Below the pieces are notes generated by a model that made no database searches, was not told where the DNA came from, and saw nothing but the letters and a program-made list of their open reading frames with translations. The translations under genes and the position numbers were made by a program. From an uncultured Bifidobacterium sp. (GTDB lineage Bacteria > Actinomycetota > Actinomycetes > Actinomycetales > Bifidobacteriaceae): DNA of 64,000 bases. The DNA lies in assembly GCF_945269915.1 (NCBI RefSeq), contig NZ_CALYOY010000004.1, forward strand, positions 1 through 64,000, read 5' to 3'. Shown piece by piece: positions 1 through 64,000 of this stretch; positions within the stretch are counted from its first letter, which is position 1; the number at the start of each line of letters is the position of its first letter.

Positions 1-73
1 GTGGCTAACGCGGCTCGAACGCGCGACCTCCTGAACCACAATCAGGTGCTCTACCGACTGAGCTATAGCCACC
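1..73 (-). tRNA. tRNA-His (anticodon GTG), 3' end cut by the window edge
   Basis: Read on the minus strand from 73, the acceptor stem GTGGCTA pairs with TAGCCAC at the window start. The D arm, a GTG anticodon in the loop TTGTGGT and a T arm GTTCGAGCC are all present. The extra 5' G typical of tRNA-His (G-1) is at 73; its partner, the discriminator base, would lie just outside the window. CCA is not visible. Confidence 0.95.
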
Positions 74-238
74 ATGGAACGAATACGCCGAACGTATCCG
101 TACAACAAACGACCACTATACACGACGTCTTGTTTTGGCACGCCGGGAGTTTGTTTTATGTTCCATAACTCGGCGAGTCGCTGGTCACGAGATGAAATGG
201 TTGATCGGGAGCACTGACCATCCAGGCTGTTTCCTCCA

Positions 239-757
239 TCAGATGTCATCGCTTAACGCTGCCTTTATAGGTGCATAGGCAGCGATGAGATCGTCCAGGC
301 TCTTGGCGGCATTGGCCGGGCTGGTCGAGGGGAGATTCACCATGGGCAGATGGAGTCCGGCTGCATCGAGAATGGGCTGACAATAGTGGGAGTAGAGCTG
401 GCCGGCCTTTCGACCTGTGGTGAATACGGTGCGGATGGGTGCGTTGGTCAGGATGCTGCTGATGTCGGTGGGGACGACGTTGGTGATGCTGGCATCGCTG
501 GCTCCATGGATGTCGCACTCCTGGATGACGTCCCAGAGGGCTATGCGGTGGTCGAGCGCAAATTGCCGGCGGATCATGGGATCCGGCTCTGGCACCGGAG
601 TGTCGAAGAGGGCGGCCAAGACCGGCCAGAACCGGTTGCGGGGGAACATGTAGTAGAAGCCGGCCCGGCGTGATTCCGTGCTGGGCATGGACCCGAGGAT
701 CAGTACTCGTGACTGAAAATTCCAGACAGGTCCGAAACCATGAGCGACATGCTGCAT
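239..757 (-). CDS. DNA-deoxyinosine (hypoxanthine) glycosylase, UDG superfamily
   Basis: A 172-residue base-excision repair glycosylase of the uracil-DNA glycosylase superfamily, closest by eye to the family 6 hypoxanthine/deoxyinosine group. The nucleotide-binding loop GSMPS is at residues 22-26. PRNRFW (39-44) carries the Asn expected to act in catalysis in this family, and LPSTSPANA (142-150) is the second DNA-contacting loop. The frame is open further upstream, but the start at 757 has AGGGAGGG five bases before it and gives a protein beginning just ahead of the conserved core. It stands alone between tRNA-His and a YwiC-like gene. A Mug-like mismatch-specific activity cannot be excluded. 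The family is confident; the exact substrate is inferred. Confidence 0.85.
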   Translation of the reverse strand: MQHVAHGFGPVWNFQSRVLILGSMPSTESRRAGFYYMFPRNRFWPVLAALFDTPVPEPDPMIRRQFALDHRIALWDVIQECDIHGASDASITNVVPTDISSILTNAPIRTVFTTGRKAGQLYSHYCQPILDAAGLHLPMVNLPSTSPANAAKSLDDLIAAYAPIKAALSDDI

Positions 758-898
758 CGTCCCTCCCTGGCGAGGAGCGAGGTGTGCCGGTGACCGTCCG
801 CTTGTAGCGCGCCGTGAAGAAGCCATACGGTAGTTTTACCCCCGAAGAAGGAACACCGGTATACGGACCTCACTGGTCATCGAATGACCGGCCCGCAC

Positions 899-1879
899 CT
901 ATGGAAGTGCGGCGATGGACGTTGCGGTTCCGATGGTCACCAGGAAGACCAGAAGGCTGGCCACGCTCTCCACCATGCCGACCTGGTTGATGGGGATGCG
1001 GCGCTTTCGGGCAATCACCGGCAGGGCGGCGGCACGAATCACCAGGACCAAGGCCACGAGCAGGGGCCAGAATCCGACCTTGGGCAGGATAAGGACGGCC
1101 CCGATCATCAGGATCAGATTCCAGGCGACGGAAGCAATCGCACACCACAGGTGCTGGCGCTCGCGGACCAGTGATTTCACATACAGGACCGATCCGAATT
1201 CCGTATAGGCGAAGATAAGCGCCGCCGCCAGTCCGGTCAGGGGAAGGGCCCGTGCGGGGAGGAAACCCTGGCTGAAACAGTTGACGGCCGGGTCCGGCCG
1301 GCACCCGAAGTACCCGGCAGGGGAGGAGGCCGCCTGGGATTGGGGGCCGGTACCGAGGGAATAGGCAATCAGGCACAGCATACTGGCAGCGACGATGGAG
1401 ACCACGTTGTTCCACCAGGAACGTTCCACGCGTTTCCAGGCGGCCAGGAAGGTCAGGGCCGCCAGAACCACGTACAACGGCACCCAACGCAAGAGGCCGG
1501 GGGTGGTGAGTATCAGGGCGAGTCCGAAAACGGCGGTCAGGGCAGCGTAGGTGGCGACCGGCGGCAGGAAGCGCCTGGCCATGTGGGAGACCAGCCACCG
1601 GGCGGTGGTGAATTCGGTGCAATAGCAGAGTACCCAGGCAAGGATCAAGAGCAGGTTGCGCCATGAAAGGCCTCCGATGAAGGCACCGGCCAGGGGAGGC
1701 ATGAGTGCCATGGCCCAGGCTCCCGGCTGGTTGGGCACCCACTGATGCATCATCCTTGAACGGGCGCTGACGGGCTTGGACCTGGACCTGGACCGGGAAG
1801 GCCTGACATCGGCAGCCTTCTCGGCAGGTTCCTGACGGTCACCGTCGGCAGCGACTTCGGTGTCTGGTCTCTGACTCAT
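899..1879 (-). CDS. YwiC-like integral membrane protein
   Basis: A 326-residue polytopic membrane protein. The first ~45 residues are polar and Arg/Ser-rich. They are followed by the family signature HQWVPNQPGAWAMALMPP and about nine hydrophobic segments. This matches the YwiC-like family of unknown function found in Bacillus and actinobacteria. Start choice: ATG at 1879 begins MSQRPD; an upstream in-frame ATG at 1915 would add 12 residues. Neither start has a strong Shine-Dalgarno sequence, so the N-terminus is uncertain. No functional context comes from its neighbours. Family placement is confident; function is unknown. Confidence 0.8.
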   Translation of the reverse strand: MSQRPDTEVAADGDRQEPAEKAADVRPSRSRSRSKPVSARSRMMHQWVPNQPGAWAMALMPPLAGAFIGGLSWRNLLLILAWVLCYCTEFTTARWLVSHMARRFLPPVATYAALTAVFGLALILTTPGLLRWVPLYVVLAALTFLAAWKRVERSWWNNVVSIVAASMLCLIAYSLGTGPQSQAASSPAGYFGCRPDPAVNCFSQGFLPARALPLTGLAAALIFAYTEFGSVLYVKSLVRERQHLWCAIASVAWNLILMIGAVLILPKVGFWPLLVALVLVIRAAALPVIARKRRIPINQVGMVESVASLLVFLVTIGTATSIAALP

Positions 1880-2048
1880 GGTTTCAACCCTATGCCTTTG
1901 CCGGCCAACGAACAAGGGAAAACCGGGCGAAATGCTTCCATGTGCGCACTCTTCTGCCTAGGCTGGAACCGTATGGAATCGGCAGGGACCAAATCAGCAG
2001 GATACAGCCCGGATGGCGTCGATCAGCCCGGCTCGGAGGGAGTGGATC

Positions 2049-2402
2049 ATGGGAGTTGTCACCATCAAGCGGGCCTATGACGAGGCCGGCGAGGAAGATG
2101 GGGTCCGGATTCTGGTGGATCGCCTCTGGCCGCGAGGGGTCAGCAAGGCAGCCGCCTCCCTGGATGGTTGGCTCAAGGATGTGGCGCCGAGCCCTACCCT
2201 ACGGAAGTGGTGGAATCATGATCCGGAGCGTTTCGGGGAATTCGCAGACCGGTACCGGACCGAGCTGGATGGGAACCCTGCCGTGGCCGATCTGTTGAGC
2301 ATCGTCAGGGAGCACGACCTCACCACCCTGGTCTATGCGGCCAAAGACCCGCAGATCAACCATGCCCTGGTCCTGCGTGATTACCTTCGTGCCGCCTTGT
2401 AA
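2049..2402 (+). CDS. DUF488 family protein (YeaO-like)
   Basis: A 117-residue protein with the DUF488 core. VRILVDRLWPRGVSK lies near the N-terminus, WF/H-type residues in LRKWWNHDPERFGEF in the middle, and TLVYAAKDPQINHALVL near the C-terminus. Members are small proteins of unknown biochemical role, sometimes linked to nucleic acid or stress functions. The start at 2049 is supported by GGAGG in the preceding bases; the open frame extends to 2013 without a better ribosome site. It sits upstream of the str operon but is separated from it by about 325 bases and is probably a single gene. The family call is firm and the function is unknown. Confidence 0.85.
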   Translation: MGVVTIKRAYDEAGEEDGVRILVDRLWPRGVSKAAASLDGWLKDVAPSPTLRKWWNHDPERFGEFADRYRTELDGNPAVADLLSIVREHDLTTLVYAAKDPQINHALVLRDYLRAAL

Positions 2403-2727
2403 GAAGCATCACTGAGAGTAACAACCAGGAAGTCTGAGACGTTCATGCCGCCCCTATAGCCCTTGGCATAGGCGTGGCGGCTGTCCGGCATGATGGTATA
2501 CTGAAACTCGTGTGTGCCGGTAGCATGCCTTATGTCACAGGTGTGTGGACCGGGATATCCCCGAGTTCGACGAATGCGGGCAGTAATGCCCGGCAGGAGG
2601 GCAAGGGGCCATCGGGCCGGTGGACAATGGCTGATTTCTCTCGGTTGTTCGGGTGATTGCGGCTGCGGTGCGGCGGCCCCACGGAGTGAACGAACAAGAA
2701 GCAACCTACTGAATCGGAGAGAATCAG
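2403..2727. other. Intergenic leader of the str operon
   Basis: This 325-base gap holds no convincing gene; the short frames in it lack ribosome sites and homology. It contains a candidate extended -10 promoter near 2494-2502 and then a long (~220 nt) untranslated leader rich in G+C before rpsL. A ribosome site (GGAGA) precedes the TTG start of rpsL. Confidence 0.5.
2494..2502 (+). promoter_or_regulatory. Candidate extended -10 promoter of rpsL-rpsG-fusA
   Basis: TGG followed directly by TATACT is an extended -10 element. The -35 region 17 bases upstream (GTGGCG) is poor, as is common for extended -10 promoters. A start near 2509 would leave a leader of about 220 nt before rpsL. Inferred only from motif match. 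Confidence 0.4.
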
Positions 2728-3099
2728 TTGCCAACAATTGAACAGCTCGTCCGCAAAGGACGGAAGGCCAAGCCTCGCAAGTCGAAGACCTTGGCGTTGA
2801 AGGGCAGCCCGCTGCGTCGTGGCGTCTGCACCCGTGTGTACACCACAACCCCCAAGAAGCCGAATTCGGCACTGCGTAAGGTGGCCCGTGTCCGCCTGAG
2901 CTCCGGCGTTGAGGTCAGCGCCTACATTCCTGGCGAGGGTCACAACCTCCAGGAGCACTCCATCGTGCTGGTGCGCGGCGGACGTGTCAAGGATCTGCCC
3001 GGCGTGCGCTACCACATCGTGCGCGGCGCGCTGGATACCCAGGGAGTCAAGGATCGCAAGCAGGGACGTTCCCTGTACGGAGCAAAGAAGGCCAAGTAA
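2728..3099 (+). CDS. rpsL: 30S ribosomal protein S12
   Basis: A 123-residue S12, the decoding-centre protein of the small ribosomal subunit. It begins with TTG ([11 protein letters not shown]). The conserved loops [13 protein letters not shown] (residues 39-51) and [11 protein letters not shown] (86-96) are complete. Lys43 and Lys88, the classical positions for streptomycin-resistance substitutions, are both wild type, so a susceptible S12 is expected. GGAGA lies about eight bases before the TTG. It is the first gene of the canonical actinobacterial str operon, three bases from rpsG. Confidence 0.98.
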
Positions 3100-3102
3100 A
3101 CC

Positions 3103-3573
3103 ATGTCACGTAAAGGACCAGCCAAAAAGCATCAGCTCCTGCCCGATCCCATCTACGGTTCGACCGTGGTGGCCCAGCTGATCAACAAGATCCTGCTCGA
3201 CGGCAAGAAGTCCATCGCCGAGGACATCGTCTACACGGCCCTGGAACAGGTCAAGGAAAAGACCGACCAGGAGCCTGTGGCCGTGCTCAAGCGCGCCCTG
3301 GACAACATCCGTCCCAGCCTGGAGGTCCGCAGCCGTCGTGTCGGCGGCGCCACCTACCAGGTCCCCGTCGAGGTCAAGCCCAACCGCGCGAACACGCTCT
3401 CCCTGCGCTGGCTGACCGACTACAGCCGTGCCCGCCGTGAGAAGACCATGGCCGAGCGTCTGGCCAATGAGATCCTCGACGCCTCCAACGGCCTGGGTGC
3501 AGCGGTCAAGCGTCGCGAGGATACCCACAAGATGGCCGAGGCCAACAAGGCCTTCGCCCACTATCGCTGGTAA
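3103..3573 (+). CDS. rpsG: 30S ribosomal protein S7
   Basis: A 156-residue S7 that nucleates assembly of the 30S head and contacts tRNA in the E site. The N-terminal MSRKGPAKK and the conserved [20 protein letters not shown] stretch (in the middle third) identify it. Length is normal for the family. It follows rpsL by three bases, with AAGG in the last codons of rpsL serving as the ribosome site, so the two are translationally linked. fusA follows after 26 bases. Confidence 0.98.
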
Positions 3574-3599
3574 TCAGAAGAGAGCGAGAACAAGGAATT

Positions 3600-5726
3600 A
3601 TGGCACAAGACGTGCTCACGGACCTGACCAAGGTCCGCAACATCGGCATCATGGCCCACATCGATGCCGGCAAGACCACGACGACCGAGCGTATCCTCTA
3701 CTACACCGGTGTCAACTACAAGATCGGTGAGACCCACGACGGCGCCTCCACCATGGACTGGATGGACCAGGAGAAGGAACGTGGCATCACGATCACCTCC
3801 GCCGCCATCACGGCCTTCTGGAACCGTCAGTCCCATGATCCCGAGGACACCTACCAGATCAACATCATCGACACCCCCGGCCACGTGGACTTCACGGCCG
3901 AGGTGGAGCGTTCCCTGCGCGTGCTCGATGGCGCCGTCGCCGTCTTCGATGGCAAGGAGGGCGTCGAGCCCCAGTCCGAGACGGTCTGGCGTCAGGCCGA
4001 CAAGTACGGCGTGCCCCGCATCTGCTTCATCAACAAGATGGACAAGCTGGGTGCCGACTTCTACTATTCGGTCGACACCATCAAGGACAAGCTGGGGGTC
4101 AAGCCCCTGGTCATGCAGCTCCCCATCGGAGCCGAGAACGACTTCCACGGCGTGGTCGACCTGGTTCGCATGGTCGCCTACTACTGGAAGGACGAGGCCG
4201 ACCTGGGCGCCAAGTACGAAACCATTGACATCCCCGACGATCTCAAGGACCGGGCAGAGCAGTACCACACCGAGCTCATCGAGGCCGTGGCCGAGAGCGA
4301 CGAGTCTCTGCTGGAGAAGTATCTGGGAGGGGAGGAGATCTCCCAGGAGGAGATTCGCAAGGCCGTTCGTAAGATGACGATCGATCAGACCGCCTTCCCG
4401 GTCTTCTGCGGTTCGGCCTTCAAGGACAAAGGCGTGCAGCCCATGCTGGATGCCGTGGTAGACTACTTGCCCAGCCCCGAGGACATCCCCGCAATCAAGG
4501 GGTACAAGGTCGGTGATGAGTCCGTCGAGATAGATCGCAAGCCCACAGTGGATGAACCCTTCTCGGCTCTGGCCTTCAAGGTCGCCACCCATCCCTTCTA
4601 CGGCAAACTGATCTACGTCAGGGTATACTCCGGCAAGGTGGCCCAGGGTGACACCATCCTGGACTCCACCAAGGGCAAGAAGGAGCGCGTCGGCAAGCTC
4701 TTCCAGATGCACTCCAACAAGGAGAATCCGGTTGATGAGGCCATCGCCGGCAACATCTACGCCTTCGTCGGTCTCAAGAGCGTCACCACCGGTGACACCC
4801 TGTGCGACGAGAAGGAGCCGGTGGTGTTGGAATCCATGACCTTCCCCGATCCCGTGATCGAGGTTGCCGTTGAGCCCAAGACCAAGGCCGACCAGGAGAA
4901 GATGGGCATCGCCCTGCAGAAGCTTTCCGAGGAGGATCCCACCTTCCAGGTCAAGACCGACGAGGAGTCGGGCCAGACCCTGATCTCCGGCATGGGCGAG
5001 CTCCAGCTGGACATCCTGGTGGACCGCATGCGTCGTGAGTTCCATGTGGAGTGCAACGTGGGCAAGCCCCAGGTCGCCTACCGTGAGACCATCCGCAAGC
5101 CCGTCATGAACCAGGAATACACGCATAAGAAGCAGACCGGTGGTTCCGGTCAGTTCGCCAAGGTGCTCATGAACTTCGAGCCCCTGGACACGACCGAAGG
5201 CGAGACCTATCTCTTCGAAAACAAGGTCACAGGCGGCCACATCACGAAGGAGTTCATCCCCTCGGTCGATGCCGGTGTACAGGAGGCCATGGAGTCCGGC
5301 ATCCTGGCGGGCTTCCCCGTCGTGGGTGTCAAGGCGACCCTGACCGATGGCCAGATCCACGAGGTCGACTCTTCGGAGATGGCCTTCAAGATCGCCGGCT
5401 CCATGTGCTTCAAGGAGGCCGCACCCAAGGCCAAGCCCGTCATCCTCGAGCCCATCATGGCCGTCGAGGTCCGTACTCCCGAGGAGTACATGGGCGATGT
5501 CATGGGCGACATCAACTCCCGTCGTGGCTCCATCCAGTCCATGACCGACGCCACCGGTGTCAAGGTCATCGACGCCAAGGTGCCCCTGTCGGAGATGTTC
5601 GGATACATCGGCGACCTGAGGTCCAGGACCCAGGGCCGCGCCATGTTCACCATGCAGATGGACTCCTACGCCGAGGTCCCCAAGGCCGTCAGCGACGAGA
5701 TTATCAAGGCCCAGCGCGGCGAGTGA
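3600..5726 (+). CDS. fusA: Elongation factor G
   Basis: A 708-residue translational GTPase that drives translocation and, with ribosome recycling factor, subunit splitting. The GTP-binding motifs are intact: AHIDAGKT (19-26), DTPGHVDF (G3), NKMD (G4) and an SAF-type G5 at GSAFKDKG. Domains II-V follow to the normal family length. AAGGA precedes the ATG. It is the third gene of the str operon. Downstream, a GC-rich hairpin and a separate structured leader set tuf apart. Confidence 0.98.
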
Positions 5727-5735
5727 ACACGCACC

Positions 5736-5756
5736 GGCCCGCCGACACGGCGGGCC
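5736..5756 (+). terminator. GC-rich hairpin after fusA
   Basis: GGCCCGCC and GGCGGGCC form a perfect 8-bp stem with a 5-base loop, ten bases after the fusA stop codon. There is no T tract, so it may attenuate or stabilise the str mRNA rather than terminate fully. Confidence 0.5.
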
Positions 5757-5781
5757 GCCTCGCCGGCCGCTTTCTGTCACC

Positions 5782-5811
5782 AGTCGGCGCTACACTCTTG
5801 TAGCGCTGACT
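5782..5811 (+). promoter_or_regulatory. 13-bp stem-loop in the tuf upstream region
   Basis: AGTCGGCGCTACA (5782-5794) and TGTAGCGCTGACT (5799-5811) pair over 13 bp with one G-U pair and a CTCT loop. It lies about 110 bases before tuf. TTGTAG in its right arm could also act as a -35 for a CATAAC -10 at 5822-5827. It may be an operator, an RNA leader element or part of a promoter; the sequence does not distinguish these. Confidence 0.45.
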
Positions 5812-5920
5812 GGGCGGAGGGCATAACTGGCAAAGAACCCAATTACCCAGTAATATGTAGCGAGTGCTCTGTGCGTGGTTCGTGCAGGCAAACTACGAAC
5901 GTCCAGGAGGACAAAACACA

Positions 5921-7120
5921 ATGGCAAAGGAAAAGTACGAGCGGACCAAGCCGCACGTTAACATCGGCACCATCGGCCACGTCGATCACGGTAAGACCAC
6001 ACTGACCGCGGCCATCTCCAAGGTGCTGCACGAGGAGTACCCGGATGTGAACCCCGAGTACGATTTCGCTTCGATCGACGCTGCTCCTGAGGAGAAGGAG
6101 CGCGGCATCACCATCAACATCGCGCACATCGAGTATCAGACCGCGAAGCGTCACTATGCCCACGTCGACTGCCCCGGCCACGCCGACTTCGTCAAGAACA
6201 TGATCACGGGTGCGGCCCAGATGGATGGAGCCATCCTGGTGGTAGCCGCCACCGACGGACCCATGGCCCAGACCCGTGAGCACGTTCTGCTGGCCCGCCA
6301 GGTCGGCGTGCCGAAGATCCTGGTCGCCCTGAACAAGTGCGACATGGTCGATGACGAGGAGCTCATCGAGCTGGTCGAGGAGGAGGTCCGTGACCTGCTC
6401 GACGAGAACGGGTTCGATCGTGATTGCCCAGTCATTCGCACCTCGGCCTATGGTGCTCTCCATGATGACGCACCCGATCACGACAAGTGGGTTCAGACCA
6501 TCAAGGATCTGATGGATGCCGTTGATGACTACATCCCCACCCCTGTCCACGACCTGGACAAGCCTTTCCTGATGCCCATCGAGGATGTCTTCACCATCTC
6601 GGGCCGTGGCACCGTGGTGACCGGCCGTGTCGAGCGTGGCAAGCTGCCCGTGAACTCCAACGTGGAGATTGTCGGCATCCGCGACACCCAGACCACCACC
6701 GTCACCTCCATCGAGACCTTCCACAAGCAGATGGATGAGGCCGAGGCTGGCGACAACACCGGTCTGCTTCTGCGTGGCATCGGCCGTGAGGACGTCGAGC
6801 GTGGCCAGGTTGTGGCTGCCCCCGGCACCGTGACCCCCCACCACAAGTTTGAGGGAGAGGTCTACGTGCTGACCAAGGACGAGGGTGGCCGTCACTCGCC
6901 GTTCTTCTCCAACTACCGTCCGCAGTTCTACTTCCGCACCACCGACGTCACCGGTGTCATCACCCTGCCTGACGGTGTCGAGATGGTCCAGCCCGGCGAT
7001 CACGCAACCTTCTCCGTCGAGCTGATCCAGCCCGTCGCCATGGAGGAGGGCCTGACCTTCGCTGTTCGTGAAGGCGGCCACACCGTCGGTTCAGGTCGTG
7101 TGACCAAGATCATCGAGTAG
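5921..7120 (+). CDS. tuf: Elongation factor Tu
   Basis: A 399-residue EF-Tu that delivers aminoacyl-tRNA to the ribosomal A site. GTPase motifs are GHVDHGKT (19-26), DCPGHADF and NKCD; domains II and III are complete to VTKIIE. The ATG at 5921 has CCAGGAGG ten bases upstream; the open frame before it is not supported. A candidate -10 TAATAT lies at 5851-5856, suggesting tuf has its own promoter in addition to any read-through from fusA. Two hairpins follow the gene. Confidence 0.98.
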
Positions 7121-7131
7121 TAGCTGTACCT

Positions 7132-7194
7132 GGGCGGGATTGATTTCCCGCCCGATGGGAAAGGGTCCGGTGCGTTTAGGCGTTCCGGACCCTT
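7132..7194 (+). terminator. Tandem hairpins downstream of tuf
   Basis: The first hairpin pairs GGGCGGGA (7132-7139) with TCCCGCCC (7146-7153). The second pairs AAGGGTCCGG (7161-7170) with CCGGACCCTT (7185-7194). Both stems are perfect, and the pair begins a dozen bases after the tuf stop, as expected for transcription termination. Confidence 0.75.
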
Positions 7195-7401
7195 CGCCTT
7201 GTAACGACAGAGGCGCATGGACCTCGGCCGGGAGGGGCGACTCCCCGGGCTCCCGTGTTCATGCACCGTGGCATAATGGGCGAGGATTCATTGCGAGCAG
7301 GTCATTCCCGTAGGGCAGGCCGGATGGGCCTTGGTAAACGGGTCGAGAGGTCGGCCTGTGTGGATCACGGCCCAATCATTCATGAGATAGGTGGTATCAA
7401 G

Positions 7402-7965
7402 GTGGCACAGACTTCAAACGACATCAAGAACGGATCGGTCATCAACCTGGACGGTAAACTCTGGACCGTCATCAAGTTCCAGCATGTCAAGCCCGGCAAG
7501 GGTCCGGCCTTCGTGCGTACGACCATCAAGGACGTTCTTTCGGGCAAGATCGTTGACCGTACCTTCAACGCCGGCATGAAGATGGAGTTCGAGACCGTCG
7601 ACAACAGGACCATGCAGTACTCCTACCGTGACGGTGACTCCTTCGTCTTCATGGATATGAACACCTATGACCAGGTCAACATCCCGGCCAGCCTGATCGG
7701 CGACCAGGAGAACTACCTCCTGGAGGGCACCGACTGCATCATCAGCTTCCATGACGGGAACCCCCTGTCGGTGGAGCTGCCCGCCTCGGTGGTCCTGACC
7801 GTGACCGAGACCGAGCCCGGTGTCCAGGGCAACCGCTCCAATGCAGGTACCAAGCCCGCCACAGTCGAGACCGGGGCAGAGATTCAGGTACCCCTCTTCG
7901 TGGGTCAGGGCGAGAAGGTCAAGGTGGATACCCGCGATGGGTCCTACCTGGGCCGCGAGAACTGA
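7402..7965 (+). CDS. efp: Elongation factor P, PGKGP-loop type
   Basis: A 187-residue EF-P that relieves ribosome stalling at polyproline. The start is GTG at 7402 ([11 protein letters not shown]), with AGGTGG seven bases upstream; the longer open frame from 7255 is not conserved. The domain I loop reads KPGKGPAF, with the tip lysine at residue 33. This is the PGKGP form, known in Actinobacteria to work without post-translational lysine modification. No modification enzyme gene (epmA, earP, ymfI) is adjacent. nusB follows after 15 bases, the usual efp-nusB pairing. Confidence 0.96.
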
Positions 7966-7980
7966 GGCCGGCGCGATCAG

Positions 7981-8670
7981 ATGGCACGTTCCACAGCCCG
8001 TAAGCGGGCGCTGAACACCCTGTATGAGGCGGATGAGAAGGGGCAGGACATCCTGTCCCTTCTGGATGAGCGCATAGCCCATCCCGGGGCCCAGACGCCC
8101 CTGCCCGACTATGCCATACAGATTGTTCGCGGCGTGGCCGGACACCAGAGGAGCATCGACGGCATCCTTGATGCCCATTCGACCAGGTGGCCCCTGAGCC
8201 GCATGCATGTCATCGACAGGAACCTCTTGCGCATTGCCGCCTGGGAGATGCTCTACAACCCTGATGTGCCCGACAAGGTGGCCATCGACGAGGCGCTCTC
8301 CCTGGCGAAGACCCTGTCGGATTCCGATGCACCCTCCTTCATCCACGGCCTGCTCAGTGCGGTCCGGAAGGAGAAGGACCAGGGATCCGAGCATGACGAG
8401 GCCGAGACCGCACGCCTGCAGGAGGCGTCCAGGATCGCCAGCCTGGCGCTGACCGAGGCTGACAGGGCTGAGGGGGAAACCTCCCCGGATGAAGACGGTG
8501 ACCGTCCGGAGGTCGAGCACCTGGCTGACAGCAGCGAGGCAGGGAAGGCCGAAGAGGCGACCGGTGATGGTGCACAGACGGATGACACCGATACGGATGG
8601 GGTCTTTCTGGCCGATTTGACCCTTTCGGTACCCGACGAGCTTTCCAATAAGGATGATTCGCTCGAATAG
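7981..8670 (+). CDS. nusB: Transcription antitermination protein NusB with acidic C-terminal tail
   Basis: Residues 1 to about 135 form a NusB domain (MARSTARKRALNTLYEAD, then LLRIAAWEMLYN and KVAIDEALSLAK). NusB binds boxA RNA with S10 in rRNA antitermination. About 95 residues follow that are rich in Asp, Glu, Ser and Ala, with no recognisable domain. They make the protein 229 residues long, where 130-160 is usual. The tail is probably disordered. The gene is linked to efp upstream and ends before a hairpin terminator. Confidence 0.93.
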   Translation: MARSTARKRALNTLYEADEKGQDILSLLDERIAHPGAQTPLPDYAIQIVRGVAGHQRSIDGILDAHSTRWPLSRMHVIDRNLLRIAAWEMLYNPDVPDKVAIDEALSLAKTLSDSDAPSFIHGLLSAVRKEKDQGSEHDEAETARLQEASRIASLALTEADRAEGETSPDEDGDRPEVEHLADSSEAGKAEEATGDGAQTDDTDTDGVFLADLTLSVPDELSNKDDSLE

Positions 8671-8707
8671 GTCCAACATTAATCGTTGAGGTTCTTCGAA
8701 CGAGTGT

Positions 8708-8747
8708 GCGGTGTCCCCGCAGATACTTCAGGGACGCCGCATTTTCG
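8708..8747 (+). terminator. Terminator after efp-nusB
   Basis: GCGGTGTCCC (8708-8717) pairs with GGGACGCCGC (8731-8740), with one G-U pair, and is followed by ATTTTCG. The position, 38 bases after the nusB stop, and the T-rich 3' side fit intrinsic termination. It could alternatively act in the carA leader. Confidence 0.6.
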
Positions 8748-8778
8748 TTTCCTCTCATTGCATATTCGGGAAGCTCGC

Positions 8779-8839
8779 GATTGTGCTGGATTTCGACAAT
8801 CGGTGTCTCCGCTTGGCGGCAGGGTCATTGGCGAGACAC
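8779..8839 (+). promoter_or_regulatory. Two stem-loops in the carA leader
   Basis: GATTGT (8779-8784) pairs with ACAATC (8796-8801). Immediately after, GTGTCTC-GC (8803-8812, one bulged C) pairs with GCGAGACAC (8831-8839). Both lie in the 274-base gap before carA, which has no gene. They may form a regulatory leader for carbamoyl phosphate synthesis, but no known riboswitch class is recognised. Confidence 0.3.
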
Positions 8840-8944
8840 GCGCCCCTTCCCCTATCCGGTACGGACCACGAGGCTGCGGGTCTGAGGAAATCCACGGGTG
8901 TGACTAAGGTAATCACGAACAATCACGGCAATCAAGGGGGTTCG

Positions 8945-10174
8945 ATGAACCTGAAGAACGCCAAGACCATTGATTCCGACAGCTATTTCTCCGACCGCGC
9001 CATGCTCGTCCTCGAGGATGGGGAAGTGTATACGGGGATGGCCTTCGGCGCGGCGGGCACCACCATAGGTGAGATTGTGTTTGCGACCGGGATGACCGGG
9101 TATCAGGAAACCCTGACAGATCCCAGTTATGACCGGCAGATCGTCGTACAGACCTTCCCGCACATCGGCAATACCGGTGTCAACGACCAGGACGGGGAGT
9201 CCGCCAGGATCTGGGTGGCCGGATATGTGGTCCGGGAACCAAGTCCCAATGTCAGCAGCTGGCGGGCCCGGGGCAGTCTCCAGGATCAGCTGGTCGATCA
9301 GGGCATCGTCGGGATCAGTCACATAGACACCCGCCGGCTCGTACGGCACCTGCGTTCGGCAGGTGTCATGCGGGCCGGTATTTTTTCCGGCCCCTCCGCG
9401 GCACTCGATGGGGAAGGCAGACCCAGGATCATGCAGGATTTCCTGGACCAGGTCCGCTCGGCACCTCGTATGAGTGGTTCCCACCTGACCGGAGAGGTCA
9501 GTACGGACGGGTCCTATACGGTCGAACCGGCCGGGGACTTCCTTGGTAAGGAACCCCTTTGCACCGTGGCGGCCCTTGACCTGGGCATCAAGTCCATGAC
9601 CCCGCACCGGCTGGCCGAGCGTGGATGCCGGGTCCATGTGCTCCCGGTGGATACCACCATCGAGAAGATCCATGCCCTGAACCCGGATGGGGTCTTCTTC
9701 TCCAACGGTCCGGGCGACCCCTCGACCGCCGACGACGAGGTGGCCCTACTCAGGCAGGTCCTGGCCGCCGGACTGCCCTTCTTCGGCATCTGCCTGGGCA
9801 ATCAGCTCCTGGGCCGGGCCCTGGGATTCGATACCTACAAGCTCAAGTTCGGTCACCGGGGCATCAACCAGCCGGTCATGGACCTGAACACAGGCAAGGT
9901 CGAAATCACGGCCCACAATCACGGGTTCGCCGTGGATGCCCCCAAGGGGAAGCCGGTGCAGGCGCCCTATGCGGGTGGTCGATACGGTCGCGTCCGCGTC
10001 TCGCATGTCGATCTGAACGATGAGGTGGTGGAGGGGCTGGAATGCCTGGACATCCCCGCCTTCTCGGTCCAGTACCATCCGGAGGCCGCAGCCGGTCCGC
10101 ACGATGCCTCCTACCTGTTCGATCGGTTCATCGATTTGATGAGGAACGCCAAGGGAGGGAAGGCACATGCCTAA
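8945..10174 (+). CDS. carA: Carbamoyl phosphate synthase small (glutaminase) subunit
   Basis: A 409-residue subunit that hydrolyses glutamine and passes ammonia to CarB, for arginine and pyrimidine synthesis. The N-terminal CPSase domain ([15 protein letters not shown]) is followed by a class I glutamine amidotransferase domain. That domain has SNGPGDPS, the nucleophile Cys283 in FFGICLGNQ, and the His/Glu pair in [16 protein letters not shown] is just upstream of the ATG at 8945; the frame is open further up, but that stretch is the leader. Its stop codon overlaps the start of carB by eight bases, so the two are translationally coupled. Confidence 0.97.
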
Positions 10175-13100
10175 ACGGCAGGACATCCATTCGGTCATGG
10201 TCATCGGCTCGGGACCCATCGTCATCGGGCAGGCGGCCGAGTTCGATTACTCCGGGACCCAGGCCTGCAGGGTCCTCAGGGAGGAGGGGATCAGGGTGAT
10301 CCTGGTAAACTCCAATCCGGCCACGATCATGACGGACCCCGAGATGGCCGATGCCACCTACATCGAGCCCATCTCCGTCCCCTTCCTGGAACGCATCATC
10401 GCCAAGGAGCGCCCCGATGCCCTCCTCCCCACCCTGGGCGGACAGACGGCTTTGAATGCGGCCGTGGCCCTGGGCAAGGCCGGTGTGCTGGACAAGTACC
10501 AGGTGGAGTTGATCGGTGCCTCCCTGGAGGCCATCGACCGTGGCGAGGACCGGGAACTCTTCAAGAAGGTCGTGGCCCAGGCGGGCGCCGAATCGGCCCG
10601 TTCCCGCGTGGCCCACTCCCTGGATGAGGCCGATGCCGTGGCCCGGGAGCTGGGTTACCCCCTGGTGGTGCGTCCCTCCTTCACCATGGGCGGCCTGGGG
10701 TCGGGCATCGCCCACGACCAGGAGGAGCTCCACCGGATAGCCGGGGCCGGCATCCACTATTCACCCACCAACGAGGTCCTCCTGGAGGAGGGGATCGAGG
10801 GCTGGAAGGAGTATGAGCTGGAGCTCATGCGCGACCGCAGGGACAACGTGGTCGTGGTCTGCCCGATCGAGAATGTGGATCCGGTCGGGGTCCACACGGG
10901 CGACTCCATCACCGTGGCCCCGGTCTTCACCCTGACCGACCGGGAGTACCAGCAGATGCGTGACATCGGCATCGCCATCATCCGTGGGGTCGGTGTGGAT
11001 ACGGGCGGTTGCAACATCCAGTTCGCCATAAACCCGGACAATGGGAGGATCATCGTCATCGAGATGAACCCCCGTGTTTCGAGGTCCTCCGCCCTGGCCT
11101 CCAAGGCCACCGGGTTCCCCATCGCCAAGATCGCCACCGAGCTGGCCCTGGGCTACACTCTGGACGAGATCGAGAACGACATCACCAGGTCCACCCCTGC
11201 CTCCTTCGAGCCCACCATCGACTATGTGGTGACCAAGATTCCCCGGTTCGCCTTCGAGAAGTTCCCCGGGGCGGACACCACCCTGACCACCTCCATGAAG
11301 TCGGTGGGGGAGGCCATGGCCCTGGCGGGCAACTTCCAGGAGTCCCTGGGCAAGGCCATGCGGTCCATTGACAAACGGCACATGACCTTCGACTGGGATG
11401 GGCCCCGGCCCGACCAGGCCGAGGTGGACCACCTCCTGGAGCTCATGCACACCCCCACCGAGCACCGTTACCTCCAGATCCAGCGGGCCCTCTGGGGTGG
11501 TGCCAGCCTTGAGCGGATTTTCGAGGCCACCAGGATCGACCGCTGGTTCCTGGAGCAGCTCAGCCTGATCAATCAGCTGGCCATGGAGGTGAGAGAGAGC
11601 GAGGTACTGGATGACGATCTCCTGCGCCGTGCCAAGAAGGCCGGACTGAGCGACCTGCAGATCGCCCACCTGCGCGGCATGGGCGACCAGGGTGAGGCCG
11701 TCGTGCGGGAGCTGCGCTGGGCCTTCGGCATCCGCCCGGTCTACAAGACCGTTGACACCTGCGCGGCCGAGTTCGACGCGGCCACGCCCTACTACTATTC
11801 CTGCTATGCCGACGAGTCGGAGCTGAGGCCCAGGGAGCGCGAGGCGGTCATCATCCTGGGCTCCGGCCCCAACAGGATCGGGCAGGGGGTCGAGTTCGAC
11901 TACACCTGCGTCCATGCGGTCCAGGAGCTGGGTAAGGACTATGACACCATCATGGTCAACTGCAACCCGGAGACCGTCTCCACCGACTATGACATGTCGG
12001 ACAGGCTGTATTTCGAGCCTTTGACCTTCGAGGACGTCCTGGAGATCTACCAGGCCGAGAAGAGGATGGGACCGGTCAAGGGCGTCATCGTCCAGCTGGG
12101 CGGTCAGACCCCGCTCTCCTTGGCTGCCAGGCTCAAGGAAGCCGGGGTCCCCATCCTGGGCACCAGTCCGGAGTCGATCGACCTGGCGGAGAACCGGGAG
12201 CTCTTCGGGGAGGTCCTGAAGAAGGAGGGGCTGAACGCCCCCCGGTACGGTACGGCCCTCTCCCTGGAGGAGGCCCAGGAGGCAGCCCGCGGCATCGGTT
12301 ACCCGGTCCTGGTCAGGCCCTCCTACGTCCTGGGTGGCCGCGGCATGGAGATCGTCTACGACGATGCCCAGCTGGAGAAGTACGTCGACCGTGCCCTGAA
12401 CGAGGCCAAGGCCGACACGGTCGTCTCCGGGCGCCTGCCGTCGCCCCTCCTGATCGACAAGTTCCTCCAGGATGCCATCGAGATCGACGTCGATGCCCTC
12501 TACGACGGCAAGGACCTCTACATCGGCGGCATCATGGAGCATGTCGAGGAGGCCGGGGTCCATTCCGGTGATGCGGCCTGCACCCTGCCCCCATCCACCC
12601 TGTCGGATAATCAGATCGAGCGTCTGCGCAAGGCCACCCGGGCCATCGCCGAGGGGTGCGGGGTCCGCGGCCTGATCAACGTCCAATATGCCTTCATGGC
12701 CAACACCCTCTATGTGATTGAGGCCAACCCCCGTGCCTCCCGGACCGTTCCCTTCGCCTCCAAGGCCACAGGCACGGCCCTGGCCAAGGCCGCTGCCAGG
12801 ATCATGGTGGGGGAGACCATCGCCCAGCAGCGGGCCAACGGTCTCCTTCTTCCCGTCCAGGACGGGGGAATCGTCAGGGTTGGACAGCCCGTGGCCGTCA
12901 AGGAATCGGTCCTGCCTTTCAAACGGTTCAGAACCCCGGTTGGCCGGACCGTCGATATCCTCCTGGGGCCGGAGATGCGCTCCACGGGCGAGGTCATGGG
13001 CTTCGACAAGGACTTCCCGCACGCCTTCGCCAAGAGTCAGCTGGCCGCCTACGAGGGTGGGCTGCCCACTTCGGGCGTGGTCTTCCTCTCGGTCAATGAC

Positions 13101-13547
13101 ACGGACAAGCGTCAGCTCCCCATGTTGGCCCTACGCCTTCAGGAGCAGGGCTTCAGGATCTGCGCCACCGAAGGTACGGCTTCCGTCCTGCGCCGGTACG
13201 GCATCGATGTGGCGGTGGTCGACAAGATAACCGGTGGAGTCTCCGATCAGGTGGCCGGACGGGATGTCGAAGACGGCATCAGGCGGATGGATCGGAATCC
13301 CGTCCAGCTGATCGAGGAGGGGAGAATCGATATGATCCTCAATACCCCCAGCTCCCGGGACTCCCGCTCCGATGGATACCTGATCCGTGTGGCTGCCATC
13401 GCGGCGGACATACCCCAGTTCACGACCATCACCGAGTTCTCGGCCGCCCTGATGGCCATTGACGCGGTCAAGACCGACGACTACGAGGTGCTGAGCATCC
13501 AGGAGCATGCCCAACGGCTGCTGGAGCTTGAAGGGCAAAACCGGTAG
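10167..13547 (+). CDS. carB: Carbamoyl phosphate synthase large subunit
   Basis: A 1126-residue enzyme with the usual duplicated architecture. An N-terminal ATP-grasp half phosphorylates bicarbonate, starting with [22 protein letters not shown] second ATP-grasp half phosphorylates carbamate ([17 protein letters not shown]). A C-terminal MGS-like allosteric domain ends with [19 protein letters not shown]. Length is normal or slightly long. ATG at 10167 overlaps the end of carA. No pyr or arg genes are adjacent, so this is a stand-alone carAB operon. A long imperfect hairpin follows. Confidence 0.98.
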
Positions 13548-13637
13548 ACCGGATCGGGCCCTTCCGCAGGGGCCTGGACCGGCAACTGGTCCCTGCTCAA
13601 GTTCCAGGAAGTGAACAAGAGGTTGTGTGGACCGGGA

Positions 13638-13683
13638 GGGCCGGGAAGGAGGAACGGGCATAGCCCGGCTCCGTTCCCGGCCC
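13638..13683. terminator. Long GC-rich inverted repeat between carB and gmk
   Basis: GGGCCGGGAA (13638-13647) and TTCCCGGCCC (13674-13683) are exact complements. Further internal pairing (CGGGC with GCCCG) extends the stem inward. There is no T tract, but its placement about 90 bases after carB fits a terminator or transcript-end structure. Confidence 0.5.
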
Positions 13684-13738
13684 CCGCTATTCTGGCTGTG
13701 TAGGTGCCCGTTCGGGCCGAATGCGGAAAGGATGATCC

Positions 13739-14380
13739 ATGTCAGCCAGTAGTGATGCCGTCACGGAGTCGGGAGAAGCGATTCGACACCAGGGGGAGGG
13801 GCGTAGGAGACTGATCGTCATGACCGGTCCCACGGCCGTCGGCAAGGGGACGGTGGAGGCCGCCCTGCGCAAGGCGCATCCCCAGATCTGGGTTTCCGTA
13901 TCGGCCACGACGCGTGCTCCCCGCCCCGGCGAAAGCAACGGCATCACCTACTGGTTCATGGACGAGGAGGAGTTCGCCCGGAAGGATGCGGCTGGGGAGT
14001 TCCTCGAAAGTGCCCTGGTGCACGGAATGTCGCACTATGCCACCCCGCTCAAGCCGGTATTGGAGCATATGGAGGCCGGGGTGCCCACCATTCTTGAAAT
14101 CGACCTCCAGGGGGCGCAGCGGGTTCGTCAGAGAGCCGGTGAACTGGGGTTGGATGTGGTGTACGTCTTCCTGGCTCCCCCCACCTTCGATGATTTGATC
14201 ACCCGGCTGAACAAGCGGGGAACCGAGAACGAGGAGCAGCGCAGGAAGCGTCTGGAGACAGCCAAGGTGGAACTGGCCTCGGAGAGCCAGTTCGACGTGG
14301 TCATCGTCAATGACTCGGTTGAAAAGGCCGCGGATGCGCTTTGGCAGGTGATTCGCCGGGAGTATGACCTACCGGCCTGA
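13739..14380 (+). CDS. gmk: Guanylate kinase
   Basis: A 213-residue enzyme converting GMP and ATP to GDP and ADP. The P-loop GPTAVGKGT is at residues 30-38. The GMP-binding region has TTRAPRPGESNGITYWFMD, and the lid contains the RRKRLETA-type sequence. About 22 extra polar residues precede the core. GAAAGGA lies about seven bases before the ATG. It is convergent with ilvD, from which it is separated by a strong hairpin. Confidence 0.96.
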   Translation: MSASSDAVTESGEAIRHQGEGRRRLIVMTGPTAVGKGTVEAALRKAHPQIWVSVSATTRAPRPGESNGITYWFMDEEEFARKDAAGEFLESALVHGMSHYATPLKPVLEHMEAGVPTILEIDLQGAQRVRQRAGELGLDVVYVFLAPPTFDDLITRLNKRGTENEEQRRKRLETAKVELASESQFDVVIVNDSVEKAADALWQVIRREYDLPA

Positions 14381-14534
14381 GGGGAATCGATTCGTCGCCG
14401 AACTTCGGAGAACTGGTCTCCGCGAGACTTGAGTTCCGAAAACCAGACTTCCGGAACACGAATCTCGGGAAGCCGTGCAGGTCTATGGCCATTCAGGAAG
14501 AAGGATGCGAACGGGTTTCTGAAGAGGAATAGGA

Positions 14535-14573
14535 AGTGCCGCCTGGGTCTGGTCGAAGACCGAAGGCGGCACT
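14535..14573. terminator. Bidirectional terminator between gmk and ilvD
   Basis: AGTGCCGCCT (14535-14544) pairs perfectly with AGGCGGCACT (14564-14573), with an inner GGTCT/AGACC stem. It lies between two convergent genes, 27 bases beyond the ilvD stop codon. Confidence 0.75.
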
Positions 14574-14600
14574 CGTGGTATTGAGCCAGACCGGAAGGAA

Positions 14601-16460
14601 TCAGTTCAGGCCGGAGAGCTTGTTGATCAGGTCGGGATCCCTGGTGGCGCCCTTGTCGGCTGAGCGGGCGAAGGCGGCGTATGCCTTGAGGGCCAGGGAG
14701 ACCTTGCGATCGCGGTGGGCCACGTATCCGTCGCCGGCCTCCAGCTCGTCGCGACGCCGGGCCAGTTCCTCGTCGCTCAGTTCCACATCCACCCTCCGGT
14801 TGGGAATGTCGATGCGGATCATGTCGCCGGTGCGGATGAAGGCGATGGGCCCCTTGTTGGCCGCTTCAGGGGCGATGTGTCCGATGGAGAGACCGGAGGA
14901 ACCGCCGGAATAGCGGCCGTCGGTCAGGAGGGCCACATCCTTGCCGATCCCCTTGCCCTTGACGAATGAGGTCGGGTAGAGCATCTCCTGCATGCCGGGG
15001 CCGCCCTTGGGACCCTCGTACCTGATGACCAGTGCCTGCCCTTTCTTCAGGGTCCCGTTCAGAATGACCTCGACGGCCTGCTCCTGGGACTCGACCACCA
15101 GGGCCGGCCCGCGGAAGTTCCAGATCTCCTTGGGAACCCCGGCCGTCTTGACCACGCACCCGTCGGGTGCGAGGTTGCCGCGGAGGATGGCCAGGCCGCC
15201 CTCGGTCACGGCCGGATGGTCCAGGTCGTGGATGGCCCCGTTGACCCTGTCCGTGTCCAGATCGTCCCATTCGCTGGACTGGTTGAAGGGTTCGGGGGAG
15301 GTGATGTGGCCGGGGGCCGCATGATAGAGCTCCTTGGCCTCATCCAGGCAGGTTGGGCGCATGATGTCCCAGTCGTTGAGCTTCGATTCCAGGTCGGGAT
15401 AGTCGATGGAGTGAGTGTCCTTGTGGAGGACCCCGCCACGATCCAGTTCACCCAGGATGCCGCAGATGCCGCCGGCACGGTGGACGTCGGAGATTTCCCA
15501 GTCGCCGGAGGGGGAGGCCTTGCAGATGCAGGGAACCGTGTGGGAGATGTGCTCGATGTCGTCCAGGGTGAAGTCCACGTCGGCGGACTGGGCCGCAGCC
15601 AGGATGTGGAGGACCGTGTTGGTGGAACCACCCATGGCCACATCCATGGTCATGGCGTTTTCGAAGGCGTCCTTGGTGGCTATGGACCGGGGAAGGACCG
15701 ACTCGTCGTCGTCCTGGTAGTAACGGTTGGCGATCTCGACCACCATCCTGCCCGCCTTTTCGAAGAGCATCCGGCGAGAGGTATGGGAGGCCAGGGTGGT
15801 GCCGTTGCCGGGGAGGGCCAGGCCCATGGCCTCGGTCAGGCAGTTCATGGAGTTGGCCGTGAACATCCCGGCACAGGAGCCGCAGGTGGGGCAGACGGTC
15901 TTCTCCAGGGCCAGGAGTCCGGCATCGTCGACGGAATCATCGGCAGAGGCGTACATGACGTCGATCAGGTCGGTGTTCTCCTCGACGGTTCCGTCAGGCA
16001 TGACCGTACGACCTGACTCCATGGGGCCGCCCGAGACGAAGACGGTGGGGATGTTCAGCCTCAGGGCGGCCATGAGCATGCCCGGGGTGATCTTGTCGCA
16101 GTTGGAGATGCAGATCAGGGCATCGGCGCAGTGGGCGTTGACCGAGTACTCGACCGCGTCCGCGATGATGTCGCGGGAGGGCAGTGAGTAGAGCATGCCG
16201 GTGTGGCCCATGGCGATGCCGTCATCGACGGCGATGGTGTTGAACTCGCGCGGGATGCCGCCGGCCTCCTGGACGGCCTGGGAGACCAGACGGCCCACCT
16301 TGTTCAGATGGACGTGACCAGGTACGAACTCGGAGAATGAATTGGCGATGGCCACAATGGGTTTGCCGAAATCCTCACCCTTGACGCCTGCGGCACGATA
16401 GAGAGCACGGGCGCCCGCGAACTCACGTTCCTTCATTAGTTTGGCTGATCTCATCTGCAT
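14601..16460 (-). CDS. ilvD: Dihydroxy-acid dehydratase
   Basis: A 619-residue Fe-S dehydratase for isoleucine and valine synthesis, which forms the 2-oxo acids from 2,3-dihydroxy precursors. Cluster cysteines are in [11 protein letters not shown] and [15 protein letters not shown]; the C-terminal half has [15 protein letters not shown]. The start at 16460 (MQMRSAKLM) matches the family N-terminus; the open frame beyond it is non-conserved. No Shine-Dalgarno is present: the bases before the ATG are A/T-rich (TTGAAT, then AAAAAT), so translation may be leaderless. Other ilv genes are not adjacent. It diverges from rpoZ. Confidence 0.95.
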
Positions 16461-16588
16461 ATTTTTATTCAAGTGACCGGGCCGGGCCCATGACGGGGCA
16501 TGGTCGCATTGTGGAATACCGCATTCTTCGTCCCGGTGAGAACAGACGTTCCTAAAATCCATCCTGGGCGGTAGACTCGAGTCTGATT

Positions 16589-16600
16589 GAACGATTGTTC
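16589..16600. promoter_or_regulatory. LexA-like palindrome GAAC-N4-GTTC upstream of rpoZ
   Basis: GAAC GATT GTTC, flanked by T and A, matches the core of Gram-positive/actinobacterial LexA boxes. It lies between divergent ilvD and rpoZ, 27 bases before the rpoZ start. One such core is expected by chance in a window of this size, so function is doubtful. Confidence 0.25.
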
Positions 16601-16626
16601 ATCCACGTGAATTGGAGCATGAACCT

Positions 16627-16911
16627 ATGGCATTTGGCACTGAGCCCCACCCGCAGGGATTTGCGGATCCTCCCATCGACGATCTGATGCAGCACGCCGA
16701 TTCGAAGTATGCCCTGTCCATCTTTGCGGCCAAACGTGCTCGCCAGATCAATTCCTACTTCACCCAGCTCAACGAGGGCCTCCTGCAGAACGTCGGCCCC
16801 CTGGTCGAGTACCAGAACCAGGAGAAGCCCCTCTCCATCGCCTTCCGTGAGATCAACGAAGGCCTTCTGGAGGAGACCCTGGGCGAGGACGACCTGAGCG
16901 AAGGCAACTAA
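16627..16911 (+). CDS. rpoZ: DNA-directed RNA polymerase omega subunit
   Basis: A 94-residue omega subunit that helps assemble and stabilise RNA polymerase via the beta' subunit. The family core [28 protein letters not shown] is followed by an acidic C-terminus. ATG at 16627 has GGAG nine bases upstream; a start at 16612 would add five residues and has no ribosome site. In many actinobacteria gmk, rpoZ and metK form one row; here ilvD is inserted on the opposite strand between gmk and rpoZ. Confidence 0.93.
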
Positions 16912-17010
16912 TCCGTCTCGTATACGTCCGTATACACCAAGCAATGTCTGGGGAATCGACGCCTCCCACGGCTGAACCAGTCGGTCATGTAGAAACAAGA
17001 GGTGGTTGTA

Positions 17011-18231
17011 ATGGCAGAACGACGGCTGATTTCGGCTGAGTCCGTGACGGAGGGGCATCCCGACAAGGTCTGTGACCAGATCTCGGATGCCATCCTCGAC
17101 GATCTGATCGCCCAGGATCCGCACTCCCATGTGGCTGTGGAGACCTCGGCCGCCACCGGTCTCTTCCTGGTCTTTGGTGAGGTCTCCTCCCAGGGGTACA
17201 CGGACATCCAGAGCCAGGTCCGTTCCGTCCTGCGCCGGATCGGGTACACATCTTCCGACATAGGTCTGGATGCCGATTCGTGCGGGGTCACGGTCTCCTT
17301 GAGCGAGCAGAGTCAGGAGATCAACCAGGGCGTGGATCGCCTGACCGAGACCCGGGAGAGCGCCGCCACCCGCGAGGAGCGGTACGAATCCCAGGGGGCC
17401 GGCGACCAGGGCGTCATGTTCGGGTACGCCTGCGACGAGACCGACACCCTGATGCCTCTGCCCATCCACCTGGCCCATAAGCTGGCCTACCGCCTGGCCC
17501 GGGTCCGTAAGGAGGGTATCGTCCCCCACCTGCGTCCTGACGGGAAGACCCAGGTCACCATCGAATATGACGAGGATGACCGGCCTGTCCGTGTGGATAC
17601 GGTTCTGATCTCGACCCAGCACGATCCCGAGGCCGACCATGATTGGCTTCAGGAGCAGCTGGTGGAGCATGTCATCACCCCCGTCCTCGATGAGGTCTGC
17701 GGGGATTCGATCGAACATCAGGGCTACCGTGTCCTGGTCAACCCGACGGGTTCCTTCATCCTGGGCGGCCCTGCAGCCGATGCCGGCCTGACCGGACGCA
17801 AGATCATCGTCGACACCTATGGTGGGGCTGCCCATCACGGTGGTGGCGCCTTCTCCGGCAAGGATCCCAGCAAGGTGGACCGTTCCGCGGCCTACGCAGC
17901 CCGCTGGGTGGCCAAGAACATCGTCGCCGCCGGTCTGGCGCACCGGGTTGAGGTGCAGGTGGCCTACGCCATCGGTGTGGCCGATCCGGTCAGCGTCAAC
18001 GTGGAGACCTACGGGACCGAGGAGGGTGTGACCCGCGACCAGATCCAGGAGGCCGTCCGCAAGGTCTTCGATCTGAGGCCCGCCGCCATCATCGACGAGC
18101 TGGACCTCCTGCGCCCCATCTACTCCAAGACCGCTGCTTACGGACACTTCGGCCGCAACGATCCCGACTTCACCTGGGAGGGCGTCGACAAGGTGGGCGA
18201 GCTCAAGGCCGCCGTCGGCATGGCCAAGTAA
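17011..18231 (+). CDS. metK: S-adenosylmethionine synthetase
   Basis: A 406-residue enzyme making SAM from methionine and ATP. Signature motifs are present: [16 protein letters not shown] near the N-terminus, [12 protein letters not shown] in the middle, and the glycine-rich [18 protein letters not shown] loop. ATG at 17011 has AAGAGGTGG six bases upstream, preferred over the in-frame GTG at 17002. The 99-base gap after rpoZ contains an imperfect GTATAC repeat but no recognisable SAM riboswitch. Confidence 0.97.
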
Positions 18232-18500
18232 GGCAAAGGGGCCGCGCGGATAGGGCGGGCCATAGAGGTTTTCATGGGCCACGGCACACTCCTGGAAGGA
18301 TTCGGGGGTGGTCGTGGTCCCTTCATGTCGGTACGGATGGGTGCGGTGGACCGGTCGGGGGTGGTTGTTCTGTTCGAGCAGGGTCAGTGCGGGAGCGACC
18401 GTGTCCAAGCTCTTGCGGATATGCTGGAGGAGATCTGCGCGCCGAATCATGAACCCGACATGGCAAGGGGTGCCCATCATCACGTCAGGAGGTTGAGCCG
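18232..18500. other. Intergenic gap between metK and priA, no convincing gene
   Basis: These 269 bases contain a 76-codon frame (18274-18504) that overlaps the priA start. It has no ribosome site or recognisable similarity, and I do not call it. AGGAGG near the end is the priA ribosome site. Confidence 0.4.
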
Positions 18501-20804
18501 ATGAATCCGGAGGAGGCTCAGCAGCTGGCCCTGGATGGTCTGGCCCCGAGGAAACCGCGCCGGACACGTGCCACCAAGCAGCATGTACCGGCCGATCGGG
18601 ATCCGGTGGCCCAGGTGGTCCTGAACGTCCAGGCCACCCACCTGGGCGGTACTTTTGACTACCTGGTCGACCGGGATCAGGACCAGGGTGCCCAGCCCGG
18701 ATCCCTGGTCAGGGTGCGCTTCGGCCGTCAACTGATCAACGGGGTGATCTGGGGAAGGCAAGGGACCAGCCAGGTCCCGGCCTCATCCCTCCGGTATCTG
18801 GAACGGGTCATCATTCCCCATGCCCTGGTCTCGGCCTCCCTGCGTGAGGACATCACCGGGATAGCCCGGGCTTACGGGGGGACCGAGGCCAACATCCTCC
18901 GTCTGGCCGTACCGCCCCGGGTTGCCCGGATCGACAAGGAGCAGCAACTGGTCCCCGGACAGCCCCGCCTGGCCTCCGACATGGACGGGGTGGCCCGGCT
19001 GGACCGCGTCACGGCCGGGGTCAGGGAGGACCTGAATCGGGATTACGACCGGCTGGGGGAATTCGCCCAGGCCCTGCAATCGCAGACCTTTGCCTCCTTC
19101 CTGGCGGATATCGGTCCCGGTCCGGGGCGTGCCGAACTCCTGGCGGCCTGGTCCCTGGTCGAGGCCCTTCTGGCCGGAAGGTCGGCCGTCATGGTCCTGC
19201 CTGATATGCGGGCGGTCGAGCACCTTTCCTCCACCCTTCAGGCCTTGGGGCTGGCGCCCTTTGGACCACGGACCGGTGGCATCGGCGATTCGGGCGGGCC
19301 GGGCTGGGCGGGCGATTACGCCATTCTGGATTCCTCGATGGCCCCGGCCGAGCGATACCGGTCCTACCTGGCCCTGGCCTCAGGGCAGGTGCGGTGCGTC
19401 ATCGGACTCCGTGCGGCCATGTATGCCCCGGTCGAGGGCCCGGCCCTCTTCGCCCTGATGGATGATGCCGCCTACCAGAGTGCGGATGGGATGATGCCCT
19501 ATGCCAACGCCCGGGGGGTTCTGAGGTTGCGGGCCAAGACCCATGGCGGTGTCTTCCTGGTCTTGGCCCGGTCCAGGAGCGTCCGATCCCAGTGGGAGAG
19601 CGGGCCCTTGGCCAAAGAGGTCGATTCCGGCGTCACCGGTCCGATTCGTCCCCTGCATTCCTCGGACACCCCGGGCAGGGCGCGCCTGCCCTGGGTCAGA
19701 TGGCTGAACCGTGAGGAACTGACCCGTCTGGCCGACCCCACCATCGGCGCCAGGGTTCCCCATACGGCTGTTTCCGCTCTTCGCAAGGCCCTGGACGCAG
19801 GACCCGTCCTCCTCTCCATACCCCAGGATGGCTTCAGCCAGGCCTTGAGTTGCGCCCGTTGCCACCGCCAGGCACGGTGCCCCAGGTGTACCGGACCCCT
19901 CCAGTCCACCCGCGAAGCCGTGCCCCGCTGTGCCTGGTGCGGTGTTGCCGCCACCAACTGGACCTGCCCGGTCTGCGGCGGGGAGCGGCTGCGGGTGGTC
20001 AGGGTCGGGGCGGCAGGCACCGCCCAGGAGCTGAGGATGCTCTTCAGGAATGTCCCCATCCTTATTTCATCACCCAGCCAACCCCGGGGTCCGGTTTCCG
20101 AGGTGGACCAGAAGTCCCGTCTGGTCATCGCCACACCGGGAGCCGAGCCGATCGTGGTTCCGCGGCGCGGGGCCGACGACCAGGGTGCTGTCGACGGCGT
20201 GCATTCCGATTCCCTGGATCACAGGCCCGGATATGCGGCCATCGCCATCCTGGATGCCTGGACCAGCCTGTACGCCCAGGGGGTGGATGCCCGTATCGAC
20301 ACCCTCTCCGACTGGATGCGAACCGCCTCCCTCTGCCGACCTCGGGATCAGGGCGGCCAGGTATTCCTCCTGGGCGAGACGGATCCGCAGTTGGCCCAGG
20401 CCCTGATTACCTGGAGGAGTCCCCTCCTGGCCGGGGCCGAGCTGGACGATCGACGGGTGACCGGCATGCCGCCCGCCTACTCCCTGGCCACCATCTGGGG
20501 AGGGCGGAGGGCCGTGACATGGATTCTCGACAGGATCGGAGCCGCCACCGGTGACCTGGCCCTGCTCAAGACCGAGGAGGGGGAGGTCCCCGCCACCCTG
20601 GGTCCGGTGCCCATACCGCCCCCTAGGACCCTCGTGGCCCGTCAGTTGGAAGGAACCCAGGATCGGGTCAGGGCCCTGGTCAGGGTCACCACGGAGCAGC
20701 GTGACCTCCTGGCGGACCTGCTCAGGCGGGGCCTGTCCGAATACCTGGCCAAGCGGGGACGGGAGGAACTGAAGTTCCAGATGGACCCCAAGGACCTGAC
20801 CTAG
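18501..20804 (+). CDS. priA: PriA-like primosomal protein N', ATPase-deficient actinobacterial form
   Basis: A 767-residue homologue of replication restart factor PriA. The N-terminal DNA-binding domain is recognisable (TFDYLVDRDQDQGAQPGSLV). The zinc-binding region has paired cysteines in CARCHRQARCPRC and later CAWC and CPVC. Where helicase motif I (GxxGxGKT) should be, the sequence reads GPGPGRAELLAAW with no lysine. The DEAH-type motif is MDDAAY. ATP hydrolysis and helicase activity are therefore unlikely, as is known for actinobacterial PriA. AGGAGG precedes the ATG. It clusters with fmt, as often seen in bacteria. Confidence 0.9.
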   Translation: MNPEEAQQLALDGLAPRKPRRTRATKQHVPADRDPVAQVVLNVQATHLGGTFDYLVDRDQDQGAQPGSLVRVRFGRQLINGVIWGRQGTSQVPASSLRYLERVIIPHALVSASLREDITGIARAYGGTEANILRLAVPPRVARIDKEQQLVPGQPRLASDMDGVARLDRVTAGVREDLNRDYDRLGEFAQALQSQTFASFLADIGPGPGRAELLAAWSLVEALLAGRSAVMVLPDMRAVEHLSSTLQALGLAPFGPRTGGIGDSGGPGWAGDYAILDSSMAPAERYRSYLALASGQVRCVIGLRAAMYAPVEGPALFALMDDAAYQSADGMMPYANARGVLRLRAKTHGGVFLVLARSRSVRSQWESGPLAKEVDSGVTGPIRPLHSSDTPGRARLPWVRWLNREELTRLADPTIGARVPHTAVSALRKALDAGPVLLSIPQDGFSQALSCARCHRQARCPRCTGPLQSTREAVPRCAWCGVAATNWTCPVCGGERLRVVRVGAAGTAQELRMLFRNVPILISSPSQPRGPVSEVDQKSRLVIATPGAEPIVVPRRGADDQGAVDGVHSDSLDHRPGYAAIAILDAWTSLYAQGVDARIDTLSDWMRTASLCRPRDQGGQVFLLGETDPQLAQALITWRSPLLAGAELDDRRVTGMPPAYSLATIWGGRRAVTWILDRIGAATGDLALLKTEEGEVPATLGPVPIPPPRTLVARQLEGTQDRVRALVRVTTEQRDLLADLLRRGLSEYLAKRGREELKFQMDPKDLT

Positions 20805-20877
20805 GCGGCCCTCGGGGGTCTATGAGGCATGCTTGCATGGAGGGGACGATGCAACGCGAGGAAAGGTGTCGAGAACG

Positions 20878-21582
20878 ATGATTGGATGGCCCGGAGAGGT
20901 CGAGGTCCCCACTGATGTCATACTGGCCGATGACCAGGCCCGGTCGTCTCAGGGACGGCCCATCAGGCAGGTCATCTTCGACTTCGGCAACGTCCTGATC
21001 TACTGGAAACCGGAAATGGCCATGGTTTCCCGGTACGGTCCCGAATCCATCAGGGAGATGCTGGACAACGACAAGTCGGGGTTCTTCGATGCCAATAACA
21101 TGATGGATGGTGGCGCTTCCTGCCGGGAGGCCCAGGCCTGGGTCCACGAGCGGCACGGTGCCCCCTGGGATCGCATGTTCACCTATTATTGCGAGAATTT
21201 CGTGGACTCCCTGACCGGTCCTGTGCCGGGGGCGCGGGTCCTGGTCAAGGACCTGAAGGCCCTGGGGGTCGGGGTCTGGGGCCTGTCGAACTGGGGCACC
21301 GAGCTCTTCCCCTACGCCTGGAAGCAGTACCCCATCCTGCATGACCTGGACGACCTGGTGGTCTCCGGCCCCGTCCATATGCGCAAGCCCCACCAGGACA
21401 TCTACCAGTACGCCCTGCAGAAGTTCGGCATCAGGGCCGAGGATGCCCTCTTCATCGATGACAAGGGGATGAACGTGGTGGCTGCCAACCAGGCGGGCAT
21501 CAGGAGCGTCTGCCTGAAGGATCCCTATAAACTCAGGACCCTCCTGATCGAATCTGGTTTGGACATACCCCAGGTCAAATGA
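20878..21582 (+). CDS. HAD-family hydrolase, YihX-like
   Basis: A 234-residue haloacid dehalogenase-type phosphatase. Motif I is DFGNV (35-39), where the usual second Asp is Gly, as in the YihX/FMN-phosphatase-like branch. Motif II is in GLSNWG, motif III Lys in HMRKPHQDIYQ and motif IV is FIDDKGMN. The substrate is unknown; sugar phosphates or FMN are typical of relatives. ATG at 20878 follows a GAGGAAAGG stretch; the frame extends to 20833 without a better site. It lies between priA and fmt, all co-directional. Confidence 0.85.
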   Translation: MIGWPGEVEVPTDVILADDQARSSQGRPIRQVIFDFGNVLIYWKPEMAMVSRYGPESIREMLDNDKSGFFDANNMMDGGASCREAQAWVHERHGAPWDRMFTYYCENFVDSLTGPVPGARVLVKDLKALGVGVWGLSNWGTELFPYAWKQYPILHDLDDLVVSGPVHMRKPHQDIYQYALQKFGIRAEDALFIDDKGMNVVAANQAGIRSVCLKDPYKLRTLLIESGLDIPQVK

Positions 21583-21652
21583 AGGATGCCGATGATTGGC
21601 CTGGGCGGCTTGCCTTCCCGGCCGACGGCGGAATGCGGAGGAGTGAATCCAT

Positions 21653-22627
21653 ATGGTGATGAAGATCTTGTTTGCGGGTACACCGGATGTGGCCCTGCCC
21701 TCCCTGAGGCTCCTGGCAGGTGACCAGGAGCACTTCCATGTTGTGGCTGTCCTGACCAGGCCGGATGCCCCCAAGGGGAGGGGTCGAAGGCTGGAGCCCA
21801 GTCCGGTCAAGGCGGCGGCCCTGGACCTGGGTATTCCCGTCATCGAGGCCGACCCCAAGGGGGTTGACTTCGTCGACCGACTTAGGCGGACCGGGGCCGA
21901 ATACGCCGCCGTCGTGGCCTATGGGCAGATTCTGAAGAAGCCCGTCCTGGACGCCATGCCGGGGGGCTGGTATAACCTCCACTTCTCCCTCCTGCCCCAG
22001 TGGAGGGGGGCTGCTCCTGTGCAACGGGCCATCTGGTCGGGGGAGACGATTACCGGGGCCACGGTCTTCCGCCTGACCCCAGGTATGGATGAGGGGCCCA
22101 TCCTGGCCCAGTCCACCGTGGAGATCGGACCACATGAGACCTCAGGTCAGCTCCTGAACCGCCTGGCCGAGGATGGATCCCACCTCCTGGCGGCCTCCCT
22201 GGAGGCACTGGCGGAGGGGAGGGTCCTCCCTGTCGACCAGCCCCACGGTGCCTATGAGGTGGCCAGAAAGGTCACCAGCCAGGATGCCCACATCAGGTTC
22301 GACCTGCCCGTCTTCGCCCCTGACCGGCAGATCCGGGCCTGCACACCCAACCCAGGGGCCTGGTGCCAGGTGCATGAGGACGGGAAAGGCGGGAGCCGGG
22401 TCACTCAGGTCAAGGTCCTGGAGGCCGCGCCTGCCCGCCCCGACCAGTCCGGATTGCCGGAGGGGCTGAGACCGGGTTGTCTGTATATGACCAAGAAACA
22501 CATCTGGGTGGGGACCTCTTCGGCCCCCCTGGAGCTCCTCCAGGTCAAGGCCGCCGGGAAGAAGGCCATGCGGGCCATCGACTGGGCCAGGGGTGCGCGG
22601 TTGGAAAACGGGGCCTACTGCGACTGA
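21653..22627 (+). CDS. fmt: Methionyl-tRNA formyltransferase
   Basis: A 324-residue enzyme that formylates initiator Met-tRNA using 10-formyl-THF. The Rossmann N-terminus is MKILFAGTPDVALPSL. The catalytic Asn and His lie in WYNLHFSLLPQWRGAAPVQ, and the catalytic Asp in LTPGMDEGPIL. A C-terminal OB-like tRNA-binding domain follows. GGAGGAG is nine bases before ATG 21653; ATG 21659 is an alternative. No def gene is adjacent. The next gene is the pupylation ATPase after a 132-base gap. Confidence 0.95.
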   Translation: MVMKILFAGTPDVALPSLRLLAGDQEHFHVVAVLTRPDAPKGRGRRLEPSPVKAAALDLGIPVIEADPKGVDFVDRLRRTGAEYAAVVAYGQILKKPVLDAMPGGWYNLHFSLLPQWRGAAPVQRAIWSGETITGATVFRLTPGMDEGPILAQSTVEIGPHETSGQLLNRLAEDGSHLLAASLEALAEGRVLPVDQPHGAYEVARKVTSQDAHIRFDLPVFAPDRQIRACTPNPGAWCQVHEDGKGGSRVTQVKVLEAAPARPDQSGLPEGLRPGCLYMTKKHIWVGTSSAPLELLQVKAAGKKAMRAIDWARGARLENGAYCD

Positions 22628-22759
22628 TGGACCCAGGTCCTGCCGGGGAATCCCGGCCACCAGCATGCGGGCCCCCGACCACCGGCGGGGCCTGGACGCG
22701 GTTAGCATCGGGGAAGAGGAAGGTCGGTTCCTGTAGGTTCCGACCAGGTCGAGGAGGAT

Positions 22760-24394
22760 ATGGTGAGTGGACAAGATCACGGGGTTCCCGATGGGGGTCT
22801 GCACCCGGATGGCTCGCCCCTGACCGGACCCGCGGATGCCCAGGAAGAAGGCTTTCCCCAGGACCAGGCGGCCGCCATGGATGCCCTCAGGGAGCGTAAC
22901 CATGCCCTGGTCCAGGCTCTGAACCGGGCCGGTAAGGAACTGACCAAGGCCAAGACCCAGTTGGCCCAGATGGCCTCACCACCCATGAACCTTGCCCTGG
23001 CCCTGGGGGTGGATTCGGTTTCCTTCGATGAGATGGGTGTCCAGCATGCCAACCTGGAGGTCCTCTATGGGTCCCGCAGGATGGTTCTGGCCCTGGCGCC
23101 CGGGGTGAGGGCCGACAGGGTCAGGCCGGGGCAGACCCTGCTGCTGGACGAGAACATGGTGGTCGTCCAGGTGCGCGACCAGGCAGGAAGCGGACCACTC
23201 CGCCAGGTCAGCCGGATCATGGATTCCGGTGCCCTGGTCGTCCAGGACACCTCGGGTGCCTCCAGCCTGGTCGAACGATCCGGTGCCCTGATGGACACGG
23301 ACCTGAGCGTGGGCAACCAGGTCATGGTCGATCCCTCCGGGCAGATGGCCCTGGCCCTGGTTCCCGAGGAGGACCGGAACGACCTGGTCCTGGAGGAGGT
23401 GCCGGATGTCACCTTTGCCGACATCGGCGGCCTGGACCGGCAGATCGACCGGATTCGTGACGCCATCCAGCTTCCCTTCCTCCACAAGGACCTCTTCCGC
23501 CGTTTCGCCCTCAACCCACCCAAGGGCCTCCTCCTCTACGGTCCCCCCGGCAACGGGAAGACCATGATCGCCAAGGCCGTGGCCAACAGCCTGGCCAGGG
23601 GGTCGGGCACCCGGGGCGTCTTCCTTTCGGTCAAGGGGCCGGAGCTGCTCAACAAGTTCGTCGGGGAGTCGGAACGGCTCATGCGGCGGATCTTCGAGCG
23701 GGCACGCCAGCGCGCCGGCCAGGGTGGGCCGGTCATCGTCTTCATCGACGAGATGGACTCCCTCCTGCGCACCAGGGGGTCGGGCATCTCATCGGACGTG
23801 GAAACCACGATCGTCCCCCAGTTCCTGGCCGAACTGGATGGGGTCGAAGCCCTGGATAATGTCATGGTCATCGGAGCCTCCAACAGGATCGACATGATCG
23901 ACCCCGCCGTGTTGCGGCCGGGCCGGTTGGATGTGAAAGTCCGTATCGACCGGCCTGGTCGGGAGGCGGCCGCCTCCATACTCTCCCGGTACGTGACCTC
24001 TGACCTTCCCCTGGCGGCCGGAACGAGCGGGGGTGACCTGGTCCAGGTCCTGGTCAGGGATGTCTACCGCCAGGACCCGGGCCGGAAGGTCTGCGATCTG
24101 CTTGACCAGGATGGCCGGTGGAACCCGCTGTACATGAGCCAGCTGATCTCGGGCGCCATGTTGCGCAACATCGTGGACAGGGCCAAGACCATGGCCGTCA
24201 AGGACTCCATCCGTCAGGACAGGGAGGTCGGTCTGGATGCCGACCGGTGCCTGAAGGCCGTCCAGGAGGAATACCTGGACATGCTCGACTCCGTGGGCGA
24301 CCAGAATCCCGAGCAATGGGCCCGTACCGCCGGGCTGACCGCAGGGCGGGTGAGTGACATCCGTCTGGTCGACAGAGCCGGGGCCGAGTCATGA
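22760..24394 (+). CDS. arc: Proteasome-type AAA+ ATPase ARC/Mpa
   Basis: A 544-residue ring-forming ATPase of the Mpa/ARC family. An N-terminal coiled coil (about 37-70), which in relatives binds Pup, is followed by tandem OB domains and one AAA+ domain. Walker A is GPPGNGKT (261-268) and Walker B is VIVFIDEMD. The C-terminus ends AGAES and lacks the GQYL-type tail that docks Mpa onto the 20S proteasome, fitting the absence of prcBA here. GAGGAGG sits only two bases before ATG 22760, so the in-frame GTG at 22763 may be the true start. It overlaps dop by four bases. Confidence 0.95.
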   Translation: MVSGQDHGVPDGGLHPDGSPLTGPADAQEEGFPQDQAAAMDALRERNHALVQALNRAGKELTKAKTQLAQMASPPMNLALALGVDSVSFDEMGVQHANLEVLYGSRRMVLALAPGVRADRVRPGQTLLLDENMVVVQVRDQAGSGPLRQVSRIMDSGALVVQDTSGASSLVERSGALMDTDLSVGNQVMVDPSGQMALALVPEEDRNDLVLEEVPDVTFADIGGLDRQIDRIRDAIQLPFLHKDLFRRFALNPPKGLLLYGPPGNGKTMIAKAVANSLARGSGTRGVFLSVKGPELLNKFVGESERLMRRIFERARQRAGQGGPVIVFIDEMDSLLRTRGSGISSDVETTIVPQFLAELDGVEALDNVMVIGASNRIDMIDPAVLRPGRLDVKVRIDRPGREAAASILSRYVTSDLPLAAGTSGGDLVQVLVRDVYRQDPGRKVCDLLDQDGRWNPLYMSQLISGAMLRNIVDRAKTMAVKDSIRQDREVGLDADRCLKAVQEEYLDMLDSVGDQNPEQWARTAGLTAGRVSDIRLVDRAGAES

Positions 24395-25986
24395 GGGTGG
24401 AGCGCGTGGTCGGCACCGAAACCGAGTACGCCATTGCGACCGGGGACGGGTCACGGGCCAACCCGGTGGCTCTCTCCCTGGAGCTGGTCCGGGCGGCTGC
24501 CGACCCAGCGCGCTCGCGCATCCACTGGGATTATGGCCGGGAGGACCCGGTCAACGATGCCCGCTCCGGACGTCTGCCCAGGGCCATGGCCAGACCGAGC
24601 ATGCTGACGGATTCGCCCCAGGCCGCCCTGATCAACGTCCTGGCCCCCAACGGGGGCCGTATCTACGTCGATCACGCCCACCCAGAGTATTCCTCTCCCG
24701 AAACCACGGACCCCTTCCAGGCGCTGACCTATGACCGGGCCGGCGACCTCCTCATGGCCCAGGCGGCAGCACGTGCCGGTCAGGGGGGCGAGGGCCACGG
24801 CCTGCGACTCTACAAGAACAACGTGGACGGGAAGGGGGCCTGCTGGGGGACCCATGAGAACTACCTGATGGACCGTTCCGTGCCCTTTGCCCGGGTGGCG
24901 GCCCTGATGACCATCCACTTCGTGACCCGCCAGATCTTCACCGGTTCCGGCAGGGTGGGCCTGGGATCCGAGGGGAGGGGGTCCGGCTACCAGATAGGGC
25001 AGCGGGCCGACTACCTCCAATCCAGAATTGGTCTGCAGACCACCTTCGACCGGCCCATCATCAACACCAGGGACGAATCCCACAGCACCGCCTCCACCCG
25101 GCGGTTCCATGTCATCGCCGGGGATGCCAACCGGATGGACCTGCCCCAGGTCCTCAAGGTGGGGACGACCAGTATGCTCCTGGCCCTCCTGGAGGATGCC
25201 GAGACCGCCGGGTTCGACCTTGATGCCCTCCTGGGGCGTCTGGCCATGGACGATCCGGTGGCGGCCGTGCGGGTCGTCTCCCGGGATCTGAGCCTCAAGG
25301 AGCCTCTGGCCCTGGAATCGGGCAGGCGGGAATCCGCCCTGGAGATTCAGTATGACCTCCTCGAAGGGGTCTGCCAGGCGGGTGCGGCCCTCTATGGAAG
25401 GGACGGGGAGGGGCAACCCGCCTGGCCCGGTGAGGCCACCGGGAGGGTCATGGAACTCTGGAGAGGGGCCCTGGAGGATCTGGACCAGGTCCGCGGGGCC
25501 GATGCGGATGGGCGGATGGGCATGACCGCCCAGGCCGGTCGTTTGGAGTGGCTCTTGAAGTGGCAGCTCCTGGAGGGCCTGCGCCGTCGTCGTTCCATTC
25601 GGGATTGGGCCGACCCCCGCCTGGCTGCCCTGGACATCGAATGGGCCCGCCTTGACCCGGGGCATGACCTGCCTTCCCGCCTTGCAACCCGCATCCAGTC
25701 AGCGGTATCTCCGGAAGCGGTCGAGGCCGCCACCGACCAGGCGCCCGCCGGCACCAGGGCCTGGTTCAGATCCCGCCTCCTGCACGACTGCCCCGAAGTC
25801 ATCCGGTCCATGTCCTGGAGCCGGGTGGTCCTGGCCGACCCGGATGGGGATGAAGGGCAGGCCCTGGACATGGACTTGACCGACCCGACAGGCCACACCG
25901 AAGCCGATTGCCGGGGACTATTGGAACATTCTGGGAATATTGGCCGGTGGCTCCTCAAGGGGGAGGGACGCGACCTATACTGCTGA
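24391..25986 (+). CDS. dop: Depupylase / Pup deamidase
   Basis: A 531-residue member of the glutamine-synthetase-like Dop/PafA family. It starts VVGTETEYAIATG, the Dop nucleotide-binding signature. The catalytic Asp region is GGRIYVDHAHPEYSSPE, and further conserved blocks include YKNNVDGKGACWGTHENYL. Dop removes Pup from substrates and, where Pup ends in Gln, deamidates it. Here Pup already ends in Glu, so only depupylation is needed. The ATG overlaps the arc stop (ATGA). pup follows after the IMPase-like gene. Confidence 0.95.
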   Translation: MRVERVVGTETEYAIATGDGSRANPVALSLELVRAAADPARSRIHWDYGREDPVNDARSGRLPRAMARPSMLTDSPQAALINVLAPNGGRIYVDHAHPEYSSPETTDPFQALTYDRAGDLLMAQAAARAGQGGEGHGLRLYKNNVDGKGACWGTHENYLMDRSVPFARVAALMTIHFVTRQIFTGSGRVGLGSEGRGSGYQIGQRADYLQSRIGLQTTFDRPIINTRDESHSTASTRRFHVIAGDANRMDLPQVLKVGTTSMLLALLEDAETAGFDLDALLGRLAMDDPVAAVRVVSRDLSLKEPLALESGRRESALEIQYDLLEGVCQAGAALYGRDGEGQPAWPGEATGRVMELWRGALEDLDQVRGADADGRMGMTAQAGRLEWLLKWQLLEGLRRRRSIRDWADPRLAALDIEWARLDPGHDLPSRLATRIQSAVSPEAVEAATDQAPAGTRAWFRSRLLHDCPEVIRSMSWSRVVLADPDGDEGQALDMDLTDPTGHTEADCRGLLEHSGNIGRWLLKGEGRDLYC

Positions 25987-26062
25987 TATCGGATGAGCGG
26001 GGTCAAGCCAATGGATGGATTCGTCCTGGTACTTCTGCCGGGCCGATGTGAAAGAGAGAAAT

Positions 26063-26899
26063 ATGGAATTGCGTGAATTGGCCATGCAGGTCGCCACCAT
26101 AGCGGTCGAGGCCGGTCGTCATGCCCTCCAGGACCAGATCAACCCCCACGATCCTCGAAGCACCTCGGCCATCGACCGGGGCACCCAGTTCTCCTCCGGT
26201 ATCGACACCCGTCTGATTCGCTACTGCCGGACCAAGATCGCCAACCTGGAGCCCTTCGACGGGTTCTGGGAGGAGGAGGCCGGCAACCGCAGGCCAGGCG
26301 GTCGGTACTGGTGCTTGGGCCACATTGATGGGCCGGTCAACTATGTCAGGAACATGGCCGAGTGGACCGTCACCATCTCCCTCTTCGCGGTTGACGGGAC
26401 CGGGCACGCGTCGCCGGTCATGGGCATTGTCCACGCCCCGGTCCTGGGGCTGACCTACCTCGCCGCCAAGGGCGAGGGGGCCATCCGCATCAGGCGGACC
26501 ATCGTGGGCGACAAACGGGAGAAGATCATCCCCTCCACCATGGATACCCTCAAGGGGTCGGTCATCAGCTTCGGAATGTCATACTTCCCCAATGAATCCG
26601 AGCAGGTCCTTCAGATCGTCTCCCGTATGGCCGGTAAACCTGCCGATATCAAGCGTGTGGGGCCCGTTTCCCTGGACCTCTGCCGGGTGGCTGACGGCAG
26701 CTACGACGCCTACTTCGAGCCTGCCCTTCATTCCTGGGACATCCCCGCCGTCTCCGCGGCCGCAGTGGTGGTCCGCGAAGCCAAGGGGACCCTCTGGCGG
26801 TGGGACGGCGGCCACGTCCGCTGGGAGGGCAGCAACGACGTCGTGGCGACCAATGGCCTGATGGACAAGGAACTGGGTTCCTATCTGGTATCCGACTAG
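26063..26899 (+). CDS. IMPase-like protein with altered metal-binding motif, inside the pupylation locus
   Basis: A 278-residue protein with the inositol monophosphatase fold. The acidic motif EEE is at 70-72 and the late motif WDIPA has Asp226. The hallmark DPIDGT motif reads GHIDGP (86-91): the first metal-ligand Asp is Gly86, and the water-activating Thr is Pro91. Classical phosphatase activity is therefore doubtful; the protein may be inactive, use other chemistry or bind a ligand. ATG at 26063 (MELRELAM) follows GAGAGA; the frame is open to 26015. It lies between dop and pup, all in the same direction. I infer a regulatory link but cannot show one. Confidence 0.8.
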   Translation: MELRELAMQVATIAVEAGRHALQDQINPHDPRSTSAIDRGTQFSSGIDTRLIRYCRTKIANLEPFDGFWEEEAGNRRPGGRYWCLGHIDGPVNYVRNMAEWTVTISLFAVDGTGHASPVMGIVHAPVLGLTYLAAKGEGAIRIRRTIVGDKREKIIPSTMDTLKGSVISFGMSYFPNESEQVLQIVSRMAGKPADIKRVGPVSLDLCRVADGSYDAYFEPALHSWDIPAVSAAAVVVREAKGTLWRWDGGHVRWEGSNDVVATNGLMDKELGSYLVSD

Positions 26900-26979
26900 T
26901 CCCGGGCGGTCGAAAGCGGTATAAGGGATGGTGGGCGTACCCGGAAATAACCAGGTCGCCACGATAGGAGGTCAGGATC

Positions 26980-27183
26980 ATGCCACAGGAGTTCAGCCGG
27001 CTTTCGTCTTCAGCCCGGTCGGGGCAGGAGCAGACGGAGGAGGATACAGGGACCGCCGGTGCTTCGGCCCGGGCCCGGACCCAGGACACTTCCCTGGATT
27101 CCGTCCTGGACGACATCGAATCCACCTTGGAGGACAACGCCGAAGAGTACGTCAAGGGGTTCGTGCAAAAGGGCGGTGAGTAA
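26980..27183 (+). CDS. pup: Prokaryotic ubiquitin-like protein Pup, GGE C-terminus
   Basis: A 67-residue, acidic, probably disordered modifier. The conserved C-terminal region runs DDIESTLEDNAEEYVKGFVQ and ends KGGE. The terminal Glu is what PafA joins to substrate lysines, so this Pup is encoded in ready form and needs no Dop deamidation, unlike mycobacterial GGQ forms. AGGAGG is about ten bases before the ATG. pafA begins three bases after the stop. Confidence 0.96.
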   Translation: MPQEFSRLSSSARSGQEQTEEDTGTAGASARARTQDTSLDSVLDDIESTLEDNAEEYVKGFVQKGGE

Positions 27184-27186
27184 CTG

Positions 27187-28608
27187 ATGGACCGGGCTCC
27201 AGGCATCGATCACCGTCGTATCTTCGGCATCGAGACCGAATACGGGGTCAGCCTGACCGGTGGCGACGGGGACTGCAGCGCCGGGCAGGTGGCCATGGCC
27301 ATGTTCCGGAGCCTGGTGGAACGGAACCGGTCCACCAATATCTACCTTTCCAACGGGGCCCGGCTGTATCTGGACGTCGGTTCCCATCCCGAATACGCCA
27401 CGGCAGAGGCCCTGACTCCCATGGATGCCCTGATCCAGGACCTGGCGGGGGAGCGGATCATGGCGAATCTGGCCCGTCAGGCCGGATCCATCCTGGCGGA
27501 CCGGTTGGGGCCGGGCGCCCGGGTGCACGTATTCAAGAACAACGTCGATGCCCGGGGGCACTCCTTCGGGTGCCACGAGAACTACCTCCTGCGCCGTCAG
27601 GTCCCCCTGGAGATGGTCCGCGGGCAGCTGGTGCCCTTCCTGGTGACCCGGCAGCTCTTCACCGGGGCCGGACGGTTGGGCGAGGATGGTTTCCAGCTCA
27701 GTCAGCGGGCGGATTTCCTGGATGAGGCCGTTTCCTCGGCCACGACCCGTGCCCGCCCCATGGTCAATACCCGCGACGAGCCCCATGCCGACCCCGACCG
27801 GTATCGGCGCCTGCACGTCATCCTCGGGGATTCCAACCGTTCCCAGACGGTCACCTGGCTCAAGCTGGCCACCACCCATCTGGTCCTGGGCCTGATCGAG
27901 GAGGAAGTCCTGGCCGGGAGGTCCATCCCCTTCGGTGACTGTGCCCTGGCCGATCCGGGTGCAGCCATGAGGTCGGTCAGCAGGGACAGGAACGGCAGGG
28001 TTCCCCTGGACCTGGAGGGTGGCGGGACCGTATCAGCCCTGGATCTGCAGAACCGGTACTGGGAGGCCTGCAGGGCCTATATCGATGATTCCGGCGATCA
28101 GACCGGGGTGGGCATTCCCATGGTCGGAAAGGTCCTGGTCCTGTGGCGTGCGGCCCTGGATGCCCTGGATGCCGGTCGCTGGGAGGATCTGGCCGACTGG
28201 GTCGATTGGGCCGCCAAACTCAGGCTCCTCAAGGGGGAGGAGGCGCGCGGGGCCGATCCCCTCAAGGCCAGGCGTCTGGACCTGGACTACCACGACATCG
28301 CCTCCGGCCGGTCCTATGGGGCCCTGGTCCGGCATGGGATGATGCGCACCCTGGTGGACGACCATCGCATAGGGGAGGCCCTGCGGACGCCCCCACAGAC
28401 CACCAGGGCGCGGCTGCGGGGAAACTTCGTGGCCAGGGCGGAGACGACGCCCCTCCAGTGGTCCTGCGACTGGACCCGCCTGGTCCTCCAGGGCAACCAC
28501 CGGCATGAGGTGAGGCTGATGGACCCCTTTGCCCATGAGTCTGACGAGGCTTATCTGGCCATGATGGGAGAGCTGGCCCAGGACCGGGCGGTGTTCGATC
28601 CCGTCTGA
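27187..28608 (+). CDS. pafA: Pup-protein ligase
   Basis: A 473-residue ligase that activates the Pup C-terminal glutamate with ATP and attaches it to lysines of target proteins. The N-terminal IFGIETEYGVSLTG is the PafA signature. The catalytic Asp lies in GARLYLDVGSHPEYATAE, and conserved VFKNNVDARGHSFGCHENYL follows. Length is typical. It begins three bases after pup, so the pair is co-translated. A strong bidirectional terminator ends the cluster. prcA and prcB are not in this window. Confidence 0.96.
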   Translation: MDRAPGIDHRRIFGIETEYGVSLTGGDGDCSAGQVAMAMFRSLVERNRSTNIYLSNGARLYLDVGSHPEYATAEALTPMDALIQDLAGERIMANLARQAGSILADRLGPGARVHVFKNNVDARGHSFGCHENYLLRRQVPLEMVRGQLVPFLVTRQLFTGAGRLGEDGFQLSQRADFLDEAVSSATTRARPMVNTRDEPHADPDRYRRLHVILGDSNRSQTVTWLKLATTHLVLGLIEEEVLAGRSIPFGDCALADPGAAMRSVSRDRNGRVPLDLEGGGTVSALDLQNRYWEACRAYIDDSGDQTGVGIPMVGKVLVLWRAALDALDAGRWEDLADWVDWAAKLRLLKGEEARGADPLKARRLDLDYHDIASGRSYGALVRHGMMRTLVDDHRIGEALRTPPQTTRARLRGNFVARAETTPLQWSCDWTRLVLQGNHRHEVRLMDPFAHESDEAYLAMMGELAQDRAVFDPV

Positions 28609-28661
28609 ATGCCGCTGCCGGTCACTGGCCGCCCACTGGGAGGTCCGGGCGGGGATACGCA

Positions 28662-28693
28662 AACAGGCCCGGCCCATAAGGGCCGGGCCTGTT
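28662..28693. terminator. Strong bidirectional terminator, pafA/hup
   Basis: AACAGGCCCGGCCC (28662-28675) and GGGCCGGGCCTGTT (28680-28693) form a perfect 14-bp stem with an ATAA loop. A tracts and T tracts on each side suit termination of both convergent genes. Confidence 0.9.
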
Positions 28694-28715
28694 GAAAACC
28701 GGTGAGGTCGTCAGC

Positions 28716-29003
28716 TCACTTCTTGTTGGAAACAGCCTTCTTCAACAGGGAACCAGCGGAGATACGGACGCCGTAGCTCGCGGGAATCTTGATGGTCTCG
28801 CCCGTGCGGGGGTTGCGGCCGGTACGAGCGGCACGCTTGACGCGCTCGGCAGAGAAGAGACCGGTGAGTTTCAGGCCCTCTCCGGACTTCATGGCCTCAA
28901 CGAAGACATCCTGGAAGGCGTTGACGGCCGCTTCGGCCTGGGCCTTGGTCAGATTCGACTTCTGAGCAATCTTCGAGACAAGATCAGATTTGTTGTATGC
29001 CAT
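28716..29003 (-). CDS. hup: DNA-binding protein HU
   Basis: A 95-residue nucleoid protein. It begins MAYNKSDLVSKIA and carries the HU signature GRNPRTGETIKIPAS in the DNA-binding arm. It lacks the long lysine-rich C-terminal tail of mycobacterial HupB, so it is a plain HU. The start at 29003 has AAGGA upstream. A further 20 in-frame codons upstream are not conserved. It is monocistronic, facing the pupylation operon across a strong terminator. Confidence 0.96.
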   Translation of the reverse strand: MAYNKSDLVSKIAQKSNLTKAQAEAAVNAFQDVFVEAMKSGEGLKLTGLFSAERVKRAARTGRNPRTGETIKIPASYGVRISAGSLLKKAVSNKK

Positions 29004-29228
29004 AGAGCATCCTTCTTTCGGGGGCTCCCCTGCTTCCTTTGTTGTGGAAAGCCCAACGGTCAATGACTGATATTAGCGCAGATGGGGGTCAAGCACCGCA
29101 TTTTTCGGGGGTTTCCCGGTATTTCCGCTTCATTTTCTTTCCAAGTTTCACGTTTCGGACCATTTCAGACCTCCAAATGACCATTCGGGACTCGGATTCG
29201 GCCCAGGATAAGGCTAAAACCCCAATGC

Positions 29229-31697
29229 TCAGATCAGATTGCGTCGGCTGAGCCAGCGCATGGCCAGGGCACCAAGTGGGATGCGTAGCCAGTAGTTGGC
29301 CACACGGAAGACCAGGGTGGCCGATATGGCGACACCGGAGGGAACCCCGGCCAGTCGGAAGGCCGAGAAGAGCACCGCCTCTATGGCACCCAATCCGCCG
29401 GGGGTGGGCACGGCCGATCCCAGGGTGTTGGCCAGGAGGAAGACGAAGGTGGTCTCGAAGATGTTCGTCCTGCACCCGAAGGCCATCAGGGCGGCCCAGA
29501 AGCTCAGGCCCAGGGCGGCGGACTGGAGTACGGCCCCCGAGGCGGCCATCAGGAGCTGACGGGGTTGGGTCAGGATGTCGACCAAATGGCGCGCGTAGGA
29601 GGCCACGATGGGCATGAGGCGGTCCACGACCAGCCGCCTGGTGTAGGGGATGGCCATGGCCAGGGCGGCGACGATGGCCACCACCCCGATCACGATGACC
29701 AGGGTGTTGGTGGGAATCATCCCCGAGAGGGTGTTGCGGCCCGTGAAGAGGCCGATGACCACCAGGAGCACGAAAGTGGTGGCGAACTGGACCGCCACCA
29801 CGGCGCTCATGATGGCTGTGGCCATGGTGTTGTCGTACCCGCTCCTGCGCAGGAACTGGAGATTGACAAAGGCCGGCCCCACGCCGGCTGGCATGGAGAC
29901 CGAGGTGAAGGACGAGGCCACTTGGGAAAGGAAGATGCCGCGCAGGTTGCGTTTCCTCTTGTCGATGAAGACACCCAGGGTGACGGCGCATCCCACCCAG
30001 GAGAAGGACCCCAGTATGAAGGAAAGGCCGACCACCCAGGGGTTGGCGTTGCGGACGGCCTGGATGACCTGTTGGAGGTTGAACTGGGTGAGGATGACGA
30101 TGGCCGCCACAACCAGGAGGGCAAGGGCCAGGAAGCTGCGCAGGCTGAACCTGGACAGGCTGACCTGGTCCATGGACCCGACGGACTCCGGTGGCGCCAT
30201 GGCCCGTAGCCGTGCACGCAGGTCCGACATGACCTGCCTGTCCCATCCGGGCAGGGCCTGGGTCTGTGCGGGGATGGCCACCATCTGCACAAAGGGGGTC
30301 AGGGCGACCATGGTCGTCTCGCCCCAGGATTCCAAGCCGATCCGGACTGCCTCCTCGACGCTCAGGGCGGCGGTCATCAGGCTGAGGAGCTGGACCCGGT
30401 CCAGGGCCGTATTGGCCGAGGAGCTGGCGCTGTCGCCGTTTTCCCAGCCGGCGATGACCGCATGGCCCTCCCTGTCCATGGCCAAGGTGCTCGGAGTGAT
30501 GCGCCGATGGGTGTAGCCGCGACCGTTGGCCTTGTCCAGGAAGTCCATGAGCTGACGGGCCTGGTCCGCATCCAGGTGGTCCAGGTCGATGGGGGTCAGG
30601 TGGATGTCGTCATGGAAGACCAGGATGGAGGACTCGGCGTTCTCGGCCAGGCCGTAGGGGTGGAGGGCGGGAAGCCCCAGGTCACGCAGCTCGAACAGGA
30701 CGGCCATGTGATGCTGCATGGAGTCCCTGACGGACCTGTCCCGACGCATGGAGACACCGGAGAGCTTGATCCACTGCCAGATCTGCATCAGGTATCCGGC
30801 CGTGTGGAGCTGGCCGTCCATGACTGAAATCGTGTAGGCAGTGCCTGCCTTGTCCCTGGCCCTGTAGATTCTCGAGGCCTCGATCAGGTCGTCATCCAGG
30901 CAGGGGATGGGTTGTCCATCCGCGTCCATGGTGGCATCCACGCGGGTAAGCTCGGCCAGGTCGATGCCGATGGAGGCCACGGCCTGGACCACCCCATCCC
31001 CCCAGGCGCCCTTGCTCTGGGTGCCTGCGATGTAGCGGATGACCATGCCGGTCATCCGGCCCAGGAGGAGGGATACCAGGACCCCGCTGGCCGAATTGGA
31101 CGAGATGATGACCATGATGACGGCCACCACATACAGGGCGTTCCACCCCCACTTGACCGTGCTGCGCAGGCGACGGGGTCCTGCCGCGCTCAGGAAGGCG
31201 GCCAGGCCGGCGTAGATGTCGGGCAGGAGGACGGGTGAGCCAAAGGCGTTCTGGGAGCTGAAGGAGGCGATCAGGGTGGGGTTGTGGGTGGAGATGATCA
31301 GATTGGAGATGACCAGGATCAGCCCGTACCCCATGAACATGGCCAGGGGGGCGGTGATGGATTGGACCCATTCACGGTTGATCAGAAGATTGATCAGAAC
31401 CGCCAGAACCACGGTCACGGTAACGGCCTGCTGGAGGAAGTTGGTGGGCACATCCATGAGCCAATCCATGGCGTTGCCCGCCTGCCGCATATCCGACTCG
31501 ACGCCGGCCGCCGTCCCTTTCAGGTAGACGGCCGCCAGGGCTATCAGCAGGGCCATGATCAGCGAAGCCAGGGCCCGAAGCAGATCCTCGGCATCATGGA
31601 CCCGCTGGGGTGGGGTATCCACGATGGTGGGTTTGTCGGTCACCGGGGATTGGCCCTCCCCGGACTTCTCCTGCTTTTGGTTGGGAACCTCGGTCAT
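29229..31697 (-). CDS. Membrane protein with kinase-like centre and LPG-synthase/flippase-type C-terminal domain
   Basis: An 822-residue polytopic protein in three parts. Residues 1 to about 225 contain some six membrane segments. About 230-480 is a soluble region resembling a degenerate protein-kinase or phosphotransferase fold (VFHDDIHLTPIDLDHL, then THRRITPSTLAMDREGHAV). Residues ~510-822 are the lysylphosphatidylglycerol-synthase transmembrane (UPF0104) domain with about eight helices and the family motif TPGGLGAIEAVL. In MprF this domain flips lipids. Clear kinase catalytic residues are not recognised. It begins two bases after the purB stop, suggesting cotranscription. The transported lipid is unknown. 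Confidence 0.8.
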   Translation of the reverse strand: MTEVPNQKQEKSGEGQSPVTDKPTIVDTPPQRVHDAEDLLRALASLIMALLIALAAVYLKGTAAGVESDMRQAGNAMDWLMDVPTNFLQQAVTVTVVLAVLINLLINREWVQSITAPLAMFMGYGLILVISNLIISTHNPTLIASFSSQNAFGSPVLLPDIYAGLAAFLSAAGPRRLRSTVKWGWNALYVVAVIMVIISSNSASGVLVSLLLGRMTGMVIRYIAGTQSKGAWGDGVVQAVASIGIDLAELTRVDATMDADGQPIPCLDDDLIEASRIYRARDKAGTAYTISVMDGQLHTAGYLMQIWQWIKLSGVSMRRDRSVRDSMQHHMAVLFELRDLGLPALHPYGLAENAESSILVFHDDIHLTPIDLDHLDADQARQLMDFLDKANGRGYTHRRITPSTLAMDREGHAVIAGWENGDSASSSANTALDRVQLLSLMTAALSVEEAVRIGLESWGETTMVALTPFVQMVAIPAQTQALPGWDRQVMSDLRARLRAMAPPESVGSMDQVSLSRFSLRSFLALALLVVAAIVILTQFNLQQVIQAVRNANPWVVGLSFILGSFSWVGCAVTLGVFIDKRKRNLRGIFLSQVASSFTSVSMPAGVGPAFVNLQFLRRSGYDNTMATAIMSAVVAVQFATTFVLLVVIGLFTGRNTLSGMIPTNTLVIVIGVVAIVAALAMAIPYTRRLVVDRLMPIVASYARHLVDILTQPRQLLMAASGAVLQSAALGLSFWAALMAFGCRTNIFETTFVFLLANTLGSAVPTPGGLGAIEAVLFSAFRLAGVPSGVAISATLVFRVANYWLRIPLGALAMRWLSRRNLI

Positions 31698-31699
31698 GG

Positions 31700-33145
31700 T
31701 CAGTCGCGATCGAAGTCCACCAATGTATCGGCGGCCCCGGTGTAGGAGGACGGAGTCAGGGACTTGAGCCTCCGGGCCGTTTCCGGATCCAGGTCCAGGG
31801 TGTCGATGAAGCGCTCGACATCCCCCCTGCCGATCCGGTGGCCTCGCATCAGCTCTTTGACCCGCTCATAGGGGTCCTCCATCCCGGCCCGGCCGGCAAG
31901 GCCAGCGGCCCGCATGGCGGTCTGGATGGGTTCACCCAGGACCTCCCAGTTGTTGTCCAGCTCCTCCTGCATGACCTGGGTGTTGGGGTGGATGGCCGCC
32001 AGGCCCCCCTTGAGGTTATCCAGGGCCAAAAGGCTGTATCCCAAGGCGGAACCGATGTTGCGCTGGGTGGTGGAATCGGTCAGATCGCGCTGCCACCTGG
32101 TCTCGGTCAGGGTGGCTGCCAGGGTGTCCAGGAGGGCGCAGGAGATCTCCAGGTTGGCCTCGGCGTTCTCGAAACGGATCGGATTGACCTTGTGGGGCAT
32201 GGTGCTGGAGCCGGTGGCCCCTTTGACCGGTTCCTGGGCGAAGACGCCCCGGGAGATGTACATCCAGACATCAACGGCAAGGTTGTGCAGAATCCGTCCG
32301 GTGTGGCTGATGGTCGAGTAGAGCTCGGCCTGCCAGTCATGGGATTCGATCTGGGTCGTCAGGGGATTCCAGACCAGTCCCATGCGTCCGGTGACGAATT
32401 CCCTGGAGAGACGGACCCAATCCACGTCAGGGGCGGCGGCCAGGTGGGCGCCGAAGGTTCCGGTGGCCCCGTTGATCTTGCCCAGGTACTCCTGATGGCG
32501 GACCCGGTCCAGCTGTCGGCTGAGCCGGTGGACATAGACGGCCATCTCCTTGCCCAGGGTGGTGGGGGTGGCCGGCTGTCCATGGGTCAGGGCCAGCATG
32601 GGTAGGCCACGATGGGTGGTGGCCATCTCGGCCAGACGGTCCACAATGGCCTGGGCCGCAGGGAGCCAGACCTGCTCGACCGCGCCACGGATGCACCGGG
32701 CGTAGGAGAGGTTGTTGATGTCTTCGCTGGTGCAGGCGAAATGGACCAGCGCCTTCAACCGGGGCAGTTGCGTACCGGCGCCCAGGCTTCCCTCGGCCTT
32801 CTCCAGTCGGCGGTCCAGGTAATATTCCACCGCCTTGACGTCGTGGTGGGTCCGTGCTTCGATTTCCGCCAGTTCCTCGATACCCTGGTCGTCGAAATCC
32901 TCGGGGATGGCGCGCAGGTAGGCCTGCTCATCGGCGGTCAGGGGTTCGATGCCCGGAAGGATGGGCTGGTTGCCCTGGTCGGGGTACCCATTGGCGAGGA
33001 GAATCATCCATTCGACCTCGACCCGCATGCGCTCGCGGTTCAGGGCCGGCTCGCTGAGGTGGTCCACCAAGGGTGAGGTCTGCATGCGGTAACGCCCATC
33101 CAGAGGATTGAGGGCAATGGCAGGTGTGACTCGGCTCAGGTTCAT
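31700..33145 (-). CDS. purB: Adenylosuccinate lyase
   Basis: A 481-residue enzyme acting twice in purine synthesis: on SAICAR and on adenylosuccinate, releasing fumarate. The superfamily signature GSSTMPHKVNPIRFEN is intact and contains the catalytic Ser loop. The N-terminal ALNPLDGRY is typical of the longer PurB branch. The start at 33145 (MNLSRVTP) follows a run of G; TAGACT seven bases further up could be a -10 giving a very short leader. It is followed two bases later by the 822-residue membrane protein gene. Confidence 0.96.
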   Translation of the reverse strand: MNLSRVTPAIALNPLDGRYRMQTSPLVDHLSEPALNRERMRVEVEWMILLANGYPDQGNQPILPGIEPLTADEQAYLRAIPEDFDDQGIEELAEIEARTHHDVKAVEYYLDRRLEKAEGSLGAGTQLPRLKALVHFACTSEDINNLSYARCIRGAVEQVWLPAAQAIVDRLAEMATTHRGLPMLALTHGQPATPTTLGKEMAVYVHRLSRQLDRVRHQEYLGKINGATGTFGAHLAAAPDVDWVRLSREFVTGRMGLVWNPLTTQIESHDWQAELYSTISHTGRILHNLAVDVWMYISRGVFAQEPVKGATGSSTMPHKVNPIRFENAEANLEISCALLDTLAATLTETRWQRDLTDSTTQRNIGSALGYSLLALDNLKGGLAAIHPNTQVMQEELDNNWEVLGEPIQTAMRAAGLAGRAGMEDPYERVKELMRGHRIGRGDVERFIDTLDLDPETARRLKSLTPSSYTGAADTLVDFDRD

Positions 33146-33224
33146 GCCCCCCAGTCTAGGCGAAACCGCCAACCGGACGACATTCGCTCCCGGGCCCGTG
33201 TTCTCCGGCCTGACCTGTCATCCG

Positions 33225-34646
33225 TCAATCCCGTAACCTGCCCTGATAGTAGGTGGTCTCCACCAGGTCGCCACGGGTTGACCGGGCGAAGTGCTCATCC
33301 TGCTCGATGATTTTTGGTGACCCTTTGGCCAGGGCATTCTGCCAGGCCGCCCTCTGATAGTTCATGCCGTGGGTCGACTCCACGGTCCCCTTGGTGAATG
33401 GGACCGGTTGCCTGGAGTAGGGGGCGTTCGCCTGGGCCGGTGTGGTGCCTGCATCCCGGCCCCGGACCGTCAGCCGATGGTCCCGCTCGGTGTTGTCCCT
33501 GGCATCCAGGCTGGAGACCAGCTCCTCCTGCATCTCGACACTGGTGGTCCAGGTCTGCGGGGCTATGGGGTGGTTGCCGATGGGGGAGCCGGCCGTCACC
33601 ACATGTTCGAATCGGTACCGGTCCGCCATGTCGCTGGCCAGGGTGGCTGCCACGATTCCGCCCTGGGAGTGCCCGACCAGACTGACCCGGTCTACAGGTG
33701 CCACCCCGGCCATGCCCATCGCCTCGGTCACCAGGCGGGTGGAGGCGGCCTGCGTGCGGGTGCCTGGCCTGTCGCTCATGAGCTGGAGATTCTGCCCCCA
33801 GCCGATGGCCGAGTCGGGGTGGGAACTAGTTCCAGGTATGTAGACCACCCAACGGATATCTCCATCAGCATCCCTGTACTTCTGCACGGCGATGGTGTCA
33901 TAGGAGAAGCCCTGGTCACGGGAGCCCAGGCGTTGCAGGTTGCCCAGGGCCTGGTCAATGCAGTGGGCGCTTTCCAACCCGTCACCGCCCGGCCTGACCG
34001 GGGTCACTTCCAACCTGCGTTGAGAAGTGGGCATGGCCCGGCTCAGCCACTCCGAGAAATGACCTATGGGGGATCTGGAAAAGGGGACGAGTCGCTCAGA
34101 CAGGGCCAGGATCGTGTCCTGATGGAGGGGTGAGGTCGTTTCCAGGAATTCCGCCAGACTGACCATGTGGCCTTTGACCAGGGAGTCCCCCAGATACGTG
34201 CAGAGGGTCATGACCGCCAGGGTCCTTATGTTTTCCAGGGGGTTGAATCTGACCGGACCGACAAGAACGGTCGCCAGTATGCCGGACATGCGCGATTCCG
34301 CCTCGGAATATAGGGAATAGGCCCCGGTCAGGGCTTCCGCCTGATCCGATAGGAGGGTGGTCAGGTCCTGGCAGTCATCGCATTGGGAATCGCAGGTTCT
34401 GATGGCGAAGTCGAAGGGGAAGACCGCGTGCCCGCCATCCTGGACCCGGCTTCCGTTCAGGGAGGGACAGGTCAGGGTCAGGCTCCTGCTCCTCGCCAAT
34501 CCTAAATTGGTCAGGCTCCATCCCTCCTGGAGGGATGCGATGCTGATGGCGAACTGGTTGAGCTGGTCGGCCATCCGGGTCAGCTGTTCGAGTTGAACCC
34601 GGGTGTATCCATTGGATCCGACCTGCGAGGACACCTGCCGCATCAT
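33225..34646 (-). CDS. Alpha/beta hydrolase coupled to a WXG100-like protein
   Basis: A 473-residue protein. The N-terminal ~200 residues are mainly helical, with a CDSQCDDC cysteine cluster and no signal peptide. The C-terminal half is an alpha/beta hydrolase: oxyanion-side PGTSSHPDS, nucleophile elbow GHSQGG with Ser327, and a likely catalytic His in STHGMNYQ. Lipase or esterase activity is likely; the substrate is unknown. Its ATG overlaps the stop of the WXG100-like gene (ATGA), so the two are made together. The helical N-terminus paired with a small WXG protein resembles type VII secretion substrate pairs, but no secretion ATPase gene is in the window. Confidence 0.75.
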   Translation of the reverse strand: MMRQVSSQVGSNGYTRVQLEQLTRMADQLNQFAISIASLQEGWSLTNLGLARSRSLTLTCPSLNGSRVQDGGHAVFPFDFAIRTCDSQCDDCQDLTTLLSDQAEALTGAYSLYSEAESRMSGILATVLVGPVRFNPLENIRTLAVMTLCTYLGDSLVKGHMVSLAEFLETTSPLHQDTILALSERLVPFSRSPIGHFSEWLSRAMPTSQRRLEVTPVRPGGDGLESAHCIDQALGNLQRLGSRDQGFSYDTIAVQKYRDADGDIRWVVYIPGTSSHPDSAIGWGQNLQLMSDRPGTRTQAASTRLVTEAMGMAGVAPVDRVSLVGHSQGGIVAATLASDMADRYRFEHVVTAGSPIGNHPIAPQTWTTSVEMQEELVSSLDARDNTERDHRLTVRGRDAGTTPAQANAPYSRQPVPFTKGTVESTHGMNYQRAAWQNALAKGSPKIIEQDEHFARSTRGDLVETTYYQGRLRD

Positions 34647-34969
34647 GGCCGGGTCTCTTCATCCAGGAGCTGTCTGGCCTGCATCAGTGAAGATGCCTGG
34701 TCATCGGCCAGGTCGGAGGCCCGGATCAGATTCTCCCTGAAGGCCCGGGCGGACTGGCCCTCCCAGTCGATGGCCCCGGCCTGGTCGATCAGGGCATGGG
34801 CATCATTGAGAACCTGTTCGGTCTGGTCGATCAGTGCGGTCATCATCCGGGAGCAACGGGCCACGCTCCGATGACAGTCGCAGGTGGATGCCTGGTCAAG
34901 GTCCGCCCCGGTCGTCCCTCCCGCGGGCTGACCGAAGAGGGTGGGTGGGATGAAGGGGGAATTGATCAT
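34643..34969 (-). CDS. WXG100-like small protein with Cys-rich N-terminal extension
   Basis: A 108-residue helical protein with a W-x-G turn at Trp69-Glu-Gly71 inside DWEGQSARAF, as in the ESAT-6/WXG100 family. A 35-residue extension precedes the helical hairpin and contains CDCHRSVARC. No signal peptide is present. The ribosome site is weak (GGTGAGA). It starts about 100 bases after the preceding membrane protein gene of the MoxR-VWA operon and overlaps the hydrolase gene by four bases. It may be a secreted partner or chaperone of the hydrolase; this is inference. Confidence 0.7.
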   Translation of the reverse strand: MINSPFIPPTLFGQPAGGTTGADLDQASTCDCHRSVARCSRMMTALIDQTEQVLNDAHALIDQAGAIDWEGQSARAFRENLIRASDLADDQASSLMQARQLLDEETRP

Positions 34970-35069
34970 ATGCCCATCTCACCAGGGCCGAAAGGAGAGG
35001 AGCACCATCCGGGGTGGATGTGGTCAAATGTGCGTCGGAGGTCAGGCCTGCCTTGACGGTCTGCTTTAC

Positions 35070-35654
35070 CTACCAGGGTTTGTCCGTCTTCTGGTCTTCC
35101 TTTGCATGGTCGGTCTGGGTGCCCCCCGATGGATCGTGGGTCTGCTGGCTCTGCTTCAGGATTTCATCCACCTTCTCCTGTTGGTCCTTGGTCAGCCCCT
35201 GCTGTCCCTGCTTGCCTGTGCCGGATTGCCCCGGGGAGCCTGCGAACCGCCCCGCGCCCCCCTTGGAGGCCTCCTGGCTGCGGAGCTGTCTGGTCGCCCG
35301 CCGGGTCAGCCTGTCGCTGACGGCCCGGCTCTGCTGTATGGTCTGCCTGGTCCCCGGCAGGAGAATCGGGCCCATGGATTCCGCCTGGTGAAAGAGCTGG
35401 TCGGTCTGCTCCTGGATGGCCTTGATCTTGGCCGGGTCGGCATCGGACCGGTTGGCCTCGGCGATGCTGGTGTTCAGGGAGTGGGTGGCTTGGTTGTAGG
35501 TGCTGATGGCGTTGATGTTGGTCAGGCCCCAGGCCGCGATCAGGGCCATGATCAGCCCCAGGAAGGCCAGGATTATTCTCGCTCCCAGCATCCTCTTCCC
35601 GCTCACGGTCTCCGTTCCGGTCGTCTCTGACGAATTGTGCGCTGCCGAGTTCAT
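35070..35654 (-). CDS. Single-pass membrane protein, last coupled gene of the MoxR-VWA operon
   Basis: A 194-residue protein. A short cytoplasmic N-terminus is followed by one membrane segment (about 24-47: ARIILAFLGLIMALIAAWGL). An external helical region and a Gly/Gln/Ser-rich, probably disordered C-terminus complete it. It resembles the bifidobacterial DUF6466-type proteins as far as I recognise; the role is unknown. Its ATG overlaps the stop of the second VWA gene by four bases, tying it to that operon. Confidence 0.7.
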   Translation of the reverse strand: MNSAAHNSSETTGTETVSGKRMLGARIILAFLGLIMALIAAWGLTNINAISTYNQATHSLNTSIAEANRSDADPAKIKAIQEQTDQLFHQAESMGPILLPGTRQTIQQSRAVSDRLTRRATRQLRSQEASKGGAGRFAGSPGQSGTGKQGQQGLTKDQQEKVDEILKQSQQTHDPSGGTQTDHAKEDQKTDKPW

Positions 35655-36700
35655 AGGAGCCTCCTTGAGGTCCTGATCCAGTCGGCCAGCTCCCAGATCA
35701 GGAGAATCACCTCCACCAGGGCCAGGGGCCAGATCAGCGGGGTGACGTGTCGGCGGATCTTGGTCACCGTGGTCACCCGATATTGCTTCGAGGCCTTGGC
35801 CGTGGTTCCCGAATCAAGGGTGCGGCCCTTGTCAAGATGTTCGAACGAACCGCTCATCTCGTCGGCCAGGGCCTTCAGGTTCTTCTGATCCATGGTGGAG
35901 ATGCCGGGCTGACCGGTCTGGGGGTCCTTGACCCATTGATCATCACCCTCGGGGTGGGTGCCCTCAGTGCCCTCCAGGGTGTCCTGGCTGACGGGGATCC
36001 GGCCGCCCGTCGCGGATCCGGTTCCCAGCACGAAGGCGTCATCCAGGTAGGCGCGCAGGGTCGAGAAGGACCGCCGCGGATGGCTGCTCGTCTGTTCGCC
36101 ATCGGTGATCAGGTAGAGGAGGATCCGGTCGTCGGGATGCTGCTGCCTGGTCTCCTTCATGGAGATGACCAGCTGATCCAGGGGGGCGTCCAGGTTGGAC
36201 CCGGCCGACTGGGAGGTGGGTTCGGTCCGCAGACCCCGGCTCCAGTTTCCGATGGCCCGGTCATCCGGTGTCAGGGGGAGGTCCAGGGTGCCCGACATTC
36301 CGAAACGGAGGGCCGCAAAGGAGGCATCGGGGTAGGCCTTGGTCAGGTCGTCCACGGCCAGACGGGCGGCCTCCAGGCGCGAGATGTCGCTGTGGTCCCC
36401 GTAGGCGGCGTCCTTGACGGCCATGGAGCCGGTTACGTCGACGGCGATATAGACATCGGTGGCGTTGATGGCCCGGTTGGTGGTCTGGCTGACCACGCTG
36501 GGGGTCAGGACCATGAGGGCCAGCACCAGGACCATGACCGTCCGTCGAACCGTGGCCAGGGTCCCCGCATCCGTGTGCCCCTTGGCGCGGTGGTGCGTAA
36601 TGGGGATGGCCGCGGCCAGGAGCAGGAGGAGGGCAGTCAGTATTCCCCCGCCCGTCCATCCCAGGGAGGGGTCCAGGGTCAGACCGTTCAGTATGTTCAC
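35651..36700 (-). CDS. VWA-domain membrane protein (second of two)
   Basis: A 349-residue protein. Two N-terminal membrane segments precede a von Willebrand factor A domain whose metal-binding site reads DVTGS, a Thr variant of DxSxS. Further MIDAS-like YLITDGEQTSSHP follows, and a C-terminal membrane helix (LIWPLALVEVILLIWEL) ends it. This matches the BatA/BatB-like VWA proteins of MoxR-DUF58 operons. The start is GTG at 36700, overlapping the preceding stop as GTGA, with GGAGG eight bases upstream; the open frame beyond it is not used. It probably forms a membrane complex with the first VWA protein. Confidence 0.85.
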   Translation of the reverse strand: MNILNGLTLDPSLGWTGGGILTALLLLLAAAIPITHHRAKGHTDAGTLATVRRTVMVLVLALMVLTPSVVSQTTNRAINATDVYIAVDVTGSMAVKDAAYGDHSDISRLEAARLAVDDLTKAYPDASFAALRFGMSGTLDLPLTPDDRAIGNWSRGLRTEPTSQSAGSNLDAPLDQLVISMKETRQQHPDDRILLYLITDGEQTSSHPRRSFSTLRAYLDDAFVLGTGSATGGRIPVSQDTLEGTEGTHPEGDDQWVKDPQTGQPGISTMDQKNLKALADEMSGSFEHLDKGRTLDSGTTAKASKQYRVTTVTKIRRHVTPLIWPLALVEVILLIWELADWIRTSRRLL

Positions 36701-37791
36701 CGCTTCAGCCTCCAGACCAGAATCAGGTATCCACCCAGGGCCAGGCTCATGGCCAGGACCCACCAGCCGGGGGAGTCCACCAGGCTGGACTGTCTGACGG
36801 TACCCGGGTCGCCCCCGTGTCGTCGCTCGATCTGCCGGACCAGGGAGGCGATGGAGTCACCGTTCTGCTGGACCAGGAAGATGCCCTGATGCGATTCGAT
36901 CAGGCGACGCATCTCCTGGGTGCTCTCGTCCGAGAGGCTCTCCTTGGGGCCCGAGTAGAGACCATCCACGGCAATCCCGGTCCTGGCGGTCAGTTTGAGC
37001 GCCTCCTCCAGGGTGTAGGTGGGTTTGCCCGAGGTTACGTTGTCGGTGGCCAGAACCACCGAGGCGGCGCGGTCCTCGGCCTCCTCGCCCCTTCCCGACT
37101 CCTTGGTGGTGAAGCCGGGCAGGAGGGCGGCACAGCCGACCAGACCATCACCGATCAGGGAGGTGACATCCTTCCGGTTCTGGGTGCCCTCCAGCCAATC
37201 GCTGATGTCCTGGTACTGTTTATCGCTCATCTTGTCGATCTGGTCCTGGGACTGGACCCCCTTGAGGATCCGGTTGGCCCTGCGCAGTTCCTTGGTGACC
37301 ATGTCGTAGTCGTCGGTCAGGGGGAAGACGGTCCGTGATGTGGAGTTGAAGATGCTCAGGGCGATTCGTTCCCCCTTGAACCTTCCGACCAGGTCCAGGT
37401 AGGAGACCAGGACCTCCCGGTCGTAGGGGAGGGTGGATCCGGAGACGTCCAGGCAGAGGACGATATCCCGGCTGTGCCCGGTTTCCTCGGTCGTATCTAC
37501 GGTTGAGGGGCGCCCCGCCAGACAGATGCCGGCCAGGAGGGTCAGGACCAGAAGGAGACAGGCCAACCGGCCCAGGTTGCGCCACTGGTGGAAGAGACGG
37601 ATGCCGGCCTCGGTGTTGAGGTCCTCATCCAGGCTCCAGACCTCGATGCGGGATCGCTCGTCTTGACCGGACTGCCTGGCCCGGTTCCGTCTGGCCTCCA
37701 TCCAGAGGACCGCCAGGACCACCCCTATCGCAAGAACCAGGCCCAGGGCCATGATCCAGGGCCAACGCCAGGTCACCCGACCGATGTTCAT
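36697..37791 (-). CDS. VWA-domain membrane protein (first of two)
   Basis: A 364-residue protein with two N-terminal membrane helices (about 14-33 and 77-96). A VWA domain follows with an intact MIDAS, LCLDVSGSTLPYDRE, and VVLATDNVTSGKP; a C-terminal helix is also present. It lies in the MoxR-DUF58-VWA row. ATG at 37791 overlaps the preceding stop (TGATG) with AGGTGG six bases upstream, so translation is coupled. Known MoxR-VWA systems assemble metal-dependent or envelope complexes; the client here is unknown. Confidence 0.85.
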   Translation of the reverse strand: MNIGRVTWRWPWIMALGLVLAIGVVLAVLWMEARRNRARQSGQDERSRIEVWSLDEDLNTEAGIRLFHQWRNLGRLACLLLVLTLLAGICLAGRPSTVDTTEETGHSRDIVLCLDVSGSTLPYDREVLVSYLDLVGRFKGERIALSIFNSTSRTVFPLTDDYDMVTKELRRANRILKGVQSQDQIDKMSDKQYQDISDWLEGTQNRKDVTSLIGDGLVGCAALLPGFTTKESGRGEEAEDRAASVVLATDNVTSGKPTYTLEEALKLTARTGIAVDGLYSGPKESLSDESTQEMRRLIESHQGIFLVQQNGDSIASLVRQIERRHGGDPGTVRQSSLVDSPGWWVLAMSLALGGYLILVWRLKR

Positions 37792-38321
37792 CAGCGCCAC
37801 CTTTCGATCAGGGACCGCACCCAGTTGGCGGCCTCATCCACGCCGACGGTGTCGCTGGCGGTAAGGCTCGCCGGAGAGGCGAATTCAGGGGGGTAGAGGG
37901 CATCGATGGTCTGACGGAGGAGGTCCAGGCCCTGTGAGGTGCTGTTGGTCCTGGGCTGGGTCTTGATTTCGGTCAGGGTCTTCGTGCTCATGTCCTGGTT
38001 CCAGGACTGGGAGGCGAATCGTCGGGCTATTCCCGCCAGGTCCTTCATGGCCTGGTCCCGGGTCAGTCTGCCGTCCCCATGGTCGGCCACCACCTGGTCG
38101 ATTTGTCGCAGCCAGTCTTTTTTGGGGCTGACCGATGTATGGTTCCCCCTCTGGTCCTGGCCCCTTCTGTGGAACCTGGGTAGGAAGATGGCCAGGGCGA
38201 TGGTCAGGACGGTCAGGAAAATGCAGGTCAGGGTAAGGCTGAGAAGCCACCTGGGTTCCTCCATGAAGGGAAGCGGCTGCATCTGCTGGGCGAGTATCGG
38301 TTGGTTCTGCATGCTTGTCAC
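37791..38321 (-). CDS. Small membrane protein of the MoxR-DUF58-VWA operon
   Basis: A 176-residue protein with one membrane segment (about 26-48) and a cytoplasmic C-terminal region rich in charged helices. Its place between DUF58 and VWA genes corresponds to the DUF4381-like membrane proteins of such operons elsewhere, though sequence similarity is not obvious by eye. The start is GTG at 38321, overlapping the DUF58 stop (GTGA), with GGAGG about nine bases upstream. Function is unknown. Confidence 0.75.
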   Translation of the reverse strand: MTSMQNQPILAQQMQPLPFMEEPRWLLSLTLTCIFLTVLTIALAIFLPRFHRRGQDQRGNHTSVSPKKDWLRQIDQVVADHGDGRLTRDQAMKDLAGIARRFASQSWNQDMSTKTLTEIKTQPRTNSTSQGLDLLRQTIDALYPPEFASPASLTASDTVGVDEAANWVRSLIERWR

Positions 38322-39295
38322 CGACCCGACCTCCCGGATATGGGAGCGGTGGTCGGACCCGCCGCGGAACGCCTGGCCGAATATCCGGCGGAAACCGTGG
38401 GGAGGGTGATCGACAGGAGGTGGATGAACTGTTCGAACATGGCCTGACTGGATTCGGCACGGACCAGGGTGGAACCGCTCCGCGCCAGTTCATGCCGCAG
38501 GGCCGCCGCCACATACCCACGGTGGACCGCCACTTCCTGGCCGGTCCGTTCGGTCCGGAGGAAGGCCGGAACCTTGCGTCCCGACTGTGCCTCAAGGATG
38601 GGGCCCAGGTCTTCCTCCGGACGGAGAGGGTTGAGTAGGCGAACCGAGGCCAGGCTCAGTGGGTGGGTCTGGGTCAGTCGACGAATCGTGGCCAGATGGT
38701 CCTCGTGCAGGGCGGTCTCGTCCGTGGCCAGGACCAGGAGGGCGTGTCGATCCCGGATCTTGAGGGCAAAATCCAGGAGGGCCCCGATGTTTCTGGAATC
38801 ACTCCGGCGGTTCATGACGGCACGATCCAAGGTCTGTTCGAACCGGGCGAATCCTCCGCGGCAGGGTATGCGGGTGATGGTGGAACTGTCGGCCAAAACC
38901 AGACAGACCTCGTCGGAACGTCTCAGGGAGAGGGCTGCGAACATGCAGAGGGCATTGGCCGCCACCTGGATGGCCTCTTCCCCGCTGGGGCAGTTTCCGG
39001 TCATCTCGCGTCCCACGTCGAGGAGGAGCCAGACCTTGCTGGTCAGCTGTCGATCCTTGTCGACCACCATGGGCCTACCGGTCTTGGCGCTGGATTTCCA
39101 GTCGATCAGCCGGGTCTCGTCGCCGGGTTCGTAGGTTCGGATTCCGGCGATGTCGTAGCCGTTTCCCCGCATTACCGAGGGGTGTTCTCCCTCGAGGATA
39201 CCCATGGCCTTGCGCACGGTCGGCAGGCTCATGCTGGACCCCAGCGCTTCGATTCGCCTCCGGACCGGGTCCCGGTGCCCAAGGTCATGGATCAT
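38318..39295 (-). CDS. DUF58 domain protein
   Basis: A 325-residue cytoplasmic protein. The DUF58 signature IRTYEPGDETRLIDWKSSAK is clear, followed by a VWA-like fold (VWLLLDVGREM). DUF58 proteins nearly always accompany MoxR ATPases and VWA proteins. Its ATG overlaps the moxR stop (ATGA), and its own stop overlaps the next gene. The C-terminus is Ser/Arg-rich. A scaffold or client-adapter role in the MoxR chaperone complex is inferred from the family. Confidence 0.88.
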   Translation of the reverse strand: MIHDLGHRDPVRRRIEALGSSMSLPTVRKAMGILEGEHPSVMRGNGYDIAGIRTYEPGDETRLIDWKSSAKTGRPMVVDKDRQLTSKVWLLLDVGREMTGNCPSGEEAIQVAANALCMFAALSLRRSDEVCLVLADSSTITRIPCRGGFARFEQTLDRAVMNRRSDSRNIGALLDFALKIRDRHALLVLATDETALHEDHLATIRRLTQTHPLSLASVRLLNPLRPEEDLGPILEAQSGRKVPAFLRTERTGQEVAVHRGYVAAALRHELARSGSTLVRAESSQAMFEQFIHLLSITLPTVSAGYSARRSAAGPTTAPISGRSGR

Positions 39296-40356
39296 GGTAC
39301 GGGTACCGTTTCCAGGATCGTATCGACGATGTCGTCGCTGCTGACCCCGTCGGCCATGGCCTCGAAGGTGAGCAGGATGCGGTGGCGGAGGACCTGGTGG
39401 GCGAATCCTTTCAGGTCTTCGGGAACCACGAAGTCACGGCCGCTGATCAGGGCGTGGGCCTGACCGATGCGAATCAGGGCGATCGAGGCCCTGGGGCTGG
39501 CACCGAGACGGACCTGTGAGGAAAGACCCTGAATGGGTTTGGGGCCGTCGCCGCGGCTGGTGGCCGCCAGATCGACCGCATACCGCATGATCGGCTCGGC
39601 CACGTGGACCCGACGTGCGTTGCGACGGAGGAACTCCACGTCGGCGATGGTCAGCCTGCCCTGGTCGTCGGCCAGGGGCATGTCGGTGCCCCGGCTGGCC
39701 AGGAGCTGGAGCATCCGGGTTTCCTGGTCCGTGTCCGGGTAGGTCATGACGGCCTTGAGCATGAACCTGTCCATCTGGGCCTCGGGCAGGTTGTAGGTGC
39801 CCTCCTCCTCGATGGGGTTCTGGGTGGCGATGACCATGAAGGGCTGGGGAAGGTCGATCCGCTGCCCGCCGATGGTGGTGGCCCCCTCCGCCATGGCCTC
39901 CAACATGGCCGACTGGGTCTTGGCGTTGGAGCGGTTGATCTCGTCAAGGAGGACGAAGTTGGCGTGGATGGGTCCCAGCTTGGTGGAGAAACGTTGGTTG
40001 GAGAAGTCATAGACCTGGGTGCCCACCAGGTCGGAGGGCATCAGGTCTGGGGTGCACTGGACCCGCTTGAAGCTGCCTGAGACCGATGTGGCCAGGGTCT
40101 GGGCGGCAGTGGTCTTGGCCAGGCCCGGCACGGACTCGATCAGGATGTGTCCCGAGGCCACCAGGGTCACGATCAGCGCCTCGCGCAGTCCCTCCTGGCC
40201 AACCAGGTTTTTGGCGAACCGGGTTCGAATCCGGTCGACCAGCTGTCGGGAACGTTGCAGGTCGTCGCTGCTGACCAGGGTCGTGGCCTGGCCCCGATGG
40301 GGCTGGACCGGTTGCTGTGCACTTGGTCTTGGTGGGAATAAAGCCATAGGTGCCAT
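39292..40356 (-). CDS. MoxR-family AAA+ ATPase
   Basis: A 354-residue AAA+ protein. Walker A is ESVPGLAKTT, Walker B is VLLDEINRSN, and the MoxR signature ATQNPIEEEGTYNLPEAQMDRF is complete, with an Arg-finger region and C-terminal lid. MoxR ATPases act as chaperones that mature or activate VWA-protein complexes. It is the first gene of a six-gene, start-stop-overlapping row on the minus strand. It starts 71 bases after uracil-DNA glycosylase and may share its transcript. AGGAAAG lies ten bases upstream. Confidence 0.92.
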   Translation of the reverse strand: MAPMALFPPRPSAQQPVQPHRGQATTLVSSDDLQRSRQLVDRIRTRFAKNLVGQEGLREALIVTLVASGHILIESVPGLAKTTAAQTLATSVSGSFKRVQCTPDLMPSDLVGTQVYDFSNQRFSTKLGPIHANFVLLDEINRSNAKTQSAMLEAMAEGATTIGGQRIDLPQPFMVIATQNPIEEEGTYNLPEAQMDRFMLKAVMTYPDTDQETRMLQLLASRGTDMPLADDQGRLTIADVEFLRRNARRVHVAEPIMRYAVDLAATSRGDGPKPIQGLSSQVRLGASPRASIALIRIGQAHALISGRDFVVPEDLKGFAHQVLRHRILLTFEAMADGVSSDDIVDTILETVPVP

Positions 40357-40426
40357 GGTAATGGTCTTTCCTGACGAGGAGGGCGAAGGCCACCTTGGAT
40401 GGCCCCCTGCCGGGGAGGGGCCGGAC

Positions 40427-41215
40427 TCAGGTCAGGGACCAGTCGATTGGCTCTGCCCCCATGCTTTCCAGGGCCTGGTTGGCCTTGGAGAAAGGCTTGG
40501 ACCCGAAGAAACCATACCTGGCCGACATGGGGCTGGGATGGGGGGACTTGATGATGGCGGCCCTGGTCAGCAGGGGCTCCAGACTCTGTGCCTGTCGTCC
40601 CCAGAGGATGGCCACCAGGGGGAGGGGTCGGCCTTGTGCATCCTGCCGGTCGTTCAGGGCCCGGATGGCCTCGTCGGTGATCTCCTCCCACCCCCTGCCG
40701 CGGTGGCTGGCGGGTTTGCCCACGCGCACGGTCAGGCACCTGTTGAGGAGCATGACACCACGTCGGGTCCAGGGTGTCAGGTCACCATTGGAGGGGGTGG
40801 GCAGGCCCAGGTCATCGTTCAGTTCCGTGTAGATGTTGCGCAGGGAACCCGGGATGGGGCTGACTGCCGGATCCACGCAGAAGCTGAGACCGACCGGGTT
40901 GCCGGGGGTGGGGTAGGGGTCCTGGCCGACGATCAGGACCTTGATGGAATCGAAGGGGATGGTGAAGGCCCGGAGGATGTTCTTGCTGGCGGGCAGGTAG
41001 GGGTGCCCTTGGGCCAGCTCCTGGCGCAGGAAATCACCCATGCGGTGGATGTTCGGTTCCACCGGGGCCAGTGCCGTGGCCCAGCCTGGATCGACCAGTT
41101 CGGCCAGGGGTTTGCGGGTGGTGTGCCCCTGTTCCCGGGGGATGGTCTGATGGGTGGTCTCCGAACCTGACCGTGACTCGCCCGAGGGGAAGTGGAATGG
41201 CTGGTCTGTGTTCAT
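40427..41215 (-). CDS. ung: Uracil-DNA glycosylase, family 1
   Basis: A 262-residue repair enzyme removing uracil from DNA. Its active-site loop is [17 protein letters not shown], with the catalytic Asp in QDPYP, and its second loop is [18 protein letters not shown]. About 35 extra polar residues precede the core. The start at 41215 (MNTDQPFH) is chosen because TATAGT lies exactly six bases before the ATG, placing the transcription start at or next to the A of ATG. No Shine-Dalgarno is present, so the mRNA looks leaderless. Confidence 0.95.
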
Positions 41216-41221
41216 GTGGCC

Positions 41222-41227
41222 ACTATA
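41222..41227 (-). promoter_or_regulatory. -10 element of a leaderless ung promoter
   Basis: On the minus strand TATAGT is followed by six bases and then the ung ATG. No clear -35 is present at 17 bases. The spacing would start the mRNA on the start codon. Confidence 0.45.
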
Positions 41228-41275
41228 ACGCGTCGGGGAATCGTGAGGACCGGTCGGGTTCCATCCGGTCATGAC

Positions 41276-41304
41276 CTGACTGCCCGCTAGGCTTTACATA
41301 TAAT
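41276..41304 (+). promoter_or_regulatory. Promoter of the LytR_C-domain gene
   Basis: CTGACT (41276-41281), 17 bases, then a consensus TATAAT (41299-41304). The start codon at 41338 follows a GAGGAG ribosome site, giving a leader of about 27 nt. Confidence 0.6.
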
Positions 41305-41337
41305 AGTGCCGGGTTCAGGCGAGCAGAGGAGTGTTTT

Positions 41338-41964
41338 ATGGCTAGCAATCAGGTCGATCAGGCCGACAAGTCGCCCCAGGGCCAGGATGAATTCGACAAT
41401 CCTCCCAGAGGGCCGGTCGGTGTGCATCGTGGTCCCAAGTCCTTGGGTGTCCGGGCCCTGCCGTACCTGATTGTGGTTCTTCTCGCGGTAGTGTGTGGTA
41501 TCGGTGTTTGGGCCGGTGTCAGCGGGATCCTTCCCTGGCAGCAGCAGAAGCCGACATCCACCACCCAGGTCATCAGGAAGCCTTCCGCCAGCAAGGACTC
41601 CACATCCACGCCGAGCGAGAGGAACGAGGCCACCACGGCCCCGTCCACGCCGCCCGCCCAGACGCCAAGTCAAACGCCTCCCACGCCGGCTCCGGTGGTC
41701 AACAGGAACACCCAGGTCCTGGTCGTCAACGGCACCCGAACCAGTGGATATGCGGCCAGCAAACGCCAGGTCCTGGTCAATGCCGGCTATGGGGCTGTCA
41801 CTGCCAGCAATCCGACCGGGAACCTGCCTGCCGCCAATGTGGTCCGGTATCAGAATGAGGCCGACAAGGCCACCGCTCAGGATGTGGCCAACCAGCTCGG
41901 CATCGCCCAGGTGGAGCAGTCCGCCGCTGCCGGAAGCCCCATTGAGGTCGTCCTTGTCCAGTAG
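41338..41964 (+). CDS. Membrane-anchored LytR C-terminal-domain protein
   Basis: A 208-residue envelope protein. Order: cytoplasmic N-terminus (1-38), one membrane helix (about 39-62), an extracellular Pro/Thr/Ser-rich linker (65-120), then a LytR_C domain (VLVVNGT to the C-terminal EVVLVQ). LytR_C domains are found at the end of some LCP wall-polymer ligases; here the catalytic LCP part is absent, so it probably has an accessory wall-associated role. GAGGAG is upstream of the ATG, and a consensus promoter precedes it. It diverges from ung. Confidence 0.85.
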   Translation: MASNQVDQADKSPQGQDEFDNPPRGPVGVHRGPKSLGVRALPYLIVVLLAVVCGIGVWAGVSGILPWQQQKPTSTTQVIRKPSASKDSTSTPSERNEATTAPSTPPAQTPSQTPPTPAPVVNRNTQVLVVNGTRTSGYAASKRQVLVNAGYGAVTASNPTGNLPAANVVRYQNEADKATAQDVANQLGIAQVEQSAAAGSPIEVVLVQ

Positions 41965-42024
41965 TGGCCCTGTCTCGAATACCCATAGATGGGCGGTACG
42001 GGTCTCACAGTCTGATATTTTGAA

Positions 42025-42055
42025 TTGGCGTTTCTTCCATTGGTTGTCATATACT
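42025..42055 (+). promoter_or_regulatory. Candidate promoter of the cold-shock gene
   Basis: TTGGCG (42025-42030), a 19-base spacer and TATACT (42050-42055). It predicts a leader of about 65-70 nt before the csp start, which fits cold-shock mRNAs that use long structured leaders. Confidence 0.45.
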
Positions 42056-42129
42056 GGGCGTGCCGACCAGACAGATACGGTCAGTCTCGTATCTGCTGTG
42101 ACGCGGCACCTATGTTAAGGAAGTTAGTT

Positions 42130-42333
42130 ATGGCACAAGGCACTGTGAAATTCTTCAGCGCTGGCAAGGGTTACGGATTCATCAACCCCGACGATGGCGG
42201 GGAGGATGTCTTCGTTCACTATTCGGCTATTCAGTCGGATGGGTTCAAGACCCTTGATGAGGGAGATAAGGTCGAATATCAGGTTGAGCAGGGCCCCAAG
42301 GGTCTTCAGGCAACCGAGGTCACCAAGATCTGA
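42130..42333 (+). CDS. cspA: Cold-shock protein, short form
   Basis: A 67-residue single cold-shock domain. It starts [18 protein letters not shown], giving RNP1-like GKGYGFI, with RNP2-like DVFVHYSAI. It binds single-stranded RNA/DNA and acts as an RNA chaperone. ATG at 42130 has AAGGAAG seven bases upstream; the longer frame is leader. A clear Rho-independent terminator follows, so it is monocistronic and separate from groEL. Confidence 0.96.
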
Positions 42334-42360
42334 TTGTCGTTCTGAATTCGTCTTTCCTAA

Positions 42361-42387
42361 GGCCCTGGTCTGACCGGGGTCTTTTTT
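42361..42387 (+). terminator. Rho-independent terminator of cspA
   Basis: GGCCCTGG (42361-42368) pairs with CCGGGGTC (42374-42381) through Watson-Crick and G-U pairs around a 5-base loop. A run of T follows directly. Confidence 0.85.
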
Positions 42388-42557
42388 ATGCCATGGTCCG
42401 TCCTTTCCATCCGCTCGTATCCGTGGGCCGCAGACGGCAATCTGCGCGTCTGCTTGATATTGCCGCGCCAGGCCGCGGAATTGCCCGATTCCTGCCGCCC
42501 CATTCCAATATTCCCTTTGCTGAAGTTTCTAGCCAGAAGCATATTTACCCATCCATG

Positions 42558-42584
42558 TTGGCACTCTGGGGGTTCGAGTGCTAA
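42558..42584 (+). promoter_or_regulatory. CIRCE element 1 (HrcA operator)
   Basis: TTGGCACTC (42558-42566), nine bases, GAGTGCTAA (42576-42584). This differs from the CIRCE consensus TTAGCACTC-N9-GAGTGCTAA at one base. HrcA binding here would block groEL transcription. Confidence 0.92.
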
Positions 42585-42593
42585 TCTGCTGAA

Positions 42594-44313
<1,720 letters not shown>

Positions 44314-44375
44314 TAGCCCTGTGATGTGCCGGACCTGACCTGTGTCGGGACCCGGTTCTCATCCCGGTTGTATGC

Positions 44376-44415
44376 ACAGACCGCCATTTCCCCGTTCGGG
44401 GGAGTGGCGGTCTGT
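44376..44415. terminator. Hairpin between groEL and the WXG100 gene
   Basis: ACAGACCGCCA (44376-44386) and TGGCGGTCTGT (44405-44415) are exact complements, with an inner CCC/GGG pairing. The position suits termination of convergent groEL and WXG100 transcripts; T tracts are weak. Confidence 0.65.
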
Positions 44416-44518
44416 TGTACATTGTGTCCCAGCAGAGGATCTGATTGCTTTGCGCCCCTGGGGGATGTGACGGGGTCTGCCGGGGAGGATCCCGGGCTAT
44501 GTTCAGGCCTGCGCCCGG

Positions 44519-44812
44519 TCAGGAGCCGGAGAAGAGTCTGGTGGCTTGGTCCTCGGTATCCGAGTAAAGGGTGGACGCTTGGGTAAGGGCCGACTGGATA
44601 CCCTCCAGGGCCTCCTCCATCTGCTGCTGGGAGGTTCTCCACTGCTCGGCGACCGTTCCGAATTGCGTGGCGGCGCCACCCGTCCAGACCCCCTGCAGGT
44701 TGTCGAGATTGGTGTACATACCCGACACGGCGTCGCGGATGGAGGCAACAGATGAGCGGACTGCCCCGGCGGCCGATTGAATCTCCTCCGAGTCGACTTG
44801 AAACTGTGGCAT
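44519..44812 (-). CDS. WXG100 family protein (orphan)
   Basis: A 97-residue, helix-turn-helix ESAT-6-like protein with Trp43-Thr-Gly45 in QGVWTGGAATQF. No signal peptide is present. Family members are usually exported by type VII systems as dimers. The start at 44812 (MPQFQVDSEEIQ) has GAAAGGA six bases upstream. It is alone on the minus strand between groEL and a divergent TPM gene; no EccC-type ATPase lies in the window. A C-terminal YxxxD/E-like sequence YSDTED is present at the end of helix two, as in exported members. Confidence 0.9.
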   Translation of the reverse strand: MPQFQVDSEEIQSAAGAVRSSVASIRDAVSGMYTNLDNLQGVWTGGAATQFGTVAEQWRTSQQQMEEALEGIQSALTQASTLYSDTEDQATRLFSGS

Positions 44813-44946
44813 GATGGTCCTTTCTGTAGGTAAGTGGTGATGCCTGCGCGACACGGCAGGGAAGAACCACTACTCTGGACCATATGGCAGTTCAGCATGA
44901 CGGTTTTCTTTCACGGAGCCATGTGGTCGAACGTGGCACTATCACC

Positions 44947-45681
44947 ATGACGGGTTTCCCGGGTGGTCGCAGGGAGGGGTTGGTCCGTCTGGTCACCTCC
45001 CTCCTTACCCTGGTGGCGCTTGTCTTCCCTCTGGCCGGCGGTGTTGAAGCCGTCGCGGCGGAAGGCCGGCAGGCCTCCGAGGAGGGAACCATCTCGGACC
45101 AGATCACCGATACCCAGAATCTCCTGGGGTCCGACGCCGGGTCGGTCGCCGATGCCGTCGAGTCCACCAAGGAGGAGACCGGTGTTTCGGTCCGTCTTCT
45201 GTATCTGCCCAGCTTCTATCAGAAAATGAAGCCCGAGGCCTGGGCCAAGCAGGTTTTGAGGTCCATGAAGCCAGCCCCCAATACGGTTCTCCTGGCAGTC
45301 GCCTCCCAGGATGGCAAGATGGTTGTGGCCGTCTCCAGCAACTCCGACGACTGGCTGAAGGATCAGAAGACCGTCGACCAGCTCTCCCAGGATGCCCTCG
45401 GGCCGATCAGCAAGGCCGGCAATCCGGACTGGGTCGGTTCCGCCAAGGCCTTGATGGACGGTATCTCACGGATCGACAGGGAGCGCAAACAGCATCGCCG
45501 AATCATCCTGATTGTCCTGATTGCTGTGGTGGTTGTGGTTCTGGCCCTTACCATGGCCGGGCTCGTCTGGTGGCTGAGGCGGAAGAACAGGAAGGCCGAG
45601 AGCGCAGCCGACGATTCAGGTGACCCGGATACCGGCAAGAGGTCTGGGAGCAGTACCGGCAGGGATTCTGAAACCAGGTCG
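44947..45681 (+). pseudogene. placeholder removed: see TPM-domain CDS entry
   Basis: This entry is not a claim of a pseudogene. The coordinates are the portion of the TPM-domain gene that encodes the domain, helix and start of the tail; the intact gene is annotated in the next entry. Confidence 0.01.
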
Positions 45682-45735
45682 GGTCCGGTGGCCGGGGATG
45701 ACCCCGGCGATAAGCCGGGCGCTGAGACTGCATGA
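44947..45735 (+). CDS. TPM-domain membrane protein with signal peptide
   Basis: A 262-residue protein. An N-terminal signal peptide (Arg-rich start, then LVTSLLTLVALVFPLAGG, likely cleavage after AVAA) precedes a TPM domain (TLP18.3/Psb32/MOLO-1) at about 45-165. A membrane helix (IILIVLIAVVVVVLALTMAG) and a polar cytoplasmic tail follow. TPM proteins act in membrane complex maintenance; the precise role is unknown. Start choice: ATG 44947 gives a normal signal peptide; in-frame ATG 44884 would add 21 polar residues. Neither has a Shine-Dalgarno. It is divergent from the WXG100 gene. Confidence 0.8.
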   Translation: MTGFPGGRREGLVRLVTSLLTLVALVFPLAGGVEAVAAEGRQASEEGTISDQITDTQNLLGSDAGSVADAVESTKEETGVSVRLLYLPSFYQKMKPEAWAKQVLRSMKPAPNTVLLAVASQDGKMVVAVSSNSDDWLKDQKTVDQLSQDALGPISKAGNPDWVGSAKALMDGISRIDRERKQHRRIILIVLIAVVVVVLALTMAGLVWWLRRKNRKAESAADDSGDPDTGKRSGSSTGRDSETRSGPVAGDDPGDKPGAETA

Positions 45736-45897
45736 ATCGAGGATCCATGTCGATGGCACTCCTGCCTTGGGGCTGCGGTCGACGTCGGGACTGGACCCGG
45801 CGCCGGATCGCCGGGTGGCTGCTTGGTTCCCACACATCTCCATGAGGTCCCAGTAGACTCTCAGATAATATTCAGGAAAGGGCGGCAGTCTTAGGAC

Positions 45898-46653
45898 ATG
45901 AGCAAAACACCCGAAGCACAACTGGTCGTGGTCGATGACGAGCCCTCCATCAGGGATCTTCTGGTGGCCTCACTTCATTTCGCCGGGTTCGAGGTCGCTA
46001 CCGCAGCCTCGGGTTCCCAGGCCATTCAGGTCATCGAGAAGACCAGGCCGGATCTTATCGTCCTGGACGTGATGCTGCCTGATATCGACGGCTTTACGGT
46101 CACCTCCCGCATCCGTCAGGACGGGATCGATGCGCCGGTCCTCTTTTTGACCGCCCGGGACGATACCCAGGACAAGGTCATGGGGCTGACCGTGGGCGGG
46201 GACGACTACGTCACCAAGCCTTTCAGCCTGGAGGAAGTGGTCGCCAGGATCAAGGCCATCCTCCGCCGTACCCGGGAGCATGAGGAGGATGACCCCGTGA
46301 TTCGGGTAGGTGACCTCGAAATCAACGAGGACTCCCACGATGTGACCCGGGCGGGTCAGTCCATCGACCTGAGTCCGACCGAGTACAAGCTCCTGCGTTA
46401 CCTGATGGACAACGAGGGCAGGGTCCTGAGCAAGGCGCAGATCCTGGACCACGTCTGGCAGTATGACTGGGGAGGGGATGCGGCCATCGTCGAGTCGTAC
46501 ATCTCCTACCTGCGCAAGAAGGTGGACGGCATCAGGTTCAAGGACCAGGATGGCCACAGCCGCAAGGTAACCCCCCTGATCGAGACCAAGCGCGGCATCG
46601 GGTACATGATTCGCGGCCCCAGAAACGCCGCATCATCCCAGGCCGGAGACTGA
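45898..46653 (+). CDS. OmpR-family response regulator
   Basis: A 251-residue regulator. The receiver domain has the acidic pair in VVDDEPS, phospho-acceptor Asp57 in LIVLDVMLPD and the conserved Lys in DDYVTKPFS. A winged-helix DNA-binding domain follows (LSPTEYKLLRYLM, then ETKRGIGYMI). It resembles TcrA/MprA-type actinobacterial regulators. The ribosome site is unusual: AGGA lies almost against the ATG. The histidine kinase gene begins 19 bases after its stop, so they form one operon. Stimulus and targets are unknown. Confidence 0.93.
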   Translation: MSKTPEAQLVVVDDEPSIRDLLVASLHFAGFEVATAASGSQAIQVIEKTRPDLIVLDVMLPDIDGFTVTSRIRQDGIDAPVLFLTARDDTQDKVMGLTVGGDDYVTKPFSLEEVVARIKAILRRTREHEEDDPVIRVGDLEINEDSHDVTRAGQSIDLSPTEYKLLRYLMDNEGRVLSKAQILDHVWQYDWGGDAAIVESYISYLRKKVDGIRFKDQDGHSRKVTPLIETKRGIGYMIRGPRNAASSQAGD

Positions 46654-46672
46654 GCCCGAACGGCGGCAGGAC

Positions 46673-48718
46673 ATGACGGCATCGGCATATGACGGGTCAT
46701 CCACCAAAACCGGGGACACAAAGCGGGGTGGCGGACAAGCGCATCCCAATTCGCCCCTGGCCGGCATCCCCCTGAGCACCAAGCTGGTGGCCTCCATGCT
46801 GATTCTCCTCATCGTGGGTACGGTAGGCATCTCGGTGGCCATCTGCCAGATGGCCGATGACTACCTTATGAAAAAGACCGATACCCAGCTGATCCGTCAG
46901 GCCAAACTGGGCATCAGGAATGCAACCCTCCTCAAGCAGGAGGACCTGAGCAAGAGTGGGCTTGGGCCGACGGATTACTTCCTGCAGATCCGCGATGACC
47001 AGTTGCGGATCATCTCGGACGATCTGAACCCCATGCAGTTCAATGGGGCCATCTCCAGACCCAAACTGCCCGATGACGGTACCATGGGGTCCATTCCCCT
47101 GGGGCAGCCGACCACGGTTCCCGCCTATGTACGGGTGGATGGGAAATCCTCACCCGACCGGGATTCGCTTAAGCGGGCCCGGGCCTCCTGGCGGGTCGTG
47201 GCCATGCAGTGGAGCCTCCACAGCGACATAGACGACTCCGACATCAGCGGGGTCCTCTACATCGGCCTGTCCATGAGCGACCAGGATGAGGCCGTCCATG
47301 CCCTGACCACCTTCTGCCTGGTCATTTCCGTGATCGTGGTCCTCCTGGGCGGGGTCATATCGGCCCTCCTGATCCAATCCACACTGGTTCCCCTGAAGCG
47401 GATAGAAAAGACGGCTGCCATGGTTGCCGCCGGCAACCTCCACCAGCGGATCCCCAGTTTCCCGGAGAACACCGAGGTCGGCTCCCTGGCCGCCTCCCTG
47501 AACGTCATGCTGGCACGCATCGAGCAGTCCTTCGACGAACAGAAGCAGACCACGGAGAAGATGAAACGGTTCGTCTCCGATGCCAGCCACGAACTGAGGA
47601 CCCCCCTGGCCGCCATCCACGGGTACGCCGAACTGTACCGGATGCAGCGCGCCTATCCGGGGGCCCTGGAACGGGCCGACGAGTCGATCAAGCACATCGA
47701 GGATTCCAGCAGCCGCATGGCCGACCTGGTCTCCGATCTCCTTTCCCTGGCCAGGCTGGACGAGGGGAGGGGGATCAACACCACCCTGCTGGTCGACGTG
47801 ACCGGGCTGGTCAGGGATTCCATGGATGACCTCCACGCCCTGGACCCGGAACGTCGGGTCACCTGCGGTTCCATCATGGTGGGCACCGAGGTGTCCGCGG
47901 ATTCGTCCCAACCGCTGCAGGATACCCAGGGAAAGGCCGCAGGCAGGGGACACGCCTGGTCCAGGCCCGTCAACCATGTCGGGTCGGTCACCGTTCTCTC
48001 CCTTCAGGAAGGTCCCCTGCCCGCAATCGAGATTCAAGGGGACCCCAACCGCCTGCGTCAGGTGGTGACCAACATTGTGGGGAACATCCACCGGTATACC
48101 CCGGCCGATTCCCCGGTCCAGGTCTCCATGGGGCTGCTCCACGCGGTCATCACCCCGGAGGCCATGACCAGGTTGGGATCCGACCAGAAGGCCATGTCCC
48201 ACTTCCTGGATGCCGTCCAAGTGGCGCAGAACAGCCATTTGGGTACACCCTATCTTGTTCTGCGCTTTGTCGACCACGGCCCTGGGGTACCGAAGGAGGC
48301 TCGGGCCAGGCTGTTTGAACGTTTCTACACAGCCGATCCCTCCCGGGCACGTGAAAAGGGAGGAACGGGACTGGGGCTGGCCATCGTCCAGTCCATCGTC
48401 AAGGCCCATCACGGCATGATCTGCGCGGAGGAGACACCCGGTGGCGGATTGACCTTCACCATGGCCATCCCGCAGGGGCAGGTCCGGGTCGGTCGGCAGA
48501 CCACAGAGTCTCCGGGGAAGACCCTTGTCGGGCAGGAGCATTCCGCACCGAATGGGTCGGCCCATCCCACCCAGATGCGGCCATTCCGGCCTGAGGCTAC
48601 GACTCGGCCTGAGTCTCCTGCTCAGTCTGAATCCCCGGCCCGGTCTGAGTCCTCCGCTCAGTCTGAGTCCCAGGTCCGGTCCGGCGTTCCGGCCCGGGAC
48701 GATACGCCTTTGACGTGA
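46673..48718 (+). CDS. Sensor histidine kinase with HAMP domain and repetitive C-terminal tail
   Basis: A 681-residue partner of the upstream regulator. A cytoplasmic start of ~35 residues, helix one, an external sensor domain of about 150 residues and helix two precede a HAMP domain. The phospho-acceptor is His306 in SDASHELRTP, followed by an ATPase domain with N box NRLRQVVTNIVGN and GTGLGLAIV. Two loops around the N box are longer than usual. After residue ~610 the chain becomes a low-complexity tail with repeated SPAQSES/SPARSES units. No candidate signal is evident. Confidence 0.92.
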   Translation: MTASAYDGSSTKTGDTKRGGGQAHPNSPLAGIPLSTKLVASMLILLIVGTVGISVAICQMADDYLMKKTDTQLIRQAKLGIRNATLLKQEDLSKSGLGPTDYFLQIRDDQLRIISDDLNPMQFNGAISRPKLPDDGTMGSIPLGQPTTVPAYVRVDGKSSPDRDSLKRARASWRVVAMQWSLHSDIDDSDISGVLYIGLSMSDQDEAVHALTTFCLVISVIVVLLGGVISALLIQSTLVPLKRIEKTAAMVAAGNLHQRIPSFPENTEVGSLAASLNVMLARIEQSFDEQKQTTEKMKRFVSDASHELRTPLAAIHGYAELYRMQRAYPGALERADESIKHIEDSSSRMADLVSDLLSLARLDEGRGINTTLLVDVTGLVRDSMDDLHALDPERRVTCGSIMVGTEVSADSSQPLQDTQGKAAGRGHAWSRPVNHVGSVTVLSLQEGPLPAIEIQGDPNRLRQVVTNIVGNIHRYTPADSPVQVSMGLLHAVITPEAMTRLGSDQKAMSHFLDAVQVAQNSHLGTPYLVLRFVDHGPGVPKEARARLFERFYTADPSRAREKGGTGLGLAIVQSIVKAHHGMICAEETPGGGLTFTMAIPQGQVRVGRQTTESPGKTLVGQEHSAPNGSAHPTQMRPFRPEATTRPESPAQSESPARSESSAQSESQVRSGVPARDDTPLT

Positions 48719-48815
48719 TGGCCCCACTTGCGCGGGCCATTGGGATAGACTGGATGGGTATGCAGCAAGGCCGGTAACACGGTCCGGAGTCATCCAGTGA
48801 GGAAGTGCCAGACTT

Positions 48816-49205
48816 ATGCCCAGTGGGAGAGTGCGTTGGTTTGATGCCAATCGAGGGTTCGGTTTCATTACGGACGATCAGGGTCAGGACGTCTTCCTGC
48901 CCGCTTCCGCACTGCCCGCCGGTGTCTCCACGATCCGCAAGGGTGCCCAGGTTGACTTTTCCGTTGCAGAAGGACGCAAGGGTCCCCAGGCTCTAGACCT
49001 GAAACTGGTGGGTTCCGCCCCCTCGATCGTCAAGGCCACCCGGCCCACCCCGGATGACATGGCAGCCATTGTCGAGGATCTCATCAAGCTGCTGGATTCC
49101 GCGGGCAACGGTCTGCGGCGACATCATTATCCCGCCCCGGCGGAGTCGAAGAAGCTGGCCACCCTCCTGAGGGCCGTGGCGGACGACTTCGACGTGCCCG
49201 CCTGA
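48816..49205 (+). CDS. Cold-shock domain protein with helical C-terminal extension
   Basis: A 129-residue protein: a cold-shock domain (MPSGRVRWFDANRGFGFI; DVFLPASAL) and a ~60-residue C-terminal extension predicted helical. This is the long actinobacterial CspB-like form, often encoded next to DUF3027. It starts 97 bases after the kinase gene, which suggests its own promoter. It is the second cold-shock gene in the window and differs clearly from the 67-residue form. Confidence 0.92.
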   Translation: MPSGRVRWFDANRGFGFITDDQGQDVFLPASALPAGVSTIRKGAQVDFSVAEGRKGPQALDLKLVGSAPSIVKATRPTPDDMAAIVEDLIKLLDSAGNGLRRHHYPAPAESKKLATLLRAVADDFDVPA

Positions 49206-49276
49206 ACCGTGGCAGGGCGACAAGGGACCTGGGGCCGGCTCGATGCCGGACCCACCAGATTATGAAGGTGTGATAC

Positions 49277-50326
49277 ATGGCAGAAGCGGACCTCAATCCC
49301 GAGGAATTGGCTAGGAATGTGGCCTTGAGTGTGGCCTCCAGGAGTTCTGAGGTGGGCGATTTCATCGTCAGCCTCAAGCTTGAGGATGAGGTGTACGACT
49401 ACCGGTTTGACTCCCATATCAAGGGGTACGAGGGCTGGCAGTGGTCCGTAACCCTCTACCATGACCAGGATGCCGGGACCTGGACCGTCGACGAGTCCTC
49501 CCTGGTCCCGTCGGCTGAGGCCCTCCAGCCACCCAGGTGGATTCCATGGAAGGACCGCCTTCTCCCCTCGGACCTGAGCGTGACCGATGCCATGGGGACC
49601 GACCCCGATGATCCGCGCCTGGTCAAGGGGTATGTGGCGCCGAAGGTCGACCAGCCGGCCGAGCAAAAGCCGTCGGATGGTGAGGCCGCACCGGATTCGC
49701 AGGAGATTGCGGGTCAGGATACGGAGTCGGAAGCTGGTTGGGAGTCCGATGCCGGGGACGAACGCGATGGCGACCAGGAATCCGGTGCCATCTTCCGGAT
49801 TGCAGACGAGTCCGATGCCGCCCGGTCGGATCAGGATACGGCATCGGAGCAGGAAGCGGACGAGAATTCCCGGACCTCGGAGGAGGACCTGGATGAGGTC
49901 GTTGACGAGTTGGCCCTGAGCCGCCGCCACGTCATGACCGCCGAGGCCCGTGCGGCGACCGCCAAGCGCTGGTACGAGGGGCAGCACGGTCCCAAGTCCC
50001 TGTCCACCCGCACGGCCAAGGGCAACGCCTGTGGGACCTGCGGGTTCATGGTTCCCCTCAAGGGGGAACTGGGCACCATGTTCGCGGTCTGCGCCAACCG
50101 ATGGAGCCCCGATGACGGCCGGGTGGTCTCCCTTGACCATGGATGTGGTGAGCACTCGGAGATCCAGCCCCAGGAGGAGACCCATCTCTGGGTCCAGTCC
50201 CAGCCGGCCTTCGATGACCTTCATATCGACGTGGTCCGTCAGAAGCCCCGGGAGGAACGCCCCGAGGTGGAGCTGATGGAGGAGCTGACCTCCGATGAGG
50301 ATGAGGCGGACCTCGATCAGGACTGA
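49277..50326 (+). CDS. DUF3027 family protein
   Basis: A 349-residue actinobacterial protein of unknown function. The N-terminal part (1-115) and C-terminal part (235-325) are conserved-looking; they are joined by an acidic linker of about 110 residues rich in Asp, Glu and Ser. The C-terminal part has CGTC, a further Cys in FAVCANRW and HGCGEHSE, which could bind zinc. It is co-directional with the long cold-shock gene 71 bases upstream, a pairing common in actinobacteria. A nucleic-acid-related role is only a guess. Confidence 0.85.
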   Translation: MAEADLNPEELARNVALSVASRSSEVGDFIVSLKLEDEVYDYRFDSHIKGYEGWQWSVTLYHDQDAGTWTVDESSLVPSAEALQPPRWIPWKDRLLPSDLSVTDAMGTDPDDPRLVKGYVAPKVDQPAEQKPSDGEAAPDSQEIAGQDTESEAGWESDAGDERDGDQESGAIFRIADESDAARSDQDTASEQEADENSRTSEEDLDEVVDELALSRRHVMTAEARAATAKRWYEGQHGPKSLSTRTAKGNACGTCGFMVPLKGELGTMFAVCANRWSPDDGRVVSLDHGCGEHSEIQPQEETHLWVQSQPAFDDLHIDVVRQKPREERPEVELMEELTSDEDEADLDQD

Positions 50327-50373
50327 CGAGGCTCCGTGTGGTAGACCCTGCCAAGGCTTGATATTGCAACGTT

Positions 50374-50390
50374 TTGCGTTCAGAGCGCAA
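50374..50390 (+). promoter_or_regulatory. ClgR-like operator upstream of clpC
   Basis: TTGCG-N7-CGCAA is a perfect inverted repeat; its core CGTTCAGAGCG departs from the CGCYNANRGCG ClgR motif at one base. It is centred about 80 bases before the clpC ATG and about 60 before a candidate start downstream of TAGAGT (50429-50434), a usual distance for an activator. ClgR control of clp genes is known in actinobacteria. Confidence 0.55.
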
Positions 50391-50462
50391 TCAAGGGCGG
50401 GCCGTGAATAAACGTCACCGCAAATCTGTAGAGTGAGGTACAGATCAAAGGGAAGGACAAGT

Positions 50463-53111
<2,649 letters not shown>

Positions 53112-53172
53112 TGGTAGCCATCTGCTGACCACCATGGTTTCCCTGCATTCGTAAGGAAGGGCAGGAGTCGGC

Positions 53173-53208
53173 AAAGAGGGCGGAACCGAAAGGTTCCGCC
53201 CTCTTTTT
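53173..53208. terminator. Strong bidirectional terminator clpC / ECF transporter
   Basis: A 15-bp perfect stem, AAAGAGGGCGGAACC (53173-53187) with GGTTCCGCCCTCTTT (53192-53206), has a GAAA tetraloop and is flanked by T and A tracts. Confidence 0.95.
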
Positions 53209-53300
53209 GCATAGGAGACCCTGGTTTTCTCCTTGGCACCGGAAGCCGGTCGGCTTCTTTCGCTACGTCTGCGGACAAGAGGGAGCACCGGCCCCTGTGG

Positions 53301-55769
53301 TCAGATGACGATCAGGACCACAAGGAGGACGAAGTAGATCACGACCAGACCCATGAACCCATAGTCGATGCCCTGCAGGTGCGATTCCCGATAGTGTGTG
53401 CGGCCCTGGCCCCCCCGGTAGGCCCGGGCGTCCAATGCCTGTCCAAGGTTGTCGGCATGGCGGAGGGCGGCGGCGAAGACCGGGACCACGATGGACACCA
53501 TGGCGCGGGTCCGGCTGGACAGGTTGCCGCTTTCGACGCTGCCGCCCCTGGCCGCCTGGGCCTCCCGGATGGCCTGCATTTCACCGACCAGGGTGGGGAT
53601 GAACCGCAGGGCCAGGGAGAGGACCAGCGATATCTCGCTGGTGTGGATACCCAGACGGCTTAGGGGGGAGAGGAGGGATTCGAAGGCATCGGTCATCCGG
53701 GTCGGGGTGGTGGTCATCAGGAGGAGGGCCCCCAGGAGGAGGACCAGACCGAACCGGCAGGAGTAGACCAAGGCGGTCCTGAGTCCCTGGTCGGTGACGA
53801 TCAGGGGGCCCCATCGGGCCAGGATGGTACCCTCCCTGGTCACCAGGAGGTTGAGGAGGGCGACCACCGCCATGAGGGCCAGGAGACCACTGACCGATTT
53901 GAGCAGTTTCAGGGGGGAGATCCGGGCGGCGAGGATGATGGCCACGGTGGTCAGGGCGCCCAGAATCAGCTGAGGTCCGGTGCCGATGCAGAAGGAGGTA
54001 ACCATGAGCATGAGGAAGCAGACCATCTTGGCCCGCGGGTCCAGTCGCTCAACCAGGGAGGGCCGTCCCACCTGGTTTTCGCCCCCGGTGGCCGAAAGCG
54101 CCGAATCAGCCGGAACGGTCGTCTCTTCGCTTTCCATGGGAGCGCCCTGGGTCTGAAGTCCACGGTAATCCCGGAGCACCTCATCCACCCCGCCACGGGA
54201 AACCAGATGGCCCCGGTCCATGAGTATGGCCTGGTCGGCGAGCCGGCATACCTCCTCCTCGTCGTGGGTGATGAGGATGACGGTCACGCCCTGCTGGTGC
54301 AGGCCTTCCAGCATGGTTACGATGGTCTGTGCGGCCCGGGCATCCAGGCTTGCCGTGACCTCGTCCAGAACCAGGATCCGTGGAGAGGAGGCCAGGACCC
54401 CTGCTATGGCGACCAGGCGCTGCTGGCCTCCGGAAAGGTCGAAGGGGGACCTGTCCGACAGGTCCCCCAGTCCCAGCATGGAGAGGGCACGGTTGACGCG
54501 GCGCGTCACATCCTCTTTGTCGAAGCCGAGATTCCTGGGACCGTAGGCCACGTCCTGGGCGACGGTTTCGGCAAAGAGCTGGTGTTCGGGTTTCTGCATC
54601 ACATACCCCACCCGGTGCCGCAGCATCCGCAGCCGTTCCTTGGCCACCCGGCGACTGGTGGCCGCTCCCTCGCCGGCCAGGGTGATTCCGGCCACGGAGA
54701 GGTCACCCTCCTTGGGGGAGACCAGGGCGCAGATCAGCCGGGCCAGGGTGGACTTGCCAGAGCCATTGGGACCGAGAACCGCCAGGGTCTTTCCCTCTTC
54801 CAGGCTGAGGTCGAGGTGGTCAACCACGTTACGGTGCTTCTTATCGAAGCTGAAAGACAGGTTCTTGGCTGTTACGGCCGCTTCCTCCCCGCCTGGGGAA
54901 CCGGTCCGACCACTGTCGGATGCATCCGTCCAGGTGTCGGGGGTACCGGACCTGGGGGCATCGCCATGTGATACAGGCATGTCGGCATCGAACATATCCC
55001 CGTGCAGTTCCTCCTGCAAGCGGGACAGCGACTCCTCCGGCGACCCGACGGTGACGATTCTGCCCCGGTCGAGCACAATCACCCTATCGGCGGCCCTGGC
55101 TTCGTCCAGGAGGTGGGTGATATTGACCACCGCCTTACCATGGGCGGCCATGTCGGCCATGATCGTGGCAATTTTCCGGCGCCCTGCAGAATCCAGCATG
55201 GCACCGGGCTCGTCCATGACCATCATGTCCGGGTGCATGGCCAGGGCCCCGGCGATGGCAACCCGTTGCTGCTGGCCTCCCGACATCCTGGTCGGGTCGG
55301 ATCTGCGACGACCGGCCAGATTCACATACCGCAGGGCCTGGCTGACGGCCGCCTGCATGCAGGGCCGGGACATACCCCGATTCTCCGGTCCAAAGGCCAC
55401 ATCATCCTCGGTGACGGTGGTTACTATCTGGTCCTCCGGACTTTGGAAGACCATGCCAATGTGTTCCCTGGCCTGGCGGTAGGCTTCGGTATCAACCCGT
55501 TGACCGGGCGGCCGTGCCGAGTCGAAGACCACCCGCCCCATCAGTTCGATGCGCCCACGATCCGGAGCCAGGCTCCCGCTCAGGAGCCGGGCCAGGGTGG
55601 ACTTGCCCGACCCGTTGGCACCGATGATGCAGGTCTGCTGACCGCGCCGGATCGTCAGGCTGACCTCGTCAAGGGCCCACGTCCTGCCCTGGTCATAGCT
55701 GAAGGAGACCCTGTCCAGGACGGCCAGGGGTTCTCTGCCGTCAGCGGCTTTCATCGCACCTTCGCTCAC
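53301..55769 (-). CDS. ECF transporter energising module: EcfA-EcfA-EcfT fusion
   Basis: An 822-residue fusion. ATPase one (1 to ~240) has GANGSGKST and signature SGGQQQRV; ATPase two (~300-540) has GPNGSGKST and LSGGQQRLV with LDEVTASLD. The remainder is the EcfT membrane subunit with about five helices and the Ala-Arg-Gly-type motifs (QAARGGS, LDARAYRGG) that couple to the ATPases. In ATPase one the Walker B region reads MVMDEPGAMLD, so both sites look competent. It follows the S component by 48 bases. The start at 55769 (GTG) or 55754 (ATG) is uncertain. It powers uptake by the riboswitch-linked S component. Confidence 0.93.
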   Translation of the reverse strand: MSEGAMKAADGREPLAVLDRVSFSYDQGRTWALDEVSLTIRRGQQTCIIGANGSGKSTLARLLSGSLAPDRGRIELMGRVVFDSARPPGQRVDTEAYRQAREHIGMVFQSPEDQIVTTVTEDDVAFGPENRGMSRPCMQAAVSQALRYVNLAGRRRSDPTRMSGGQQQRVAIAGALAMHPDMMVMDEPGAMLDSAGRRKIATIMADMAAHGKAVVNITHLLDEARAADRVIVLDRGRIVTVGSPEESLSRLQEELHGDMFDADMPVSHGDAPRSGTPDTWTDASDSGRTGSPGGEEAAVTAKNLSFSFDKKHRNVVDHLDLSLEEGKTLAVLGPNGSGKSTLARLICALVSPKEGDLSVAGITLAGEGAATSRRVAKERLRMLRHRVGYVMQKPEHQLFAETVAQDVAYGPRNLGFDKEDVTRRVNRALSMLGLGDLSDRSPFDLSGGQQRLVAIAGVLASSPRILVLDEVTASLDARAAQTIVTMLEGLHQQGVTVILITHDEEEVCRLADQAILMDRGHLVSRGGVDEVLRDYRGLQTQGAPMESEETTVPADSALSATGGENQVGRPSLVERLDPRAKMVCFLMLMVTSFCIGTGPQLILGALTTVAIILAARISPLKLLKSVSGLLALMAVVALLNLLVTREGTILARWGPLIVTDQGLRTALVYSCRFGLVLLLGALLLMTTTPTRMTDAFESLLSPLSRLGIHTSEISLVLSLALRFIPTLVGEMQAIREAQAARGGSVESGNLSSRTRAMVSIVVPVFAAALRHADNLGQALDARAYRGGQGRTHYRESHLQGIDYGFMGLVVIYFVLLVVLIVI

Positions 55770-55817
55770 AACTTGTCCATTTCCAAAGGGAATAATCCTG
55801 CCCTGGTCCTTTGGGTT

Positions 55818-56429
55818 TCAGTCCTTGACCAGGTTCGAGATGGGCTTGTATATCAGGAAGGTGATTATGCCGTGGATGGTGAACTTGAGCAGGTTGAAGG
55901 GCAGAAGGACGGGGATGATCATGCCCAGGACCTGGTGGAAGCCCATGTGCGCGTAAATCGGGGTGATGACCAGGTTGCAGAGGAGTGCGGCCACCAGTCC
56001 CGTCACGGCCCCGACCAGGATGCCGATGACGGCGCCCTTGCGGGAGTGGATCCGCTTGTAGATGAGGGAGGCCGGAAGGCCCAGGGCCAGGGCCACGATG
56101 ATGGCGATCAGGGCGCCGAAGGGATTGCCGAATATATGGGGGAGGAATCCCAGGACCCCGACGATGGCGGCCGCCATGGGGCCGAAAGCGAACCCGGCGA
56201 TCAGGACCACGATTCCCGAAGGGTCGTACTTCAGGAAGGGGGCGGCCGGGAAGATGGGGATGGACACATAACTCAGGACGATGGTCAGGGCCACGAACAG
56301 GGCGTACATGGCGATGCGACGGGTCGACCATCGACCTGAGACACCGCCCGCCGTGGAGTGGGCGTCAAAGGGTTCCGTCCCGGAGGTTTCCTGGTTCTGG
56401 TGATTGTCGGTATGCGAAAGCATGCCCAT
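55818..56429 (-). CDS. ribU: ECF transporter S component, RibU-type riboflavin binder
   Basis: A 203-residue membrane protein. After ~40 polar residues there are six hydrophobic segments. FLKYDPSGIVVLIAGFAFGP resembles the substrate-binding loop region of RibU. An FMN riboswitch immediately upstream makes riboflavin or a related flavin the likely substrate. The start at 56429 has GAGG five bases upstream, directly after the riboswitch; 56423 is a second ATG. The fused EcfA-EcfA-EcfT gene follows in the same transcript. Confidence 0.9.
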   Translation of the reverse strand: MGMLSHTDNHQNQETSGTEPFDAHSTAGGVSGRWSTRRIAMYALFVALTIVLSYVSIPIFPAAPFLKYDPSGIVVLIAGFAFGPMAAAIVGVLGFLPHIFGNPFGALIAIIVALALGLPASLIYKRIHSRKGAVIGILVGAVTGLVAALLCNLVITPIYAHMGFHQVLGMIIPVLLPFNLLKFTIHGIITFLIYKPISNLVKD

Positions 56430-56440
56430 ATGGGCCTCGT

Positions 56441-56559
56441 TTCTTCCATCCGGACTGTAACCGTTGGCTTCGGACTCTCACCGATATCAACCGCCTGGGC
56501 GGGTCGCGGGCTCCCGGCACGCAACCGGATACCGCCAGTAAGGACTTTCACCTTCCCTG
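56441..56559 (-). promoter_or_regulatory. FMN riboswitch (RFN element)
   Basis: On the minus strand all conserved RFN blocks occur in order: GGTGAAAGTCC, ACTGGCGGTA, GAGCCCGCGACCCGC, GCGGTTGAT, TCGGTGAGAGTCCGAAGCC and AGTCCGGATGGAAGAA. It ends only eleven bases before the start codon, leaving no room for a terminator stem, so control is probably by hiding the ribosome site when FMN binds. Confidence 0.96.
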
Positions 56560-56862
56560 AAACTGACGATTACAATCTAGCAGCGGTCCATGGGCAGGTC
56601 AAACCCCTGTCATGAAGGCGCATCCGATCCATGCCGCCTGCCGAATGCGGGAGGTGCAACAAACGGCAGGGCATCGAACCTTAGACTCCTGCCTGCAGTG
56701 CACCATGCCGGGTGGGCCGTGGAGGGAGGAACCGTACACGGGTGTCCCGCCTTGCGGGTGACACGCCGGCGGAGAGGTCGACCGGACCTGTGCAACCATT
56801 GCAGTCTCCCTGACGAATATGTAGATGGTAAAAGATGCTGGATGCCGCAAGGAGGCCGGACC
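56560..56862. other. Divergent intergenic region, ribU riboswitch / sigma factor
   Basis: About 300 bases with no supported gene. It should contain the ribU promoter (minus) and the sigma gene promoter (plus). The open frame from 56590 that runs into the sigma gene lacks a ribosome site and conserved sequence. Confidence 0.5.
56791..56820 (+). promoter_or_regulatory. Candidate ECF-sigma-dependent promoter
   Basis: TGCAACC (56791-56797), 16 bases, CGAATAT (56814-56820). The AAC core of the -35 and the CGA-type -10 resemble promoters read by extracytoplasmic-function sigma factors. It lies about 45 bases before the sigma gene start, as expected for autoregulation. Confidence 0.4.
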
Positions 56863-57549
56863 ATGGAGACGAGGGAAGAGCACCCGCTGCCTGCAGCCGA
56901 TGCCGCCCCGGGGTCGCCCGGGGAATCGCTCGACATCCCCACACCGTCCATTTCCTTCTCAAATGCGGACGGGGATGATCCCGACCTTGGCGATTCCCGA
57001 CAGGAGGATGAGGAGTGGATCGGCAGGATTCTGGCGACGCGTTCCTCGCGGGCGGCCGACGACCTGGTCCGGAAGTACTACGATGACATCCTCGCTTACA
57101 TCCGGGTCCAGGTGGGCGAGCGTGAGGAGACCATGAACCTGACCCAGGAGACCTTCATCGCCGCCTTGCGGTCGTTGGGGAATTACGACCCGGGCAGGTC
57201 CGGCTTCAGGACCTGGCTCCATCGCATCGCCACCTACAAGGTGATCGACTACTGGCGAGCCCGTCGTCGACGGTTCCGCCGGAATACCTGGGAAGCACGG
57301 GGTCCGCTCGCTGCGGAGACGACCGATCCGTCGGACAGGGCCCTGGATGAGGATCTGGTTCGGCGGATCGAGAACCGTGTCTCCGTCGCCCCGATCCAGA
57401 CCCAGGAGGTCTTCCGTCTGCACCTCTACGGAGGGTATGGGTTCGCCCGGATAGCCCGGATGAATGGAGAACCCGAAGGAACGGTCAAAGCGCGTTATTA
57501 CCGCCTCGTAGAGGGGCTGAGAAAGGAATTTGGCCATGAACGACTTTGA
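56863..57549 (+). CDS. ECF-type RNA polymerase sigma factor
   Basis: A 228-residue sigma-70 family regulator. An acidic, probably flexible N-terminus of ~50 residues precedes region 2 (DDLVRKYYDDILAYI ... LTQETFIAALRSL ... FRTWLHRIATYKVIDYWR). A linker and region 4 follow (TQEVFRLHLYGGYGFARIA ... GTVKARYYRLVEGLRK). The start at 56863 is fixed by AAGGAGG seven bases upstream. The next gene overlaps its last 14 bases, so the two are coupled. No classical anti-sigma (zinc-binding or RsiW-like) is seen; the overlapping membrane protein may fill that role. Confidence 0.92.
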   Translation: METREEHPLPAADAAPGSPGESLDIPTPSISFSNADGDDPDLGDSRQEDEEWIGRILATRSSRAADDLVRKYYDDILAYIRVQVGEREETMNLTQETFIAALRSLGNYDPGRSGFRTWLHRIATYKVIDYWRARRRRFRRNTWEARGPLAAETTDPSDRALDEDLVRRIENRVSVAPIQTQEVFRLHLYGGYGFARIARMNGEPEGTVKARYYRLVEGLRKEFGHERL

Positions 57550-58423
57550 ACCGGATGTACGTCCCATCCTGATGGCCATGAGGGGGGCCGATGCCGAACC
57601 GGATACGGGCGCGGTGGCCGCAGGGGAGCGAATGCCCGTGTGGGACGAAGCGGAATACGGGCAACGGGAACGGTCCATCAGGATGATCAGGCGGAAGGGT
57701 CTGGAGAAAAGGCCAGGTCTGGTCAGAACCTTGGTGGGCGTGATCCGTTCCCTGGGGTTGCGGAACCTCCTGTTCGGACTCTGGGACTGCGTCTTCATCG
57801 GTCTGATCGCCTCCATCGTGATTTGGGCGGCCATCATCGGCGGGGTCAGTCAGACCCACTGGCTCAACAGGACCGATAGGCTCTTCGGCCTGGTCGTACC
57901 GGTCTTCGTCTGCTCCCCGGCCCTTTTCCTGGTCGTGCATTTCCTGGTGGTGGTCAAGGAGCGCAACCTGAATACCCTGAACCTGATCAGGACCTGCAGG
58001 TGGTCCTTCCGTCAAATAGCCACGGTGAGGATGTTCCTCTTCGGTATGGTCAGCATGATGGTCTCCTCCCTGGCCACGGTCCTCCTGGTGCGGACGGCCA
58101 ATCCGGGACTGCCGACCATGATCATTCTGGGAATCTGCTTCTCCTCCCTTTTTCTCTTCTCCCTGCTGCAGATGTGGGCGGAGGGGCACCTGCATACCGT
58201 TCCGGCAATGGTCCTGGTTCCCGCCCTCTGGATTCTCGCCGGTCTGGTCATCCAACTGATGCGATCCGAAATCGCCCCCTACCTGATGGCCATTCCACCC
58301 ATCCTCAGTCTGGCGACAGGCCTGACCCTGCTGGCGGTCTTCCTGGTGGTCCTGCACCGATACTGCACCGGAGACCGACTGGAGAAAAGGGTGGAAAACC
58401 TTGGAAGGCCGGTGATGGCATGA
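57536..58423 (+). CDS. Six-helix membrane protein coupled to the sigma factor
   Basis: A 295-residue protein. About 85 cytoplasmic, charged N-terminal residues are followed by roughly six membrane segments; a short basic tail ends it. I recognise no family. The start at 57536 has GAAAGGAA seven bases upstream and overlaps the sigma gene by 14 bases. The long cytoplasmic head and the coupling suggest a membrane anti-sigma or sensor, or an accessory of the transporters downstream; neither is shown by motif. Confidence 0.75.
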   Translation: MNDFEPDVRPILMAMRGADAEPDTGAVAAGERMPVWDEAEYGQRERSIRMIRRKGLEKRPGLVRTLVGVIRSLGLRNLLFGLWDCVFIGLIASIVIWAAIIGGVSQTHWLNRTDRLFGLVVPVFVCSPALFLVVHFLVVVKERNLNTLNLIRTCRWSFRQIATVRMFLFGMVSMMVSSLATVLLVRTANPGLPTMIILGICFSSLFLFSLLQMWAEGHLHTVPAMVLVPALWILAGLVIQLMRSEIAPYLMAIPPILSLATGLTLLAVFLVVLHRYCTGDRLEKRVENLGRPVMA

Positions 58424-58466
58424 AGGTCGGTTTACCTATCCGCAAGATGAAGGGGGAAAGGGCATC

Positions 58467-59318
58467 GTGCTGAACCTTGACCATATATCGAAGAGTTTCG
58501 GGGGCCATCGGGTCATTGACGATCTGAGTCTGACCTTCGACCTGGGGGTCCATGGGCTTCTGGCGCCCAACGGCGCGGGCAAGACCACCCTGATGCAGAT
58601 GATCGCCACCCTGATCCATCCAGACTCGGGCAGCATCACATGGCAGGGGCAGGACATCCTGGCCATGGATGAGGATTACCGCGGCCTGCTGGGATACCTA
58701 CCCCAGAAGTTCGGGTTCTATCCGGACTACAGTGCCACGGAATTCCTGATCTACATCGCCGCCCTCCAGGGGATCGGACGCAGACAGGCCAAACCCCTGG
58801 TGGCCGACCTCCTGGAGATGGTGGGGCTGGGTGACCGGGCGGGACAACGGATGAAGACCTTCTCGGGCGGCATGATCCAGCGAGTGGGGTTGGCCCAGAC
58901 CATGATCAACGACCCCGACCTGATCGTCCTCGATGAGCCGACGGCCGGACTCGACCCCCGGGAGCGGGTCCGTTTCCGTAGTCTCGTTCATTCTTTGGCC
59001 CAGGATCGGATCATCATCCTATCCACCCATATCGTCTCCGATCTGGAGACCATCGCCGATCGGGTCATCATGCTCAAGGATGGGAGGGTCCGCTGCAACC
59101 TTTCGCCGGGCCGGATCAGCGGCAGGCTGGAGGGAAAAATATTCCTGGTCCCCACCGGCTACCGCCTGGAAGAAGGGCAAGCCCTTCTGGAGGAGGAACA
59201 CGAGGGCGGGGAGACCAGCCTCAGAATCTACTCACCCTGGCCTCCGGATCAGGGACAGGTCGTGACACCTAACCTGGAGGATGCCTTTTTGGTGGTCTAC
59301 GGGGATGAGAGGTCATGA
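58467..59318 (+). CDS. ABC transporter ATP-binding protein
   Basis: A 283-residue ATPase: Walker A APNGAGKTT, signature FSGGMIQRV, Walker B LIVLDEPTAGLD, and His switch in ILSTHIVSD. A C-terminal extension of ~75 residues follows, as in ABC-2-type exporters. The start codon is GTG at 58467 with a purine-rich GGGGGAAAGGG upstream. It partners the permease at 59542. It lies 43 bases after the sigma-linked membrane gene. Confidence 0.93.
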   Translation: MLNLDHISKSFGGHRVIDDLSLTFDLGVHGLLAPNGAGKTTLMQMIATLIHPDSGSITWQGQDILAMDEDYRGLLGYLPQKFGFYPDYSATEFLIYIAALQGIGRRQAKPLVADLLEMVGLGDRAGQRMKTFSGGMIQRVGLAQTMINDPDLIVLDEPTAGLDPRERVRFRSLVHSLAQDRIIILSTHIVSDLETIADRVIMLKDGRVRCNLSPGRISGRLEGKIFLVPTGYRLEEGQALLEEEHEGGETSLRIYSPWPPDQGQVVTPNLEDAFLVVYGDERS

Positions 59319-59542
59319 TGGTCTTCCGGTCCCTCGAAGTCCATGACGGGGATGCCAACCGATTCCTCCGCAATCCCGCCCCGGCATCCACAGGTCCGGT
59401 ACCCGCCTGGCGGGGCGGATGGGTCATGTTCCCGTTCGGGGATGACTTCCCCTGCGTCTTTGCGGACCCAGGAGGGCGTGCGGATGCGCACGGACCGCGA
59501 AGAGAGGGCAGGCTGTCGCCTTCCTGGGGAGGGTGTCTCTGA
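59315..59542 (+). CDS. Possible small coupled ORF between ATPase and permease
   Basis: A 75-codon frame whose ATG overlaps the ATPase stop (ATGA) and whose TGA overlaps the permease ATG by one base (TGATG); AGAGG lies before it. It exactly fills the only gap in this row. The product is Gly/Pro/Arg-rich with no membrane segment and no recognised domain. It may be a real small protein, a translational coupler, or an accident in G+C-rich DNA. Confidence 0.4.
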   Translation: MMVFRSLEVHDGDANRFLRNPAPASTGPVPAWRGGWVMFPFGDDFPCVFADPGGRADAHGPRREGRLSPSWGGCL

Positions 59543-60786
59543 TGAGATGGACGACGGTCAGAAACGAGATGCGCCATCTTCTGGGGCCGTCCTTCTGGAT
59601 GACCCTGGTCCTGTCCCTCGCCTTTGTGGCCTGTCTGAATCTGGCCATGTACGACCAGGTTCCCACAGGGGATGCCCGGCATGAGGTGGCGGAGCATGGC
59701 CCCACGGCCACCCGGGCCTTCATGGCCGAGAAGGAGGGGGAGGCCCGGGGACTTGAACCGATGGTTTCCCGGGAGATGGAGTCCCTTAACCCCCAGGCCC
59801 GTGAACTGGGGGTGGTGGATTACCCGTCTGCCAGGGAGCTGGTCGACTCGGTACGGGGCGAGAAGCAGGCCGATCCCTCCCTCCCCGATTCCGCAAGAGG
59901 CAGATTGGTGGAGCGCATAGTATCCCAGCCTGCTTACAGCCGGCTTGCCGACTGCCATGATGCCATGGATGCGTACCTGCGGTGTAATCGTCATACCCTG
60001 ATACTGGCGGCCGTGAACCAGACGGGCAGGGAGGGGGGCCAAGGATCCACAGGTGGGGGAGGGGCCGGACAGGGAAGGGTAATCCTGCCCGGAACCGTGG
60101 AGGGGCGGGTCGATGACCTGGCCGGGCAATGCAAGGCGGGCATGGGTCTGGCCGCTCCCAGACTCCTGAGCTACACCCAGAGCAACTTCCGTGTTTCGAT
60201 GTATCTGGTCCCCCTCCTGGCGGCCCTGGCCATCACGGCTCCCCGTCTGACCAGGGACCGGGTCCGGAAGGTTCGCCAGACCCAATGGACAACACGGACC
60301 GGTAGACTCCTGCCCGGGCTGCAGGTGGTCACCCTGGTTGGTGCCGCCCTCCTGATGATGCTCATGGTGACAGCGGGATCCTTCCTGATGTGGCTCCCCA
60401 AGATCCATGGCCTCGACGGCCTCCCCGTTTTCGATGGGAGCAGACTGCCCTGGTTCACCTGGTCTCTGGGAGGATATCTGGCTGCGTTCATCCCGCTCTG
60501 CCTCATATCGGCCCTGACGGACACGCTTCTGGTCATCTGGATTTCCATGCACTGCCGTACCGACACCCGTCTGGTGCTGATTTCGGTTCCCCTGGTGGTG
60601 GCAATCTCCTTCTGGTCCATCGACCGGCTCCTGGTCGATCCGTACTGCATCGGCAATCCACTGAGCCGGTTTCTGCCCTTTCCGGGTATCGAATGCGTTG
60701 TCTGCCTGGGTCTCTTCGTCATGGCCGGCCTTCTCTGCTGGTGTTCGGCTCGAAGAATCCACAGGCAATCAACCATCGGCCTCTGA
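59542..60786 (+). CDS. ABC transporter permease (ABC-2 type)
   Basis: A 414-residue membrane protein. One helix lies at about 20-36, a large external domain of ~160 residues follows (37-200), then about five helices in the second half. This layout is typical of ABC-2-like export permeases paired with the preceding ATPase. ATG at 59542 follows GGGGAGGG at eight bases; the earlier GTG at 59533 overlaps that site and is disfavoured. The substrate is unknown. The next ATPase begins 55 bases later. Confidence 0.82.
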   Translation: MRWTTVRNEMRHLLGPSFWMTLVLSLAFVACLNLAMYDQVPTGDARHEVAEHGPTATRAFMAEKEGEARGLEPMVSREMESLNPQARELGVVDYPSARELVDSVRGEKQADPSLPDSARGRLVERIVSQPAYSRLADCHDAMDAYLRCNRHTLILAAVNQTGREGGQGSTGGGGAGQGRVILPGTVEGRVDDLAGQCKAGMGLAAPRLLSYTQSNFRVSMYLVPLLAALAITAPRLTRDRVRKVRQTQWTTRTGRLLPGLQVVTLVGAALLMMLMVTAGSFLMWLPKIHGLDGLPVFDGSRLPWFTWSLGGYLAAFIPLCLISALTDTLLVIWISMHCRTDTRLVLISVPLVVAISFWSIDRLLVDPYCIGNPLSRFLPFPGIECVVCLGLFVMAGLLCWCSARRIHRQSTIGL

Positions 60787-60841
60787 AATGGATCATCGAC
60801 AACCTGCCGTATCCGCGGCGACAATGAAAGGTACATTCATC

Positions 60842-61579
60842 ATGTTTGAACCACCGTTGAAGATGGAAAGGGTCTCCTACCACTACCGGGCGGGGAGCTC
60901 GGGAATAGACCGGATCGACCTGCAGTGTCCGGCAGGGTCCTGGACGGCGGTCATGGGGCCATCCGGGGCCGGGAAATCCACCCTGCTCTACTGCGCCTCG
61001 GGACTCTTGCCGGTCCAGGAAGGATCGGTCAAGATCGCGGGCCGTGATATCGCCGGAATGAAGGACTCGGCCCTGACCCGGATGCGGCGTGACCATATCG
61101 GGTTCATCTTCCAGGACTACAACCTGGTCGAGGCTTTCACCTGCCTGCAGAACGTCATGCTGCCACAGCTCTTCGGTGGCCGGGGGATTGGTTCCGCCCG
61201 GGCCCTGGAGGCCTTGCGGGTCCTGGGCCTGGATGGGTATGCAGGGCAGTATCCCGCCGACATATCCGGCGGCCAGCGGCAGCGTGTGGCCATTGCCAGG
61301 GCATTGGCCCTTCAACCGGACATGGTCTTCGCCGACGAACCCACCGGAGCATTGGATACGCGAAGTTCCGGGATGGTCCTTGATGCCTTTTCGACCATCG
61401 CGGAGGAGGGGGCAACGGTGCTCATGGTGACCCATGATCCCAACGTGGCCGCCCGGGCCCAGCGGGTGGTTTTCCTGGTCGATGGCGCCGTCCACTCGGT
61501 CTGCCAGGGGTATACGGCCGAAGAGATTGCCACACACCTGACCGGAATGACACTGACGGATGAGGTGGTGACAGGATGA
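60842..61579 (+). CDS. ABC transporter ATP-binding protein, MacB/LolD-like
   Basis: A 245-residue ATPase with Walker A GPSGAGKST, signature ISGGQRQRVAIARALA, and Walker B MVFADEPTGALD. The last is characteristic of the MacB/LolD/BceA group that partners FtsX-like permeases. ATG 60842 has AAAGGT nine bases upstream; ATG 60824 is an alternative. It overlaps the permease gene by four bases. Confidence 0.93.
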   Translation: MFEPPLKMERVSYHYRAGSSGIDRIDLQCPAGSWTAVMGPSGAGKSTLLYCASGLLPVQEGSVKIAGRDIAGMKDSALTRMRRDHIGFIFQDYNLVEAFTCLQNVMLPQLFGGRGIGSARALEALRVLGLDGYAGQYPADISGGQRQRVAIARALALQPDMVFADEPTGALDTRSSGMVLDAFSTIAEEGATVLMVTHDPNVAARAQRVVFLVDGAVHSVCQGYTAEEIATHLTGMTLTDEVVTG

Positions 61580-63675
61580 GACCGACAAGTGCAGGCCCCC
61601 AAGCCGGACATGACGAGCCGTTTGGCGGTTTCCGGCATGACGTCCCTTCCGGAGCCTTCCTGTCCGGAGGGGGTGGACACGCGTCGATTCATGGCCGCTC
61701 CTCGGGTGGCGGACCGACCTTCTTTTCCCTGGTGCGGTCCCTGGTCAGGGAACACCGGTCTTCCTACCTGGTCATGGGCCTGACCACCTTCCTGGCATCG
61801 CTCCTGACCTCGTCGACCATGCAGGTCTATCGGGCCGGGAAGGCGGAGGACGGCATGGGTGATCTGACCGGATTGAACACCTACCACCGGTACCTGTCCC
61901 GGGTTCCCTATCGGGGCATTTCCATTGTGACCATCCCGGCGCTCGCATGCTGCCTGCTGGTTTCGGTCTTCCTGGTCCTCTCTTCGGTTTCCTTCCTGGT
62001 CCAGGAACGGAGACGTGAGTACGGGATGATGCGGTTGAACGGCGCTTCCCGCTCAAGGATCACAGCCTTGGGGCTTCTGGAGTTCTCGGCCCCCCTGGCT
62101 GTGTCGAACCTGCTGGGTTGCCTGGTCGGATCCCTCCTGACCCTTCCTGTCGGGCGGTTCTATGCCGGTTCTGTGGAATTCGACAAGGCGGGGATGGTCT
62201 TTACCCCGAGGATCCGATTCTCCGTGGGGGTGGAGACCCTCATCCTGATGATGGGCACCTGTCTCCTGGGTGTCTGGATGGCCATGCGCAAGGTGGCCAA
62301 GGCCTCCCCGCTCCAACTGATGCAGGAGGCCACGGTCAGGGGCGGTCGGATTGGCTGGATCCGCTCCCTGGCCTTCCTGGTTCTTCTGGCCCTGACACTG
62401 GTGGTCGGGTTCGCCCCCCTGCCCTCCCTGACCCTGGACATGCGGAGCATGCTGGAGGTTATCCTGGTCATCACCACGGTCTACCTGGGTGCCCCCTTCC
62501 TGGTGGCGCTGTCCGTCTCGATCATCGGCCTGATCCCTGCGAAGGTCGCCGGAGGTCCGGGTCTTCTGGCCCGTCAACGCGCCCGCAGGGAGAGTGCCGG
62601 TTCGACCGCCATCGCCCTGCCGGCCATGATGATTCTGACCATTCTCATCTCCTTCGTCGCAGTCATGCAGGCAGGTTCCATAGGGGGTGCGGTCCTGCAA
62701 CTGGAGCCGCTGAAGGCGGATGTCATCGTTTCCTCGACCAAGGCGGGTGATGGATATCAGGATCCGACGGACCTGATCAGGGGGATGGCGGGAGTCCGGG
62801 CATCGAACACCTACTATTTCCAGAACTGGATGTTGGGTGGATCGGAAGACCAATCCGCCATCGTGGTCTGGGAATCCTCCGAACAGACACAGGAAAGGAA
62901 TTCTGATATCAGCCGTTTCACTCAGGTTTTGGGGAATCTGTCCGACCTGGGGCCGGGCCGGATCGCGGTCAGCGAGGATTCAGGGTATTCCCTGGGGGAC
63001 AGGGTCCGTCTCCTTGACCGTCAAGACCGGGAGCATGAGGCCCGGATTGTGGCTGTGGTGCAGCCTCCCCAGGGAATTCCCGAGCTGACGCCGCTCAGTT
63101 CCACCCCACTGTTCCTGACGGTTGATGATGCCCTGCCCAGACTTGGGGAAGACGGAATCGTGATGATGCCCATCCTTGCTTCAGACCGTGCCGGAAAGGA
63201 CCGCATCGTCTCCCGTCTGCGTAATGAGAACATGGACGGACTCAAGGTGCAGACCAGACAGGAGTACATTGATGACTTCATTCAACGTGGTCTTACCGGG
63301 CAGGTGGCCCTGACCGTCATGGTGGTCGGAGGAACGGTTCTCGCCTTGATCTTCATGATGCAATCCATCGCCATCGCGGCGGGGGAACGACGAGGTCGGA
63401 ATCGTCGGCTCCATCAGAACGGGGTTTCTCGGGCCTCCATAGTCTGGTCGGCGGTCATGGAGACCCTGACCGATGTGGTTGGTGGGGCGGTGATGGCCCT
63501 TTTGGCGGTTGCCATGGTAGAGGGTTGCCTGGCTCTGGGCTTCACGCGGTCAGGAATGTCGGCCTTCCTGACCCCTGTGCCGGTCCTTCCCTTCCTCGTG
63601 GTGACGGCTGTCCTCCTGATTGTGGCCACCCTGACCACCGTCCTCTGCAACTCGTCCAGCGATCATATGACCTGA
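61576..63675 (+). CDS. FtsX-like ABC permease
   Basis: A 699-residue permease. A polar Gly/Ser/His-rich N-terminus of ~50 residues precedes the first helix. The FtsX-like domain pattern then appears twice: helices at ~65-85, 115-140 and 160-190 and near 615-695, with intervening helices and an external domain at about 380-570. The cytoplasmic loop ERRREYGMMRLNGASRSRI is typical. Such pairs expel peptides or lipoproteins or act as bacitracin-type sensors. It is coupled to the ATPase (ATGA) and ends the row. Confidence 0.88.
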   Translation: MRPTSAGPQAGHDEPFGGFRHDVPSGAFLSGGGGHASIHGRSSGGGPTFFSLVRSLVREHRSSYLVMGLTTFLASLLTSSTMQVYRAGKAEDGMGDLTGLNTYHRYLSRVPYRGISIVTIPALACCLLVSVFLVLSSVSFLVQERRREYGMMRLNGASRSRITALGLLEFSAPLAVSNLLGCLVGSLLTLPVGRFYAGSVEFDKAGMVFTPRIRFSVGVETLILMMGTCLLGVWMAMRKVAKASPLQLMQEATVRGGRIGWIRSLAFLVLLALTLVVGFAPLPSLTLDMRSMLEVILVITTVYLGAPFLVALSVSIIGLIPAKVAGGPGLLARQRARRESAGSTAIALPAMMILTILISFVAVMQAGSIGGAVLQLEPLKADVIVSSTKAGDGYQDPTDLIRGMAGVRASNTYYFQNWMLGGSEDQSAIVVWESSEQTQERNSDISRFTQVLGNLSDLGPGRIAVSEDSGYSLGDRVRLLDRQDREHEARIVAVVQPPQGIPELTPLSSTPLFLTVDDALPRLGEDGIVMMPILASDRAGKDRIVSRLRNENMDGLKVQTRQEYIDDFIQRGLTGQVALTVMVVGGTVLALIFMMQSIAIAAGERRGRNRRLHQNGVSRASIVWSAVMETLTDVVGGAVMALLAVAMVEGCLALGFTRSGMSAFLTPVPVLPFLVVTAVLLIVATLTTVLCNSSSDHMT

Positions 63676-63765
63676 AATTGCCTGGATGACCCGGCCCGGG
63701 CATGCATCCTGTGCAAGTTCCGAGTGGGTTCGCTCCTCGGGCAGGCGGGGTGTCACAATGGAGAC

Positions 63766-64000
63766 ATGAAACGATCGATAGACAAGGCCGCCATGGTCAT
63801 CGTGACCTACAAGCGGCAGGAGCTCCTGGCCAACCTCCTTGGGTCCATCCTCAACCTGACCGTCGCCCCCTGGCGGATTGTCGTGGTTGATAATGAAAAC
63901 TCGGAGCAGACCCGTCGGCTGGTCAGCGAGTTTTCCGATAAGGTGGACGGACTCTGGGGTACCACGGTCGTGGACGGAGACGGTCAGGAACATCGTGTCG
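63766..64000 (+). CDS. Glycosyltransferase family 2, N-terminal part (cut by window end)
   Basis: The first 78 codons show MVIVTYKRQELLANLLGSI and IVVVDNENS, the nucleotide-sugar-binding start of a GT-A fold enzyme. The form is like actinobacterial galactofuranosyl/rhamnosyl transferases of cell-wall polysaccharide synthesis. ATG 63766 has only GGAGAC three bases upstream, and CACAAT lies six bases before it, so the transcript may be leaderless. The rest lies outside the window. Confidence 0.85.
   Translation, partial: MKRSIDKAAMVIVTYKRQELLANLLGSILNLTVAPWRIVVVDNENSEQTRRLVSEFSDKVDGLWGTTVVDGDGQEHRV

Follow-up and report, generated by a model that had tools for sequence, protein, structure and literature searches.

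A probable self-activating ECF sigma operon in Bifidobacterium with an exporter-like candidate anti-sigma factor

The window analyzed here, a stretch of 64,000 nucleotides from an uncultured Bifidobacterium sp., harbors near its end the gene of an ECF sigma factor, which overlaps the gene of a membrane protein (MP) and is followed by the genes of two ABC transporters. The locus raises the question of how such a sigma factor is kept in check in an operon that encodes no standard anti-sigma, and whether MP could take over this role.

Gene organization and the predicted promoter

All six genes are confirmed in place on the plus strand. The preliminary description of an ECF sigma factor, a six-helix membrane protein and two ATPase/permease pairs, all oriented in the same direction, thus holds. 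Its view of the locus as a single unit is supported by one ECF-type promoter, predicted from the sequence ahead of the operon, and by a recurring gene order. The sigma factor (228 aa, 56863–57549) matches Pfam Sigma70_r2 (57.1 bits, cut-off 24; E 1.6e-15) and TIGR02937 (75.5 bits, cut-off 42.9; E 3.7e-21), while its region 4 scores slightly below the cut-off (24.1 vs 25.7); it comprises sigma regions 2 and 4 only, the hallmark of the ECF type. The start codon was chosen on the basis of the ribosome-binding site AAGGAGG (56849–56855), which is retained in five close relatives, and another in-frame ATG is located at 56842. The MP gene (295 aa, 57536–58423) overlaps the sigma gene by exactly 14 bases, as previously described.

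The predicted promoter TGCAAC-N17-CGAATA (56791–56819) consists of a -35 element at 56791–56796 and a -10 element at 56814–56819, the latter ending 43 bases upstream of the sigma start codon. This box precedes the sigma gene in all 25 family loci with MP (16 exact, 9 variants) with a spacing of exactly 17 bases throughout, and the -10 variant CGTATA is restricted to two branches of the sigma factor. Two or fewer mismatches to the box were reached by 23 of 1000 Markov shuffles, an exact copy by none of them. The genome of the window contains a single exact copy, the six one-mismatch sites all being located within open frames of at least 100 codons, and no further copy with up to two mismatches is present within the operon. 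The sole exact copy indicates that the sigma factor, which would use this predicted box, probably transcribes hardly anything besides its own operon. A weak sigma-70-like match is located at 60796–60825, in a region with three such matches compared to 1.7 in shuffles.

Downstream of MP follows ATPase1 (58467–59318; start GTG at 58467 or TTG at 58470), which is of the ABCA/NosF/DrrA type and has its closest PDB equivalents in ABCA proteins and NosF. The ABC-2-type permease perm1 (414 aa, 59542–60786) exhibits a large extracytoplasmic part downstream of helix 1; the Pfam domain ABC2_membrane_3 is found in three of nine orthologues (best E 8.2e-9), the window protein itself reaching only E 0.15. 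The previously reported maximal gap of 55 bases depended on a small ORF between both genes (59315–59542), which is not supported as a gene: it lacks Pfam and NCBIfam matches, its codon signal is weak (GC3-GC2 0.09), and no meaningful DNA match was found in 14 other loci. Its interpretation as a remnant of “X”, the additional permease in G006 and G017, was likewise discarded (best tblastn E 0.34). The gap of 223 bases (59319–59541) is accordingly real in the window; the genes flanking it nearly abut in the five close relatives.

The second transporter comprises ATPase2 (60842–61579) and an FtsX-domain permease (61576–63675; Pfam FtsX 1.2e-16), whose genes overlap by four bases. A tblastn survey with the window proteins detected this pair in only 7 of 24 assessable loci, and the “double ABC” arrangement is hence not the conserved form; judged from this distribution, the second pair is a lineage-specific add-on. 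The ATPase, designated as MacB-like, matches BceA (E 3e-45) and MacB (E 8e-47) about equally well. The permease of BceAB transporters has ten helices, the seventh and eighth of which are separated by a large extracytoplasmic part. By hydropathy, the FtsX permease is closer to this layout than to that of MacB, with ten hydrophobic helices and a loop of about 210 residues (365–576) at the corresponding position. The likeness to BceAB has its limits, since the three weak PDB sequence matches of the permease (E 0.04–0.1), namely, YtrF, the 5xu1 permease and LolF, do not include BceB, and since the position of the pair suggests that it is driven from the ECF operon.

Conservation of the sigma–MP unit

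MP is present in 25 of 189 family genomes, and all 25 carriers harbor the sigma gene immediately upstream and ATPase1 immediately downstream, with the first ATG of MP located 11–35 bases within the sigma gene. MP homologues occurring mostly without a sigma gene, which the preliminary description had named as evidence against its proposal, are thus not what the survey revealed. Among 149 relatives, the ATPase1 matches with E ≤1e-70 come from exactly the 14 that possess a credible MP, and the 14 best sigma matches come from them as well. Since the five close relatives nearly duplicate one another and two loci encode identical MPs, the 25 loci represent fewer independent lineages. Across these loci, MP is accompanied by a single ATPase plus one to three further permeases, and by comparison of the gene contents the conserved core is the ECF sigma factor, MP, ATPase1 and the ABC-2 permease. 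The recurrence of order, overlap and predicted promoter in 25 of 25 loci is more than chance.

Two further genomes are informative. G578, a representative of another class of the phylum, exhibits the order sigma–MP–ATPase–permease–permease together with the box TGCAAC-N17-CGTACA, and G002 has retained the promoter but lacks all six genes, as expected after a single 6.5-kb deletion. A match to MP in G027 (E 2.5e-4, internal stops) and two order-level matches (E 0.004 and 0.007) were not credible. Twelve loci of sigma relatives were fetched, and tblastn detected no MP-type match in the 11 located outside the family. One of the outside loci, L132, contains an ATPase1-like gene (33%) and an ORF with five helices on the strand of the sigma gene. 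A relationship between MP and MP2, its counterpart in a second unit, is not supported (E 0.43). MP2 matches the permease profile with E 0.023 over 24 columns, its AF2 model (pLDDT 47.8) was left unused, and no clear promoter box was recognized by eye for the second unit, in an inspection that took a wrong start for L149.

Fold and N-terminal extension of MP

MP contains six hydrophobic helices and, unlike perm1, no large extracytoplasmic part. Subunits of ABC-2/type V exporters are characterized by six TM helices, an elbow helix, a coupling helix between TM2 and TM3 and a short helix between TM5 and TM6. In the AlphaFold model of MP, the predicted helices 62–78, 147–153 (57974–57994, at the position of the coupling helix; pLDDT about 61–63) and 243–252 fit this layout. 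The structural matches include ABCG, NosY, PmtCD and CcmB, and all 50 of the 50 VIA-align entries listed are ABC-2/type V exporters or CcmB, a list filled by one fold that leaves room for others. The best of them (Z 12.3, 217 residues, rmsd 4.6) stays below the Z of about 13 under which VIA-align advises caution with helical bundles, the pTM of the model is 0.67, and the Foldseek E-values are 0.095 or worse. What carries the fold assignment is therefore the agreement among the hits, together with the match of the MP profile to the profile of the operon permease (E 1.4e-5, probability 80). ABC2_membrane_3 was weakly detected in three of 12 MP members (best E 0.043), and the MP profile retrieved no sequence from the PDB. 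Based on the profile comparison, MP and the permease of its operon are probably distantly related, and the model suggests that MP is probably an ABC-2-type transporter subunit rather than a generic membrane protein. The TM2–TM3 region, the putative ATPase contact, belongs to the best conserved parts of the protein: E142, W156, R165 and M166 are invariant in 18 alignment rows and R155 is nearly so.

The probable fold of MP is shared with ABC-2/type V exporters, namely, NosFY, PmtCD, ABCG5/8 and the mycobacterial pump that includes Rv1218c. These exporters are not known to have a sigma partner. In contrast to NosY, PmtCD and CcmB, which begin opposite MP residues 64–79 in the VIA-align alignment, MP starts earlier and carries about 63 additional N-terminal residues (57536–57724). 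This extension, which is probably cytoplasmic, largely corresponds to the 85-residue head proposed initially, of which residues 62–78 are rather modeled as the interface (elbow) helix. Zinc-type (ZAS) anti-sigmas carry an HxxxCxxC motif in their cytoplasmic head. No such motif is present in MP, whose residues 1–84 lack Cys and His, and no anti-sigma model of Pfam or NCBIfam matches, which corroborates the reported absence of a standard anti-sigma. Residues 1–37 of the extension are variable and about 38–60 are conserved, with low modeling confidence (AF2, pLDDT about 48–56) and a tentative helix at 38–55 (57647–57700). In some members the extension is short, as in genus g8 with about 30 residues ahead of the elbow helix. 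Given this shortness, the variable first 37 residues and the low modeling confidence of the remainder, the extension would be slim for an anti-sigma domain, which speaks against such a role.

Control of the sigma factor and its implications

We favor, with somewhat better than even confidence, a self-inducing exporter operon whose ABC-2-type subunit doubles as membrane anti-sigma. This reading builds on the gene unit, its overlap, the box with its near-unique genomic copy and the N-terminal extension, all of them read directly from the sequence, and on the probable ABC-2 fold of MP. The sigma factor would transcribe its own operon from TGCAAC-N17-CGAATA, and MP would be produced directly after it from the overlapping start codon. 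In the resting state, MP would inhibit the sigma factor by holding it at the membrane via the extension as the presumptive contact site. The state of the transporter, formed by ATPase1 with MP and/or perm1, would serve as signal: once it meets its substrate, which may be an antimicrobial or envelope-active compound, or is disturbed, MP would change its shape, and the freed sigma factor would cause more transporter to be made. In the lineage of the window, the attached second transporter would be raised as well. More tentatively, and with slightly less than even confidence, we propose that a working ABC-2 subunit is the anti-sigma, that its conformational cycle captures and frees the sigma factor without proteolysis, and that bifidobacteria evolved or copied this design on at least two occasions.

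MP may instead be an ordinary transporter subunit, with the sigma factor controlled otherwise. It would then be only a structural part of the exporter, the overlap would merely set expression levels, and the sigma factor would lack an anti-sigma and depend on its own transcription or stability. The probable ABC-2 fold, the conserved TM2–TM3 region and the company of an ATPase and other permeases fit this explanation, and some ECF groups lack a linked anti-sigma, among them ECF257, which is located next to ABC transporters (PMC8999054). We nevertheless regard it as rather unlikely, because the invariable link of a permease to a sigma gene (25 of 25 loci) and its additional N-terminal residues, absent from NosY, PmtCD and CcmB, would call for another reason, and because an uninhibited self-activating sigma factor would tend to lock itself on. 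It is quite improbable that MP is a dedicated anti-sigma that has retained the exporter fold, no longer works with an ATPase and has the transporter merely as output: MP is the constant partner among permeases of varying number and lacks the large extracytoplasmic part of perm1, but the strong conservation of its putative ATPase contact, including E142, W156, R165 and M166, argues against a loss of this function. Chance neighborhood or separate regulation of the genes, for which the missing second pair in most loci and the weak sigma-70-like match could be adduced, is very improbable given the order, overlap and promoter kept in the family, the order and box of G578 and the joint gene loss in G002.

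The proposed self-inducing operon with MP as anti-sigma resembles the sigY operon of Bacillus subtilis (sigY-yxlCDEFG), reportedly described by Tojo in 2003, in which an ECF sigma factor, one or more membrane regulators and an ABC ATPase and permease form one self-transcribed operon. However, the sigma factor of the window scores far below the cut-off of the SigY family model (62.7 vs 194 bits), which none of the three matches in its own genome exceeds, and YxlC is a small protein that is not known as an ABC-2-fold subunit. Streptococcal LytTR systems (HdrRM, BrsRM, SMU_433/434 and SMU_1070c/1069c) likewise combine a regulator gene with a subsequent gene for a membrane inhibitor that holds the regulator off, show positive autoregulation and include some with ABC transporter genes, but their regulator is a LytTR-family activator and not a sigma factor, and the accessible part of PMC6193735 mentions no ABC-2 fold of the inhibitor (PMC6193735). 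No paper on this unit or on a transporter subunit acting as anti-sigma was found in the literature within reach, which excluded most subscription papers.

Most known anti-sigmas of the membrane are small proteins that span it once, and proteases cut many of them. A transporter subunit in this role, if true, would represent a different mode of sensing, parallel to the flux sensing of BceAB-BceS, and the cell would measure its need for transport directly and without proteolysis. With its promoter box and its consistent pairing of sigma factor and MP, the system can be tested directly in bifidobacteria and offers a signature for the recognition of further such units. Our analysis suggests that in some bifidobacteria the pump itself may signal to the sigma factor when to switch on.

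Organization and distribution of the unit

The six genes were recovered from the sequence of the window in the order and at the positions first described, all on the plus strand: an ECF sigma factor (56863-57549), a 295-aa membrane protein (MP; 57536-58423), ATPase1 (58467/58470-59318), the ABC-2-type permease perm1 (59542-60786), ATPase2 (60842-61579) and an FtsX-type permease (61576-63675). The end of the sigma gene reaches 14 bases into the MP gene, about 43 bases separate MP from ATPase1, and a true gap of 223 bases precedes perm1; the “small ORF” of 75 codons proposed within this gap found no support. Divergently from the operon, an FMN riboswitch (56434-56568, minus strand; Rfam RF00050, 83.4 bits) precedes two genes within 53301-56429 (minus strand): one for the S component of a riboflavin ECF transporter (Pfam ECF-ribofla_trS), the next for an 822-aa protein with two ATPase domains fused to a CbiQ/EcfT membrane domain.

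Whole-genome searches, with MP alone as the query and subsequently with an MP profile, located MP in 25 of 189 Bifidobacteriaceae genomes. Named species that an MP scan identified as carriers are Bifidobacterium polysaccharolyticum, B. mizhiense, B. apousia and Bifidobacterium sp. B4142 (61-63% MP identity). All 25 carriers harbor an orthologous sigma gene directly upstream and ATPase1 directly downstream of MP (tblastn, fetched loci), followed by one to three ABC-2-type permeases, and MP starts 11-35 bases inside sigma in every locus if the first ATG of its open frame is taken as the start. In a reverse search of 149 relatives, ATPase1 was found at E 1e-70 or better in 14 genomes, which are the same 14 that contain a credible MP and provide the 14 best sigma matches. 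Among 297 genomes sampled evenly across the order, credible MP matches were confined to family members. In the corresponding sample of the phylum (396 genomes), MP is present, besides the genome of the window (1.97 Mb), in a single representative of another class, G578 (E 4.5e-26). Its gene order, sigma-MP-ATPase-permease-permease, is that of the family, and its MP starts with a GTG overlapping the sigma stop by 4 bases or with a later codon, e.g., an ATG 107 bases on. The unit is thus rare, yet not restricted to bifidobacteria.

With the window proteins as tblastn queries, the ATPase2/FtsX pair was detected in seven of 24 assessable loci (the window, five close relatives and G017), a count that leaves out carrier G048, whose contig ends too soon, and that diverged pairs could escape. 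The double transporter of the preliminary description is thus a lineage feature added to a conserved four-gene core of sigma, MP, ATPase1 and ABC-2 permease. The FtsX-type permease gene of G017 consists of two ORFs with a frameshift-like split (locus L032, 14875-16871). In G006 and G017 (loci L031 and L032) an extra permease-like gene X of 406-408 codons lies between ATPase1 and perm1, and X-like matches occur in L038 and all 11 loci L111-L121, with X located after perm1 in L119. Together these are 14 of the 19 loci that remain when the window and five close relatives, which lack X, are set aside.

Fold of the membrane protein

No Pfam or NCBIfam model names MP. Its AlphaFold model, built on a 12-row alignment (pLDDT 72, pTM 0.67), is best in most transmembrane segments (pLDDT 80-93); the values fall to 61-75 in the elbow helix and between TM2 and TM3, to about 48-56 at residues 38-60 and below 50 at residues 1-36. 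In the model an interface helix (62-78) precedes TM1 and TM2, a short helix (147-153) leads on to TM3, TM4 and TM5, and a second short helix (243-252) to TM6; this is the plan of an ABC-2 or type V exporter subunit. The first 12 Foldseek rows are all ABCG or NosY, albeit with weak E-values (0.095 to 0.70), and all 50 rows listed by VIA-align are of the ABC-2/type V exporter/CcmB kind, among them ABCG5/8, a mycobacterial pump, ABCA4, NosY, PmtCD and CcmB; the best Z of 12.3 over 217 residues lies below the VIA-align caution line for helical bundles. Comparison of the MP profile with that of the operon permease gave E 1.2e-4 and probability 55 with 12 rows, and 1.4e-5 and 80 with 18 rows; Pfam ABC2_membrane_3 was hinted at, in only three of 12 MP members. 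Overall, an exporter fold of the ABC-2/type V kind is considered likely for MP.

Since the aligned parts of NosY, PmtCD and CcmB start at MP residues 64-79, residues 1-63 represent an addition relative to these proteins. The first 37 residues are variable, and residues 38-60 display the consensus RERSIxxIVxxGxPxR in most members, recognizable by eye in G578. In one branch (L038, L111; also L115, L118) MP is far longer (406-415 aa), and in the alignment the L038 and L111 proteins have an extended N-terminal insert of low complexity, which gives the impression of a head able to lengthen freely. Conservation is strong in the TM2-TM3 stretch that would touch an ATPase (in 18 rows, E142, W156, R165 and M166 do not vary and R155 hardly does), which suggests that MP still works with ATPase1.

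Predicted promoter and loss of the unit

In an alignment of eight upstream regions, one block is conserved between the window and its close relatives, and we read it as two hexamers of a predicted promoter, TGCAAC-N17-CGAATA. Of the 25 loci, 16 contain a single exact copy each, immediately upstream of sigma; the other nine retain the 17-base spacing and deviate at one or two positions, with CGTATA as -10 and, in six of them, CGCAAC. Among 1000 Markov shuffles of these upstream regions, 23 reached two or fewer mismatches at 17-base spacing and none was exact. In the sigma tree, the CGTATA variant occurs in two branches only, which fits recognition of the box by the cognate sigma. TGCAAC-N17-CGTACA was read before the sigma gene of G578.

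The sole exact copy in the genome of the window is located at 56791-56819; six sites with one mismatch, versus one for the reversed control pattern, all lie inside open frames of at least 100 codons. Across 45 other genomes, the exact box stands at the operon in 15 of 24 carriers. It is the only copy in the genome in 13 of these 15; G048 contains one additional copy and G372 two. In carrier G411 two copies lie away from the operon. A copy is also present in four of 21 non-carriers, in G002 as the left-over promoter. Altogether, 24 sites in 20 of these genomes compare with six in five for the reversed control. The predicted box and its scarce copies support, at the sequence level, a narrow regulon.

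In non-carrier G002 all six genes are missing: the blastn match to a relative extends through the promoter to the first sigma codons and resumes just past the FtsX gene, as after a single deletion of about 6.5 kb. The bare promoter remains at L185 (contig G002:C4, reverse strand, about 7100-7240). In G025 a sigma fragment and a -35 box without -10 are left, and the unit was lost as a whole in both genomes.

Related units and proposed regulation

A second ECF unit of the same genome (G000:C2, L153 5627-9902), found again in relatives, encodes sigma2, MP2 (278 aa; a hydrophilic N-terminus and a part in the membrane), two small proteins resembling permeases, an ATPase that shares 39.5% identity with ATPase1, and a DUF2511 protein of 141 aa whose start is lipoprotein-like. 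Because direct comparison of MP2 with MP revealed no sequence kinship and MP2 has no usable model, the two units share only their layout. The third ECF sigma match (G000:C8:46298-46813; L192 4160-4948, minus strand) is closely followed, on the same strand, by an ORF of 104 aa that contains Cys (L192 3820-4134); as a guess, they are possibly the bifidobacterial sigmaE/anti-sigma pair. Outside the family, the minus strand of locus L132 of G126 (2999-6491) carries genes for an ECF sigma and an ATPase1-like protein together with a five-helix ORF; MP is absent.

By layout, the closest known ECF case is the sigY operon of B. subtilis; the window sigma fails the SigY family model. LytTR regulatory systems, which comprise a regulator, a membrane inhibitor and in some cases ABC transporter genes and show positive feedback, follow a logic like that proposed for the sigma-MP operon (PMC6193735).

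According to this proposal, sigma would use the TGCAAC-N17-CGAATA box, MP would inhibit sigma via its added N-terminal stretch, the state of the transporter would release sigma, and the freed sigma would yield more transporter. An anti-sigma role of MP is a somewhat favored hypothesis; the single unit, the sigma/MP overlap, the unit's own promoter box, the narrow regulon, the probable exporter fold and the added N-terminal stretch are supported by the sequences. The preliminary description was right about a real, conserved unit, and its link between sigma and MP was a sensible guess. New findings are the promoter box, how far the conserved core extends, the exporter fold that MP probably has, and the cases in which the unit was lost.
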